Positions 1-64,000 of a stretch of DNA of 64,000 bases are shown here, piece after piece. The notes beneath the pieces were generated by a model that saw only the letters and a program-made list of their open reading frames with translations, was not told the DNA's origin and searched no databases. The stretch covers positions 1 to 64,000 of the forward strand of contig JAURNL010000081.1 of assembly GCA_030830205.1 (NCBI GenBank), in the 5' to 3' direction. Source of the DNA: Crocinitomicaceae bacterium (lineage in GTDB: Bacteria; Bacteroidota; Bacteroidia; Flavobacteriales_D; Crocinitomicaceae). Numbering within the stretch: position 1 is the stretch's first letter; each line of letters starts with the position of its first letter. Position numbers and translations under genes: made by a program.

Positions 1-1218
1 AGATGCTACACCAATTTCTGGTCCAGCATGCGTATAAGACCCCGCATCGGTGATGCGTGAAATGGAGGAACCAACTACATTACAAATACCTAGAATGGTC
101 GCTCCTTTCGATTTGGCTAACTCTAAGGCGGCAAGCGTGTCTGCAGTTTCACCTGATTGTGAAATCGCTATGACTACGTCATTCTCATTGATAATTGGAT
201 TGCGGTAACGGAATTCACTTGCATATTCTACCTCGACATTTATGCGAGCAAGGTCTTCAATGAGATATTCACCAACTAAACCTGCATGCCATGATGTTCC
301 ACACGCAACTATAATCAAGCGATTAGCTGCAATCATTTTTTGCTCGTAGTCGCGGATTCCCCCCAATGCTACCCATGCTTCTTCTGAATTCAAGCGGCCA
401 CGGAAGCAATCGTGAATAGAACGGGGTTGTTCGTGTATTTCTTTGAGCATAAAGTGCTCATAACCACCTTTCTCTAAAGCCTCTAGTTCTAATTCTAGTT
501 CTTGGAAAAAAGGTGTTTTTTGTTGGTCTGCAATGTCATAGATTTTTAGTCCATCCTCAAGGTCGATAATTGCGACTTCCTCGTCATTGAGGTAAACTAC
601 CTTTTTAGTGTACTCAACAATTGGCGTAGCGTCAGAGGCACAATAGTAAGCGCCGTCACTACCGATTCCTACCACAAGTGGGCTGCTCTTGCGAGCGGCC
701 ACCAACCGATTGGGGTAATCAGAAGACATTGCAACAATTGCATATGCACCAACAACGTGGTTTAGTGCTAGGCGCAAAGCCTCGCCAAACCAGACATTTT
801 CTTTCTTTTGGATATAGTCTACTAAATGGACAACTACCTCCGTATCAGTAGCGCTTTTGAAAGTATATCCATTTTTAAGCAACTCTTGTTTGAGGACGTC
901 ATAGTTTTCAATGATACCATTGTGGATGAGTGCAATTTTACCATCCATAGAGGTATGTGGGTGGGAATTTACATCAGAGGGTTCACCGTGAGTTGCCCAA
1001 CGTGTATGTCCAATACCAGCATGACCACTTCGGTCTTGATTCGATGCAAAATCTTCAAGGTTACTCACTTTTCCTACGCGCTTGTAGACTTGGAGTGAAC
1101 CGTTTTGATGGAGCGCAATTCCTGAACTATCATAACCACGATATTCTAATCGCTTAAGTCCTTTGATAACGACTGGATAGGCCTCATTTTTACCTATGTA
1201 TGCTACAATTCCACACAT
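1..1218 (-). CDS. glmS: Glutamine--fructose-6-phosphate aminotransferase, 3' end outside the window
   Basis: Reverse-strand reading from ATG at 1218 gives MCGIVAYIGKNEAYPVVIKGLKRLEYRGYDSSGIAL... with catalytic Cys2, then GHTRWATHGEPSDVNSHPH and a SIS domain (ACGTSWHAG, SQSGETADT). Absent from the ORF track because it runs off the window edge. Confidence 0.96.
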   Translation of the reverse strand, partial: MCGIVAYIGKNEAYPVVIKGLKRLEYRGYDSSGIALHQNGSLQVYKRVGKVSNLEDFASNQDRSGHAGIGHTRWATHGEPSDVNSHPHTSMDGKIALIHNGIIENYDVLKQELLKNGYTFKSATDTEVVVHLVDYIQKKENVWFGEALRLALNHVVGAYAIVAMSSDYPNRLVAARKSSPLVVGIGSDGAYYCASDATPIVEYTKKVVYLNDEEVAIIDLEDGLKIYDIADQQKTPFFQELELELEALEKGGYEHFMLKEIHEQPRSIHDCFRGRLNSEEAWVALGGIRDYEQKMIAANRLIIVACGTSWHAGLVGEYLIEDLARINVEVEYASEFRYRNPIINENDVVIAISQSGETADTLAALELAKSKGATILGICNVVGSSISRITDAGSYTHAGPEIGVAS

Positions 1219-1220
1219 GA

Positions 1221-2507
1221 TTAATATGTTGTATAAGTGACGACTAGTTTGGGCTTTTTCTTATTGTTAGTTGCTACACCATTGAAAACAATGCGCTCGG
1301 CAGAGTTTCTAAAGTAAAGCGGAGAAATAACGATTCCGGTATTCTCCAGCTTCCCATTCACGAGTGATTGGAGGTACGCGCGAATATCCAGGTCATATTG
1401 TTTATTTGCCTCAGAGTAAAGCCCAGCGATTCCGAGTGACGTATAGAAGACATCGGCTGCTGAAAGTTTGCTTGCTGCCGTAATCCGCGAACCAGGTTTG
1501 TAGCGATACCCTGTTTGAAACTGTACTGGCAAACTGAGGTCGGCGCGGTGAATGATGATATTTTGAGGAAGGTGATCGAGACCAGGTATCTGAACCATTG
1601 CACGCACTTTGTTTGCCTGAGCATAGAAAGTCTTTTGCCCAAGAGTTGAGTCGGCAATGAGGGCCGAAACTGGAGTGTTCGCCTGCTGGTGATTAACATG
1701 AGTAAAATCGGCACAATTTGAATTGATGGTAAAATCGTAAGTTTTTTGTTCACTTCCTAACTTAAAATAGATAGTCATTTTTGAAGCAGGATTGTTATTG
1801 ATATCCAAATATAATATGGCACCTTGACCCGTTGATTGGTTGGAGTTGTTCACTGCTATTTTAAGTCCTTTGAAAAAGTCTTGAAAAGCTGCGTTGGTCG
1901 CAAAGGTGGCTGGGTCTGTTAATGATTGATTGATGAAATCCCAAGCACGATTGGTATCGAGATGGATGCGTAGTTGTGGATCAACTTCCGAACCTGCTAC
2001 TACAGCTGCATTAATAGGGTCTGGCGTAATTGTCCCTTTACCCGGAGCTACCCAATTAACTCCTTCGGTGGCAATTGTATCAAATTGATAGTATTTGACT
2101 TCACTGTCATTTTGAATAGAATCGGAAAGCTCATAGACCTCGAATGTTTGTGGGCTCAGATCTCCATAGTAACCGACATATTCCAGAGCTAACACAAAAG
2201 AATCAATAACGATTTGTGCGGGATCGCCAAAGTTCGGGTTCAGACCAGGTAGGCGCAATTCAGTATAAACCGAAGCGTCAACTTTTCCAAACTTAGGGTC
2301 GACGTATGATCCGAGCAATACATTGGATGCATTTTTAGTTTCGGTAGAATCTTCTAGAATGGAATAGGTTATAAGTTCAAAAGTATCGGTTGTAATTCCG
2401 TTTAATATCGCATCTGGATCGATAATTTCTTTACCTAAACCCGCATCTTTTTTGTTGCAAGCCGCTGCTACCAACAGCATGAGCAGAAGTGTGCTGAAAA
2501 TTTTCAT
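1221..2507 (-). CDS. DUF4270-family lipoprotein
   Basis: Lipoprotein signal (LLLMLLVAAACNKK), GxGLGKEIIDPD start and overall pattern typical of DUF4270 proteins. Confidence 0.75.
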   Translation of the reverse strand: MKIFSTLLLMLLVAAACNKKDAGLGKEIIDPDAILNGITTDTFELITYSILEDSTETKNASNVLLGSYVDPKFGKVDASVYTELRLPGLNPNFGDPAQIVIDSFVLALEYVGYYGDLSPQTFEVYELSDSIQNDSEVKYYQFDTIATEGVNWVAPGKGTITPDPINAAVVAGSEVDPQLRIHLDTNRAWDFINQSLTDPATFATNAAFQDFFKGLKIAVNNSNQSTGQGAILYLDINNNPASKMTIYFKLGSEQKTYDFTINSNCADFTHVNHQQANTPVSALIADSTLGQKTFYAQANKVRAMVQIPGLDHLPQNIIIHRADLSLPVQFQTGYRYKPGSRITAASKLSAADVFYTSLGIAGLYSEANKQYDLDIRAYLQSLVNGKLENTGIVISPLYFRNSAERIVFNGVATNNKKKPKLVVTYTTY

Positions 2508-2511
2508 GAAC

Positions 2512-3333
2512 TTACGCTAAGATATTAGCTTCAATTACTTTGTCAAAGAAAGCTGCCAATTCTTTGCCTTGGTGCTCTTCAGCGAAATAAGGTAGTTTGT
2601 GAATATTTACTTCGTCATAAAGCGCCTGTAAATCTGCATCAAGCACTTCACTTGCGATATTCACTCCATCACAATGCGAGAGGATTACCTTAGTTAGATT
2701 AGCGCAGCTTGTGTCTTTAAGTGCATCCGTAAGGTCTTGAGGGAAACCGTCAAATGCAAGTTTTTCGGCAAAGCGAGGATCCCAAGGTTGATCGAAAGAT
2801 TCGTTGTAGAGGCTGTAGACCACCTTAGTTTCTTTGAAGTGTGGGTCTTTGTTGAAGATGAATTTAATGTACAAAGCCATAATGCCGGTGAGCCAACCAT
2901 GGCAATGAATAACATCTGGTTGCCAGCCAAGTTTTTTCACGGTTTCTAATACTCCTCGACAAAAGAACATAGCGCGCTCGTCATTGTCTGGGTGAAATTT
3001 ACCATCTTCTTCTTGCAAGCAGGTTTTGCGCTTAAAGTAATCATCGTTGTCGATGAAGTAGACCTGCATACGGGCAGCAGAAATAGAGGCTACTTTAATG
3101 ATGAGTGGATGATCGTGATCGTCAATAGAAATATTAAGACCAGATAAACGAATGACTTCGTGAAGCTGGTGTCTTCTTTCATTGATTGCACCAAAACGAG
3201 GTGTAAAAACACGGATTTCTTTACCGGCATCTTGAACAGCTTGAGAAATGCGACGAGCGCTTCCAGAAATTTCAGATTTAGGTAAAAAAGGAAAGATTTC
3301 TTGAGAAATAAAAAGGATTTTCTTTTTTTCCAT
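2512..3333 (-). CDS. Stand-alone glycogen/starch synthase catalytic (GT5) N-terminal domain protein
   Basis: KKILFISQEIFPFLPKSEISGSARRISQAVQDAGKEIRVFTPRFG and DVIHCHGWLTGIMALYIK resemble the GT5 N-terminal domain; only 273 aa. Confidence 0.75.
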   Translation of the reverse strand: MEKKKILFISQEIFPFLPKSEISGSARRISQAVQDAGKEIRVFTPRFGAINERRHQLHEVIRLSGLNISIDDHDHPLIIKVASISAARMQVYFIDNDDYFKRKTCLQEEDGKFHPDNDERAMFFCRGVLETVKKLGWQPDVIHCHGWLTGIMALYIKFIFNKDPHFKETKVVYSLYNESFDQPWDPRFAEKLAFDGFPQDLTDALKDTSCANLTKVILSHCDGVNIASEVLDADLQALYDEVNIHKLPYFAEEHQGKELAAFFDKVIEANILA

Positions 3334-3427
3334 TTATATAAGTATGCTAGCAAAATTACGAAATAAACCTGAACTAACCTAAAAAGCAATAGCTTTGTCC
3401 GTTCGAAACTGAAGAAAAGACGAAGCC

Positions 3428-4273
3428 ATGCAGACCTTTGTTACTAGACTTGAATTGATCCTTTGGCGTAAGCAACAGCACGAAGCACAAAACCAAATTG
3501 GTTTTGTGCCAACTATGGGCGCGCTCCATAAAGGGCATTTGTCACTCATTGAAAAGGCATGTCAGGAAAATGACCAAGTTGTTGTTTCCATTTTTGTAAA
3601 TCCCAAACAGTTTAATCAAAGTGCTGATTTACATGCATATCCCAGAATGTTAAATGCAGATCTGCAGCTGCTAAAGCACTTAAATAACCTCATCATTTTT
3701 ACGCCCAGTGAGTCAGAAATGTATCCGACCAATGTTCCTTTTAACCCCATGTCATTGGGTAAAATTGGACGCCTACTCGAAGGCGCACATCGGCCAGGAC
3801 ACTTTGAAGGTGTCGTGCATGTCGTACATCATTTATTTGATTTAGTACAGCCGCATCAAGCATATTTTGGTCAAAAAGATTTTCAGCAGCTAGCAATTAT
3901 CCGCCTGCTTAATGAACATTATCGCTTTGGAATTCAAATCATTGGCTGCGAAACCATACGTGAAATTGACGGTTTAGCCATGAGCAGTAGAAATCTGCGA
4001 TTAGCTCCGGCTGAACGACAAAATGCTGTCTCTATTTTCAAAGCACTCAGTATGGTTCGCAATAATGTCGGCAAGCAGAGCATAGGTTCGGTTATAGAAG
4101 CGGCAAGGTCAATCATCGAGGAGGCGGGCCTTCAAATTGATTATCTAGAAATTGTCGATCCAGTTACCCTAGAAAGTTGCGCTGAATGGCAAGAAATTCA
4201 AGTTTGTTGCGTAGCTGCTTTCTGCGGAGAGGTTAGGCTTATAGACAATATGTTGTGTGAATCGGTTCTTTGA
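3428..4273 (+). CDS. panC: Pantoate--beta-alanine ligase
   Basis: GFVPTMGALHKGHLSLIEKA, VSIFVNPKQFN, YFGQKDFQQLAIIR, MSSRN motifs. Confidence 0.96.
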   Translation: MQTFVTRLELILWRKQQHEAQNQIGFVPTMGALHKGHLSLIEKACQENDQVVVSIFVNPKQFNQSADLHAYPRMLNADLQLLKHLNNLIIFTPSESEMYPTNVPFNPMSLGKIGRLLEGAHRPGHFEGVVHVVHHLFDLVQPHQAYFGQKDFQQLAIIRLLNEHYRFGIQIIGCETIREIDGLAMSSRNLRLAPAERQNAVSIFKALSMVRNNVGKQSIGSVIEAARSIIEEAGLQIDYLEIVDPVTLESCAEWQEIQVCCVAAFCGEVRLIDNMLCESVL

Positions 4274-4283
4274 TGTAATTTTG
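4253..4283 (+). promoter_or_regulatory. Candidate Bacteroidota-type promoter for panD (TTG-N20-TAATTTTG)
   Basis: TTG at 4253-4255 and TAATTTTG at 4276-4283, about 24 nt before the panD ATG. Confidence 0.45.
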
Positions 4284-4307
4284 CCGCGCTACAACGCGCA
4301 TTAAGTT

Positions 4308-4658
4308 ATGTACATCAACGTCCTCAAATCTAAAATTCATCGGGTACGCGTCACGCAGGCCGATCTCAACTATATTGGTAGTATTACCATTGATGAAGAC
4401 CTCATGGATGCCGCAAACCTTATTGAAGGTGAACGTGTTCAGATTGTTAATATCAACAATGGAGAACGCTTTGAAACTTATGTCATCAAAGGGGACCGCA
4501 ATAGCGGAATGATATGCCTCAACGGACCAGCTGCTCGAAAAGTAGCTATCAATGACATCATTATTATCATTGGCTATGCCATGTTAGACTTCGAAGAAGC
4601 TAAAACTTTTAAGCCATCTTTGGTTTTCCCGAACGAACAAACTAACTTGCTCTCGTAA
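4308..4658 (+). CDS. panD: Aspartate 1-decarboxylase
   Basis: [23 protein letters not shown] with the GS self-cleavage site; LNGPAARK. Confidence 0.96.
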
Positions 4659-4665
4659 ACCATAC

Positions 4666-5181
4666 ATGAGCAAGCGTTTTAGCAATATCCAACATAAAAT
4701 CCTCAACTGGGATGATGCCCTTAAAATGAGAGGTGTTTGGGCTTTGCACGATCAAAAAGTAGCCTTTACCAATGGCTGTTTCGATATCTTACACCTCGGT
4801 CATGTCAGTTATTTAGCACAAGCTGCAGATAGTGCCCAACGCCTAATTGTGGGTGTAAATACAGATATTTCAGTTAGACTCCTCGAAAAAGCCCCTAACA
4901 GGCCAATCAACAGTGAATACGCAAGAGCAATAGTGCTTGCATCCTTAAGTTGTGTAGATGCAGTTGTGTTGTTTGAACAACAAACTCCGCTTGAACTTAT
5001 CAAGATCTTGAAGCCAGACGTGTTGTTAAAAGGAGCAGACTACAATGCAAGTCAAACTGACCCCGAAGCTAAAGATTATATTGTAGGCTCTTCGTTTGTC
5101 CGAAATTATGGGGGGCTTGTTCAGACCATTCCTTTTGTAGATGGTTACTCCACTACCGGCATACTCGCAAAGGGAGGTTAA
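4666..5181 (+). CDS. rfaE2: D-glycero-beta-D-manno-heptose 1-phosphate adenylyltransferase-type nucleotidyltransferase (RfaE domain II)
   Basis: VAFTNGCFDILHLGHVSYLAQA, GVNTD, LLKGADY motifs. Confidence 0.85.
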   Translation: MSKRFSNIQHKILNWDDALKMRGVWALHDQKVAFTNGCFDILHLGHVSYLAQAADSAQRLIVGVNTDISVRLLEKAPNRPINSEYARAIVLASLSCVDAVVLFEQQTPLELIKILKPDVLLKGADYNASQTDPEAKDYIVGSSFVRNYGGLVQTIPFVDGYSTTGILAKGG

Positions 5182-7706
5182 TGCAGTCCTTTAATTTTTA
5201 CATCCACTCCTGTTTGTTCCTGCTCTTCTTTCCACTTTTCTAGTTTTTGCTGTAAGCGATTTTTTTTTGGGGCCGCCGTTTTTTGGGAATTCGTTTTGGA
5301 CTCGGAATTGTCTTTTGATTTGAATTTAATTTGAATAGTTTCATGTGGAGTCTTTTGCTCTTGGTATGTCCCCACACTTTGGTCGTTTTTATAAAGTCCA
5401 AATGCAGACTTTAACATTTCTTTAGATTCTTGTTGACTCCGCTCAAATTGTTGTTGGGCTGCCTCTTTCTTGCCCTTTTTATCCCAACTTACTTTAGGGT
5501 TGTCAAGTGAGCCACTAATGCGTACAAATAGTCGTAAACCTGTACCGTCATCTAAAATCTCGCCAAATTCCGTTTGTGTTTCTTGAATAATCAGATCGCG
5601 TAAACGGAGTCCAACGGAATAATCAATATCATGTTCAAAACTATGTTTACCAACCAAATCGAGATCAAGTGCTGTAGATGCAATGTGCATTTTTTCAAAA
5701 CTCAATTGGCGTTTTGTTATGAAAAAAGTATTCTCAAGGCGCTTAAAGCGGACATCTTTGAGCTTTTGTTGTAAGGCTGCTTGGTTTTTTGTGCCAAGTA
5801 TAGCTTTGCCTTTCCCAATAGTAAGTGTATTAGCTAAATCCTGTAGAATTGGAGCATGTAACAAACGGCCATTATCGAGGATGCAGTGAACTCGCGCCTG
5901 CAAACTTGATTCGTCAATTCCAGTAACCAAATCATATTGTGTGCCAACCTCAAACTCAAAATTGCCTGTGCCATCAATTTGATCACTTGTTAATATACTT
6001 TGGTCAAAATTATTCCACTCCTTAAATAACTGACTAATGGCAATTTGCTTTGCAAAACCTTTGGTTTGAATTTCCATGAGTGATGGGCTTCGTTCTAGCA
6101 ATTTGACTTGACCTTTCCACAGGCCTTGAGCATGATTAAACTGCAATTGCTGGATGCTTATTTGACTAGGGCTTATTGAAAGGTCAGCCCGCAATTGACT
6201 CAATTTTTTGCCATTGTAATGAAACGCTGCTACGTCTATTGGCATTTGCAGTGAGATATTTTGAGGTAAGATCCAATCGCGTTTTTGTCCATTAGATGGA
6301 GTGTCAAAATCCGCCATATTCAAGATTTTAGACTGAAATTTTCCCTTTAACATTAAAGGAGTAGCTGTACTCAATTGCACTGAATGCTGAGCAATCTGTA
6401 TTTGTGCAGCAAGATCACTAGATCCTATTGTTGCCTTTACATCAACATCACCCTCAATTGCTTGAATAAACCAATTTGATTGATCATCCTGCTTCATTTG
6501 AGCACTTATTTTTAGGTTTGAATCACCGCGGAGTTCCTTCACATACGTCAACGGGTAAAAAGCTTGAACTAAACTCAATGGGACCTTTCCTTTAGCATTA
6601 ATTGATAGTTTTGGCTGTAAAAAATTGCTTAGTTTCAGTTGTCCAAAAAATTGAGCGCCATTCGTTTTAAATGCAAATTCTTCAATATCAAGATCGTCAG
6701 TATCTGCATTTGAATAGGTTCCTAAGCAATGTAAATCATGAATTTTAGCGCCAAATTTTGGTTCAGTTAGATGACCTTCATCAATCCTAAAATAAGCCTG
6801 AATCAAAGGTTTTGCACGATCTATGGCATCCTCATAATGTAATTGAAAATCTACCTTGCCTTCTGCCTTTACCCGCTTAAGGTCGGGAAGTGAAGCGGGT
6901 TGAATAGTTCTTACTAACTGAACTAAAGATAAGTTCTGAGAGCGAATATCGAGACTACTATTCACAGGGCCAAATTCAGCATCTATTAAAAATGGGAGCC
7001 TGGCTAATTTGAATTGTGCCTGAGGGAGCTTGATGAGATTTTGACTTTGATCTACTAAAAGAGCCAGATCAAAAATCAAAGGCTCATTTCTCAGCAAAAG
7101 CACCTTGCCTTTTTTGATTTGATTGAGCCAAATATCACCGGTTGCTTTTAAGGTAGTTTTTTGTGCTGAAAACTTTCCAGAAAGGGATGCGCTTCGCACA
7201 GATGTGTGATAAGAATGTGAAGATTGCTTGTCAATATACGATACTTTATATTGTTCAAGTAAGATAGTTTCCAACTCTAAATCAAACGCAGAGTCACTCG
7301 AGGAAGTTTCTTTGAATATGTCATAATTACCGCGTCCTTTTGAATCTGTTTTTAGTTGAAGCCTTCCATTGATACTGCTGATGCGTTCAATGTGGTATTG
7401 TCCTTCCCAAATATCAAACGGATTAAATCGAAGGCTTATCTGTTGTGCATTCAAGAGGGTGTCTTTGGGTTCCAAAGGATCTGCAATGAGCACATTTTCA
7501 AATGAAACACTTAAATTGGGGAAAGTACGCCAGAAATGAAGATCTATTTGTGCAACTTTTACAGGTTCTTTTAGGTAGGTATTGACCTGAGCTACTACTT
7601 TTTGAATAATGCGATCTTCAAAAATATATAGTAATAAAGAGACAATAGTCATTAAGACCACAATCGATAATACTAGCTTTTTTATGATCCGCAACCAAAA
7701 CTTCAT
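5178..7706 (-). CDS. AsmA-family protein
   Basis: N-terminal TM segment, YLKEPVKVAQIDLHFWRTFPNLSVSFENVLIADP, long beta-rich body, Lys/Gln/Glu-rich C-terminus. Confidence 0.8.
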   Translation of the reverse strand: MKFWLRIIKKLVLSIVVLMTIVSLLLYIFEDRIIQKVVAQVNTYLKEPVKVAQIDLHFWRTFPNLSVSFENVLIADPLEPKDTLLNAQQISLRFNPFDIWEGQYHIERISSINGRLQLKTDSKGRGNYDIFKETSSSDSAFDLELETILLEQYKVSYIDKQSSHSYHTSVRSASLSGKFSAQKTTLKATGDIWLNQIKKGKVLLLRNEPLIFDLALLVDQSQNLIKLPQAQFKLARLPFLIDAEFGPVNSSLDIRSQNLSLVQLVRTIQPASLPDLKRVKAEGKVDFQLHYEDAIDRAKPLIQAYFRIDEGHLTEPKFGAKIHDLHCLGTYSNADTDDLDIEEFAFKTNGAQFFGQLKLSNFLQPKLSINAKGKVPLSLVQAFYPLTYVKELRGDSNLKISAQMKQDDQSNWFIQAIEGDVDVKATIGSSDLAAQIQIAQHSVQLSTATPLMLKGKFQSKILNMADFDTPSNGQKRDWILPQNISLQMPIDVAAFHYNGKKLSQLRADLSISPSQISIQQLQFNHAQGLWKGQVKLLERSPSLMEIQTKGFAKQIAISQLFKEWNNFDQSILTSDQIDGTGNFEFEVGTQYDLVTGIDESSLQARVHCILDNGRLLHAPILQDLANTLTIGKGKAILGTKNQAALQQKLKDVRFKRLENTFFITKRQLSFEKMHIASTALDLDLVGKHSFEHDIDYSVGLRLRDLIIQETQTEFGEILDDGTGLRLFVRISGSLDNPKVSWDKKGKKEAAQQQFERSQQESKEMLKSAFGLYKNDQSVGTYQEQKTPHETIQIKFKSKDNSESKTNSQKTAAPKKNRLQQKLEKWKEEQEQTGVDVKIKGLH

Positions 7707-7795
7707 ATTCTTCTAACGAAAAAACTACCCATACGTTGCAAAGAGCGTCTAGAATTTTTTTTTAGCCCTATCTTTGTAGTCTCAATTACATACAC

Positions 7796-9499
7796 ATGAG
7801 TCATCTAGAACTTTCCGAACAAGAACTCTTACGCCGCGAATCTCTCCAAAAATTACGAGATTTAGGCATAGATCCATATCCAGCTGCTCTTTATCCAGTA
7901 GATGCTTTTGCGGCTGATATCAAAAAGGATTTTGAAGATGGCAAACAAGTTTGTTTGGCTGGGCGTATGTTATCCCAACGCATCATGGGCAAAGCATCTT
8001 TTGCCGAAATTCAAGATGCCTCCGGCCGAATTCAAGTCTATTTCAACCGAGATGAAATTTGCCCGGGTGAAGACAAAACCCTTTACAACGAAGTCTTCAA
8101 AAAACTCTTAGACCTCGGCGATTTCATTGGAATCAAAGGCCATGTATTCAAGACTCAAGTTGGAGAAATTTCTGTACATGTTACCGAATTTCAACTGTTA
8201 AGTAAGTCGCTTAGGCCCTTACCGTTACCCAAAACCGATGCTGCTGGTATTGTACACGATGCTTTCACAGATCCAGAATTGCGTTATCGTCAGCGCTATG
8301 TAGACCTTGTTGTGAATCGCCAAGTAAAAGATGTATTCATCAAGCGAACCAAATTATTCAATGCCATGCGCGAGTTCTTTAACCGTGCAGGTTACATGGA
8401 GGTTGAAACTCCAGTATTGCAAGCAATTCCGGGCGGGGCATCCGCCAGACCATTCATTACCCACCACAATGCGCTAGATATTCCGCTTTACATGCGCATT
8501 GCAAATGAACTTTATCTCAAAAGATTGATAGTCGGTGGATTCGACGGAGTATATGAGTTCTCCAAAAACTTTCGAAATGAAGGTATGGATCGTACTCACA
8601 ACCCTGAGTTTACTGCCATGGAAATATATGTAGCCTACAAAGACTACAATTGGATGATGAATTTCACCGAACAACTTTTAGAGTACTGTGCGTTGGCCGT
8701 AAACGGAACTACTATTGCACAATTCGGGGAACATACCATCGATTTCAAAGCTCCATATAAACGTGTCACCATGCGTCAAGCCATCATTGACTTTACCGGC
8801 TTTGATATAGCGGGCAAAACAGAAGATGAGCTTCGCAATGCGGCACGTGGTATGGGAATTGAAGTGGACGAGACCATGGGTAAAGGCAAACTTATCGATG
8901 AAATGTTTGGAGAAAAATGTGAAGGAAACTATATTCAGCCAACTTTCATTACTGACTATCCAAAAGAAATGTCGCCACTTTGTAAAGTGCACCGCGAAGA
9001 TCCAAGCCTTACAGAACGCTTTGAGCTTATGGTCTGTGGTAAAGAAGTAGCCAATGCTTACTCCGAGCTTAATGATCCGATTGACCAACGAGAGCGCTTT
9101 GAGGAACAACTCAAATTGCAAGAACGTGGTGACGACGAGGCCATGTTCATTGACCAAGATTTCTTGCGGGCACTTGAATATGGGATGCCCCCAACCAGTG
9201 GCTTAGGTATTGGAATGGACCGACTTATCATGTACTTGACTAATAATGCGTCCATTCAAGAAGTGCTTTTCTTCCCACAAATGCGACCTGAAGTGCAAAC
9301 TCCAAAAGTATCACTCAACGAAACAGAATTAGGTATTTTTGAAAAAATGAAACAAGAAAAAGAACTCCTACTAAGTGAGTTGCGTGCCCAGTTTGAAATC
9401 AGTAATAAACTATGGGACACTTCTCTTAAAACACTGACAAAAAATCAACTTTTGGCAGTAACCAAGGTGGATGACTTACTTTATGTGAAGCTTATTTAA
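7796..9499 (+). CDS. lysS: Lysine--tRNA ligase (class II)
   Basis: RQRYVDLVVNRQVKDVFIKR, VETPVLQAIPGGASARPFITHHNALD, FRNEGMDRTHNPEFTAMEIY, GIGMDRLIM. Confidence 0.97.
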   Translation: MSHLELSEQELLRRESLQKLRDLGIDPYPAALYPVDAFAADIKKDFEDGKQVCLAGRMLSQRIMGKASFAEIQDASGRIQVYFNRDEICPGEDKTLYNEVFKKLLDLGDFIGIKGHVFKTQVGEISVHVTEFQLLSKSLRPLPLPKTDAAGIVHDAFTDPELRYRQRYVDLVVNRQVKDVFIKRTKLFNAMREFFNRAGYMEVETPVLQAIPGGASARPFITHHNALDIPLYMRIANELYLKRLIVGGFDGVYEFSKNFRNEGMDRTHNPEFTAMEIYVAYKDYNWMMNFTEQLLEYCALAVNGTTIAQFGEHTIDFKAPYKRVTMRQAIIDFTGFDIAGKTEDELRNAARGMGIEVDETMGKGKLIDEMFGEKCEGNYIQPTFITDYPKEMSPLCKVHREDPSLTERFELMVCGKEVANAYSELNDPIDQRERFEEQLKLQERGDDEAMFIDQDFLRALEYGMPPTSGLGIGMDRLIMYLTNNASIQEVLFFPQMRPEVQTPKVSLNETELGIFEKMKQEKELLLSELRAQFEISNKLWDTSLKTLTKNQLLAVTKVDDLLYVKLI

Positions 9500-9523
9500 T
9501 CTACTCCGCAATATTTCTGCGGA

Positions 9524-10066
9524 TTAAATATATTTCTTGGTGAATTCCCAAAGGACAATTCCCGCACAAACACTCACGTTCAGACTGTGTTTTGTACCAA
9601 ATTGCGGAATTTCAATAATATGATCAGCGATGTCTAATGCAGACTGTTCGACTCCATCAACCTCATTTCCGAAAACAAGTGCAAAGCCTGCTGCGTTCAA
9701 CTGATCAATATGCTGTAACAATGTGGTTTGTACTGCTTGCTCCACCACACAAATTGCATATCCTTTTTCTTTGAGTTCATGAAGTGCTGATTCTAGGTTT
9801 GAAAAGTATTTCCAACTTACCGTGTCAGTTGCACCCAACGCTGTTTTGTGAATATCGCGATGTGGGGGCTGAGCTGTAATGCCACACAAATAAATCTCCT
9901 CGACATTAAATGCATCTGCTGTTCTAAAAAATGAACCAATGTTGTTCAATGAACGGATGCTATCTAAAACTAATACAATCGGGAATTTCTTTTGCTTAGC
10001 ATAAGCCTCTTCGGTGAGCCTATTGAGCTCCCATAGCTTGAGTTTTTGAGTGGGGTTTACTGACAT
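9524..10066 (-). CDS. TrmH/SpoU-family RNA 2'-O-methyltransferase
   Basis: [53 protein letters not shown]. Confidence 0.9.
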
Positions 10067-10156
10067 CTATGGCTCAAAAATACTGCAAAATTGTGGAAAA
10101 ATTGCCTCGGGCACAGGGTTAAAAAGGGCTATCTTTACTCATCTAAAAAAGATATA

Positions 10157-12784
10157 GTGTCCAAGCAAAGCGCAGTAAAATCGTCCGAAACGCCCTTAAT
10201 GAAGCAATACAATCAGATTAAGGCGCGGCATCCTGATGCCATGTTGTTATTCAGGGTTGGGGATTTTTACGAAACTTTTGGGGAAGATGCTATTAAAGCA
10301 AGTCGCATTCTTGGAATTATTCTCACTAAAAGAAAAAATGGAGCTGCCGCAGAAATGGAGCTGGCCGGCTTTCCTCACCACTCCTTAGAGACCTACTTAC
10401 CCAAACTTGTTCGAGCAGGCCAACGAGTGGCCATTTGTGACCAGTTAGAGGATCCTAAAATGACCAAAACAATCGTGAAGCGAGGAGTAACTGAACTCGT
10501 TACACCGGGTTTGGCATTCAACGACCAAGTTTTAGACCAGCGCAGCAATAACTTTTTGTGTGCAATCCACCTCAATAAAACTGAAATTGGAGCTGCTTTT
10601 CTAGATATTTCCACAGGAGAATTCCTTGTTGCTCAAGGACCTGCAAATTACATTGATAAATTAATCAGTGGTTTTAGGCCAACGGAAATGATTTATCAAA
10701 AAAGTAAAACCAGCACTGTTCATGAGTTATTCGGTAATGACGCCTTTCATTTTAGGTTAGAAGAGTGGGTATTTGGCTCAGACTTCGCCAACGAACAACT
10801 CAACAAGCACTTTGGCACCAAATCACTTAAAGGTTTTGGTCTTGAAAACCAAGATTCCGCCATCATAGCAGCTGGAGCTGTTTTTCATTATCTCTCAGAG
10901 AACCAACAACAACATCTCGGACACATCACAAGCATCTCTAGAATTGCTCCTGATCGCTACATGTGGCTGGATCGATTTACAGTGCGCAACCTAGAGCTTG
11001 TCCACTCGCCAAACGACAACGCGGTAACGCTTTCTCAAGTATTAGACAAAACCAAAACCCCAATGGGCGGCCGCTTACTCAAACGCTGGTTGGTTTTACC
11101 TCTCAAAGACCGAAAGCCAATCGAGGAGCGGCACCAAGTAGTTGCTGCCTTAAAAGAAGAACATACGATCCACAGTGAACTAGACGCCCGCTTAAGTGAA
11201 ATTGGCGACCTTGAAAGACTCATTTCTAAAGTTGCAGTTGGAAAAATTAATCCAAGGGAGGTACAACATTTAAGGCGAACGCTACAGCAAATCAAACCCA
11301 TTCATCATTTACTTGGGTCCATAAGTAATCAAAGTTTAAAAGCGCTTCTTGATAACCTAGATGCATGCCAAGACTTAATTGAGCTCATAGAAAAAAACAT
11401 CTGTGCGGAACCTGCGCTCCAAATTGGCAAAGGACCAGTAATTAAAGATGGGCGAGATACACTGCTCGACGAACTACGAGCCATTTCAACCAACGGCAAA
11501 GACTTTCTAGAACAAATTCAAGAAAGGGAAAGTCTGGCAACTGGTATTTCGAGCTTAAAAATTGCTTTTAACAACGTCTTTGGCTATTATATAGAAGTTC
11601 GAAATACGCATAAAGATAAAGTACCAGACTCTTGGATTCGCAAACAAACACTCGTTTCTGCTGAGCGCTACATTACAGAAGAACTCAAAGAATATGAGCA
11701 AAAAATTCTTGGTGCAGAAGAAAAGATCCTCAAGATAGAACAACAAATCTATCAAGAACTGCTCTATGCAATGGCCGACTTCATCGGACCTATTCAAAAA
11801 AATGCACAATACATTGCTCAACTTGACTGCCTATTTTCCTTTGCAAAAGTAGCACACGCACAAAATTACTGCCTGCCTACACTTTCTGATGGTTTCGAAC
11901 TTGATATCAAAGACGGCAGACATCCAGTAATTGAACAACGCTTACCAATTGGCGATTCTTATATTGCAAATGACATTTTTTTAGACAACGGTAGTCAGCA
12001 AATTATTATGATTACAGGGCCCAACATGAGGGGTAAGAGCGCCATATTACGTCAAACCGCACTCATTGTACTGATGGCTCAAATTGGCTCATTTGTGCCG
12101 GCTAGCAGCGCAAACATTGGTCTTATTGACAAAATCTTCACGCGAGTTGGCGCCTCAGACAACATCTCTTCGGGAGAGTCTACTTTCATGGTAGAGATGA
12201 ATGAAACCGCAAGTATACTCAACAATATTTCAGAACGCAGCCTCATCTTACTTGATGAAATTGGACGCGGGACCAGCACCTACGACGGAATTTCTATTGC
12301 TTGGGCTATTGCAGAGTTTTTACATGAAAATCCAAAGGCTAAGGCAAAAACATTATTTGCTACACACTACCACGAACTCAATGAAATGGCCAAGCGCTTT
12401 GAACGCATTCATAATTTCAATGTCAGCGTAAAAGAATTAGGTACTCAAGTGCTCTTTCTTCGAAAATTAATAGCAGGAGGCTCGGCACACTCATTTGGTA
12501 TTCACGTTGCAAAGCTTGCCGGTATGCCGACTCAAGTTTTGAAGCGTGCAGAAAGCGTACTCAAAGATCTTGAGGCTACTCATGCAAATGTTGGAGGCGG
12601 GACCAAGCCAACTAAACCAGCTGTAGCGTCCATTAATCAAGACGTACAGCTCAGTTTTTTTGCGCTCAACGACCCTGTACTCCAGCAAATTCACGATGAG
12701 CTCGTCTCCACAGACATCAATGCACTTACGCCAGTAGAAGCACTAATCAAACTCAATGAAATAAAAAAATTAACGGGTGCATAA
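10157..12784 (+). CDS. mutS: DNA mismatch repair protein MutS
   Basis: [36 protein letters not shown], Walker [32 protein letters not shown]. The GTG at 10157 fits better than the ORF-track start at 10091. Confidence 0.96.
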
Positions 12785-13625
12785 GGTTATCATCGTCTGC
12801 GTATTATTTTTATTAGCGAGCTGTGCTATTGAAGATGCTCAACCAACACGGGAGAAGCAACTCACTATTGCTCAAAACTTCATGAATGCACAGCAAAAAA
12901 AACTTTTACAACAAATGGCCAAGCGCAGGTCAATTGAATTAACCATATTAGATTATAGCGCTAACAGCATTCGTAAAGCCATTCAACAAAATCCGTGGGC
13001 CCCTGGCTTTGATTTGATCATGTTAGATGGCCTGTATGCCCAAAGCAAACTAACTGGCCTATCTTTTCAGTACACGGAGCCTAATTACGCATACATTCCT
13101 ATTGGCATCTCCTATATTCCTGACTCTAATTTAAATGTGCGGTACTTCAATGACCTTTCCACCAAATATCTATGGGCTGCCCCTGAAAACAAAGCGTCTT
13201 CTATTCTCAATTTACATTTAGCATATGCTTATCGTAAAAAAGAAACCAACAAAAAACTCGATAGCTCCTACAAAAAACTAGTTCGTGGACTCAAAGACCA
13301 CAAGCTTTCATATGATGCCTATCAGCTTCGAAATACGATCTTAATTAGCACCTATGCTTCACATTTAAATGTCTTAAAAAAAGCCGTAAAAAAAAGAGAA
13401 TTTATTTTTGGCGTCCATGAGCCAAATCAAATGTTTGTGGATTACATGAGTCTTACTATAATTAGCCAAACATCACAATACACGACTGCTATGCGTTTTG
13501 TACGTGCACTACATCAAATGCGCGACCACAACCAATATTATAGAAATCTATTTGGTTTAATAGGCCCTAAAGAAGTAAATGGTTTGCCCGCTCCAAGCAC
13601 CTTAATCAAATACATTGAGAAATGA
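12777..13625 (+). CDS. Lipoprotein resembling a periplasmic solute-binding protein
   Basis: Lipobox [43 protein letters not shown] and [18 protein letters not shown] suggest a type-2 SBP fold; overlaps the mutS 3' end. Confidence 0.5.
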
Positions 13626-13681
13626 CACCTAAATGACACTGTGTCTTTAAGACTTCACTAATTTTGTAAAAAAATTTTGTT

Positions 13682-14095
13682 ATGTATCCAGCAGAACTCG
13701 TTCAACCCATGAAAGAAGACCTCACAAATGTAGGTTTTGAAGAATTACTCGATGCTGCAGCCGTAGATGCTGCAATCAATAACAACACAGACACCATGCT
13801 AGTAGTTGTTAACTCAGTGTGCGGCTGTGCTGCAGGAAATATGCGTCCAGGCGTTAAACTTTCTATTCAACACGATAAAAAACCAGCTAAATTGACTACC
13901 GTCTTTGCTGGAGTAGACCAAGATGCTGTTGCGCAAGCAAGAAAATATTTCTTGCCTTACCCTCCATCTTCGCCATCTATTGCGCTATTCAAGGAAGGTA
14001 AATTAGTTCATTTTTTAGAAAGACACCATATTGAAGGCGGAAGTGCACAAATGATTGCTGCAAATCTACAGGCAGCTTATGATGAATTTTGTTAG
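13682..14095 (+). CDS. BrxA/BrxB-family bacilliredoxin
   Basis: MLVVVNSVCGCAAGNMRPGV with the CGC motif; VFAGVDQDAVAQAR; PPSSPSIALFK. Confidence 0.9.
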   Translation: MYPAELVQPMKEDLTNVGFEELLDAAAVDAAINNNTDTMLVVVNSVCGCAAGNMRPGVKLSIQHDKKPAKLTTVFAGVDQDAVAQARKYFLPYPPSSPSIALFKEGKLVHFLERHHIEGGSAQMIAANLQAAYDEFC

Positions 14096-15210
14096 TCTAA
14101 GCGGAAAAGTGCAGCAGCAATTCCATCAGCTTGCAGCTTCCCTTGTTCAGTTAGTATTATAAATTCACCTGACTGAATTAACCAATTCAAGCGCGCAAAT
14201 TCTTCAATTTGCGCGCTTTCTTTTACTGTCATAGGTTCTGATAAAGACCTTAAATCCAAGCCCCACTTGGTACGAAGCCCCAATAATATTTGTTCGTTCC
14301 GGCATTCATTTTCGCTCAAAAATTCAGTTTCAAACCACTCATTTGATTTGCCTACAAGTTGGGTATAGCGCGTATTATTTCTAATATTCCAACGTCTTTC
14401 TTTTCCATCAAAAGAGTGTGCAGAGGGCCCTACACCTATGTAAGATTGAAAATTCCAATATGAACTATTATGTTTAGAATGCAATCCTGGTAGTGAAAAA
14501 TTGGAAATCTCATACTGCTCCAAGCCGTTAGCCTGGGCCATTTCTAATAACAATAAAAATTGTTCGCTTTGTAAGACCTCACTAGCAGGCTGAATTCGCT
14601 TTTTGCGAACTAAATGATTCAATGCAGTCTTGGGCTCAATAGTGAGGCAGTAGGCAGACAGATGTTGAATATTCAAATTAAATACCGCTGTTAAACTTGT
14701 ACGCCAAGCTGCTAGGGACTGGCCAGGTAAGCCATAAATTAAGTCTACACTTATGTTGTCAAAACCACATGCTTTTGCCAAACGAATGCCTTTCAAACCG
14801 TCTTCAACTTGGTGAGCACGATTCATCCAACGCAGATCATCATCTGAAAAAGTTTGTAATCCAATACTCAATCTATTAATACCAAAGCTCCTCCATAACA
14901 ATAAGCTTGCCTCGTTTATATCTTCAGGATTGACTTCAAATGATATTTCTGCATCTGGTATAACTTGATAATTTGCATGAATGGTATCAAAAATCTGTTT
15001 GAGCTCGTTATCAAATAGGATACTTGGGGTACCACCACCAAAATAAATTGTATGAATGGGGGAAGTCTGTTCTAGAGCGCGCAAAGACAATTCTTTACAC
15101 ATTGCGCTTATGAGACTACTGCGGTAATTCTCAAATGTTGTAGAGAAATGAAAATCACAATAGGTGCAACGCTTGCGACAAAAAGGAATGTGCAAGTAAA
15201 GCCCGCTCAT
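14092..15210 (-). CDS. hemW: Radical SAM HemW-family protein (coproporphyrinogen III oxidase-like)
   Basis: GLYLHIPFCRKRCTYCDFHF, TIYFGGGTPSIL, SIGLQTFSDDDLRWMNRAH, VDLIYGLPGQ. Confidence 0.92.
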   Translation of the reverse strand: MSGLYLHIPFCRKRCTYCDFHFSTTFENYRSSLISAMCKELSLRALEQTSPIHTIYFGGGTPSILFDNELKQIFDTIHANYQVIPDAEISFEVNPEDINEASLLLWRSFGINRLSIGLQTFSDDDLRWMNRAHQVEDGLKGIRLAKACGFDNISVDLIYGLPGQSLAAWRTSLTAVFNLNIQHLSAYCLTIEPKTALNHLVRKKRIQPASEVLQSEQFLLLLEMAQANGLEQYEISNFSLPGLHSKHNSSYWNFQSYIGVGPSAHSFDGKERRWNIRNNTRYTQLVGKSNEWFETEFLSENECRNEQILLGLRTKWGLDLRSLSEPMTVKESAQIEEFARLNWLIQSGEFIILTEQGKLQADGIAAALFRLD

Positions 15211-15219
15211 CTTAACAAC

Positions 15220-17553
15220 TTATTGCTTCATGAATTTCTTCTTCACCATTACTCCATTGACATCTGTAAGTTGCAATAAATAGGTGCCTGCGCTTAACAT
15301 CTCGATATCGAGCTCTGTTGAACTTGCCTCCTCTGTAAGTGAAAGTAAGAGTTTGCCACAAATATCAAATACGCTTATTTGCATTTGTGTGTAATTATAC
15401 CAATTGATGTTCAACAATTTGGCAGCTGGGTTAGGAGATATCGTGAAAAGCGGCGATAAAGCATCGATTCCTGCATCATCTATATGGCGAACTACCATTC
15501 CCGTGCTATCGCCAAAATCAGCAAAAGGCAGCTCAAAAATCGTGACCGCATTGTTATCAGCGACAATAATATTACCATCTATACCTCCCCATTGAGCAGC
15601 CCCCATTCCATCACCATAAAAATCATAGATGACAAAAGTATAGCATTCAAATGCGGTTAGAGGAATATCGTAATTATAGGTTGTGTTGTTTTGTAATGGA
15701 TTGGTTGGATCATTAGGCGCGGGAAATGCTCCAGTACCAAAGTTTCCGGATACAGCCTCGTTTCCTTCCGACCAAAATACAGCTCCAGATGCATCTAGCA
15801 ATTCTAAGTAGGTTTCGTCTGCGTAATCATCAGTTATGAGCGTAACTTTCAACATATCAATCGTCTCGGGTACAGGATTCACAAGAATGGCAGCATTAGA
15901 CTCATTATTACTTGGATTCTCATCAAGTAATTGATTAGGATTGGAAACAGTGGCCGTAAATGTATGATTACCGGGTGTGAGTTGGATGAGCGGAAAAGAA
16001 ATGCTTTCTGCTTGCCATTGGTTGAGCGAGCCGGTCCAATTGTATTGTTGCACCGCGCCATTGTCTATTTGATAATTAATTTGTGCGCTTGTTAACAATG
16101 TTGTTCCAACATTTAAAAGAGAAACAGTTGGTAGGTAATCCGCTCCACATATTGCTTGGGCGCTGAGCTGAGCCGCTGAAAGTGCAGCATCTAGCGCTAC
16201 AACAGCAGTGTTATTGGGGTCAAAACCATCAATAAAAGTGGCTCCTGAATTTGTAGGGTCTAGCCAAAATTTTAATTGGTTCGTACTGTTGCTACCTGCA
16301 GGCTCCCAAGAATTAGCTACTCGGCCATAATAATCAGGTGCACTTAAGTTTTGGCAAGAAGCACCGCCCCCCCATAATTGACCAATTATCCGGTGGTTTT
16401 GATCAAATAATGGCGAACCAGAAGAGCCTCCTTCTGTTGTTGTATTTCGGTCCCATTCAACTGTCCAAGTTGAATTTGCTTCTGACGACCCCATTCCTTG
16501 AGAAATTGATGGAGCAGCATCATCAAAGGAAATTTTCTTAATATCACCTGAAGGATGATGAATACAAACCGTAGCTGTTGGGATGCTTCCAGAGTTATCC
16601 CAGCCTGAAAAGTAAGGATTGTAATCTAGAGGGACCGATCCATTAACCAACCCACCAGTAATTTCTACCAAACAGAAGTCTGAAGGTGTTCGACGGGAAC
16701 GCAAAACCGCACCACTTAAGGACTGAAAGCTTGGTGCCGCACCAGGGTTTGAGCAATCTGTAGCCTGCCAATTGAAACGGAACACCCAATTTGCCGGATT
16801 ACTGTAGCAATGGTTCGCTGTAAGGACATAAGGCTTGCCGTCATTTTCGGTGTTGTTGATCAATGCTCCAGAGCAAAAACCACTGCTACCAGAAACAAGC
16901 ATTACGGCACTATTACGCTGAGGAGTCCAAGGCAGCCCATCAGGACAATTGACATTCATATTGCAAGACCCAGAGCTTCCAAAAGCTTTCTCCATAAATT
17001 CGGTAGCTGTTCGGTAGCCATGTGTAACGGTTCCCACTTGCACATGACCCACAGGGTTGGATGGAGCAACATAATATTCAATGATTGCTTGCTGACCCTC
17101 AATGAGTTCCGTACCAAGTTGGCCCTCGTAAATATGTTCTTGAGTGAAAGCGCCTAGAATAAAATCTTTGTTGGTGTTGTATACAAATAGTTGATTGCCT
17201 TCAGGAATTAGCGTTTGCTCAAATGTTAGATTCACCGTTAAAGCACCTATACAATTCACCTTTAACAACCACAAACGAGCGCCATTTGGTAAATCAAACC
17301 ATGCCCCCGTGTTTGTAGTGGATAAATTTGTGTAGTTGTTGTAGCCAAAACGCCAAGGTGCAATACCCAAATCATCAGTAAGCGCGTCTTCAGCCCGAAG
17401 TGCAGTTAAATCAGGCTGTGCAAATTCCCATGTAGGTATCTGTTTTTGATCTAATAGTAATTTATGGGAAGTTGGAAGGCCTCCGTTTCCTTGTATTTGA
17501 GCAAATAAAGAGTAACTAATGAAGACAATAAGAAGAGAAGAGAATATTTTCAT
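15220..17553 (-). CDS. Secreted trypsin-like serine protease with T9SS type A sorting domain
   Basis: Signal peptide; GFCSGALINNTENDGKPYVLTANHCYS and TEGGSSGSPLFDQNHRIIGQLWGG catalytic motifs; C-terminal FTISPNPAAKLLNINW...GTYLLQLTDVNGVMVKKKFMKQ. Confidence 0.9.
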   Translation of the reverse strand: MKIFSSLLIVFISYSLFAQIQGNGGLPTSHKLLLDQKQIPTWEFAQPDLTALRAEDALTDDLGIAPWRFGYNNYTNLSTTNTGAWFDLPNGARLWLLKVNCIGALTVNLTFEQTLIPEGNQLFVYNTNKDFILGAFTQEHIYEGQLGTELIEGQQAIIEYYVAPSNPVGHVQVGTVTHGYRTATEFMEKAFGSSGSCNMNVNCPDGLPWTPQRNSAVMLVSGSSGFCSGALINNTENDGKPYVLTANHCYSNPANWVFRFNWQATDCSNPGAAPSFQSLSGAVLRSRRTPSDFCLVEITGGLVNGSVPLDYNPYFSGWDNSGSIPTATVCIHHPSGDIKKISFDDAAPSISQGMGSSEANSTWTVEWDRNTTTEGGSSGSPLFDQNHRIIGQLWGGGASCQNLSAPDYYGRVANSWEPAGSNSTNQLKFWLDPTNSGATFIDGFDPNNTAVVALDAALSAAQLSAQAICGADYLPTVSLLNVGTTLLTSAQINYQIDNGAVQQYNWTGSLNQWQAESISFPLIQLTPGNHTFTATVSNPNQLLDENPSNNESNAAILVNPVPETIDMLKVTLITDDYADETYLELLDASGAVFWSEGNEAVSGNFGTGAFPAPNDPTNPLQNNTTYNYDIPLTAFECYTFVIYDFYGDGMGAAQWGGIDGNIIVADNNAVTIFELPFADFGDSTGMVVRHIDDAGIDALSPLFTISPNPAAKLLNINWYNYTQMQISVFDICGKLLLSLTEEASSTELDIEMLSAGTYLLQLTDVNGVMVKKKFMKQ

Positions 17554-17658
17554 AGAGAAGTTATTTCATTTAAAGCATATGTCGAAAGTAGTGTTTTTTG
17601 AATCAAGAACGGTAGTGATAAGACGAAAAAAATAACCAACAAGTTGTATCTTTGTCTC

Positions 17659-18291
17659 ATGTCTAAGCCATTTGTAGTAGGTATTTGTGGAGGAAGCGGA
17701 GCTGGTAAAACCACTCTGCTCAAACGCTTATCTGAAACTTTTCTGGACGCTAGCATTGCCGTGTTCTCCATGGATAACTATTATCTACCAATAGAACAAC
17801 AGTCTCAAGATGCAAATGGTGTAGTTAATTTTGACTTACCAACTGCCCTTGACCATCAAAAACTCACAGCTGATCTTCAGATCCTTATCTCCGGGCAGCC
17901 CATTGAAGTGCGTGAATATTCCTTTAATGTTCAGGGTGGGAAAAGTGTATTGCTCACTATTCATCCGAGTGACATCATTATTGTAGAAGGGTTATTCACC
18001 CTGCACTATCCACATGTTTTTGCTCAACTTGATTATAGCATTTTTGTCGATGTAGATCATGCAACCCAATTGGACCGTCGTATCTATCGCGATCAAGAAA
18101 CCCGCGGTTATTCCCGTTCTGAGATTATTTACCAATGGGAAAACCACGTTTTGCCGTGCTATGAACAATTCATAGAGCCCTACCGTAATAATGCTCATTT
18201 TGTTTTTTACAACGATCATCGGGCAGATCAAGATTTTTTGCGTTTGAGCGAACAACTGCGTACCTTGGTACCTGAGCGCTTTATACAATGA
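17659..18291 (+). CDS. udk: Uridine kinase
   Basis: GICGGSGAGKTTLLKRLSETF Walker A; FDLPTALDHQKL; RRIYRDQETRGYS. ATG at 17659 preferred over the track start at 17644. Confidence 0.92.
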   Translation: MSKPFVVGICGGSGAGKTTLLKRLSETFLDASIAVFSMDNYYLPIEQQSQDANGVVNFDLPTALDHQKLTADLQILISGQPIEVREYSFNVQGGKSVLLTIHPSDIIIVEGLFTLHYPHVFAQLDYSIFVDVDHATQLDRRIYRDQETRGYSRSEIIYQWENHVLPCYEQFIEPYRNNAHFVFYNDHRADQDFLRLSEQLRTLVPERFIQ

Positions 18292-21200
18292 AATTGATAT
18301 TTTCCTTCTTGCGGACATGGAAATTCAGCCTGCTTGGTTTGTTTTTTCTAATCATTGGTATTGTTTTTTACAGCGCCAATCAAAGCCAGCGATTTTCTGC
18401 AGAAGATATCCAGCTTCAATTTTCGGAACTCGAAAAAGAAAGTGAGAGCTACGCACGTTCAGTGCTCAATAATTTAACCGCCGGCAAGGCATTGCCAAAA
18501 GCCAAAGAGTTTTCATACCATCTATATGAAAACGGAGTGCTTTTTGGATGGAGTAGTAACCAATTACCAGTTGGTCGCTACAAGACTAAACTATTTCCTG
18601 CTAATGGGCTTATTAAACTTAACAACGGTTATTACTATAGTCGTAACATTAAAAGCAAAGGTGTAGAATGCTGTGTAAGCTTTTGTTTGATTAAATCTTT
18701 TGAATTTAGTAATTCCTATTTGAATGCTTCTAATCCCTCATATTGGGACCAACAATTTGATCTTGAGCTCAATGGAAAGGCTAAAAATGCAATTAAAAAT
18801 CAAAAGAATAAAACTGTTTTTTACGTAAGCCCTCTCAGCTCAGAAACACTACCTGCGGGTAGTAATTGGGGACCGTTTTTTATCCTGCTTTCACTTTTTC
18901 TAATTACTTACCAACTCCAATCCAATTTGGAGAAACAATGGTGGGGTAGCCTTTTATTACTACTTGGCCTTGTGTTGTTTCGCATTGTATTATATGAAAC
19001 CATATGGCCAGACAACTGGCTGCTAAGCGATTGGTTTTCTGCCGGATTTTTTGCTTTTAATGAATGGTACCCAGACTTCTTTGCCTATTCGATAAATAGT
19101 TTATTTATTGTTTTTGGGTTTAGAATTACACTTGCATTAATTCGCTTAACAGATTCACCATGGGCTAAATTATTTGCATTTCTAATTCCCATGACCTTTT
19201 GGTTGTCCATTTTACATTTGTTATCTATAGCCATTGCGCATTCCAATATTCCATTAAGTTTTGAACACCTCTTTGAATTGAGACTCAGCTCTTACTTCTT
19301 CTTTTCACTATTAGGCTTTGCTTTATATAGTTTTCAAAAAACGGTCTTTATTTCCATTTACATTAACAAAAACGAACACTGGTTCAATAACAAAATCAAA
19401 AGATTTAGCATTATTGCTTTGCCATTTCTGCTGTTGTTCATCATAGATAATTCATCGATCAATCTTCTGCCGCTTTTAGTTATCGTTATACATCTGCTTT
19501 TTGAGCATAAGAATAAGAACTCTTGGCAGCAATTGAGTAGCCAACTATTGATACTAACTATCAATGCCTCTATAATTACCTTTCATTTACAAACAATGCA
19601 GTTTCAAAAAGATCTGGAAAATCGGAAACTGTTTGCACAACAACTCGCTATAGAACGCAACATCAATTTAGAACTTTCTTATGCCCAAATTGCTCCGAAT
19701 TTAAATGAAGAGCCGTGGTTACAAATTCCTTTCGATACACTGCGCAAACAATTCACAAAAGTTGGTTTTGAGCACATTTTGACACAAAAGTATTTTACCG
19801 GAGTCTGGGACGGTTTTGATATTCAAGCAGATATTTTTGACCAACAGGAAATTCCATGTTTCAGCAACGATTCATTAAAACTCAAGAGACTCAAATCCCT
19901 AGTGAAACAACATGGCCAAGCATCCGATATTCAGGATGGTCTATTTTTTATGCCTCATGAAGAGGAAGGTTTGAGTTATGTCATTTTATTGCAATTGCCT
20001 GAAAAAAAGTCTTTAGCCATAACCTTGGTTTCAAAGAGAATTCCGGAAGAAATTGGCTTTCCTCGCCTACTTATTTCGGACCAAGCTGGGATTTCAAACA
20101 GCCTTGAAGCATATGCTATTGGAAAGTATGCAGAGGAACGACTCATTCATCAGACGGGAACATTCAATTACCCCAATCAATTAAAGGCATTTAGAAAAAA
20201 GGGAGGCATTAAAGAGCGCTTTGATTTTCAAGGATTTACTCACGTTATTGTTCAAAAAAAAGCAGGATCTGCGATTATCATTTCTGCTCCATCGAGCAAT
20301 TGGTTTACACAGATTACCAGCTTTGCATTTTTATTCATTTTTTGGGGTTTTACCTTGCTGTTCAATCAGTTATTTAAAATAACTTTTCAAAATGAGACCT
20401 CGCAATGGTCTCTTTCTTTTAAGGTGCAACTGGCTTTTTTACTTGTTTTATCACTTTCTTTATTTCTTTACGGGCTTGGCAGCTCTGTTTTTATTACAAG
20501 ACAATTTGATCATTACACCCAAGAAAATCTCCGTGACAAATTGGCTGCAGTCAAAGCAGAATTAAATTCACAAACAGCAACTCTCGATACCTTAAATGCT
20601 TCTAAAGTTGGCAAACCGTTAGAAAGCAAATTAGCCAAACTCTCCTCAGTTTTTAAAACTGACCTTTTTATTTTTGATAGTGATGGTTTTTTAATTGCAT
20701 CTTCTCGACCCAAGCTTTTTGCCTATGGGCTTATTGGCGAACACATGAATGCTGAAGCAATGGACGCCCTACTTGGCCAAAACCAAAGTTATTTTTCACA
20801 CCAAGATCAAATAGGGAACCTGAATTACCGTAGCGCATATCTTCCAATAGTCAATGAATCTATGAAACAAATTGGATTCATTAACCTGCAACTTTTTGGT
20901 CAACAAGAAGCATATGAACAACAAATTGAAAGCTTTTTCAAGGCAGCAATTAATGTATTTGTATTGCTACTTGCTATTTCTGTTTTTATCGCATTAGTAG
21001 TGAGTAATTGGTTAATTGGACCCTTACAAGTTGTTGCGCGAGCAGTAAGAAATCTTGAACTAGGTAAAAAGAATCAAAAAATCAGCTATCAAAACGACGA
21101 TGAAATTGGAGCACTTGTGAACGCCTACAATGAAAAGTTATCAGAACTTGATCAAGCGGCACAACAAATTGCAAGAGTTGAAAGAGAAAGTGCCTGGAGA

Positions 21201-21857
21201 GACCTTGCTCAACAAATTGCACATGAGATTAAAAACCCTTTGACGCCAATGAAGCTTAACATTCAGCACTTACTCCATCAATTAGAAAAAGAAGACGCTG
21301 ACGCCAAACAACTTGCCCAAAAATCATTGCCTTCACTTATCAAACAAATTGATGCTTTGGCCAGAATGGCCAATGAATTTGCACGCTTCGCCAAATTACC
21401 CGATCCTCAATTTGAAAAATTAGAACTTCATTCACTTATTGAGCAATCCATTGCAATGTTTGAAAAGAATGAAGCATCTATAATTTTTGAAAAGTCACAA
21501 AAAGAAATCTGGATAATGGCAGATAAGGACATGCTTCATCAGGTTTTTCACAACTTACTTTTAAATGCTCAACAAGCATTAGTAGAGACTACAACACCAA
21601 AGATTGAAGTGCGCGTAACACTCCTTAATCAGGAAGTAGGCATCGTCATACAAGACAACGGTATTGGGATCTCAGACGAACAGCAACCACAAATTTTTAC
21701 TCCCTACTTCACCACCAAATCTTCGGGTTCTGGAATTGGTTTGAGTGTCGTTCGTCAAATTGTTGAAAAACACGGAGGTAACATTAGCTTTGAAAGTGAA
21801 CACTTAAAAGGAACCTCCTTTTATATCACGTTCAAATTACTTTCTGAAGGGCTTTAA
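18288..21857 (+). CDS. Large multi-TM sensor histidine kinase (HAMP, HisKA, HATPase)
   Basis: HAMP-like IGPLQVVARAVRNLELGKKNQ; H-box LAQQIAHEIKNPLTPMKLNIQHL; N-box HNLLLNAQQAL; G-boxes IQDNGIGI and SSGSGIGLSVVRQIVEKHGG. Confidence 0.93.
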   Translation: MKLIFSFLRTWKFSLLGLFFLIIGIVFYSANQSQRFSAEDIQLQFSELEKESESYARSVLNNLTAGKALPKAKEFSYHLYENGVLFGWSSNQLPVGRYKTKLFPANGLIKLNNGYYYSRNIKSKGVECCVSFCLIKSFEFSNSYLNASNPSYWDQQFDLELNGKAKNAIKNQKNKTVFYVSPLSSETLPAGSNWGPFFILLSLFLITYQLQSNLEKQWWGSLLLLLGLVLFRIVLYETIWPDNWLLSDWFSAGFFAFNEWYPDFFAYSINSLFIVFGFRITLALIRLTDSPWAKLFAFLIPMTFWLSILHLLSIAIAHSNIPLSFEHLFELRLSSYFFFSLLGFALYSFQKTVFISIYINKNEHWFNNKIKRFSIIALPFLLLFIIDNSSINLLPLLVIVIHLLFEHKNKNSWQQLSSQLLILTINASIITFHLQTMQFQKDLENRKLFAQQLAIERNINLELSYAQIAPNLNEEPWLQIPFDTLRKQFTKVGFEHILTQKYFTGVWDGFDIQADIFDQQEIPCFSNDSLKLKRLKSLVKQHGQASDIQDGLFFMPHEEEGLSYVILLQLPEKKSLAITLVSKRIPEEIGFPRLLISDQAGISNSLEAYAIGKYAEERLIHQTGTFNYPNQLKAFRKKGGIKERFDFQGFTHVIVQKKAGSAIIISAPSSNWFTQITSFAFLFIFWGFTLLFNQLFKITFQNETSQWSLSFKVQLAFLLVLSLSLFLYGLGSSVFITRQFDHYTQENLRDKLAAVKAELNSQTATLDTLNASKVGKPLESKLAKLSSVFKTDLFIFDSDGFLIASSRPKLFAYGLIGEHMNAEAMDALLGQNQSYFSHQDQIGNLNYRSAYLPIVNESMKQIGFINLQLFGQQEAYEQQIESFFKAAINVFVLLLAISVFIALVVSNWLIGPLQVVARAVRNLELGKKNQKISYQNDDEIGALVNAYNEKLSELDQAAQQIARVERESAWRDLAQQIAHEIKNPLTPMKLNIQHLLHQLEKEDADAKQLAQKSLPSLIKQIDALARMANEFARFAKLPDPQFEKLELHSLIEQSIAMFEKNEASIIFEKSQKEIWIMADKDMLHQVFHNLLLNAQQALVETTTPKIEVRVTLLNQEVGIVIQDNGIGISDEQQPQIFTPYFTTKSSGSGIGLSVVRQIVEKHGGNISFESEHLKGTSFYITFKLLSEGL

Positions 21858-23420
21858 GTCGTAGACAAAAACCTTGTCTTTATGATACAACTCATGCTTC
21901 AAGTATGGTTGAATTAGCGTATTTGCTGTATCTAACTGAAGTAATAATAACTTACTTGCACCCATGCCAATCCACTTTCGAATCATATAGGCGTCACTTA
22001 CATGAGCTCTAAATCCATAACCGCTGAATCCGATGCGGTCAATTGTGCTGAGGTGAATATTCGGATATGGATCAGAAAAACAAAAAACTGTATCCGTCGG
22101 AGCAATAATGCGCTGAAGCACTTTAGTTTGGTCTTGAATCTGCTTCAATCCTTCTTGATGATTGAAATAAAACCAACCCCAATTCCCTCGTATAAATTGA
22201 GACGTTAAAAAAGTATTTTTCACGATTATATTTTGATGCCCAGCCGCAACTTGAGTAAAAGATATGGTATTGAGCAAAATTAATCCAAGGCTAAGGCCGA
22301 AAGCCACTTGCCTAATGCGGCGGTTTGCAATGACCTGATGTCGTTTATTCAACACCAAAGCAGTTATTGTCAATGGGAAAAAAAGCACTTGAATAAAATA
22401 ATAATCATGGACTTCAAAAACCCAAAACCATAAAATAAAATACGCAGCAATACCAGTTAAAGCAATCAAAATCCAATATTTCAAAAACAGACTGATCTGT
22501 GCTCGTAGAGCCAACACAATAGTTGCGACAAAAAGAGCTATAAATAAAATCGGATGATTAATTTCTTTTAGGTGGTCTGCTAGCAGTAACTTTATTATTC
22601 GCCATCGTGTTGCAATATCTACCTCCCAAATAGGTCGAATAGAAGTCGAAAAAATAGACGAGTGAAACCGAGCATTATAACTTATTGCATAACTATACCA
22701 ACCATAAACAGATAGTAATGAAATCAAAAAAATACCGGTAATTACATGAGTCCTGCGTTCTTGCCAATATATTCTGTTTTTTTGATGTAGACTGAAGAAG
22801 AAAAATGCACCCACAAAAGACAAAACAGCAATGAGTGCCGTGATTTTGATTAAGACAGCAAGCGTTAAAAAGAGAGCAAAAAATACGGCATTTGATGCCT
22901 TAGAACCTTGGAGAAACCTTAAGAAAAAACTTCCGGCAAGTAAGAGACTAGCAAAGGAAAATACATCTGGTAAGAGTGTGTCCGAATAATAAATGAGCAC
23001 CGGATAACTGAAAATTATTCCACTAAAGATCAGGGTGATTTTCTCTGAATTAAAATACCATAATGATACATTTCTAAACGCAATTATTGCCATCAATAAA
23101 TAACCCAAGCTAATCAATTTGGCCACCCACAAATGATATCCTATGAAATACCAAATTTGACCTATTACAAAATAGATTACAGGAAATTCTGCTGCCGCTT
23201 CACGATGACCAAAATTGGAAATGGAATGCGTCTTTGGCTCAAACAAGCTTCCCTCTTTTGAAAACTGTATAGCTTGAGATAGAGAATCTGCTTTGCGACA
23301 TTCGTGAATAGGCAGAATAGGATCAAAAAAATGTTGCCAAAAAGCGTAAAGAAAACTTAACAACAATAAAAGGCCTAATATGCGCCACTTTAAGTCTATC
23401 TTGAAATCAATTACTTTCAT
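21837..23420 (-). CDS. Multi-TM GT-C/ArnT-like glycosyltransferase (family 39-like)
   Basis: Many TM segments; HECRKADSLSQA, REAAAEFPVIYFVIGQ, YYSDTLLPDVFSFASLLLAG patterns. Confidence 0.7.
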   Translation of the reverse strand: MKVIDFKIDLKWRILGLLLLLSFLYAFWQHFFDPILPIHECRKADSLSQAIQFSKEGSLFEPKTHSISNFGHREAAAEFPVIYFVIGQIWYFIGYHLWVAKLISLGYLLMAIIAFRNVSLWYFNSEKITLIFSGIIFSYPVLIYYSDTLLPDVFSFASLLLAGSFFLRFLQGSKASNAVFFALFLTLAVLIKITALIAVLSFVGAFFFFSLHQKNRIYWQERRTHVITGIFLISLLSVYGWYSYAISYNARFHSSIFSTSIRPIWEVDIATRWRIIKLLLADHLKEINHPILFIALFVATIVLALRAQISLFLKYWILIALTGIAAYFILWFWVFEVHDYYFIQVLFFPLTITALVLNKRHQVIANRRIRQVAFGLSLGLILLNTISFTQVAAGHQNIIVKNTFLTSQFIRGNWGWFYFNHQEGLKQIQDQTKVLQRIIAPTDTVFCFSDPYPNIHLSTIDRIGFSGYGFRAHVSDAYMIRKWIGMGASKLLLLQLDTANTLIQPYLKHELYHKDKVFVYDLKPFRK

Positions 23421-23470
23421 TGTAAAAGTAAAGATACTGATGCTGTTCCAAAAAACGTTAATTCCTCTGT

Positions 23471-24121
23471 TTAATAAAATTCAATCCTCAAGGGGAAAGT
23501 AAACTCTGACACTACACTTTGCCCATGCTGATCTTTAGCTGGCAACCAATTGGGCATAGAAAGCAATACAGATTGAAGAGGCCTGCTCATGATTTCCAAT
23601 TCCTGATCTGTAAATCTCAAAAAAGTAATGTCTCTTACTCTACCTTTAGTATCTATTAAAATACGGATATAAATCTTGCCGCTAATCCCTAGCTCATAGA
23701 GGTGCTTCCATTCGGCGCTTCCGGAGATATTTTGCTCAATATATTGAATCAACTCTTTCGATGACTTTCCAAAAGATGCCTCTTGAGCAGGAAATCGAAC
23801 AACGCTATCATGAATAGTTTGGGGTGGTGGTGGGCATTCGGGCCGGATAAAATATTCAGGTAGAATGTCTGGTTCAACAGGGTAAGGATCTATTGGTTCT
23901 GGATCGATAGGGCATGGAGAAGGCGGAATAATTCTTGGAATGACGACTTGATTCTTTTTGATTTTTAGCGTATCATTTAAGGTCGTTTTTGTTGGCTGCT
24001 TCTGGCTTTTTTCTACTGGCGTCGTTCTATTATGAAGCTGACCACGGGAACTTGTATTGTCTTCACTGCAGGAGGAGCAGACAAAACACCCTAACAAAAA
24101 GAAGAAATGTAATTGACTCAT
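23471..24121 (-). CDS. Lipoprotein with proline-rich linker and TonB C-terminal-like domain
   Basis: Internal start MSQLHFFFLLGCFVCSSC; Pro-rich stretch; GISGKIYIRILIDTKGRVRDITFLR...LPAKDQHGQSVVSEFTFPLRIEF. Confidence 0.7.
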   Translation of the reverse strand: MSQLHFFFLLGCFVCSSCSEDNTSSRGQLHNRTTPVEKSQKQPTKTTLNDTLKIKKNQVVIPRIIPPSPCPIDPEPIDPYPVEPDILPEYFIRPECPPPPQTIHDSVVRFPAQEASFGKSSKELIQYIEQNISGSAEWKHLYELGISGKIYIRILIDTKGRVRDITFLRFTDQELEIMSRPLQSVLLSMPNWLPAKDQHGQSVVSEFTFPLRIEFY

Positions 24122-24190
24122 AAGAATACCTTTATAACAAATAACGCACAAACAATTGAATCCTTACCTTTGTTAGACTAAAAAAACAAA

Positions 24191-26101
24191 ATGCATCGCT
24201 ATTGTCTCGACCCTTGGAAACGCACACGCGTTACATCTAAAGTAGTTCAAATTGGAACCTTAGCCTTAGGTGGCACCCATCCTATTCGAGTTCAATCCAT
24301 GACAACAACCGACACTATGGATACCAATGGGTCGGTGGCACAATCAATCAGAATGATTAATGCTGGTTGTGAGCTAGTGCGTCTTACCGCTCCAAGTAAA
24401 AACGAGGCTGAAAACCTTCAAGTTATCAAAGCAAAACTGGTTGAAGCAGGTTATCACACGCCACTAGTTGCAGACATACATTTTACTCCTAATGCCGCGG
24501 AAATTGCAGCAAAAATTGTTGAAAAAGTACGCGTTAATCCCGGAAATTACGCAGACAAAAAGAAATTCGAGGAAATCGATTACACTGATCAGAGCTACCA
24601 GGCAGAACTCAATCGCATTGAAGAAAAATTTACACCACTTGTACAGCTTTGTAAAGCAAACGGCACAGCAATGCGCATTGGCACCAATCATGGTTCTCTT
24701 TCTGACCGTATCCTGAGCCGATACGGAGATACCCCAGAGGGAATGGTTGAGTCCGCCTTCGAGTTCATAAGAATTTGTGAAAAAAATGATTTTGATCACC
24801 TTGTCATTTCTATGAAAGCTAGTAATACGTTGGTCATGGTTCAGGCCTATCGTTTACTGATGGCTAGAATGTTAGAAAATGGTATTGTGTACCCTCTTCA
24901 CCTAGGTGTTACAGAAGCAGGCGACGGCGAAGACGGACGCATCAAATCTGCTGTTGGAATCGGAGCGTTGCTCGAGGACGGACTTGGAGATACCATACGC
25001 GTTTCACTCACAGAGGCCCCCGAAGCAGAGATTCCTGTAGCTCAAAAATTGATTTCGAAATACAATGATTATCATGAATTTCCATTCGAGCGCCCCTCTT
25101 TGCAACTCCATTATTCTCCATTCTCTTACCAAAGGAGAGAAAGCAGTACTTGCCATAACATTGGAGGCAAAAATGTACCAGTTGTTTTAGCCGACCTTTC
25201 TTATCTAGAAGAAATCAAACAAGCCCATTTCTTTGGTTTCGGTTACCAATACAGTGTGCCACTTGACAAATGGAACATATTAGACCAAGCGGCAGATTAC
25301 GTTTACCTTGGCAATAATGAAATTCATTTCGAAGTTCCCGGGACTCTAGGCATCATTCTAAACTATGAGCTTTGGAATGCAAAATATAGAGACAAAGCAG
25401 GTTATTACCCACTTATATTAGCGGAAGAAATAGCCCTTGTTTCGCCTGAGCAAGTTTGTTTTTTACCGCTCGAAGCAGAGGAAGATATGCCCCTTGCACT
25501 AAATGCTCGACCAAATATTATTGTCATTCTCAACACTGCTTATGACAATAAAACGCAACTGTATCGCAAGTTTTTTCTAGATCTTCAAGAAAAGCACCTA
25601 ACAAATCCGGTCATTCTCTCGTACCAATACCAAACAAATGAGCTAGAAGGCTTTCAGCTGTTTGCAGGTGCTGACGCAGGCGCATTACTTATCGATGGTT
25701 TTGGAGATGGTCTCTGGTTAAACGCTGACTTAGGTGCCCAATACATCAACTCTACATCATTCGGAATCTTACAAGCCACTCGAACACGAATATCTAAAAC
25801 TGAATATATTTCTTGTCCTTCATGCGGTCGTACGCTGTTTGATTTACAAGAAACTACTGCCAAGATTCGGCAAAGAACAGCACACCTCAAAGGACTCAAA
25901 ATTGGTATTATGGGTTGTATCGTCAACGGACCAGGAGAAATGGCTGATGCCGATTATGGTTATGTAGGTACCGGACCCGGTAAAATCAATCTTTACAAAG
26001 AAAAAACGATTGTAAAGCGAAATATTGAAGAGCAGCAGGCGGTTGAAGCACTCGTAGACCTCATTAAAGAATATGGTGATTGGCAAGAGCCAAAAAGCTA
26101 A
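24191..26101 (+). CDS. ispG: (E)-4-hydroxy-3-methylbut-2-enyl-diphosphate synthase, large insert-containing form
   Basis: PIRVQSMTTTDTMD, LVADIHFTPNAAEIAAKIVEKVRVNPGNYADK, CPSCGRTLFDLQ, KIGIMGCIVNGPGEMADADYGYVG; 636 aa. Confidence 0.96.
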   Translation: MHRYCLDPWKRTRVTSKVVQIGTLALGGTHPIRVQSMTTTDTMDTNGSVAQSIRMINAGCELVRLTAPSKNEAENLQVIKAKLVEAGYHTPLVADIHFTPNAAEIAAKIVEKVRVNPGNYADKKKFEEIDYTDQSYQAELNRIEEKFTPLVQLCKANGTAMRIGTNHGSLSDRILSRYGDTPEGMVESAFEFIRICEKNDFDHLVISMKASNTLVMVQAYRLLMARMLENGIVYPLHLGVTEAGDGEDGRIKSAVGIGALLEDGLGDTIRVSLTEAPEAEIPVAQKLISKYNDYHEFPFERPSLQLHYSPFSYQRRESSTCHNIGGKNVPVVLADLSYLEEIKQAHFFGFGYQYSVPLDKWNILDQAADYVYLGNNEIHFEVPGTLGIILNYELWNAKYRDKAGYYPLILAEEIALVSPEQVCFLPLEAEEDMPLALNARPNIIVILNTAYDNKTQLYRKFFLDLQEKHLTNPVILSYQYQTNELEGFQLFAGADAGALLIDGFGDGLWLNADLGAQYINSTSFGILQATRTRISKTEYISCPSCGRTLFDLQETTAKIRQRTAHLKGLKIGIMGCIVNGPGEMADADYGYVGTGPGKINLYKEKTIVKRNIEEQQAVEALVDLIKEYGDWQEPKS

Positions 26102-27741
26102 AAAGATGGAGGGCAACTAAGCTCCATCCACTCATTGGAGTGAGGGTGATAAAAGCCTAGTTTAGCAGCATGTAAATGCAATCTGCCTGCTTTTTGACCA
26201 TATAAATCATCCCCTTTAATTGGACAATTAAGCCCTAAATGATGTGCGGCATGCACGCGCAACTGATGAGTCCTGCCTGTTTGTGGATAAAGGGCAATAC
26301 GTGTTTCATTGTTTTGGATAGCTAAAACTTTATACTTTGTATGAGCAAAACTACCATGGTCATAACAGACCAATTGACGAGGCCTATCTTCTAGATCTAC
26401 CCTAAGCGGTAATTTGATCTCCCCCTCTTTTTCTAATGGAACCCCATCTAATACGGCAACATATTCCTTCTGCACTTTCCTAAGCAAAAATTGACGTTGT
26501 AAGCGCTGATGCGTTATTTTAGTCTTCGCTGCCAACATGATGCCCGAGGTAGACATATCCAACCTGTGCACCAATAATGGTCCATCAGCATCAGGATACT
26601 TTTTTCTTAGGTCATCTAGCGAGTTAGGCATTGGTAATTTACCAGGTACAGATAAATATTCATGGCTTTTATGAATTGCTACAATCCATTCGTCTTCATA
26701 AATCACTTGAATTGGTTGTTCAGGATGAATAATAGTAATTGGATTTTGATCAACCTTTAGCCCCAAAAGCATATGGCCTAGTATGGGTTCACACTTACTT
26801 TTACACGAGGGATAAAAATTGCCATGAATCCGCACCTCTGAGTCTGGTGCCATACCCCACCAAAACTCTGCCATACAGATTGGCTTTAATTCATGCAAAT
26901 AGGCGTATTGTAATAGCTTCGGGGCAGCACACTCCCCGGCTCCGGCAGGAGGGGATTCCGTAAATAATTTTTGCACATTTTTCGACTGTCCTAGGGCATT
27001 TAAAAAGGAATACCGTTCAAATATTCTACGCTGTAAATCTGCGGAGTGTAATGCTCGTCTCTCCTTAAGTATCTCAATGCGTTGAAGGTAATTCTGCACT
27101 AATTCTTTTTGGGTCTCTATTGCCTTTTGGGCTTCACGTTTGAGCGCTTTAAGCGCTCTACTTTCATTCATACTTTGCAAACGCAAAGCCTCGAGCATAT
27201 CAATATTTAGAGATGTCTGATTGTTTATTTCGTTTCTTTTTTGGTCTCGAAGCGCTTTTGCTATTTTATTTTTTAGTTGAAGCTCCTTGATTTGTTCTGC
27301 CCAACGCTGTTCAATAGCCAACACTTCACTCTTAAGCCTTAATAATTCTGGGGCCTTTTCGAGCGCTTCTAACTGAATCGTTAGCTGATGGATTTCTTGC
27401 TCTTCCTGACGAAAAAACCCTTGAGTTGCTAGCAAGTCAAATACTGGCGGAACAAACCCTTCATGCTGATTTGAATTTCCGAGTTTCCCAGAAAATGCTG
27501 CTAAATATCCAAGTTCTCCGGTAGAATTTTGAACAACTAATACCCCAAACATTTTGCCAATCGCCCCCAAGCGTTCTGTTCTGCTTATGCCAAAATCATG
27601 ACCAAAATGTTCATTTTTAAGACGTTTTTGTAACAATTCGACAGCATGTTTCGCTAAAGGATGTACCTCATAATAAAATGGAAAGGTAAAGCAATCTGGT
27701 AGCTCTAAATGTTGGAGTTCAGTAGCAAAGGGAATAAACAT
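26098..27741 (-). CDS. RluA-family pseudouridine synthase with long N-terminal coiled-coil extension
   Basis: PLLVHRLDMSTSGIMLAAKT, YVAVLDGVPLEKEGEIKLPLR, IALYPQTGRTHQLRVHAAHHLG, PIKGDDLYG; Lys/Glu/Leu/Arg-rich region upstream. Confidence 0.9.
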   Translation of the reverse strand: MFIPFATELQHLELPDCFTFPFYYEVHPLAKHAVELLQKRLKNEHFGHDFGISRTERLGAIGKMFGVLVVQNSTGELGYLAAFSGKLGNSNQHEGFVPPVFDLLATQGFFRQEEQEIHQLTIQLEALEKAPELLRLKSEVLAIEQRWAEQIKELQLKNKIAKALRDQKRNEINNQTSLNIDMLEALRLQSMNESRALKALKREAQKAIETQKELVQNYLQRIEILKERRALHSADLQRRIFERYSFLNALGQSKNVQKLFTESPPAGAGECAAPKLLQYAYLHELKPICMAEFWWGMAPDSEVRIHGNFYPSCKSKCEPILGHMLLGLKVDQNPITIIHPEQPIQVIYEDEWIVAIHKSHEYLSVPGKLPMPNSLDDLRKKYPDADGPLLVHRLDMSTSGIMLAAKTKITHQRLQRQFLLRKVQKEYVAVLDGVPLEKEGEIKLPLRVDLEDRPRQLVCYDHGSFAHTKYKVLAIQNNETRIALYPQTGRTHQLRVHAAHHLGLNCPIKGDDLYGQKAGRLHLHAAKLGFYHPHSNEWMELSCPPSF

Positions 27742-27752
27742 ACACAAAGGTC

Positions 27753-27783
27753 AAAAAAAAAACGCCCTCGGTGGAGGGCGTTT
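27753..27783 (-). terminator. Rho-independent terminator after the T9SS thioredoxin-like gene
   Basis: Stem AACGCCCTC/GAGGGCGTT with poly-A on the + strand (poly-U in the minus transcript). Confidence 0.85.
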
Positions 27784-27803
27784 CTCAATTCTTTTAAAAG
27801 AAA

Positions 27804-29327
27804 TTATTTGATAACAACATTTTTAGTTGTTGTAAGTCCGTCAACAGTAATAGTAACAATATAGCTTCCTTTTGCTACGTTTTCAGTAGAGAAAGAAACA
27901 ACTTGTGTTCCGTTAAGGTTAGACATGTTTTTAGCAGAGATTACACGGCCTTGAAGATCCATTAATGCTACAGCGTAGTCATTGTTAGTAGCTTCAAAAG
28001 ATACGTTCACTTCAGATGATGCTGGGTTAGGATATACATTCATAGCGATTGTAGCTAACTCATCCATTCCTAAAGCGCCAGTTTTGAATGCGCGGGTGTC
28101 AACAGAAGCAAACTCACCACCAGAAGCAAAAGTTGTTCCGTTTGCATCTACTAATGAGAAAGCACCGTCACCATATGCACAACAGATACCATCACCATAT
28201 GCATCATAGATTTCAAAAGTATAGCACTCTGAAGGGTTTAATGTAACCAAGACTGGAGCCTGAACAGTTTGACCTGCTTGTGTTCCACCTAAATCTTGCC
28301 AGTTACCACCACCTTGAGCTACTGTTGCTCCGGCACCGTTCTTGATTGCCCAAGAAGTCTCAGATGCGTAGTAGTCAGTTGTAATGTTTACTGTTACATA
28401 TTGAGAAACCGCACTAGCTGCAGTTCCTACTGTTACATTGGCATTGTTGTTTGCTGCAGATGCATCACCTGCAGTTGTAACTGTAACAACTAAAGCACCA
28501 CCAGTAAAGTTTGCAATTGGAGAACAAACAACGTTTGCTACACCATAAGTTGCTAGGTTACCACTGTAAGTACCTGTTGAAACTGTAGTACCACCTTGAG
28601 TAACGGTTACAGTTGCAGAAGTAAGTGCAGATGTTCCGTTGTTTTGGATGTCAATAGATGGTGTGTAAGATCCTTCACAATGTACAGCAGCGCCTGTGTA
28701 GCTTAAAGCCGCTACGTCTGCAGGAGCAGATGCTGGTGGAGGACATGCGCCAACAGTTCCGTAAAGCGCTGTTGCACCTAATTGACCAACTTCTTCGATA
28801 ATGCGGTTAGGGCAAATACGATAGATTGTTGGAAAATAATTGATGTTGTAATCATTGTTAATTTGATTAGCTGCTGCTGATGCAGGATTAGCCATTGGGA
28901 ATTGGATTTGGTTACCAGTAGCTGGCTCAATCCAGTTACCAATAGAGCCTGCGCCATCAAGCATAGTGGCATCGGCTGTTGAACCATCGCCTTCAATCCA
29001 GATTACCATTACATCGTCAGTTGTGTTAGCAGATACACCTTGAGCTCCAGCTGGACCATGAGATGCATAAACATCTTCTAATGCACCAGAAAGATGGTAG
29101 TTCCAACAAGGACCACACCAAGTTGCTGAAACATCTAAAAATACTGTGTATCCTTGGTCAAGATAATCATAAAGGGTGTAAGACCCATTATTTGTTGTTC
29201 CTGCCGCAGCCAACCAAGGCTGGTATGCTGAAACTGTAAAGTTTGGAGCTACGCTTCCTGGATCAAGCTGAGCATTTGCGCTCAAACCTGCAAGTAACAT
29301 AGCAGCTGAGAATAATAGTTTTTTCAT
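27804..29327 (-). CDS. Secreted thioredoxin-like protein with T9SS type A sorting domain
   Basis: Signal peptide; VFLDVSATWCGPCWNYHLSGALEDVY (CxxC); C-terminal MNVYPNPASSEVNVSFEA...KGSYIVTITVDGLTTTKNVVIK. Confidence 0.88.
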   Translation of the reverse strand: MKKLLFSAAMLLAGLSANAQLDPGSVAPNFTVSAYQPWLAAAGTTNNGSYTLYDYLDQGYTVFLDVSATWCGPCWNYHLSGALEDVYASHGPAGAQGVSANTTDDVMVIWIEGDGSTADATMLDGAGSIGNWIEPATGNQIQFPMANPASAAANQINNDYNINYFPTIYRICPNRIIEEVGQLGATALYGTVGACPPPASAPADVAALSYTGAAVHCEGSYTPSIDIQNNGTSALTSATVTVTQGGTTVSTGTYSGNLATYGVANVVCSPIANFTGGALVVTVTTAGDASAANNNANVTVGTAASAVSQYVTVNITTDYYASETSWAIKNGAGATVAQGGGNWQDLGGTQAGQTVQAPVLVTLNPSECYTFEIYDAYGDGICCAYGDGAFSLVDANGTTFASGGEFASVDTRAFKTGALGMDELATIAMNVYPNPASSEVNVSFEATNNDYAVALMDLQGRVISAKNMSNLNGTQVVSFSTENVAKGSYIVTITVDGLTTTKNVVIK

Positions 29328-29409
29328 GCGTTAAAATTTAAGTTTGGGTAAATATAAATAAATTCCCGCTAAAGAAAAAAACTATAAATAAAATGAAATG
29401 ATGCGGCCC

Positions 29410-30159
29410 TTATTTTTTCTTGAGCTGCTCTTTTATGTAGAGCTCGATAGCAGCAACCATTGATGGTGCTTTAGGGTGAGGAGCGTGTACATCCAATCGC
29501 AAGTTGTTTTTGAGCACTGCATTGGCAGTTGTTGGGCCAAAAGCTGCAATTGTGGTTGTATTTTGCTTGAATTTAGGAAAATTCTTAAATAGAGATTCTA
29601 TCCCTCCTGGACTGAAGAATACCAACATATCATAGTATACATCTTCAAGGTCAGATAAATCTGCTGCAACTGTTCTGTACAGAACTGCCTTTGAAAACGG
29701 AATGTTGTATTTTTCTAAAGTGAGCGGAATGTTATCGCGAAGAATATCGGTGCAAGGCAATAAAAACTTTTCACCTTTCTGTTTCTTCATGACCTCGGCA
29801 AGTTCATCAATCGTTTGTTTACCAAAGAATATTTTACGCTTTCGGTAAGTAACATATTTCTGAAGGTAAAGCGCAACCGCTTCCGTAATACAGAAATACT
29901 TCATGGTATCTGGAACTTCAAATCTCATGGCTTCAGCCATTCTAAAGAAATGATCTACAGCAACTTTTGAAGTGAGAATTATTGCGGTGTGAGCCGAGAT
30001 ATCAACTTTTTGATTTCGAAACTCTTTGGGATCGACTCCCTCCACTTTTATAAATGGTCGGAAATCAATTTTAAGCTTGTATTTATCAGCTAAATCGAAA
30101 TAGGGAGATTTATCGCCTTCTGGTTTCGGCTGGGAAACTAAAATGGTCTTGATAGCCAA
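29410..30159 (-). CDS. hemD: Uroporphyrinogen-III synthase
   Basis: TILVSQPKPEGDKSPYFDLADKY, AIILTSKVAVDHFFRMAE, LVFFSPGGIESLFKNFPKF, IAAFGPTTANAV. Confidence 0.88.
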   Translation of the reverse strand: MAIKTILVSQPKPEGDKSPYFDLADKYKLKIDFRPFIKVEGVDPKEFRNQKVDISAHTAIILTSKVAVDHFFRMAEAMRFEVPDTMKYFCITEAVALYLQKYVTYRKRKIFFGKQTIDELAEVMKKQKGEKFLLPCTDILRDNIPLTLEKYNIPFSKAVLYRTVAADLSDLEDVYYDMLVFFSPGGIESLFKNFPKFKQNTTTIAAFGPTTANAVLKNNLRLDVHAPHPKAPSMVAAIELYIKEQLKKK

Positions 30160-30173
30160 AGTTGTTGTTTTAA

Positions 30174-30833
30174 TTAGTTGTATTCACCCGAAAACCAACG
30201 CCATACGAAAAGTATGGGTAGGATTTCTAAGGTGCAAAGGTACAAAATTAAATAATACCATTCCAAATTTGCCTGCGCACAAGCCCTCCACGCTTTAATC
30301 AAGCGCCATAAATAGCTAATAAAGCAAAGTATTAAAAAAAAGTTTTGTAGTAGAATATTTGCCTGACCATAAATCAACCATAAAAAAGATAGTCCTAAAA
30401 ACGGTAATCCAATAAAGGCCCATACTTGTTTATTGATTTCAGCAATTACCCCAACCATTTTCCAATTGTCAGTCAAAAAAAGTGCAATTCGAAAATTGAG
30501 TAGCTGAAAAAGTAAAAAAGATGCCGTTACGCCCAGGGCAAGGCCGAATGCAGTTGTTCTATCAATCCAAGTTAATAAAAAAAGATAAGTGCAAAGGCTG
30601 AATGAAACGATAAAGCTAGCTAATAAGAGTGTTTGGGTTGCTGGTCGTATTTTTTCATCATCAAAGCCAAACCCATCAACTTTACTCATTTTCCAAAATC
30701 GCTTCCAGGATAATGACAAAGCATCTGGGGTGCTGATGCGTGCATAAGCTACAAACGTCAATGAAAGTAATGTAACGAATAGCAAATAGCTATTCATTTG
30801 GGATGCTCTTTCAATGAGTTCGAATTTAGGCAA
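30174..30833 (-). CDS. DUF4271-like integral membrane protein
   Basis: Multi-TM, about 220 aa, immediately upstream of hemD, a common Bacteroidota neighbourhood. Confidence 0.65.
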   Translation of the reverse strand: MPKFELIERASQMNSYLLFVTLLSLTFVAYARISTPDALSLSWKRFWKMSKVDGFGFDDEKIRPATQTLLLASFIVSFSLCTYLFLLTWIDRTTAFGLALGVTASFLLFQLLNFRIALFLTDNWKMVGVIAEINKQVWAFIGLPFLGLSFLWLIYGQANILLQNFFLILCFISYLWRLIKAWRACAQANLEWYYLILYLCTLEILPILFVWRWFSGEYN

Positions 30834-30921
30834 GGTTTAGAATTTGATACAAAAATAATTCAAATTTACATGCTACAGCCGCTCAGAATATTGCGTACTT
30901 TTGTCCCACAAATCAATCACC

Positions 30922-32118
30922 ATGAAAACCGATTTATACCAGCACCCTGATTACTTCAACATGGACGACCTGCTTTCTGAAGAGCATAAACTTGTGCGAG
31001 ATGCAGCAAGAGCTTGGGTCAAAAAAGAAGTTTCTCCTATTATCGATGAACATTACGAAAAAGCGACTTTTCCAATGCACATTCTTAGTGGGCTTGGTGA
31101 AATTGGTGCTTTCGGACCATATATACCAGAGGAATATGGGGGCCCAGGTCTTGACCAAATTTCTTACGGACTCATTATGCAAGAATTAGAGCGTTGCGAT
31201 TCTGGATTGCGTTCAACTGCATCTGTTCAATCCTCTTTAGTTATGTATCCAATTTGGAAATATGGCTCTGAAGAACAAAAACAAAAGTACTTACCCAAAC
31301 TTGCTACCGGAGAAATGATAGGCTGCTTTGGCCTCACTGAGCCAGACTACGGTTCTAATCCGGGGGGCATGATTACCAACTTTAAAGATGCGGGCGATCA
31401 TGTAATACTCAATGGAGCAAAAATGTGGATTTCAAACGCCCCATTCGCTGCAATAGCAGTAGTTTGGGCAAAAGATGAATCCGGGCGCATACACGGCTTA
31501 ATTGTGGAGCGTGGCATGGAAGGTTTTTCAACTCCAGAAATGCATGGAAAACTTTCGCTACGTGCTTCGGCTACAGGAGAGCTTATTTTTGATAACGTAA
31601 AAGTTCCAAAAACAAATATTTTGCCTGGTCGTTCTGGGCTAGGGGCTCCACTCAGTTGCTTGGATTCTGCTAGATTCGGAATTGCATGGGGGGCTCTCGG
31701 GGCCGCCATGGATTGTTATGATCAAGCACTGCGTTATTCTCAAGAACGCACGCAATTTAATGTGCCAATTGGCGCTTTCCAATTGATTCAAAAGAAGCTG
31801 GCTGAAATGATTACTGAAATTACTAAAGCGCAACTACTGACCCTCCGTTTGGGTCAATTACGCAATGAAGGCCGCGCAAGCTCAGCACAAATTTCAATGG
31901 CAAAACGCAACAATGTAGAAATTGCCCTGAATATAGCGCGCGAAGCCCGTCAAATACATGGCGGTATGGGAATTACCAGCGAATATTCAATGATGCGTCA
32001 CATGGCTAATTTAGAATCAGTTGTTACCTACGAAGGGACACATGATATCCATCTGCTCATTACCGGCATGGATGTAACTGGAATACCAGCCTTTACCAGA
32101 GAAATGCCGAATCTATAA
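30922..32118 (+). CDS. Acyl-CoA dehydrogenase (glutaryl-CoA dehydrogenase-like)
   Basis: GLTEPDYGSNPGGMITNFKD, GAKMWISNAPFA, ERTQFNVPIGAFQLIQKKLAEM, HGGMGITSEYSMMRHMANLESVVTYEGTHDIHLLI. Confidence 0.92.
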   Translation: MKTDLYQHPDYFNMDDLLSEEHKLVRDAARAWVKKEVSPIIDEHYEKATFPMHILSGLGEIGAFGPYIPEEYGGPGLDQISYGLIMQELERCDSGLRSTASVQSSLVMYPIWKYGSEEQKQKYLPKLATGEMIGCFGLTEPDYGSNPGGMITNFKDAGDHVILNGAKMWISNAPFAAIAVVWAKDESGRIHGLIVERGMEGFSTPEMHGKLSLRASATGELIFDNVKVPKTNILPGRSGLGAPLSCLDSARFGIAWGALGAAMDCYDQALRYSQERTQFNVPIGAFQLIQKKLAEMITEITKAQLLTLRLGQLRNEGRASSAQISMAKRNNVEIALNIAREARQIHGGMGITSEYSMMRHMANLESVVTYEGTHDIHLLITGMDVTGIPAFTREMPNL

Positions 32119-32121
32119 TTT

Positions 32122-33957
32122 TTAGATTTCTTCGCTTTCAGAAAGCGCATCTCCTCTCAAGAGGCGGATGCGCTTTCTTGCTTCTGCACCAAATAAACTT
32201 GCTTTGTACTCCATTAAAAGCCTTTTGTATAAGGTCTCTGACGCACTTTTATCTAATAAAATAGAGCCGTTGATTTCTGCCATTCTGAAAAGTGCATCAT
32301 CGGCTAAAATATCGGCTGGGTGCAGTTTGAGGAGATCCTCATAATAACCCAAAGCTTTTTGCCATTGTCCGCGCTGCTCCATTGATTGACCTTTTCTAAA
32401 CAAAATCTCATCTGCCAATGAATGGTAAGGAAAGGCGTTTTGAATACTATCAAAAAGCACAAAGGCAGAATCATACTTTTGCTGTGCAAGCATCCGATCG
32501 GCAGTTGCAAACCATAGCATTACCTGATAATTACTATCCAACCCATAGTTGTCTGTGATAAAAACAGATAGCTGTATTGCATCGTTAGAAATAAATCGTG
32601 ATGTACCTTCTTTTAGGATGTTAAGCTGTGCTTGAGCAAATTCAAATTCGCCATCATAATAGAAAATTTTAGCATTCTTGAATTTTGCTTCAGTTCCAAT
32701 GGTTTCAAACTTAAAATCATTGTCAATTTGCATGTAGATCAACGAGGCCTCCCAAATATCTCCGTCTAATACGAGCACATCGGCGAGCAGCATTTTTGCT
32801 CTTGCTCGTTGCATGTCTGTTAATCCAGGGATGAGTATGATTTGTTGTAATTCTTCAATAGCAAGCGAAATTTGCTGTGCATAAAACGCCCTGATTTCAG
32901 CAAGCTGTAAAGAAACTTGGAACGTGACACGACTTTTACCCAAACGAGTCAAAGCCATTTCAAAGTCAGTAACACATTGCTTAATTTCTTCAGCATTAAA
33001 TGTCCTAAACTGTGTAACTTGAATGAATCTAGCATTTAACAAAAGAAGCTGTGCTTCATAAAAGTTAGGTTGCTCCGGACCAAGATCTATCACATGCTGA
33101 AAACACCTTTTTGCTTGATCAAAAACCGCGTTTTCTACGCAAATTTCACCAAGCTCCAACACTTCTTTTCCATCACTTTTACTGCGTTTATCTAAGGCTA
33201 TTACTTGGGTTACTGCGCCAGAAAAGTCCCTGCTTTGGACAAACAACCAAATGAGCATTTGATGAAAGACCTTAGGAGAACCCACTTGTTGAACACGCTG
33301 TAAGAGCACCTCCTTAGCGATTTGAAACTCCGAAGATGTTGGTGTAGTAAGATCCATTCTAGACCCAATTGCTTGTTGAATAGGGTCAATTATACTCGGT
33401 TGTTGCGCTAAGTAATCTAAGTAGGCGCCTAACATAGCGCGTTTATCCCCTTGAAGCGCATAATAATCAGCATATTGAAAATTAAAAGGGTATCCTGGGC
33501 TCAATTTTTGGCCGATATCTAAAGCCCGCTTTGCATAATCAAGCTTTCCTTTGGCTGAAAAAGCCTGGTATATCGCAATGGCTCGACCAGGATTAGGGCC
33601 GATATCCGTGAGAATTTCATCATATATTTTTTTTGCTTTTGATGCATCCGATTGATCCTCATAAAACTGACCAGTCATCAACCACACCTCATAATCTTGC
33701 TTATTAATTGCTATTTGCCGGCGTAATAATTTCTCCGCTGTTTTAAATTCCTTTTGTGCGATGAGACACTCGTAATAGGGTAAAAAAACTGCTTTGCTTT
33801 GATCCTGGGAATAAACCTTTTCAAAATATCCAAGGGCCTTGTCAAGCTCTTCATTATTGTAATAATATTGAGCCAACTGCAGGTCTGTCGCTGTTTGACC
33901 AACGGCCTCTCCTGTGCTCAGGATAAGACATAGAATAACAAAGATTCTTGCAATCAT
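32122..33957 (-). CDS. Tetratricopeptide-repeat protein
   Basis: Signal peptide and repeated TPR-like helices (DKALGYFEKVYSQD, WQKALGYYEDLLKLHPADILADDALFRMAEI). Confidence 0.8.
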   Translation of the reverse strand: MIARIFVILCLILSTGEAVGQTATDLQLAQYYYNNEELDKALGYFEKVYSQDQSKAVFLPYYECLIAQKEFKTAEKLLRRQIAINKQDYEVWLMTGQFYEDQSDASKAKKIYDEILTDIGPNPGRAIAIYQAFSAKGKLDYAKRALDIGQKLSPGYPFNFQYADYYALQGDKRAMLGAYLDYLAQQPSIIDPIQQAIGSRMDLTTPTSSEFQIAKEVLLQRVQQVGSPKVFHQMLIWLFVQSRDFSGAVTQVIALDKRSKSDGKEVLELGEICVENAVFDQAKRCFQHVIDLGPEQPNFYEAQLLLLNARFIQVTQFRTFNAEEIKQCVTDFEMALTRLGKSRVTFQVSLQLAEIRAFYAQQISLAIEELQQIILIPGLTDMQRARAKMLLADVLVLDGDIWEASLIYMQIDNDFKFETIGTEAKFKNAKIFYYDGEFEFAQAQLNILKEGTSRFISNDAIQLSVFITDNYGLDSNYQVMLWFATADRMLAQQKYDSAFVLFDSIQNAFPYHSLADEILFRKGQSMEQRGQWQKALGYYEDLLKLHPADILADDALFRMAEINGSILLDKSASETLYKRLLMEYKASLFGAEARKRIRLLRGDALSESEEI

Positions 33958-34508
33958 TGTTGATGTTGGTTCTTGCTTAATAAGGATTCTGATAAGGCCT
34001 CTATTGGTGGATACAAGCGTTCATAATCTTGAAAGAATTGCTCCTTGACTCGGTGATAATCTTTGCTTAATTCATTCAGTTGCTCCACTTTTCGCTTTTC
34101 AAAACGAATATAATTTGCATAATGTTGACGCTCTCCTCTGCCGTGTTTGATATCTTGACGCAAATTCCTCAGTACCGTTTTCTCTTCTTTTATCCCTTCT
34201 CTAACATTTGCAAACTGTTCCATCATTGGCTTGATACTCCTTCTCATGATTTTGTATGCGTCTAATTTTTTAGCAAGCTCTACGTCAATTGTGTCTAAAT
34301 GTAAATTTTGCTTGATCCTCAATTCTATTTGCATGGTTTTAAGTTTGATACTTGAAATCTCACTTAACCTAGCATCAGTCATAGAGCCCTCTATCTCACG
34401 CAGACTATTTTGTAATTGTGTGATTTCTTTCAAATATGATTCTCGTTGTAAATCAGCACATGAGACTAAAAAAAGAAGGCTAAAAAAAATGAATTTCAAC
34501 TTTTTCAT
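33954..34508 (-). CDS. Coiled-coil lipoprotein of unknown function
   Basis: Internal ATG at 34508 gives MKKLKFIFFSLLFLVSCADLQ (lipobox LVSC); the ORF-track extension to 34748 overlaps the upstream membrane protein gene. Confidence 0.7.
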   Translation of the reverse strand: MKKLKFIFFSLLFLVSCADLQRESYLKEITQLQNSLREIEGSMTDARLSEISSIKLKTMQIELRIKQNLHLDTIDVELAKKLDAYKIMRRSIKPMMEQFANVREGIKEEKTVLRNLRQDIKHGRGERQHYANYIRFEKRKVEQLNELSKDYHRVKEQFFQDYERLYPPIEALSESLLSKNQHQQ

Positions 34509-34513
34509 AAAGA

Positions 34514-35158
34514 CTAAGACAAATATTGATGAATTCCTGCGGTAAGGAAAATGGCCAACAAAAACCCCGAGTATACCTCGAGTGCAGTGTGTTTTCTTAG
34601 GTATAATCTTGCTCCCATAGTTAGACCCGAGGCCAACAAAGCAGATAAAAGCCACCATATACTCAATTGATCTTGTGCTCTTGTAAATACTGCTAAAAAC
34701 CCAACTAATATTCCGGCCCCTGCTGCATGTAGAGAAATTTTTATCCAACGATTAATCACTAAGAAGATGCTCGTAACTGCCACACCGGAAAGCGGAAGCG
34801 CATAAAAATACCTTGGTAAGGAGCTATTGCCCGTTTTGTATACTAACAAAAAAAACAAAACCAAAGAATAAACAAGCATGATGATTAAAGGAAGGCTTCG
34901 TTCTCTTTGTCGCTCTATATCAATAGTACTAATAACTTTGAAGCGATGTAATAAAATAAAAGAAACCCCCGGTGCCACAACACTAAAAAGAAAGAAAATG
35001 GTAAAAAGAGCCCATTTGCTTTCATTTGGTGCAAAATAGAGGCTTGTCATTTCAAGATTTGAACTAAATGCTGGTACAAATAAACTAATTAGGATACCGT
35101 AGCTCGGCATAAAAAGGGGTAAAAAAACCCAAGAAAATAAGTGAGAAAGTATTTTCAT
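34514..35158 (-). CDS. PAP2-like integral membrane protein
   Basis: Multi-TM; ISLHAAGAGILVG and GARLYLRKHTALEVYSGFLLA resemble divergent PAP2 motifs. Confidence 0.6.
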   Translation of the reverse strand: MKILSHLFSWVFLPLFMPSYGILISLFVPAFSSNLEMTSLYFAPNESKWALFTIFFLFSVVAPGVSFILLHRFKVISTIDIERQRERSLPLIIMLVYSLVLFFLLVYKTGNSSLPRYFYALPLSGVAVTSIFLVINRWIKISLHAAGAGILVGFLAVFTRAQDQLSIWWLLSALLASGLTMGARLYLRKHTALEVYSGFLLAIFLTAGIHQYLS

Positions 35159-36603
35159 AGCTCTTTGCGCATGCGCGCTACAGGTATTTGTAATTGTTCG
35201 CGGTATTTTGCCACTGTTCTTCTGGCTATATTGTACCCTTTTTCTTTGAGCAAGTCCATAAGCTTCTCATCAGTTAGCGGACTGTGCTTGTCCTCTGCTG
35301 CAATGGCATCTGAAAGTATTTTCTTTACCTCTCGGGTAGAAACTTCTTCCCCACTGTCGGTAGATAAAGACTCCGAGAAAAAGTATTTTAATGCAAAGAT
35401 ACCATAATTGGTTTGGACATATTTTGAATTTGCTACTCTCGAAACCGTTGAAATATCCAACTCAACCATATCTGCAATGTCCTTCAAAATCATTGGCTTA
35501 AGCTTGGTTTCGTCACCACTCAAAAAATAAGCCTCTTGGTATTCCAAGATCGCCCCCATTGTAAGTAGTAAGGTTTGTTGACGTTGGCGAATTGCATCTA
35601 TGAACCACTTGGCCCCGTCTAGCTTTTGTTTGACAAATTGAAATGCCTCTTTATCCGATTTGGAATTTTTTGCGCCTTCTGCATAGCTTCGTAACATGTT
35701 CTCATAATCGCGATTGACTTTGAGATCGGGGGCATTTCTGCTATTTAGACTGAGCTCCAAACGGCCTTCATGTTCATAAAGAGTAAAATCTGGAATAATT
35801 TGTTGATGGTTCTTGGCCGCTTCCCGCATGGATCCTCCTGGCTTCGGGTTGCAACGTAAAATCTCATCTATGGCTTCTTTGAGGTCCTGATCTTCAATTT
35901 CTAGTTTTTTGGAAATCCTTTCGTAATGCTTTTTTGTAAACTCATCAAAGTAATTTTCAACAATTTTCAGCGCAGTAAACCTTACAATGTCTCCGTCTTG
36001 TTTGCGGCGCAATTGCAACAGCAAACACTCCTTTAAATTTCGAGCACCAACTCCTGCTGGTTCTAACTCTTGGACCAATTCAAGTACTGCAGCCACCTCT
36101 TGCTCCGAAGCCTCGATATTCATTGAAAAAGCAAGGTCGTCAGCTATTGCTTCAATGGACCGATTCAGATATCCAGACTCATCTAAATTGCCAATAATAA
36201 CATCGGCAATGATAAATTGCTTTTCATCAAGATAAAGGAGGTGAAGCTGTTCAGTGAGCCTTTCTTGAAAAGTCTGTTCACCAGACAACGGGATGACGCG
36301 TTCTTCGTCATCTTTTGATTGATTGCTGGTTTGAGTTTTATAATCTGCTACATCGTCATCGAGGTAATCAGATATATCAAAATCTGTATCTTGATCAGCA
36401 TCATCGGTGTCGTAGTCATCTTGTTGATCGTAATCGTCTTCTTCAAAATCAAGTCCTTCTTCAAGTGCTGGATTCTCTTCCAATTCTTGTTTGATTCGTT
36501 GGTCTAGCTCCATAGTGGGAACTTGCAACAATTTCATGAGCTGAATTTGTTGTGGAGAGAGTCTTTGCTCCAGTTTTTGAATCAGTTGTTGACGAAGCGC
36601 CAT
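35155..36603 (-). CDS. rpoN: RNA polymerase sigma-54 factor
   Basis: LEQRLSPQQIQLMKLLQVPTMELDQRIKQELEENPALEEG; acidic region; RpoN box ARRTVAKYRE. Confidence 0.96.
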   Translation of the reverse strand: MALRQQLIQKLEQRLSPQQIQLMKLLQVPTMELDQRIKQELEENPALEEGLDFEEDDYDQQDDYDTDDADQDTDFDISDYLDDDVADYKTQTSNQSKDDEERVIPLSGEQTFQERLTEQLHLLYLDEKQFIIADVIIGNLDESGYLNRSIEAIADDLAFSMNIEASEQEVAAVLELVQELEPAGVGARNLKECLLLQLRRKQDGDIVRFTALKIVENYFDEFTKKHYERISKKLEIEDQDLKEAIDEILRCNPKPGGSMREAAKNHQQIIPDFTLYEHEGRLELSLNSRNAPDLKVNRDYENMLRSYAEGAKNSKSDKEAFQFVKQKLDGAKWFIDAIRQRQQTLLLTMGAILEYQEAYFLSGDETKLKPMILKDIADMVELDISTVSRVANSKYVQTNYGIFALKYFFSESLSTDSGEEVSTREVKKILSDAIAAEDKHSPLTDEKLMDLLKEKGYNIARRTVAKYREQLQIPVARMRKEL

Positions 36604-37544
36604 TATTCAATTTTCTGCTTGATGACTTGATAAATTTCCAGAGTTGACATGTCGTAAACATAAATGAGTACGTGCATATTTTCAGCATTGAACGCACCAT
36701 CTAGTTGATTTGGAACCACAAAACTGTAGTTCACATAATATTTACCATTGTTCAAGTCTGCTGCTGTAAGCACTCGGCCAAAAGGCATATTGCTCAAATT
36801 TTTTCTGTGGATATCTCGATGGACATATTCATGGTTGTGTGAATTGTCTGACATTTTTTGGTCTCCCACCAATGAATCTTCTAACAAATAGGCAACTATT
36901 CCTAATTCATTGGTAAGTGCTGGATCAAGCTTATCCACCTCAACATGCAGAAAAGCACCCTTTGTACTTGGGAAATAATTTAGTTGCGATTGCAAATTGA
37001 CTTTCAAGTCGTTTTCAGTGAGTAACGTGCTGGTTATTGATGACCATTGACCAGGTCCCTGAAAAATATTCCCCCCAATGTTCACACGATTGATCGGCCC
37101 CCTGGGATTACCGACAAATCCAGGGTCATTTTGACCAAACCACGTGCCAATATATAAACCATCGGGATTTGTAAAATCTAAGGTGTACTCCGCATCTATG
37201 GATTGAAAATCTCCAATTCCATCAACTCCGGCATGAATTGAAGCAACAAAAACACGACCTGGATTAGCCTCGTGTAATTGGTGAGCTAAATCTGCTGCTG
37301 CAGGACAAAATATGCATTTATGACCTGTAAAATCTTCAATTAATATATTACGTAGTGTGTTGTTATTAGGACTAAAGTTTGGCCATTCGTTTGCCAAGTA
37401 GTCGGCCCAATTGCCCGGATACAACGTTGTGTCTAATTCTAAATTCGCTGCTGGAGGATATGGATTGGTAACGCGATCACAAGATGGCAAAAGAAAGAGT
37501 CCGAGACTGATGACAAAAATGCTAAAAAAGATCGTTTTTTTCAT
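36603..37544 (-). CDS. Omp28-related lipoprotein with thioredoxin-like CxxC
   Basis: Lipobox LLPSC; IEDFTGHKCIFCPAAADLAHQLHEANPGRVFVASIHAG. Confidence 0.8.
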   Translation of the reverse strand: MKKTIFFSIFVISLGLFLLPSCDRVTNPYPPAANLELDTTLYPGNWADYLANEWPNFSPNNNTLRNILIEDFTGHKCIFCPAAADLAHQLHEANPGRVFVASIHAGVDGIGDFQSIDAEYTLDFTNPDGLYIGTWFGQNDPGFVGNPRGPINRVNIGGNIFQGPGQWSSITSTLLTENDLKVNLQSQLNYFPSTKGAFLHVEVDKLDPALTNELGIVAYLLEDSLVGDQKMSDNSHNHEYVHRDIHRKNLSNMPFGRVLTAADLNNGKYYVNYSFVVPNQLDGAFNAENMHVLIYVYDMSTLEIYQVIKQKIE

Positions 37545-37545
37545 A

Positions 37546-39207
37546 CTAAAAGCTATGTGTTAAATTGATCATGAGTCCATTATTGGCAGGTACAGGGCGG
37601 CATACTCCGCCTACACAGAATAATCCTGCGCGTTGACGACCATACGATACTGTTAAACGAGTTGCATCTTTGATATAACCACAGGTAACAATTGGGTAAT
37701 TCACCCGCTTACTGACATCTACATTTCCATAATTATATTGATTCATTACAGAAAAAAACCATCCTGGTGAAATCGTATATTCCAAAAGAACTGTAGCCCA
37801 ATTTCCTTTATCGTTGATACCAGCAGGGTTCTTTTCTACCCACATGCCTTGAAGCTCCCATCGCAACGCATTGTGCGAATTAATTTTATATGTTCCTTCC
37901 AGAACAGCTATTCGAGCGCGGATGATTCCTTGCGCATCGCTCACTTTGACCACGTCATTATTGATTTGAATATCGTAATAACTTAAAATACCACTCCATT
38001 GTTTATTAAATTTCTTGGTGATATTAAAGTTGATGTCTTGCCAATACAAACTATCACTCATTGAAAACGGACTCGTGAAATAAACAACTCTCGAAGAATC
38101 ATTAAGGTCGATCCCATCGAGTGTTTGCTTAGGACGATAGGTCGTAGAGTAGTTGAAACCGACAGTGGTTCCGTATTTACCTCCTAGCTGAGTGCCTTTT
38201 TTAAATGTATAGAGAATGTCTGCCTGATATGCCACCTCTCCCAATGGTTGCGTAGCATAGGGATAAAGTGTTGCAACCAAATTATAGGTGTGGGTTTTAT
38301 TTAGAGATGGTAAAAAGTTGATCAGTGCATCTTGTAAATCCTTGGTCCGATCAGAACGGTAACTCATGTTGTCAACAGATTTTCCAGAAAGTAATATACC
38401 CAAGCCCTTTTGGGTATATCGTAAATTAAAAATGGCAGCGTGGCCGTAATTATAGATATACTGATTGTCGGAGGAAGGATCTTGCTCTTTTTGAATATAT
38501 TCAGCATCGGCATAAAAATTACCATATGTTAGCTTGAGTCTACCGCCATAAGCAGCTACGTTTTGAGGCAAAATCCATTCTGGATTGTCGTCTACTTGAA
38601 ACTTACTAACGAAAGAAGCGCCAAGAACCACATCAAGTTTTTTATCTTTTAGGAGACCTATGCCTTCGTTGAGGTGCCACTCAGCGTCAGTCCCTCTTAC
38701 TAAACCTTCACTATGTACCACTTGCCCTTGTTGAAAGGATAAGCGCTGTGTTCCATATACCCCTTTGAGCACCAAGCCTTTTGCTGGCCTTAGCACAATA
38801 CGAACACCATCGAGGAGGTTATCATAACCTAAATTGCGATCTTCATATGTCCTGAGCGCCAAACCCGTTCCAAACTGTTCGTAAAAAGACCCGAGTGTTA
38901 CATCGACAAAATTATTTTGATAGCCGACATAGCGCATGCCTATTCCTGTTCCATCAAAACGATTTGGGTAGCCCTGAATGCGCGGTAGATAAGACTCAAA
39001 GCGCATACCTGCTTTAAAATTGCCTTGAGTATAAAAGACATTCATGTAAGAGTTGAGTAAGCCTTTTTGTATGGGTTGTTTGGCATTGATAATACTGTCT
39101 TCGTTTAGATACTGAAAGACAGTTTCCATATTTCCAGAAATATTGCCTTGCGAGAAAACCGCAGGACTTAACAATAAAGTGAGTAGGAGCTTGCTAGCGT
39201 TTTTCAT
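37546..39207 (-). CDS. DUF6029-like predicted outer-membrane beta-barrel protein
   Basis: Signal peptide; GNISGNMETVFQYLNED; alternating beta-strand pattern; terminal aromatic residue (LTHSF). Confidence 0.7.
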   Translation of the reverse strand: MKNASKLLLTLLLSPAVFSQGNISGNMETVFQYLNEDSIINAKQPIQKGLLNSYMNVFYTQGNFKAGMRFESYLPRIQGYPNRFDGTGIGMRYVGYQNNFVDVTLGSFYEQFGTGLALRTYEDRNLGYDNLLDGVRIVLRPAKGLVLKGVYGTQRLSFQQGQVVHSEGLVRGTDAEWHLNEGIGLLKDKKLDVVLGASFVSKFQVDDNPEWILPQNVAAYGGRLKLTYGNFYADAEYIQKEQDPSSDNQYIYNYGHAAIFNLRYTQKGLGILLSGKSVDNMSYRSDRTKDLQDALINFLPSLNKTHTYNLVATLYPYATQPLGEVAYQADILYTFKKGTQLGGKYGTTVGFNYSTTYRPKQTLDGIDLNDSSRVVYFTSPFSMSDSLYWQDINFNITKKFNKQWSGILSYYDIQINNDVVKVSDAQGIIRARIAVLEGTYKINSHNALRWELQGMWVEKNPAGINDKGNWATVLLEYTISPGWFFSVMNQYNYGNVDVSKRVNYPIVTCGYIKDATRLTVSYGRQRAGLFCVGGVCRPVPANNGLMINLTHSF

Positions 39208-39210
39208 GTG

Positions 39211-39729
39211 TTACTTTTCGCTCAATTTGAGCAATTCTTGATAGAGTTTTTCTTCATCACCAGGAGCATAATTATTGTGAGAATAAACAATGTTTCCATT
39301 TTTATCGACCAAAAACGTATGCGGTACATTGTTGACGCCCATGGCGCGTTTGAAATCCCAATTTGGATCCATTAACACTTTGTAGTCCCAAGCCTTACCA
39401 TTTACATATACTGGGACTTGACTTTTTGTTTTTTCATCATCAATTGCAATAGCTACTAGCGTAACACCTGTTTCTGCCACCCAATCCTCGTATAATTCGT
39501 GGATTGTGTTCAACTCCTTTTTACAAGGGGCGCACCATGTAGCCCAAAAGCTAATAATTACTGGTCCATCTACTGTTAAATCAGCCGTGTTGACAGCTTT
39601 TCCCTTCATGTCGACTAACTTAACAGATGGTACATGTTTTTGAGTTAAAGCTGATTCAGTGGCGCTATCTTGTGCGGAGAGACTAAGTGAAAACACCCCA
39701 AAAAAGTAGAGTAAAATAAGTTTTTTCAT
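39211..39729 (-). CDS. TlpA/ResA-type thioredoxin-like protein
   Basis: Signal peptide; ISFWATWCAPCKKELNTIHELYEDW; NNVPHTFLVDKNGNIVYSH. Confidence 0.92.
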   Translation of the reverse strand: MKKLILLYFFGVFSLSLSAQDSATESALTQKHVPSVKLVDMKGKAVNTADLTVDGPVIISFWATWCAPCKKELNTIHELYEDWVAETGVTLVAIAIDDEKTKSQVPVYVNGKAWDYKVLMDPNWDFKRAMGVNNVPHTFLVDKNGNIVYSHNNYAPGDEEKLYQELLKLSEK

Positions 39730-39812
39730 GATCTAGTTTTTTTTAAGCAAGTCAAAAACCTTGCCGAATTCAAAAGTAAGAAAAAAGCAGCGATGCAAAA
39801 AATGGCTTGGAT

Positions 39813-39843
39813 TTTGATAAGTGCTATGAAAAGCTTATTTTTG
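39813..39843 (+). promoter_or_regulatory. Candidate Bacteroidota-type promoter (TTTG-N19-TATTTTTG)
   Basis: TTTG at 39813-39816 and TATTTTTG at 39836-39843, 17 nt before the ATG at 39861. Confidence 0.6.
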
Positions 39844-39860
39844 AACAAAGTGTATTATAC

Positions 39861-40613
39861 ATGAAAACCTTATTTCTATCTCTTTCTTTTGTTTTTTGTG
39901 CGCTAGCAATGGCACAAAACAACATCGTTATTCACATAGATGGTCAAACTACAGATATCTCTGGTCAAACCCATACAGTAGTTGCTCCATCTGCAAACTC
40001 TTTTGACGTACCATTTGACATTGTCAATAATACTGGTGCTTCAGTGGAATGGCGCATTACTCGCAAACAAATTTCAGTTCCCACAGGTTGGACTGACGCA
40101 CTTTGTTGGGGCCACTCTACAGATCCATTTGGCGGCACTTGTTATTCTTCAGGTCAAATGAATACCAATCCTTGGACATCACCAGGTACTCAAGCAGTAC
40201 TTTTCACGCTCAATGATGGTGAGTATGGCAAAATGAAAATATCTATTGACGTTGAAGACAACACTTTTGGGCAGGCGCACTATCGCTATTACGTTACAGC
40301 AAACGGCCTCACTATGTTAGACTCAGTTGACCTTGTTGTTGACTATCTAGCCTCTACAAAACCAATGGTTAAAGACGAAATAAGTATTACTGTTTCTCCT
40401 AACCCAAGTACAGAATACGTTCAAATCCAGTTTTCTGGTGTTGAGCAAATGCAACTTAAAATGGTAGACGCTTTAGGAAATGTGATGGCAAAAGAAACCC
40501 TTACGTCAAATCGTAAAATCAACGTCAGTGATCTCAATAGCGGTATTTATTTCCTCATTTTTGAGGCTCCTGGATCCAAGAGCATTACGCGTAAATTGGT
40601 TGTTAGACACTAA
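39861..40613 (+). CDS. Small secreted protein with T9SS type A sorting domain
   Basis: MKTLFLSLSFVFCALAMAQ signal peptide; C-terminal ITVSPNPSTEYVQIQFSG...SGIYFLIFEAPGSKSITRKLVVRH. Start moved downstream of the track start because of the signal peptide and promoter. Confidence 0.85.
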   Translation: MKTLFLSLSFVFCALAMAQNNIVIHIDGQTTDISGQTHTVVAPSANSFDVPFDIVNNTGASVEWRITRKQISVPTGWTDALCWGHSTDPFGGTCYSSGQMNTNPWTSPGTQAVLFTLNDGEYGKMKISIDVEDNTFGQAHYRYYVTANGLTMLDSVDLVVDYLASTKPMVKDEISITVSPNPSTEYVQIQFSGVEQMQLKMVDALGNVMAKETLTSNRKINVSDLNSGIYFLIFEAPGSKSITRKLVVRH

Positions 40614-42760
40614 TGTCGAAGCGCAAACCAAAGATTCCCACTGCTCAAGCTCCTAGAAAAAAAGCAGGTATCACCACCTTGGTGATGCGTATTTTTGAAC
40701 AAAATCCCGGCGTAGAGCTAACGCACAAACAAGTATCTACTCTCCTTGACGCACGCGATGCTCGTTCGCGACAGGTAGTTTTTGATTCACTCAGTGTATT
40801 AGCTAACAAAAAAGCGATTCAACGAATCAATCACCATACCTACAAGCTTTCCGGAGCAGATTCACACTTAGAAGGCACTATATCTATAACACAGCGTGGG
40901 GCCGGATTTGTGACGGTTCAAGGTTACGAAAAAGACATCTATATTGGTCCATCAAATGTGGGTCAAGCACTTCATGGAGATACCGTCAAAGTGCGTGTTT
41001 TTAAAACTGGATCCAAACGAGATGAGGGGGCTGTTACTGAAGTAACCGAGCGTGACCGCATCCAATTTGTTGGTGTCATTCAAATAAGAAATAACGATGC
41101 GCTCATGGTTCCTGATAACGCCAGATCAGGAATTGAAATTAAAATCCCTTTAGACAAGCTCAATGGAGCCCAACATGGAGAAAAAGCGCTTGTAAAAATT
41201 ACGGTTTGGCCTAAAAGTGCAGAACGACCTTACGGAGAAGTATTAGTTAGGTTAGGCAAATCAGGCAGTAATGAAACTGAAATGTTGTCTATTCTTTACA
41301 ACCAAGGGATTAATCCAATTTTCCCAGACGCTGTAATGGCAGAAGCAGAACTCATCTCTATTGACCTCGATTCAGATGAAGTTGCCAAACGACGCGACTT
41401 CAGACCAATTTTGACTTTTACTATTGATCCGTTTGATGCAAAAGATTTTGATGACGCCATCTCTTACCAAGAATTAGAAAATGGCCGCCTTGAAATCGGG
41501 GTACATATCGCGGATGTAAGCCATTATGTGCGCCCAGGATCCGCAATGGATCAAGAAGCTCTTTTGCGTTCTAATTCTGTTTACTTAGTGGATCGTGTAA
41601 TCCCTATGCTTCCGGAACAACTCAGTAATTTAGCCTGTTCCTTGCGTCCCAACGAGGATAAGTTTGCCTTTTCAGCTGTTTTTGAACTAGATGAATCAGG
41701 CAAAATTTATAAAGAATGGTATGGGAAAACAGTAATCCATTCCAATCGTCGCTACACTTACGAAGAAGCACAGGAAATTATAGAAGGAAAGGCTGGCGAC
41801 AACGATGTTATTTTAAAAAGGATTGATCAAATCGCAAAAATATACAGAAAGCAACGACTCAAAAATGGTGCGCTCAGCATTGAGTCTGAAGAAATGCGAT
41901 TTAAATTAAACGAAGAGGGAAACCCAGATGGCGTAGTCATCAAAACCTCGAAAGATGCACACAAACTCATAGAAGAATTTATGTTGCTTGCCAACAGAAA
42001 AGTAGCTGAGTACCTTTCCCCTAAAAAGAAAGGTCAAGAAAACTTCCCTATGATTTATCGTGTTCACGACACCCCGGACCCTTCTAAAATGGAGCTTTTC
42101 GCTGTGTTCATCGAAAAGTTTGGACACAAAGTAGACATCAATGACCCGCTGAACATTGCTAAAAACCTCAATGGGTTATTTGAAGAAATTCGACACGAAA
42201 ACGAATTTTCATTAGTACAATCCATGGCTATCCGTTCAATGGCAAAAGCCAGTTACGATACTGTAAATATTGGGCATTACGGCCTGGCTTTTAAGCACTA
42301 TACCCATTTTACCTCACCCATCAGGCGTTACGCCGATTTAGTTGTGCACCGCATATTACAGGAAGAGCTGACAACAAAAAAACATAAATATGGCAGTGAG
42401 CTGGGTTCTATTTGTCAGCGGATTTCCAAAAACGAACGCAAAGCGGCTGAGGCGGAAAGAGAATCCACTAAATTCTTTCAATCCTTATATGCGCTAGATT
42501 TTGTTGGCGAGGTTTTCGAAGGAACCATTTCAGGCATTGCTGATCACGGTATGTTTGTGCGGATGGATGAAAACTTCTGTGAAGGAATGGTCCCAATGAT
42601 TGCCATTCCAGGAGATCGCTTTTATTTTGATCAAGAAAAATTTCAGCTTATTGGTGCCAAGACTAAAAAAACATATCAGTTCGGTGACCGTGTGAAGGTG
42701 CGCATTGATCAAGTCAGTACCAAGAAAAGACAAATCGATTTGGAACTAGTTCTCAACTAG
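40613..42760 (+). CDS. rnr: Ribonuclease R
   Basis: FTIDPFDAKDFDDAISYQ, VHIADVSHYVRPGSAMDQEALLRSNSVYLVDRVIPMLPE, HFTSPIRRYADLVVHR, C-terminal S1 domain. Confidence 0.96.
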   Translation: MSKRKPKIPTAQAPRKKAGITTLVMRIFEQNPGVELTHKQVSTLLDARDARSRQVVFDSLSVLANKKAIQRINHHTYKLSGADSHLEGTISITQRGAGFVTVQGYEKDIYIGPSNVGQALHGDTVKVRVFKTGSKRDEGAVTEVTERDRIQFVGVIQIRNNDALMVPDNARSGIEIKIPLDKLNGAQHGEKALVKITVWPKSAERPYGEVLVRLGKSGSNETEMLSILYNQGINPIFPDAVMAEAELISIDLDSDEVAKRRDFRPILTFTIDPFDAKDFDDAISYQELENGRLEIGVHIADVSHYVRPGSAMDQEALLRSNSVYLVDRVIPMLPEQLSNLACSLRPNEDKFAFSAVFELDESGKIYKEWYGKTVIHSNRRYTYEEAQEIIEGKAGDNDVILKRIDQIAKIYRKQRLKNGALSIESEEMRFKLNEEGNPDGVVIKTSKDAHKLIEEFMLLANRKVAEYLSPKKKGQENFPMIYRVHDTPDPSKMELFAVFIEKFGHKVDINDPLNIAKNLNGLFEEIRHENEFSLVQSMAIRSMAKASYDTVNIGHYGLAFKHYTHFTSPIRRYADLVVHRILQEELTTKKHKYGSELGSICQRISKNERKAAEAERESTKFFQSLYALDFVGEVFEGTISGIADHGMFVRMDENFCEGMVPMIAIPGDRFYFDQEKFQLIGAKTKKTYQFGDRVKVRIDQVSTKKRQIDLELVLN

Positions 42761-42762
42761 TA

Positions 42763-43950
42763 TCAATAAAGAAAATTATTGTAAGGGTATCTCACCTTAA
42801 AAATCGCTTTCACCTCATCATACAATTCTTGTTTGAGTTCTTCAACATTCTCTTTGTCCGTTGCTGAGATAAAAACACACTTGGTTTTTCCCATTTTGGC
42901 CATCCAAGATTTTTTTAAGGACTCAAGTGTTCTGATATCTTCTTCTGGTTCGTTGAGTTCAGCTAAAGGAGGCTGATAAGCATCAATTTTATTGAAAACA
43001 ATAATTGTTGGTTTTTCAGAATTGTCAATTTCATTAAGTGTTTCGTTGACAACCTCGAAATGCTCCTCAAAATTTGGATGTGCAATATCTAATACGTGTA
43101 TGAGCAAATCTGCTTCGCGCACTTCATCGAGTGTTGATTTGAAAGACTCCATAAGCTGTTGAGGCAGTTTGCGAATAAACCCTACGGTGTCTGTCAACAA
43201 AAGCGGCATGTTATCAATAACTACCTTTCTTACGGTTGTATCAAGTGTGGCAAAGAGTTTATTCTCTGCAAAAACATCAGACTTTGAAAGCAAATTCATG
43301 ATTGTACTCTTCCCAACGTTCGTATAGCCAACAAGTGCCACGCGAACAAGCTGTCCGCGATTACTGCGCTGTACCATCATTTGCTTGTCAATATCGCGTA
43401 AGCGCTCTTTCATGAGGGCAATACGCTGTTGGATGATGCGTCGATCGGTTTCTATCTGAGACTCTCCAGGCCCACGCAAACCAATTCCTCCTTTTTGCCG
43501 CTCAAGGTGTGTCCACATACGAGTAAGTCGCGGAAGCATGTATTGAAGTTGAGCAAGTTCTACTTGTGTTTTGGCATGAAAAGTGCGTGCCCGACTAGCA
43601 AATATGTCTAGAATTAAAATGGTGCGATCCAAGACTTTACATTCAAGTTCTCGCTCAATATTGCGCAACTGAGACGGGCTTAATTCGTCATCAAAAATGA
43701 TGAGCTCGATATCGAGGGCTTTCATGTATTGCCGAATCTCTTCTAGTTTTCCGGAACCTACGTAGGTGCGAGGGTTTGGATACGGAAGTTTTTGAACAAA
43801 TTTTTCTTCAGTAATGGCCCCGGCTGTTTCTGCCAAGAACTGCAATTCATCAAGGTGTTCTTGTGCAACCTCCTCTGTGATTTCTGAAGTGATTACCCCG
43901 ACAAGAACACAACGTTCTTCAACGGCATCTACGGTGACGTGTCCTTGCAT
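42763..43950 (-). CDS. hflX: GTPase HflX
   Basis: GGIGLRGPGESQIETDRR; VALVGYTNVGKSTIMNLL; LLTDTVGFIRKLP; FNKID. Confidence 0.95.
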   Translation of the reverse strand: MQGHVTVDAVEERCVLVGVITSEITEEVAQEHLDELQFLAETAGAITEEKFVQKLPYPNPRTYVGSGKLEEIRQYMKALDIELIIFDDELSPSQLRNIERELECKVLDRTILILDIFASRARTFHAKTQVELAQLQYMLPRLTRMWTHLERQKGGIGLRGPGESQIETDRRIIQQRIALMKERLRDIDKQMMVQRSNRGQLVRVALVGYTNVGKSTIMNLLSKSDVFAENKLFATLDTTVRKVVIDNMPLLLTDTVGFIRKLPQQLMESFKSTLDEVREADLLIHVLDIAHPNFEEHFEVVNETLNEIDNSEKPTIIVFNKIDAYQPPLAELNEPEEDIRTLESLKKSWMAKMGKTKCVFISATDKENVEELKQELYDEVKAIFKVRYPYNNFLY

Positions 43951-44283
43951 TTATGGTCGAAGTCCTTTAATGTGACTGAGCACAAGGTTGATATTCTGAT
44001 TGGTTTCTAACAAAGCTTTCATTGACGGCATCGCTCCTTTGCCCTGTTTAATGATCTTTACCATTTCAGCATCTGACAGTTTTGATGCGCTCAAGTCTTT
44101 AGCGCCACTAGCACCTAATTTACCATCTTCACCGTGACATTGTGCACAATGCATGGAATATAAACTTGCGCCTTGTTCTGCTGGTGTTTGTTGCGAGAAT
44201 TCATCCTGATGTTTAGGACTCTCCTGACATGCAAACAAAAAGGCAACCAAAGAAATGGTTAAAAACCAAACTTTTAGAACCAT
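43951..44283 (-). CDS. Mono-heme cytochrome c lipoprotein
   Basis: Lipobox LFAC; SMHCAQCHGEDGKLG (CxxCH); MPSM. Confidence 0.85.
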   Translation of the reverse strand: MVLKVWFLTISLVAFLFACQESPKHQDEFSQQTPAEQGASLYSMHCAQCHGEDGKLGASGAKDLSASKLSDAEMVKIIKQGKGAMPSMKALLETNQNINLVLSHIKGLRP

Positions 44284-44702
44284 CCTGCTCCTAATTCTGT
44301 TCTAAATGGCCAAGGTATAAAGGCTAAAACCAAGATGAGCGCAAGTACATACCAAAGCCTAATCGCTTTGAATTTAGCCGAAGCATCTATGCCTTTTTTA
44401 GATTTACTATGGCCAATGGTAATAGCAACAATTGCTAAAAGCATGCCAGAAAGATGCTCCATACCATAGAAACGATACAATGCTTCTTTCATCCATCCTT
44501 CTACAAATTGTACTTTATCTGAAGTAAAGTATAATACTAAGCCGAGGAGCAATTGTGTATGAAAAGTAATCATAGTGAATAAGTTCACTAATCGATGTTT
44601 CTTTTCATAATTTTTCGCGGTAAAGGCATTGAATATGGCAACAACTAATAAAAGTAAAGCGATCCAACGCAATCCAGAATGAGCAGAGATAAGTGCTTGC
44701 AT
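44274..44702 (-). CDS. Small four-TM protein with intramembrane histidines
   Basis: ISAHSGLRWIALLLLV, MITFHTQLLLGLVLYF, GMEHLSGMLLAIVAITIGHSKSK; no family named with confidence. Confidence 0.65.
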   Translation of the reverse strand: MQALISAHSGLRWIALLLLVVAIFNAFTAKNYEKKHRLVNLFTMITFHTQLLLGLVLYFTSDKVQFVEGWMKEALYRFYGMEHLSGMLLAIVAITIGHSKSKKGIDASAKFKAIRLWYVLALILVLAFIPWPFRTELGAGWF

Positions 44703-44720
44703 AATTGTGGGTTTTAGGGT

Positions 44721-46517
44721 TTAATCATTGAGTTTAAGAACAGCTAAAAAAGCTTCTTGCGGTACTTCTACACGGCCCACTTGGCGCATGCGTTTTTTAC
44801 CTGCCTTTTGTTTTTCAAGCAATTTACGTTTTCTTGTGATATCTCCACCGTAACATTTCGCTGTAACATCTTTGCGAAGGGCTTTAATGGTTTCGCGAGC
44901 AATGACCTTAGCACCAATTGCTGCTTGAATTGGAATTTCAAATTGCTGACGAGGGATAAGCTCGCGTAATTTGATGCAAATTTTCTTGCCTAACTCGAAG
45001 GCGTTGCTCCGGTGAACCAAGGCAGAAAGCGCGTCAACTTGTTCTGCATTGAGTAGGAGGTCCATTTTAACCAAATCAGATTCTTTATAGCCAATTGGGT
45101 GGTAATCAAAAGAAGCATACCCCCGAGAGACCGACTTAAGCCTGTCGTAAAAGTCAAAAACGATCTCGGCCAAGGGCATCTCAAATGTAATTTCGACACG
45201 GTCTTGGGTAAGATAAACTTGATTTTGTAATTCACCTCGCTTTTCAATACAAAGTGTCATAATAGCACCAACATATTCAGTTTTGGTGATGACCTGAGCT
45301 TTAATATAGGGCTCTTCTATTCGATCCATTCCAGAAGGATCGGGCAGTTCAGATGGGTTATTTACAACAAGTACGTCGTCCGGATTTTTTTTCATGTAAG
45401 CCTTGTAGGAAACATTCGGAACCGTTGTAATGACAGTCATGTTGAACTCCCTTTCTAAACGTTCTTGGATGATTTCCATATGGAGCATCCCTAAGAAACC
45501 ACAACGGAAACCAAAGCCAAGGGCTGCTGATGATTCTGGCTCAAAAACCAACGAAGAGTCATTGAGCTGTAGCTTTTCCATTGAATAACGTAACTCCTCG
45601 TAATCTTCTGTATCTACAGGATAGATCCCGGCGAAAACCATTGGTTTTACATCTTCAAAACCTTTAATAGCCGTTTCACAAGGGTTGTCAGATCCAGTTA
45701 TGGTATCACCAACTTTGACTTCATTTGCCGCCTTGATGCCTGATATGATATAACCAACATCCCCAGCGCGCACTTCATTTTTAGGCGAAAGGTCCATCTT
45801 GAGAATACCTATTTCGTCTGCGTTGTAGTCACGACCTGTATTCAAGAAACGTACTTTCTGTCCTTTTTTCAAAACACCGTTCTTGACACGATAGTAAGCA
45901 ATGATTCCTCTAAACGGATTGAATACAGAGTCAAAAATCATGGCTTGTAGGGGCGCCGATTCATCCCCTACTGGAGCGGGAATACGATTGACAACTGCTT
46001 CTAAAATTTTATCTACACCAAGACCTGTTTTTCCTGAGGCCTGAATAATGTCGTCGATATCGCAACCAATGAGCTCCATGATTTGATCAGAAACTTCTTC
46101 TGGCATAGCCCCGGGAAGGTCCATTTTATTGAGAATTGGAATGATTTCGAGGTCGTGTTCCAATGCGAGATATAAGTTTGAAATTGTCTGAGCCTCAATT
46201 CCTTGAGAAGCGTCAACAATAAGAAGGGCTCCTTCACAAGCTGCAATTGATCTTGAAACTTCATAAGAGAAGTCAACGTGTCCGGGAGTATCTATGAGGT
46301 TGAGGATATAGTCTTGCCCCTCATGCTTATAACTCATTTGAATGGCGTGGGACTTGATCGTTATTCCTCTCTCACGCTCAAGATCCATGTCGTCGAGTGC
46401 CTGAGCTTGCATCTCTCGGTCTGAGATGGTGCCTGTAGTTTGTAGCAAGCGATCTGCCAGGGTGCTTTTACCGTGGTCAATGTGGGCAATAATACAAAAA
46501 TTGCGGATGTGCTTCAT
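44721..46517 (-). CDS. lepA: Elongation factor 4 (LepA)
   Basis: [46 protein letters not shown]-terminal [25 protein letters not shown]. Confidence 0.97.
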
Positions 46518-46567
46518 AGGTTGCAAAAGTACGCAATCTGCGTCATATTACAAGATGGAAAATCTAG

Positions 46568-47611
46568 CTACTTACCAGTAAATCTACTGATATCAGTTTC
46601 AGGATGTAGGGGTTTGTTTAATGTGATCAATTCTGTTAATTCCCTTGCCAGTGTTGGCGCCATCATATAGCCTTTAGTTCCCAACCCATTAAAAATGAAT
46701 ACCTGTTGATAATCAGGGTGTTGCCCCATCAATGGACGGCGATCTAGTACCGTTGGTCTTACGCCGGCAACTTGATCTATAACATTAGGCTGATAGTCCC
46801 CTAGTGAGGATAGGTTTTGAAGGAGTTGTTCTCTTGCTTCAGGAGTTGTATGAAGCGTTGAATTATTCCATTCGTAGGTTGCTCCAACCCTAAAACGACC
46901 ATCTCCATGTGGCAATACAAAACACTTGCGGTTCAAAGACTCTGTCTCAGAAAGCACTGCGCTCTCTATCAAAAGCGTTTGGCCTTTGGTTTGCTGAAGC
47001 GGTAAAAAACTAAATGTTAATTCTTCCTTTTGGCGATAACCCAAACAAAAAACTACATAGTCATACGAAACACCACTATAAGTTCGCGTTTCAGGATGCC
47101 AGACAGCATCATTAAACTCCTCTTGAAGTAGTACACCGCTCTTTCTAAAATAGCTCTTATGAGCATTTACCCAATTAGCCGCGTCGATCCAAAAGGCATG
47201 ACGCACACGACCACTCCCAAATAAGTTCTTTGCGGACTGATGCTCAAGATCTTCGAGGGTTAGTTTTTCCAAATATTCCGCGTATTCATCAAGCGCTGAC
47301 TTTCTTTGCCAATTCTCTCGCTCATCTAAAGAAGAAAAAAACCGCCTTATAACAATGGGGCGATAGAATTTCATATGAAGGAGCTGCTCTATTTCTTGAT
47401 AAAATACACGCGCTTCAGGTAAAAACTCATCGAGTCGCCAAGATTTATTCATGCGTCGAAATACCATTGGATTCACCATCCCTGCGGCAATTGCACTCGA
47501 ATGATTACTTCCTTGGTCGAGCATGGTGATTTCTATTTCTTTGGAAATCATTTGATGAGCCAGACAAGTACCTGCTAATCCGGCGCCAACTATAAGTGCT
47601 TTTTTTGCCAT
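46568..47611 (-). CDS. FAD-dependent oxidoreductase (DadA/MnmC-C-like)
   Basis: KALIVGAGLAGTCLAHQM dinucleotide-binding motif; GVRPTVLDRRPLMGQHP; FNGLGTKGYMMAP. Confidence 0.85.
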   Translation of the reverse strand: MAKKALIVGAGLAGTCLAHQMISKEIEITMLDQGSNHSSAIAAGMVNPMVFRRMNKSWRLDEFLPEARVFYQEIEQLLHMKFYRPIVIRRFFSSLDERENWQRKSALDEYAEYLEKLTLEDLEHQSAKNLFGSGRVRHAFWIDAANWVNAHKSYFRKSGVLLQEEFNDAVWHPETRTYSGVSYDYVVFCLGYRQKEELTFSFLPLQQTKGQTLLIESAVLSETESLNRKCFVLPHGDGRFRVGATYEWNNSTLHTTPEAREQLLQNLSSLGDYQPNVIDQVAGVRPTVLDRRPLMGQHPDYQQVFIFNGLGTKGYMMAPTLARELTELITLNKPLHPETDISRFTGK

Positions 47612-47614
47612 GGC

Positions 47615-48337
47615 TTATTTCGTAAAGGCGAAGCTAAGCAAACTAATTTGAACTGAGGGTTCTGAATCTCTAATTGCACACACTAAAGATTCAAGTGTTG
47701 CGCCTGTGGTGATAACATCATCCACAATTAAAATGTGCAATTCTTTAGGTAAATTACGCAATGATTTAAAGGTCTGCTGTACATTATCCCAACGTCCAAA
47801 ACGATCGTTGGTTGTTTGACTCCTTGTGTGCTTTTCTTTTCTTACCAAATAACTCCAAACCGGCACCTTCCATTCTTTTGCAAGACCTCTGGCCAATAAC
47901 TCACTTTGATTATAGCCCCTAGCAAATTTCTTTTTTGGGTGTATTGGAACAGGTAGTATAGCGTCAACATGCCGGATTGGATGTGTTGAAAGTTGTTTTG
48001 CCATATGCGTTCCGAGATAGATGCCAAGAGGCGCCTTAAAGTCGTATTTCAAGGCGCGAATTAAAGACTGACTAGCGCTGCCCTTTGCGTAAAAATACAG
48101 CGCACAAGTGTGTTTAATCTTAGTTCGGCTCCAAAATAATTGATCGAGTTTGGTGGGTTCTACTTGTAGTTCAAAATAGGTTCGTTCCATCCCTTCCCAA
48201 CACAACCAACATAAGTATCGCTCAGCAGAAATTAATTCTTTGTTGCAATGCAAACAAACATTTGTAAAAAGCATGTGGCCTAAGCCATCAGTATAATTTT
48301 TGAGCACTAAACCTAGTTTCCGGATGTATGTAGCCAT
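47615..48337 (-). CDS. ComF-family phosphoribosyltransferase
   Basis: LCWLCWEGM zinc-finger-like Cys; DAILPVPIHPKKKFARGYNQSELLARGLA; ILIVDDVITTGATLES PRPP motif. Confidence 0.9.
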   Translation of the reverse strand: MATYIRKLGLVLKNYTDGLGHMLFTNVCLHCNKELISAERYLCWLCWEGMERTYFELQVEPTKLDQLFWSRTKIKHTCALYFYAKGSASQSLIRALKYDFKAPLGIYLGTHMAKQLSTHPIRHVDAILPVPIHPKKKFARGYNQSELLARGLAKEWKVPVWSYLVRKEKHTRSQTTNDRFGRWDNVQQTFKSLRNLPKELHILIVDDVITTGATLESLVCAIRDSEPSVQISLLSFAFTK

Positions 48338-48675
48338 TTCTATCGCAGATTTAACAATTCGATGTTTAAAAGTGATTGTATTTTAAGCAATAGATCAAAC
48401 GCTGAATTCGTAATTTTATTGAGGCTTCCTTCTATACGAAAATTATCGTTTCAAACGCTCAAAATTCTACAGAAAAATTATCAAAAATCACGGAAGACAC
48501 ATGTGAATATCTTTCTTGGGCATGTTGAAATCCGCTGAAGGGTTTGTCCGTGAAAGGATTGCGCATTTTAGTGTTGAAAACCGTCAAAAAATGTTAATTT
48601 CTTTAATTGATTCGAGGCCGAATTTTAACAAATTTTGTAATCCTGATTTTGATTTAAATCTGCAACATTAAAGCT

Positions 48676-49656
48676 ATGACCAAAAACCTACACGAACCGA
48701 TTCTTGAAGAAAACAAAAGCCGTTTTGTCCTATTTCCTATTCAACACGACGATATTTGGAGCTTCTACAAAAAAGCGGAGGCTAGCTTTTGGACTGCAGA
48801 AGAAATTGATTTATCACCAGACCTCATCGATTGGGAAAACAAGCTTAACGACGATGAGCGTCACTTCATCAAACACGTCCTTGCTTTTTTTGCGGCATCC
48901 GACGGTATTGTAAATGAAAATCTCGCAGAGCATTTCCTCAATGAAGTTCAATACACCGAGGCTAAATTCTTCTATGGTTTTCAAGTGACAATGGAAAACA
49001 TCCATTCAGAAACTTATTCTCTTCTGATCGACACCTACATCAAAGACACACAAGAAAAAAACTACCTTTTCAATGCTATTGATACCGTAGATTGCGTTCG
49101 TAAAAAGGCCGATTGGGCACTTCGCTGGATTGATAAAGGTTCATACGCTGAGCGTTTAGTTGCCTTTGCCGCTGTTGAAGGAATTTTCTTCTCAGGCTCA
49201 TTCTGCTCCATTTTCTGGCTTAAAAAGCGCGGGCTCATGCCGGGCTTATCTTTCTCTAACGAACTCATTTCTAGAGATGAGGGTCTCCACTGCGACTTCG
49301 CTTGCTTGCTTTACACTAAGCATTTAGTGAATAAACTTCCCAAAGAAAAAGTACAAGAGATTATTACCAATGCTGTCGAAATCGAGAAAGAGTTTGTCAC
49401 TGATGCCCTACCTGTCAAACTCATTGGTATGAATAGTAACCTTATGGGTCAATACATTGAGTTTGTCGCCGACAGACTACTGGTAGAACTTGGAAACGAG
49501 CGTGTTTACAATGCAACCAACCCTTTTGATTTCATGGACATGATTTCTATTCAAGGCAAAACTAATTTCTTTGAAAAACGAGTTGGTGAGTATCAAAAAG
49601 CAGGAGTGCTTGCAGGCAAGGAAAACCAAGCATTTAGTCTTGATGAAGATTTTTAA
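48676..49656 (+). CDS. nrdB: Ribonucleoside-diphosphate reductase beta subunit
   Basis: [64 protein letters not shown]. Confidence 0.96.
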
Positions 49657-49690
49657 TTGAACCTAACTAAAACTAAAATATAAGGAGCAT

Positions 49691-52054
49691 ATGTACGTTG
49701 TAAAAAGAGACGGAAAACAAGAAGCCGTTAAATTCGATAAAATCACAGCTCGCATCATAAAGATGTGTTATGGCTTAGATCCGCTTGTTTCGCCTGAAGG
49801 AGTGGCAATGAAAGTTATTGAAGGATTGTTCGATGGTGTAAGCACTACCGAACTTGACAATCTTGCCGCTGAAGTAGCAGCAGCAAAAACGATTGATCAT
49901 CCGGACTATGCACTATTAGCCTCCCGAATCGCGGTATCGAATCTACACAAAGAAACCAAAAAGACTTTCTCTGAAGTCATGCACGATCTCTATCATTATG
50001 TTGATTCCAAGACAAACGAATCTGCTTCGCTCCTTGCAGACGACGTCTATCAAATCATCATGGATAATAAAGAGGTGCTTGATTCGAGCATCATCTACGA
50101 CCGTGATTTTCGCTATGACTACTTTGGGTTCAAAACACTCACTCGTTCTTACCTCATGCGTTTAAACGGTAAGATTGCAGAGCGTCCTCAACAAATGCTT
50201 ATGCGTGTGGCCGTGGGTATCCATAAAGATGATATTCAATCGGCAATTCAAACCTATAACCTCATGTCAGAAGGTTGGTTTACACATGCTACACCAACAC
50301 TATTCAATTCAGGCACTCCAAAACCACAAATGTCATCTTGCTTCCTGCTTACGATGAAAGAAGATAGCATCAGTGGAATTTATGACACGCTTAAGTCATG
50401 TGCTCAAATTTCTCAATCTGCTGGTGGAATAGGTTTGTCTATCCACGATATCCGCGCTACAGGATCATATATCAAAGGAACTAACGGTGCCTCGAACGGT
50501 ATTGTCCCTATGCTTCGTGTTTTCAACGATACCGCTCGCTACGTAGATCAAGGTGGTGGTAAAAGAAAAGGTTCGTTTGCTATTTATATAGAGCCTTGGC
50601 ATGCAGATGTCTTTGATTTCCTTGATCTCAAGAAAAATCATGGTAAAGAAGAGCAGCGTGCACGCGATCTTTTTTACGCACTCTGGATTCCAGACCTATT
50701 TATGAAACGCGTTAAAGAAAATGGAGATTGGACGCTTATGTGTCCGCACGAATGTCCAGGCCTTTCAGATACTCATAGTGCCGAATTTGAAGCGCTTTAC
50801 ACTAAATACGAAAAAGCGGGAAAAGGACGTAAAACTATAAAAGCACAAGACCTCTGGTTTAAAATTCTCGAATCACAAATCGAAACCGGAACTCCATACA
50901 TGCTTTACAAGGATGCGGCTAACTCTAAGTCTAATCAACAGAATCTAGGTACCATAAAGTCATCCAACTTATGTACTGAAATCATTGAGTACACTGCGCC
51001 AGATGAGGTAGCGGTTTGTAACCTCGCTTCTTTAGCACTTCCAAAATACGTTACCGAAGATGGTGTCTTCGACCACGACAAACTCTTTGAAGTAACCTAT
51101 CAAGCTACCCTCAACCTTAACCGCATCATTGACAACAACTTCTATCCTGTAGAAGAAGCGCGCAACTCCAACATGCGCCACCGTCCAATCGGCTTGGGTG
51201 TTCAAGGTTTAGCTGACGCATTTATCATGATGGGCTTCCCTTTTGAATCTGCCGAGGCGCGCGACTTGAATCGTGAAATTTTTGAGACTATTTATTTTGC
51301 TTCAATGACAGCCTCAAAAGATCTTGCTAAAATCGATGGTCCTTATGAAACAATTAAAGGTTCGCCGGTTTCTAAAGGCGTCTTCCAATTTGATATGTGG
51401 GGAGTAACTCCTACTGGTCGTTGGGAATGGGATCTTCTCAAAGAGGAAGTTAAAAAGCACGGTGTTCGCAATTCACTCTTGCTTGCGCCAATGCCGACAG
51501 CTTCTACAGCACAAATTCTTGGTAATAATGAGTGTTTTGAGCCATATACATCCAATATTTATACACGTCGTGTATTGTCTGGTGAATTCATTATCGTCAA
51601 CAAGCATCTACTCAAAGACCTTGTAAAAGAAGGATTGTGGAGTAAAGACATGCGTCAAAAAATCATGGCTGCTAACGGATCAATCCAAAATATTCAGGAA
51701 ATTCCACAGCATCTTAAAGATTTATACAAGACTGCCTGGGAAATATCTCAAAAGGCGATTATCGAGCAAGCAGCTGACCGTGGTGCCTATATTTGTCAAA
51801 GTCAGTCACTGAACATCTTTATGGAAAATGCCAACTTCGGTAAACTTACCTCCATGCACTTCTATGGTTGGGAGAAAGGGCTCAAAACAGGGATGTACTA
51901 TTTACGCACCAAGGCCGCAACCGATGCAATTAAATTTACTGTTGACAAAACTGTCACAGAACAACCTAAAGCAGAAAAAGTTATCGAAGATCAACAAGCA
52001 GCCATTGCTTGTTCTCTCGATGACCCAGACGGCTGTGAAATGTGTTCCGGATAG
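49691..52054 (+). CDS. nrdA: Ribonucleoside-diphosphate reductase alpha subunit
   Basis: N-terminal ATP-cone; [82 protein letters not shown]-terminal CEMC. Confidence 0.97.
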
Positions 52055-52126
52055 AAGCGGCGCTAGCCGGTTATATGTGGAACGTAAATTCATGAACGAA
52101 GTGAACTAAATGTTTACAGATTATAC

Positions 52127-52156
52127 AAAAAGGCTCGCAATTTGCGAGCCTTTTTT
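52127..52156 (+). terminator. Rho-independent terminator after nrdA
   Basis: AAAAGGCTCGCAATTTGCGAGCCTTTTTT hairpin with U-tract. Confidence 0.9.
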
Positions 52157-52191
52157 AATTATAGCACTTACCTTTGCACTTTCTCAGCAAT

Positions 52192-53721
52192 ATGACTCAT
52201 CAAAAACCTATTCACCGCGCGCTCATTTCTGTATTTTACAAAGACGGTCTTGAGCCAATCGTAGAAAAATTACATGCTCACAATGTAGAAATCCTATCAA
52301 CTGGAGGAACGCTATCCTTCATCCGAGAAATGGGTATCCCTGTAACTGCAGTTGAGGACATCACCCAGTTTCCTGAAATTCTTGGTGGCCGCGTCAAAAC
52401 ATTACACCCTGCTATTTTTGGAGGAATTCTTAATCGTCGTGATTATGAGGCTGATCAAGCACATATGGCTGAGCATCAGCTTTCTTCAATCGACCTTGTA
52501 ATTGTTGATCTTTACCCGTTTGAGCAAACGGTTGCTTCAGGCGCTAGTCACGAGGCGATCATTGAAAAAATAGATATCGGGGGAATTTCACTTATCAGAG
52601 CGGCTGCCAAAAACTACAATGACGTTGTGATCATACCAAGTGTTAAACAATATGCTGATTTATTAGACATTCTCAACACAAACGGCGCACAAACCACTTT
52701 GGATCAACGTCATACATTCGCAGCAGAAGCATTTCATGTTTCTTCACATTATGACACAATGATTCACCAATATTTCATGAATCAACAAAGCGGCTACCTT
52801 AAAATCAGCGAAGAAAAAAATAGCCCACTTCGATACGGTGAGAATCCACATCAAAAAGGTTCTTTTTACGGTGACCTCAATGCTTTATTCACCAAGGTGC
52901 ACGGTAAAGAACTTTCTTACAATAACCTTCTTGATGTAGATGCTGCTGTTCGCCTCATGCAAGAATTTAAAAATGACGGGCCTACTTTTGCCATTCTTAA
53001 ACACAATAACGCCTGTGGATTAGCCACACGTCCAACGCTTAAAGAAGCGTATGAAGACGCGCTCGCTGCAGATCCAGTAAGTGCCTTCGGTGGAATTCTT
53101 ATTGCCAATACCACTCTTGATATTACAACGGCAACTCTTGTAAATGAATTATTTTGTGAAGTACTCATTGCTCCTGCATATGATAAAGAGGCCATTGCCT
53201 TACTTCAATCAAAGAAAAACCGAATTATTCTCATCCAAAATGAAGTTGAATTACCTAGCACTCTAGTGAGAAGCGCCCTCAACGGTTTCCTTGTCCAAGA
53301 TGCAGATATGGCAAGTGAGGGCCCTGAAAACCTTGAGGTGAAGACTCAACTGGCTCCTAGCCAACAAGAAATTCTAGATCTACTTTTTGCAAATAAATTG
53401 GTAAAACACACCAAATCGAATACCATTATTTTGGCAAAAAATGGTCAGCTTCTAGCAAGTGGAACAGGACAAACCTCTCGGGTAGATGCCCTCAAGCAAG
53501 CTATACATAAAGCAAAGAGCTTTGGATTTGATTTAAATGGTGCAGCCATGGCAAGTGATGCATTCTTTCCATTCCCAGACTGTGTTGAAATTGCACACCT
53601 TGAAGGCATTAATGCGGTCATTCAGCCTGGAGGATCGGTTAAAGATGATTTATCTATTCAATATTGCAACGAAAATCAAATGAAAATGGTTTTTACAGGT
53701 GTGCGCCATTTCAAACATTAA
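52192..53721 (+). CDS. purH: Bifunctional AICAR transformylase/IMP cyclohydrolase
   Basis: RALISVFYKDGLEPIVEKLHAHNVEILSTGGT, GGRVKTLHPAIFGGIL, KHNNACGLA, SDAFFPFPDCVEIA. Confidence 0.97.
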   Translation: MTHQKPIHRALISVFYKDGLEPIVEKLHAHNVEILSTGGTLSFIREMGIPVTAVEDITQFPEILGGRVKTLHPAIFGGILNRRDYEADQAHMAEHQLSSIDLVIVDLYPFEQTVASGASHEAIIEKIDIGGISLIRAAAKNYNDVVIIPSVKQYADLLDILNTNGAQTTLDQRHTFAAEAFHVSSHYDTMIHQYFMNQQSGYLKISEEKNSPLRYGENPHQKGSFYGDLNALFTKVHGKELSYNNLLDVDAAVRLMQEFKNDGPTFAILKHNNACGLATRPTLKEAYEDALAADPVSAFGGILIANTTLDITTATLVNELFCEVLIAPAYDKEAIALLQSKKNRIILIQNEVELPSTLVRSALNGFLVQDADMASEGPENLEVKTQLAPSQQEILDLLFANKLVKHTKSNTIILAKNGQLLASGTGQTSRVDALKQAIHKAKSFGFDLNGAAMASDAFFPFPDCVEIAHLEGINAVIQPGGSVKDDLSIQYCNENQMKMVFTGVRHFKH

Positions 53722-53822
53722 CAACAAAAAGGAAAGTTTTTCATATTTCAATGCTATAAACGTAACCTTTCAATATATTCTTCGAATAAGAAGAAATTAC
53801 ACAAAACCAATAAGCGCTTAAA

Positions 53823-54848
53823 ATGGGCCTTTTTAACTTTCTTACACAGGAAATTGCCATTGACCTCGGTACGGCAAATACCCTGATTATTTGGAATGAC
53901 AAAGTTGTTGTCGATGAACCTTCAATAGTAGCCAAAGATATCCAAACGGGTAAGGTAGTGGCTATTGGTAGAAAAGCGCAACAAATGCATGGTAAAACGC
54001 ACAAACTCATTGAAACAGTGCGTCCACTCAAAGATGGCGTTATTGCCGACTTCCAGAGTGCAGAACAAATGATCAAGGGCATGATTAAAATGATCAATCC
54101 CGGAAGAACCCTTTTTAACCCAACACTGCGCATGGTAATCTGTATCCCTTCAGGAATTACAGAAGTTGAAAAACGAGCCGTTCAAGACTCAGCAGAACAC
54201 GCAGGTGCCAAAGAAGTATATCTGATACACGAACCTATGGCTGCAGCTATTGGTATCGGGATTGACGTTGAAGAACCAATGGGTAACATGATCATCGACA
54301 TAGGAGGAGGAACTTCAGAAATTGCTGTTATCGCGCTGGGTGGTATTGTTTGTGATAAATCTATCCGTATTGCCGGTGATGACTTCACCAACGACATCGA
54401 AGAATACATGCGCCGCCAACACAACATCCTTGTGGGTGAGCGTACTGCTGAGCAAATAAAAATTGAAGTTGGTGCAGCTCTACCCGAGTTAGAAAATCCA
54501 CCTGCTGATTTTGCCGTTCGTGGTCGTGACCTCATGACTGGTATTCCGAAAGAAATCATGGTTTCATACCAAGAAGTCGCACATGCCTTAGATAAAACCA
54601 TTTCTAAAATTGAGGAAGCTATTTTGAGCGCCCTTGAAATGACCCCTCCTGAGCTATCTGCAGATATCTACAAAACTGGCATCTATTTAGCTGGAGGTGG
54701 ATCTATGCTGCGTGGTCTCGACAAGCGAATCCAGGCTAAAACTAAATTACCTGTTCATATTGCCGAAGATCCACTAAGAGCTGTTGCTCGTGGAACAAGT
54801 ATCGCTCTTAAGAATATCGACAAATATCCATTCTTAATGGGTAGATAA
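53823..54848 (+). CDS. mreB: Rod shape-determining protein MreB
   Basis: EIAIDLGTANTLI, VCIPSGITEVEKRAVQDSAEHAGAKEVYLIHEPMAAAIGIGI, IIDIGGGTSEIAVIALGGIV, LAGGGSMLRGLDKRI. Confidence 0.97.
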   Translation: MGLFNFLTQEIAIDLGTANTLIIWNDKVVVDEPSIVAKDIQTGKVVAIGRKAQQMHGKTHKLIETVRPLKDGVIADFQSAEQMIKGMIKMINPGRTLFNPTLRMVICIPSGITEVEKRAVQDSAEHAGAKEVYLIHEPMAAAIGIGIDVEEPMGNMIIDIGGGTSEIAVIALGGIVCDKSIRIAGDDFTNDIEEYMRRQHNILVGERTAEQIKIEVGAALPELENPPADFAVRGRDLMTGIPKEIMVSYQEVAHALDKTISKIEEAILSALEMTPPELSADIYKTGIYLAGGGSMLRGLDKRIQAKTKLPVHIAEDPLRAVARGTSIALKNIDKYPFLMGR

Positions 54849-54852
54849 TCCA

Positions 54853-56076
54853 TTATTGCGAAAGCGCATCCTCTATTTCTTGCTTGAATTTTCCTACTAG
54901 ATCTGTGTAAGCAGTTCCGGTAGCAGGGCCGCTAAAACCCGTATGAATGGCAATTATTTTTCCTTGTTGATCAACCAAAATTGCCGTTGGAAAACTCATG
55001 ATGCCATTCAACATAGGGAAATAAGCCGCAGCCGCTTCTTTACTAGATGTGCCTGCCAGAAATACCGGGTAATTGACTTGTAACTCTTTTACAAATTTCT
55101 TCAAACGACTTCTTTGTTTCTTAGCATCTGAGCCTACTTCGAAACCAAGCGCGATGACTTCTAGTCCACGATCTTTGTAGTTTTCTTTTAATTCTCTTAA
55201 AAGGTTTGTTTCATCGATACAATTTGGGCACCAAGTACCCATGATTTGAATTACTGTAACTTGTCCTTTTTTTGATAAATCAATATTGGTTTTTCTACCA
55301 TTCAGTTTAATCAAATTATTGAGCACTACCCTTTCGTCTCTTTTAATCAAATAGGTCAATTCCGCTTCGTCTCTTAATTGAACGGTTTCGTCTTTAGTTG
55401 CCTTGAAAGCAACACTCGACTTTCCTCCGCTGTAAAATGTTCCCTTCATTTCATTGCTCCCTACAAGTTGTGCTTCCACAACAAATGCCCAGTAACCTGT
55501 GTAGGTTTGTAAATGTAATTTTCCACTTGAAACATAGCCATGCAAATAACGGTAATCACCTGTTTCACTGAGAAAACTGCCATATACCCAATTTCCTATT
55601 TCTTGGTGAAATACGCCAACCAGCATTTCTTCATCGGGTGTGCCTGGCTGAAATAACACTTTCCATTTGCCACTTAAATCCAACTGAGGTATTGAAGGGT
55701 CAGCAGACAACTCCTTAATGCCATTATACAAATGAATCGGATAACGAACAGGAACCTTTTTGTTGTAATTGATCCACCAACCTCGCGCGTCTGAAAAATC
55801 ATCATTGAATGCAATACGCCATTCAGCATCTTGAGCTGGAAAGCCATAAACAGTCGTATCACCTACTTGTTTTTTAAAAGCCAATTGATAAACTTCTTTG
55901 CCATTGTGAATGGTGAGCGGGTGCTGTTTAGTTCGTTTTTCGGTACTTACCTCAAGCTCTATCTGTAAGCGATCATTAAGTAGTATTTCTGCAATAAAAG
56001 GGTGGTAAATTGCGTTTTGAGCATATGTATTAAAAACCTGGTTGCTGAGAAAAAATAAACATAATAACAGTCTCAT
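54853..56076 (-). CDS. TlpA-family thioredoxin-like protein with N-terminal beta-rich domain
   Basis: Signal peptide; TVIQIMGTWCPNCIDETNLLRELKENY; FPTAILVDQQGKIIAIHTGFSGP. Confidence 0.88.
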   Translation of the reverse strand: MRLLLCLFFLSNQVFNTYAQNAIYHPFIAEILLNDRLQIELEVSTEKRTKQHPLTIHNGKEVYQLAFKKQVGDTTVYGFPAQDAEWRIAFNDDFSDARGWWINYNKKVPVRYPIHLYNGIKELSADPSIPQLDLSGKWKVLFQPGTPDEEMLVGVFHQEIGNWVYGSFLSETGDYRYLHGYVSSGKLHLQTYTGYWAFVVEAQLVGSNEMKGTFYSGGKSSVAFKATKDETVQLRDEAELTYLIKRDERVVLNNLIKLNGRKTNIDLSKKGQVTVIQIMGTWCPNCIDETNLLRELKENYKDRGLEVIALGFEVGSDAKKQRSRLKKFVKELQVNYPVFLAGTSSKEAAAAYFPMLNGIMSFPTAILVDQQGKIIAIHTGFSGPATGTAYTDLVGKFKQEIEDALSQ

Positions 56077-56180
56077 ATTTTGAATTCACTTTACTGATGA
56101 ACCACTAAATTAAAAGAAATAAACTATCTTTCTTTGCGCATGCAACTTTTTCAAAACCATATACGTCATTGCTAGAAGTC

Positions 56181-56708
56181 ATGGATGAACAAGAACTTAT
56201 ACAAGGTTGTATTGCTGCTCGTCCTAAGGCTCAAAAAGCGTTATTTGACATCTATGCCCCGAAGCTATACGTCGTGTGCTTGCGTTATTTGAAAGACCAA
56301 ATGCGCGCCCAAGACGTTTTGCAAGACACCTTTGTTAAAATTTTTGCCAATATAAGCAACTATAAATCCGAGGGTGCATTTGAAGGATGGCTCAAAAGAA
56401 TTACAGTAAATACTTGCCTTGATCAATTGCGCAAGGACAAAAAACTACTGACCGATATTTCCATTGAAGACGTCTCTTACCAACTTGCAACACAAAGCAC
56501 TAGTGCAGAAAAACTTATGGCCGACGACCTGCTCAAACTTGTTAAGGCGTTGCCAGACGGCTACCGTACTGTCTTTAACCTTTTTGCCATCGAAGGTTTT
56601 TCACATCAAGAAATTGCCCAACAATTGGGGATTTCTGAAAGCACCTCCAAAACACAATACCTCCGCGCTCGGGCCTATTTGAAAGAACGTATTGAAAACA
56701 TAGATTAA
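56181..56708 (+). CDS. RNA polymerase ECF sigma factor
   Basis: Region 2 AQDVLQDTFVKIFANISNYKSEGAFEGWLKRITVNTCLDQLRK; region 4 GYRTVFNLFAIEGFSHQEIAQQLGISESTSKTQYLRARAYLKE. Confidence 0.95.
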   Translation: MDEQELIQGCIAARPKAQKALFDIYAPKLYVVCLRYLKDQMRAQDVLQDTFVKIFANISNYKSEGAFEGWLKRITVNTCLDQLRKDKKLLTDISIEDVSYQLATQSTSAEKLMADDLLKLVKALPDGYRTVFNLFAIEGFSHQEIAQQLGISESTSKTQYLRARAYLKERIENID

Positions 56709-57557
56709 ATGATTGAAAAAGACCAAATAAAAGAACTATTTGCCAATGGCCTCCAGGACCATCAAGTCCAGGTAGACCCAGCATTGTGGTCTTCTGTTTC
56801 GTCATCTATAGGTGCTGGCGCAGCCAAAACAGGGCTTGGGCTTTTAGCAAAAACGCTTATTGGCGTTGCGGCAAGTGGCTTAGTGGCAGTGGCAGTTTAT
56901 CTATCGTTACCAACACAAAACCCTGAACCTAAAAAGAAAGAGTTAAAAACGCTCCAAGAAGCTGGCAAACCAAAAGAAAGCAAAGAAGTCATCGCTACAC
57001 AAATAATTAAGCCGACTATTCAAACATACTATAACAATCCACCAGAACTAGGATCCTTTGACATCAATGACGACGACCTTTTTATTCAAGATTTTGAAGC
57101 GCAAAATGTTCCAGAAACGACCACTGAAGAGCCGTCTATTGGTACTGAAATCATTCGGTCTTCTGCAGAATTACTTGTTCCTGTTCAACCAGTTCAACCA
57201 GCATTAGTTAATCCAAACTCTATTTCTCAAGCACAAATACCTAATGAGCAAGCAGCAGTAGCCCATTCAAAAAAAGTCATCCAAATTTCATTGCCAAACA
57301 TCTTCACGCCAAATGGAGATGGTCAAAACGAAACCTTGCAAATAGACTGGGGGGGATCTACTGTAGAAGATTTCAGCATTGTAGTGCTAGATGCCAAGAA
57401 TGCGGTCGTATTTAAAAGTAGCAATCCTGACTTTAACTGGAATGGTGCAGATTTAGGTGAAGAAAAGTTGCCAAAAGGTCATTACGTCTACTTTATTTCC
57501 GCGGTGATCAATGGTCAAAAATGGCAGCAATCACGCAGTTTACAGATTCAGTACTAA
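56709..57557 (+). CDS. Putative transmembrane anti-sigma protein with gliding/T9SS type B-like C-terminal domain
   Basis: About 45-residue N-terminal region, one TM (LIGVAASGLVAVAVYLSL), linker, then LPNIFTPNGDGQNETLQIDWGGSTVEDFSIVVLDAKNAVVFKSSNPDFNWNGADLGEEKLPKGHYVYFISAV. Confidence 0.75.
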   Translation: MIEKDQIKELFANGLQDHQVQVDPALWSSVSSSIGAGAAKTGLGLLAKTLIGVAASGLVAVAVYLSLPTQNPEPKKKELKTLQEAGKPKESKEVIATQIIKPTIQTYYNNPPELGSFDINDDDLFIQDFEAQNVPETTTEEPSIGTEIIRSSAELLVPVQPVQPALVNPNSISQAQIPNEQAAVAHSKKVIQISLPNIFTPNGDGQNETLQIDWGGSTVEDFSIVVLDAKNAVVFKSSNPDFNWNGADLGEEKLPKGHYVYFISAVINGQKWQQSRSLQIQY

Positions 57558-57578
57558 AATTAATGCGTAATTTGGCAG

Positions 57579-58484
57579 ATGCCGCTTATCTTCTGCATCG
57601 TCAATGGAAGCAAAAAGATTTCTGCTTCAAATCAAAAGCTCATTGCAGCGCTTGAACTAACGTTTGGCGCACAATTCCAAATTTATCATACCAATGTTCC
57701 AGATGAAGCAATGAAATATATTCATGCGCTTGATAACAATTGCACTCACTTAATTGGGGTTGGGGGCGACGGTACTTTCAATGTGCTTGTCAATGCTGTT
57801 TGTACGCACCCCCTTGAAAATTTTGAGCCTATACTTGGCATCATTCCAAATGGAACAGGAAATGATTTTTACCGCTCTGCCGGATATAAAAAAGAATTTT
57901 CTTTCTTGAAAAGCATAGCAAGTGAATCATTTCAGCGTTTCGATATCGGTATGATTAAAACACCATTAGAAACAAGATATTTCGCCAATATAGCCGACAT
58001 TGGTTTTGGAGGTGCTGTAGTTTTAGAACTGCAAACCTTTAGAAAGAAATTTGGAGCGAATTTTTCATACGGATTAGCAATTATCAAAACCTTTCTTCAA
58101 TACAAAAGGCCACAGGTGAGTATTTTCTCATCGGATTTCACCTATAATGGCGAGCTCTTACTCGCTGCTTTTTGTAATGGCAGTATTTTCGGAGACGGAC
58201 TATACATTCATCCCGGAGCTCAGATCAATGATGGTCAATTAAAGCTCACACTTTTGGGGAAAGTATCTTTATTGGATTATCTAAGAAATGTAATAAAAGT
58301 TAAGCGAGGTAAAAAAATTAATCACCCAGAGGCACAATATTTACAAATTGGATTTCCCATTTCCATCAATTGTCCAACTGCGTTTTTACACGCCGAAACT
58401 GATGGTGAATACCTTGGGGGCTCTCAATTTGAAATTGATTTATATCCAGGAAAGCTTAAATTACTGGATCCGGAGACACCATAG
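57579..58484 (+). CDS. Diacylglycerol kinase/YegS-family lipid kinase
   Basis: HLIGVGGDGTFNVLVNAV; LGIIPNGTGNDFYRSAGY. Confidence 0.92.
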   Translation: MPLIFCIVNGSKKISASNQKLIAALELTFGAQFQIYHTNVPDEAMKYIHALDNNCTHLIGVGGDGTFNVLVNAVCTHPLENFEPILGIIPNGTGNDFYRSAGYKKEFSFLKSIASESFQRFDIGMIKTPLETRYFANIADIGFGGAVVLELQTFRKKFGANFSYGLAIIKTFLQYKRPQVSIFSSDFTYNGELLLAAFCNGSIFGDGLYIHPGAQINDGQLKLTLLGKVSLLDYLRNVIKVKRGKKINHPEAQYLQIGFPISINCPTAFLHAETDGEYLGGSQFEIDLYPGKLKLLDPETP

Positions 58485-58505
58485 ATTGTTTATCTTTGAA
58501 CAGCG

Positions 58506-59162
58506 ATGAAAAAGAGCATAATAATTACAGCAGGCGGCATCGGAAAACGCATGGAAAGCGAAGTCCCCAAACAGTTTTTACTGCTTGGCTCAAAACCTGT
58601 ATTGATTCATACACTAGAACAATTTTTTGACTACGATCCGACTGCTCAACTAATTATTACGCTTCCAAAAGACTGGATAAATTACTGGAAAGAACTTTTA
58701 ACGAAATACGACACCCAAATTCCGCACACGTTAGTGGACGGCGGCAACGAAAGGTTTCACTCCATTCAAAACGCACTTACTATTTGTACCGGAGATCAAA
58801 TCGCCATTCATGATGGTGTAAGACCACTTGTTTCTATGGCTACAATTGACAACTGCTTTTCTGGGTTGGCTATAGCTAAGGCTGTTGTCCCCGTGCGTCC
58901 CCTAAAAGATTCTATTAGAATGGGCAGCCTAGAGGGCTCAGCATCCGTTGATAGATCCCAATTTTTTTTGGTGCACACACCACAATGTTTTGATGCTGAA
59001 ACGCTTAAAGAAGCGTATTTACAAGGCTTTCAGCCATTCTTTACTGACGATGCTAGTGTTGTAGAAGCCATTGGGGTGAGTCCTCTATTAGTTTTGAGTA
59101 ACGAGGAAAATATAAAAATCACCAGCCCGACAGATCTAAAAATTCTCAACGCGCTCCTTTGA
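58506..59162 (+). CDS. ispD: 2-C-methyl-D-erythritol 4-phosphate cytidylyltransferase
   Basis: IITAGGIGKRMESEVPKQFLLLGSKPVLIHTLEQF; IAIHDGVRPLVS; VVPVRPLKDSIR; TDDASVVEA. Confidence 0.94.
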   Translation: MKKSIIITAGGIGKRMESEVPKQFLLLGSKPVLIHTLEQFFDYDPTAQLIITLPKDWINYWKELLTKYDTQIPHTLVDGGNERFHSIQNALTICTGDQIAIHDGVRPLVSMATIDNCFSGLAIAKAVVPVRPLKDSIRMGSLEGSASVDRSQFFLVHTPQCFDAETLKEAYLQGFQPFFTDDASVVEAIGVSPLLVLSNEENIKITSPTDLKILNALL

Positions 59163-60067
59163 TTATGAATATTATTCCACCCCCTTCTCTTCAATCCAAC
59201 GACCTTGTCTATCTGTGTGCGCCTGCTAAAGCTATCGAAGAAAAATTCGTCGTTGCAGCCGAAAATTGGTTGCATAGCATTGGGCTCCGCTCTACTAGAA
59301 GTAAAAACTTAACTAACCGACATCATTATTTTTCAGGGACCGAGTTGGAGCGCATGGTAGATTTGCAAGAAGGAATCAATCATCCTGAAGCGAGCGCAAT
59401 TTGGTGTGTAAGGGGTGGTTATGGGACAATCCAAATTTTAGATGGCCTTCAATGGGCGCAATTCATTCGAGAACCTAAATGGATTATTGGTTTTTCTGAT
59501 ATTTGTGTACTTCACCACAAAATTCAGCACCTTGGTTTTCAGAGCATTCATGGAACTATGGCGCTTAACATAGAGAAAAACAGTGCTGAAGCTAAATCAA
59601 AACTAGCTGAATTATTATTTGGAGTTAAAAAAAGGTTTGAGCTTCCTACTCATCTTGATAACAAGCATGGGGAAGCATCTGGTATTTTAATCGGGGGGAA
59701 CCTCAGTATTCTCTATAGCATGCTATCTAGCCCAGAAGTATATGATTTTAGAGACGCCATATTATTTATTGAAGATCTAGCCGAACACCTCTACCATATT
59801 GATCGCATGTTACACGCGCTGCGCAGAAAAGGTGCTTTAGAACAAATCAAAGGACTAATAATTGGAGGAATGACGGATTTAGAGGATACCGACGTTCCTT
59901 TTGGTAAATCCATTGAAGCACTTATTTTGTCTCATTTTATCTATCGAAAAATACCGATCAGCTTTGGTTTTCCTGCGGGTCATATCGAAGACAATCAAGC
60001 GCTTATATTAGGGGCGCGTGTTTGTTTAGAGGTGAATGCCGAAAAGACCTATTTGACCTATCTATAA
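59159..60067 (+). CDS. LD-carboxypeptidase (MccF/LdcA family)
   Basis: AIWCVRGGYGTIQILDGLQW, IIGFSDICVLHHKIQHLGFQSIHG, GILIGGNLSILYSML, FIEDLAEHLYHIDRML, GFPAGHIEDNQAL. Confidence 0.93.
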   Translation: MIMNIIPPPSLQSNDLVYLCAPAKAIEEKFVVAAENWLHSIGLRSTRSKNLTNRHHYFSGTELERMVDLQEGINHPEASAIWCVRGGYGTIQILDGLQWAQFIREPKWIIGFSDICVLHHKIQHLGFQSIHGTMALNIEKNSAEAKSKLAELLFGVKKRFELPTHLDNKHGEASGILIGGNLSILYSMLSSPEVYDFRDAILFIEDLAEHLYHIDRMLHALRRKGALEQIKGLIIGGMTDLEDTDVPFGKSIEALILSHFIYRKIPISFGFPAGHIEDNQALILGARVCLEVNAEKTYLTYL

Positions 60068-60108
60068 TCGTTCTAAATAGCTGTATTAAGTAGATTATAT
60101 TAGCAACA

Positions 60109-60142
60109 TTTGTTACAATTAAGTGTTCTTCAGTTAAATTTG
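60109..60142 (+). promoter_or_regulatory. Candidate Bacteroidota-type promoter for sdhC/A/B (TTTG-N22-TAAATTTG)
   Basis: TTTG at 60109-60112 and TAAATTTG at 60135-60142, 24 nt before the sdhC ATG. Confidence 0.45.
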
Positions 60143-60166
60143 CACCACTACAAATGAAAGATTCTT

Positions 60167-61021
60167 ATGAGTAACTCTGTATTATTTAAATCTTCTATCG
60201 GTAAGAAGGTCTTTATGGCCCTCACCGGTCTTTTCTTGTGTACGTTTTTGGTCGGCCACTTGCTTGGCAACCTTCAACTGATCCTCAAAACAGGCGAAGA
60301 AGGGCGTCGTGCTTTCAACGAATACGCCTATTTTATGGGCCACAATCCTTTTATCAAAATTCTCTCTTACGTTACTTACGCAGCCGTGCTCATTCACGTT
60401 ATTGACGGTTTTGCTTTAACAATTCAAAACCGCAAGGCACGCCCGGTGCGTTATGCATATAATAAGCCAGGAGCGAACTCCAGTTCTGCAAGCCGTAGTA
60501 TGGCTATTTTAGGTACGCTTATTTTAGTATTTCTTGCAACCCATATGGCCAACTTCTGGTGGAAAATGAAAGTGAAGGAAGAAGTTCCTCTACATACCTA
60601 CAAACTAGAGATGGATAATCCAATGATGGGTGCAGCAAATGCAGAGCTCTATTACACTCATGTGCCAGGAATTCAACCCATTCCAAAAGATGAAAAAAAC
60701 ATCATAGAAAAAGGTACTGACCTCTATATCAAAGGAACAAATGTAAAGGTCGCTGAGGGCTATCGAGATCTTCACGGTCTTGTCATTGACTTCTTTAGCA
60801 AAAGCAAAAATGAAGGTGCCTTATTTGCTGTGCTCTTCTATTTGATTTCAATGATTGTACTTGCCTACCATCTATTACATGGTTTCCAAAGCGCTTTTCA
60901 GTCACTTGGTATCAATCATCCAAAATACACCCCCCTGATCAAAATCATTGGAACAGGCTTTGCTGTAATTGTTCCGTTTTTGTTTGCGATCATTCCCGTT
61001 ATTATTTACATGAATCACTAG
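60167..61021 (+). CDS. sdhC: Succinate dehydrogenase cytochrome b subunit
   Basis: [51 protein letters not shown]; followed by sdhA and sdhB. Confidence 0.93.
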
Positions 61022-61031
61022 GAATCAGGCT

Positions 61032-63044
61032 ATGTCAACACTAAATTCGCGCATTCCAGAGGGTCCAATTTCAGAAAAATGGACCAACCACAAAAACCAC
61101 ATGAAGTTGGTTGCACCTAACAATCGTCCCAAAATCGATGTAATCGTTGTTGGAACAGGTTTAGCGGGGGCTTCTGCTGCTGCCTCGCTCGGCGAAATGG
61201 GTTATAACGTTAAGGCGTTTTGCTTTCAAGATTCTCCAAGAAGGGCGCACTCCATTGCGGCACAAGGTGGTATCAACGCAGCTAAAAATTACCAAAACGA
61301 TGGTGATTCTATCTACCGGCTTTTTTACGACACCATCAAAGGTGGAGACTATCGTGCACGAGAAGCTAACGTATATCGTTTAGCCGAGGTATCTGGTAAT
61401 ATCATTGATCAATGCGTTGCGCAAGGAGTACCATTTGCTCGAGAATACGGTGGTCTGCTAGACAACCGCTCTTTTGGTGGAACTCAAGTACAACGAACTT
61501 TTTATGCTGCTGGGCAAACTGGCCAACAACTTCTTTTAGGTGCCTATTCAGCACTTTCACGCCAAATTGGCTTGGGTCGAGTTAAAATGTACCATCGCCA
61601 TGAAATGATGGATCTCGTTAAAATTGACGGAAAAGCACGAGGAATTATTGCTAGAAACCTTATCACGGGTGAACTTGAACGCCATTCAGCGCATGCTGTT
61701 GTGATTGCTTCAGGTGGTTATGGGAACGTTTATTTCCTCTCCACAAACGCAATGGGTAGTAACGTATCTGCAGCTTGGAAGGTTCACAAGAAAGGGGCTC
61801 ATTTTGCAAACCCTTGCTTTGTTCAAATTCATCCAACCTGTATTCCTGTACACGGCACCAACCAGTCTAAGCTTACGCTGATGTCCGAATCCTTGCGGAA
61901 TTCTGGACGTATTTGGGTGCCAAAGAAAAAAGAAGATGCAGAAGCCATTCGAGAAGGTCGTTTGAAACCGACACAAATTGCAGAAGAAGACCGCGACTAC
62001 TTCCTAGAAAGACGATATCCCGCTTTCGGTAACTTAGTGCCTCGCGATGTGGCTTCGAGAGCGGCAAAGGAGCGATGTGATGCTGGTTATGGAATAGAAG
62101 CTAACGATACCAACGAGGGTGTCTACTTAGATTTTGCTACTGAAATTCGTAACAAAGGGCGTCAATCTGCATTTGCTCAAGGCGATCACAATCCTTCGGA
62201 AGAAAAAATTATTGAGCTTGGTAAGAAATGGATCGAAGAGAAATATGGAAACCTCTTCCAGATGTATCAAAAAATTACTGACGACAACCCTTACGAAACA
62301 CCAATGAAAATTTACCCAGCTGTACACTACACCATGGGTGGTGTTTGGGTAGATTACAACCTACAAAGTAGCATCGAAGGATGTTTTGTTACCGGAGAAG
62401 CCAATTTCTCAGATCACGGTGCGAATCGACTTGGTGCGTCTGCCCTCATGCAAGGACTTGCTGATGGCTACTTCGTATTGCCATATACCATTTCTGACTA
62501 CCTCGCAAACGATATTCGTACTGGTAAAATAACTACAGATTCACCTGAATTCGAAGCAGCAGAAGCAGAGGTTAAATTACAAATTGAGCGCTTCCTCCAA
62601 AACAAAGGAACAAAATCTGTGGACCACTTCCATAAGCGCCTTGGCCTCATCATGTGGAATAAAGTTGGAATGGCAAGAAACGAAGCAGGTTTAAAACATG
62701 CAATTGAAGAAATAGCTGCCCTCCGTGAAGAATTCTATAAAGAAGTGTTTGTGCCGGGAGACGCGAATGAAATGAATCCTGAGCTAGAAAAAGCAATGCG
62801 CGTAGCTGATTTTATTGAACTTGGACAGTTGATGGCGGTAGATGCCTTACACCGTCAAGAATCATGTGGTGGCCATTTCCGTGAAGAATTCCAAGACAGT
62901 GAAGGAGAAACCCTTCGCGACGACGAAAACTTCAAATATGTTGCCGCTTGGGAATATCAAGACGGTGACGCCACCAAAGCAGCGCTTCATAAAGAAGCAC
63001 TCAATTATGAATATATTAAAATTGCAGCACGCAACTATAAATAA
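61032..63044 (+). CDS. sdhA: Succinate dehydrogenase/fumarate reductase flavoprotein subunit
   Basis: [82 protein letters not shown]. Confidence 0.97.
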
Positions 63045-63050
63045 GTAGAT

Positions 63051-63818
63051 ATGGCTTCAAAATTTATCAATATTACACTCAAAATCTGGAGACAGAAAAA
63101 TACAACTGCAAAAGGAGGTATTGAAACATATAGCCTTGCTAACGTCTCAACAGATAGTTCTTTTTTAGAAATGCTCGACCAACTCAATGAGCAACTCATT
63201 AATGAACAAAAAGAACCTGTTGCCTTTGACCACGATTGTCGAGAAGGAATTTGTGGTATGTGTTCACTATACATCAACGGACGCGCTCATGGCCCAGAAA
63301 CAGGCACCACAACTTGTCAATTACACATGCGTAGTTTTGCTGATGGTGATACCATTTATGTTGAGCCATGGAGATCTCGTGCATTTCCAATTGTCAAAGA
63401 CCTTGTTGTTGACCGTTCAGCATTTGATCGTATTCAACAAGCCGGAGGATTCGTTTCTGTTAATACCTCGGGACGCACCATGGATGCCAATGCAATCCCT
63501 ATTCCAAAAGCAGATGCAGATAAAGCTTTTGAGGCTGCTGCATGTATTGGTTGTGGCGCATGCGTTGCTACTTGTAAGAATGGTTCAGCAATGCTTTTTG
63601 TAGGCGCAAAGGTATCTCAATACGCGCTTTTACCGCAAGGGAAGGTTGAAGCTAAAGATCGAGTGCTCAACATGGTTCGTCAAATGGATGAAGAAGGTTT
63701 CGGTAACTGCACCAACACCGGAGCTTGTGAAGTCGAATGTCCAAAAGGAATCTCGTTAGAAAATATCGCACGAATGAATCGTGAATTTCTCACGGCATCA
63801 CTTACTACCGATAAATAA
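63051..63818 (+). CDS. sdhB: Succinate dehydrogenase/fumarate reductase iron-sulfur subunit
   Basis: [70 protein letters not shown]. Confidence 0.97.
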
Positions 63819-63835
63819 ACAATTTATTGCTACAC

Positions 63836-63867
63836 AAAAAGGGCGGTCAATGACCGCCCTTTTTTTA
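63836..63867 (+). terminator. Rho-independent terminator after sdhB
   Basis: AAAAAGGGCGGTCAATGACCGCCCTTTTTTT hairpin. Confidence 0.9.
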
Positions 63868-63885
63868 TGATTTAACAACCGAATA

Positions 63886-64000
63886 TTACTTCAGCTGCTG
63901 TCCTTCTTTCTTATACCAGCCTTCGTTATCTTTAATTTCTACTGGAACATTAGATTTAGCACTCAATCGATTTTGGGTGCGCATCCAAAAATAAAAACCA
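63886..64000 (-). CDS. C-terminal fragment of an unidentified protein, start beyond the window
   Basis: Open reverse frame ...GFYFWMRTQNRLSAKSNVPVEIKDNEGWYKKEGQQLK ending in TAA at 63888-63886; convergent to the sdhB terminator. Confidence 0.55.
   Translation of the reverse strand, partial: GFYFWMRTQNRLSAKSNVPVEIKDNEGWYKKEGQQLK

Follow-up and report, generated by a model that had tools for sequence, protein, structure and literature searches.

An ECF sigma factor and a putative anti-sigma factor with a degenerate type IX cargo signal: a candidate circuit for one cargo class in Crocinitomicaceae

Introduction

In flagellar systems, the secretion-coupled anti-sigma factor FlgM, a soluble protein that is itself exported, acts with sigma28 to control synthesis of that system's own cargo. 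A coupling of anti-sigma factor and secretion is likewise proposed for the locus described here, where, unlike FlgM, the protein sits anchored in the membrane and bears a signal domain that looks unfit for export.

Within the type IX secretion system (T9SS), Porphyromonas gingivalis PorA acts on the ECF sigma factor SigP through PorY/PorX (PMC7712824, PMC4800418). That system also places a protein with a T9SS CTD upstream of an ECF sigma factor controlling T9SS genes; however, PorA is a separate, surface-located CTD protein that uses a two-component route to machinery targets (PMC7712824, PMC4800418), whereas here the CTD-like domain is fused to a putative anti-sigma factor and the predicted targets are type B cargo genes. 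In Flavobacterium psychrophilum, the SM6 promoters are of ECF type with a CGT box and serve T9SS genes together with a small RNA and a sigma/anti-sigma pair (PMC9723704). This promoter class resembles the one predicted here in what it spans, but its T9SS targets are machinery genes (GldN, PorU), and the organism belongs to a different family.

The traits compared for Dma proteins were an adjoining ECF sigma gene, a cytoplasmic domain with a transmembrane (TM) segment and an outer-membrane (OM) barrel, with partner sigma factors of group ECF21. Dma systems and the present locus share a place in the Bacteroidota, an ECF sigma gene directly upstream, and the order cytoplasmic domain, one TM, periplasmic stretch and a C-terminal domain at or near the outer membrane (PMC13088901, PMC9308784). 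The likeness is drawn through profile matches to OM-barrel proteins of another order, described below. The Dma C-terminus is a beta-barrel, in contrast to the CHU_C beta-sandwich found here, and the regulon here is predicted T9SS cargo.

Results

A sigma factor gene paired with a putative anti-sigma factor gene

The window is a stretch of 64,000 nucleotides (contig JAURNL010000081.1) from the Crocinitomicaceae assembly GCA_030830205.1, which comprises 2.0 Mb in 122 contigs and clusters with MAGs of Crocinitomicaceae. The locus has the following features:

56141..56167, + strand: predicted autoregulatory ECF promoter, TGCAAC-N18-GTC (TGCAACTTTTTCAAAACCATATACGTC), 13 nt 5' of the sigma ATG
56181..56708, + strand: ECF sigma factor, 175 aa (Pfam Sigma70_r2 and r4_2), with orthologues adjoining the anti-sigma gene in 55/55 loci
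56709..57557, + strand: putative transmembrane anti-sigma factor with CHU_C tip, 282 aa
56709..56852, + strand: cytoplasmic N-terminus, putative anti-sigma domain, aa 1-48, with V22 and W27 near-invariant
56853..56909, + strand: transmembrane helix, aa 49-67, hydropathy 2.07, positive-inside charge pattern
56910..57278, + strand: disordered Pro/Glu/Gln/Lys-rich linker, aa 68-190, pLDDT mostly ~45-57
57279..57554, + strand: CHU_C domain (PF13585), a degenerate T9SS type B-like signal, aa 191-282, beta-sandwich with pLDDT 83-98
57393..57401, + strand: AKN in place of the cargo-invariant RWG, aa 229-231
57534..57554, + strand: RSLQIQY in place of the cargo terminal G-x-[VI]-x-L-x-R

The sigma protein exceeds the Pfam cut-offs for both Sigma70_r2 (61.9 bits) and r4_2 (58.5 bits), and the ORF coordinates confirm that its frame, ending at 56708, abuts the partner ATG at 56709, as an earlier sequence-only reading had it. 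In all 55 Crocinitomicaceae loci fetched, the sigma gene lies immediately 5' of the anti-sigma gene on the same strand, so the pair is not a chance arrangement. The anti-sigma start falls -29 to +2 nt relative to the sigma gene in 50 of 52 distinct loci, and the genes mostly overlap. A protein search returned a match in each of the 100 Crocinitomicaceae genomes searched, in some of them through the CHU_C part alone. The combination of a TM and CHU_C beside an ECF sigma gene, to which the same reading had drawn attention, is present at every one of the 55 family loci and recurs in other families. A DAGK_cat/YegS-like lipid kinase gene (57579-58484) starts 21 nt past the anti-sigma gene in the close genus group; it was rejected as a member of the conserved unit, as it is not found beside the pair across the family. 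Many relatives encode a second sigma/anti-sigma pair (L158-L162, L137, L175), in which the anti-sigma protein is ~380-450 aa long with a far more divergent CHU_C-like end and the upstream motif differs (GGCAACC..); this second pair has no match in the window's genome.

The partner protein has the predicted layout of ~45 cytoplasmic residues, one TM, a linker and a C-terminal CHU_C domain, with ~48 residues before a TM at ~49-67 and the last domain recognized by Pfam. By hydropathy there is no Sec signal peptide, the sole TM-grade hydrophobic segment being preceded by 48 largely polar residues. Across 53 sequences (the window's protein plus orthologues), the 20 residues that precede the TM carry a net charge of +1.4, against -0.25 on its other side, so an N-in topology fits. 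V22 occurs in 53/53 of these sequences and W27 in 52/53. The linker, at ~125-130 residues, could be long enough to span to the outer membrane. Within the genus, identity is 79% for the cytoplasmic part, 72% for CHU_C and 28% for the linker; the tip is thus under selection, being close to the anti-sigma domain in identity while the linker drifts. Pfam gave no match to FecR or zf-HC2 up to E = 10, and no known anti-sigma domain was matched in the partner protein.

Profile A1, made from the first ~70 residues of the protein, has matches in 137 of 199 genomes of the order. Several other families of the order combine this putative anti-sigma domain and TM, with or without a PKD domain, with CHU_C beside a sigma gene (both PKD and CHU_C were confirmed). 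OM-barrel proteins that adjoin sigma genes in another order of the class bear the A1 N-terminus (E 1e-6 to 5e-3), and an OMP_b-brl_2 domain was found in one of them. Because the same N-terminus carries either CHU_C or an outer-membrane barrel, it appears to be an anti-sigma module whose sensor domain can be swapped. The anti-sigma role first suggested for the partner is well supported by universal adjacency, mostly overlapping genes, the conserved N-terminus with V22/W27 and the recurrence of that N-terminus on OM-barrel proteins; aa 1-48 would bind the sigma factor. Longer Crocinitomicaceae orthologues (350-400 aa; L138, L075 and others) carry a PKD domain between linker and CHU_C. The T9SS translocon gene SprA is present in the window's genome, but co-occurrence with T9SS is uninformative as evidence because the system is near-universal in the order (SprA in 196/199 genomes).

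A degenerate cargo signal at the tip of the protein

The C-terminal domain, which had been taken for CHU_C, matches PF13585 at 54.9 bits (cut-off 27; residues 194-276). Its match to TIGR04131 (cut-off 35) is borderline, at 33.5 bits with the whole protein and 37.2 bits with the domain alone. The type B hallmark is only partly there: PNIFTPNGDGQNE and WNG are present, whereas RWG and the terminal G-x-[VI]-x-L are absent. In the CHU_C domains of cargo from the same genome (n=21), the RWG positions hold R in 21/21, W in 20/21 and G in 21/21; in anti-sigma CHU_C domains (n=53) the counts are 1/53, 0/53 and 7/53, respectively. The terminal glycine follows the same pattern (21/21 own-genome cargo domains versus 2/53 anti-sigma domains). 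The core motifs PNxFTPNxDG, W[DN]G and GxYxY are near-invariant in the anti-sigma domains. Among the anti-sigma CHU_C domains of other families, several retain the terminal GxVTLxR, and the W of RWG is absent in those examined. With the cargo-invariant RWG and the terminal glycine lost, the tip reads as a degenerate secretion signal that is unlikely to be exported, which weakens the idea of a decoy, taken literally as a signal competent for export. The same losses may leave the tip unable to bind any T9SS component.

AlphaFold predicts a confident beta-sandwich at ~191-282 and a disordered linker. Foldseek with the predicted tip returned the T9SS substrate/CTD structures 8GLK_D (TMt 0.69) and 8GL8_D, as well as PorZ 5M11 and PorU 6ZA2, but Ig folds are generic: the top matches are streptococcal peptidases, and FlgD also matches. 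A sequence search of the PDB with the protein gave nothing.

A promoter motif before the sigma gene and before one class of cargo

Alignment of the regions upstream of the sigma genes revealed a family-wide element, TGCAAC[CT]TTT-N14-GTC. The core GCAAC-N18-GTC is present in all 61 upstream regions with sequence (62 were taken; 1 was without sequence) and usually lies 13-20 nt 5' of the start codon. The promoter at 56141-56167 scores 31.8 bits with a PWM derived from the family sigma promoters, the window's own site included; the next best site in the window scores 10.6 bits, and the background is 1 position of ~128,000 at >=10 bits. Matches to the motif outnumber those to the reversed pattern 26 to 3 in nine genomes of the genus and 143 to 14 in 61. 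A motif 5' of the sigma gene across the family is what one would expect of an autoregulated ECF sigma factor, and because of this predicted autoregulation it is likely that this sigma factor, and not another ECF, reads these promoters. The same regulon did not emerge from strict-pattern scans of families f3 and f9: the pattern GNCAAC..RTC gave 18 matches against 8 for the control, with no clear cargo, in three f9 genomes and one f3 genome, and TGCAAC found only sigma genes and one doubtful site in two f3 genomes.

Strict matches in the window's genome lie ahead of the sigma operon, of the gene for a LuxR-type regulator (214 aa; motif 108 nt upstream) and of that for a 780-aa choice-of-anchor-L/PKD/CHU_C cargo protein. 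A less strict one is found before a 133-aa gene whose downstream neighbour encodes a 748-aa SprB-repeat/CHU_C cargo. A LuxR-type response-regulator-like gene with the motif 106-108 nt upstream was observed in five genomes (L179 = G000 C42; G054, G093, G066, G023). By their final residues, the type B CTDs of the genome can be sorted into an 'HGFxHL' and a 'GxVxLIR' class, which class-specific HMMs separate, and the CTDs of predicted targets here and in relatives end in EEGxYFY...HGF or similar. PWM sites precede 6 of 7 cargo genes of the HGF class (CTD end HGF/HGL/QGF) and 0 of 12 other CHU_C cargo genes (Fisher p = 2.6e-4), with scores of 10.2-31.6 bits for the six cargo operons. The prospective part alone comprises five further HGF-class genes, four of them with sites on the correct strand (20.9, 13.2, 10.2 and 21.8 bits) and the fifth scoring 2.7, giving 4/5 against 0/12 (p = 0.002, hypergeometric, by hand). 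These sites vary in quality: a distance of 138 nt separates the 20.9-bit site from the first ATG, GTC is replaced by GTT in the 13.2-bit site, and the 10.2-bit site is near background, although its orthologue in three genomes (G085, G041, G570) has the full motif in the same place. No T9SS machinery genes were seen among the predicted targets. PorP/SprF adjacency was tried as a marker of cargo class and set aside because the cases were too few to use: of 7 PorP genes, 3 have a non-HGF CHU_C gene as neighbour and 0 an HGF-class one.

The tip itself scores 48.9 bits with the HGF-class HMM and 43.9 with the other (HGF greater in 42/53), placing it only slightly nearer the HGF class; descent from HGF-class CTDs is not claimed. 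By search score, its closest paralogue in the genome is the C24 cargo protein, a predicted regulon member.

Forty regions around motif sites were examined, 2 of them in the window's genome. HGF-class CHU_C cargo follows 24 sites (22 in relatives; genera g1, g7 and g20), either directly or as the second gene after a small protein, and 2 further sites precede probable HGF-class cargo cut by contig ends. At least five unrelated cargo families are represented among the 24 sites, which are not independent because many are mutually orthologous. The remaining examined sites precede a sigma gene (2), small-RNA arrays (5), a secreted protein without CHU_C (1), an unrelated protein (1) or no convincing gene (6).

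Small secreted proteins of 121-134 aa are encoded directly before HGF-class cargo genes and are apparently co-transcribed with them (L289:2189-2584 and L229:209-607; similar genes in L225, L226, L237, L238, L231, L324 and L331). The two that were scanned have no Pfam or NCBIfam match, and these proteins are possibly cargo-specific partners. Tandem arrays in the same genus (L314 = G564 C49, L315, L316, L317, L318, L305) contain 2-5 units each, every unit consisting of the same ECF promoter, a 55-80-nt ORF-free stretch and an intrinsic terminator. Two units have fold z values of -3.7 and -5.0, and Rfam returned nothing above gathering scores. The arrays are probably small RNAs of this sigma factor's regulon; they were not seen in the window's genome.

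Discussion

We propose, at a probability of roughly 0.55, that the ECF sigma/anti-sigma pair forms an autoregulated circuit controlling one class of T9SS type B cargo, in which a mimic of the cargo tag reports T9SS or cargo status. Supporting this circuit, as read from sequence, are the architecture, its conservation, the degenerate signal, the predicted autoregulatory promoter and the motif before cargo genes. In the proposed scheme, aa 1-48 would hold the sigma factor at the inner membrane, and the disordered linker would span the periplasm with the degenerate CHU_C domain at its end. This tip would be engaged, or released, by a component of T9SS or of the outer membrane with which cargo CTDs also interact, and the anti-sigma factor would then be inactivated, most likely by regulated proteolysis. 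The freed sigma factor would transcribe its own operon, the LuxR-type regulator and the HGF-class cargo genes, such that cargo synthesis would follow the secretion state. In the simplest mechanism, the tip and real cargo CTDs would meet the same partner, and sigma activity would track secretion load or capacity. What we infer is that the anti-sigma factor binds the sigma factor, that this sigma factor reads these promoters, that release is by proteolysis, which partner takes part and in which direction the response runs. The original suggestion of a T9SS-linked decoy or sensor is supported in its T9SS link, through the sigma motif before one CTD subclass of cargo, and weakened as regards a decoy with a competent signal; the tip may still sense T9SS occupancy.

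A generic envelope-stress anti-sigma factor of the Dma type seems unlikely. The CHU_C domain would then serve only as a tether between the protein and a surface structure or the outer membrane, OM damage would free the sigma factor, and the cargo would serve surface remodelling. Dma/sigma pairs do answer envelope stress or control vesiculation (PMC9308784, PMC13088901), in another order an OM beta-barrel is joined to the same N-terminal domain and TM, and in some relatives the small-RNA arrays with this motif recall the logic of sigmaE; however, the predicted regulon is narrow and enriched in the one CTD cargo class that matches the sensor's domain type, and genes for OM chaperones, Bam or lipids are absent among the sites examined. 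It is rather improbable that CHU_C is now an ordinary Ig-like ligand sensor with no T9SS link, reading a surface polymer or metabolite that calls for adhesin-like proteins: near-invariance of PNxFTPNxDG, W-D/N-G and GxYxY, and the terminal GxVTLxR retained by several domains from other families, argue against a reading that draws on the lost cargo-invariant residues, the generic Ig fold and the PKD domain that longer family members add before CHU_C. That the partner is an inner-membrane or surface protein merely sharing the operon is very improbable, since the unmatched anti-sigma Pfam domains are set against universal adjacency, mostly overlapping genes, the near-invariant W and V of the cytoplasmic part and the same N-terminus beside sigma genes with other C-terminal domains.

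A more specific form of the secretion-coupled circuit is offered tentatively, as a possibility that we hold with some doubt: a non-exportable mimic of the cargo CTD would compete with cargo for the shuttle or translocon, the outcome would set transcription of the matching cargo class, and the protein would be the first T9SS secretion-coupled anti-sigma factor. In the literature searched, 'gliding motility-associated' was not found together with 'anti-sigma', and the claim of novelty is limited to that literature.

The locus bears on how Bacteroidota match the synthesis of T9SS cargo to its export. The domain at the tip of the putative anti-sigma factor derives from the signal that the cargo itself bears, and the motif of its sigma factor marks one CTD-defined class of cargo. 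This yields a named candidate sensor, a promoter and a set of predicted targets, and splits type B CTDs into two classes that would be differently regulated. If true, the circuit would give the type IX system a membrane-anchored counterpart of FlgM.
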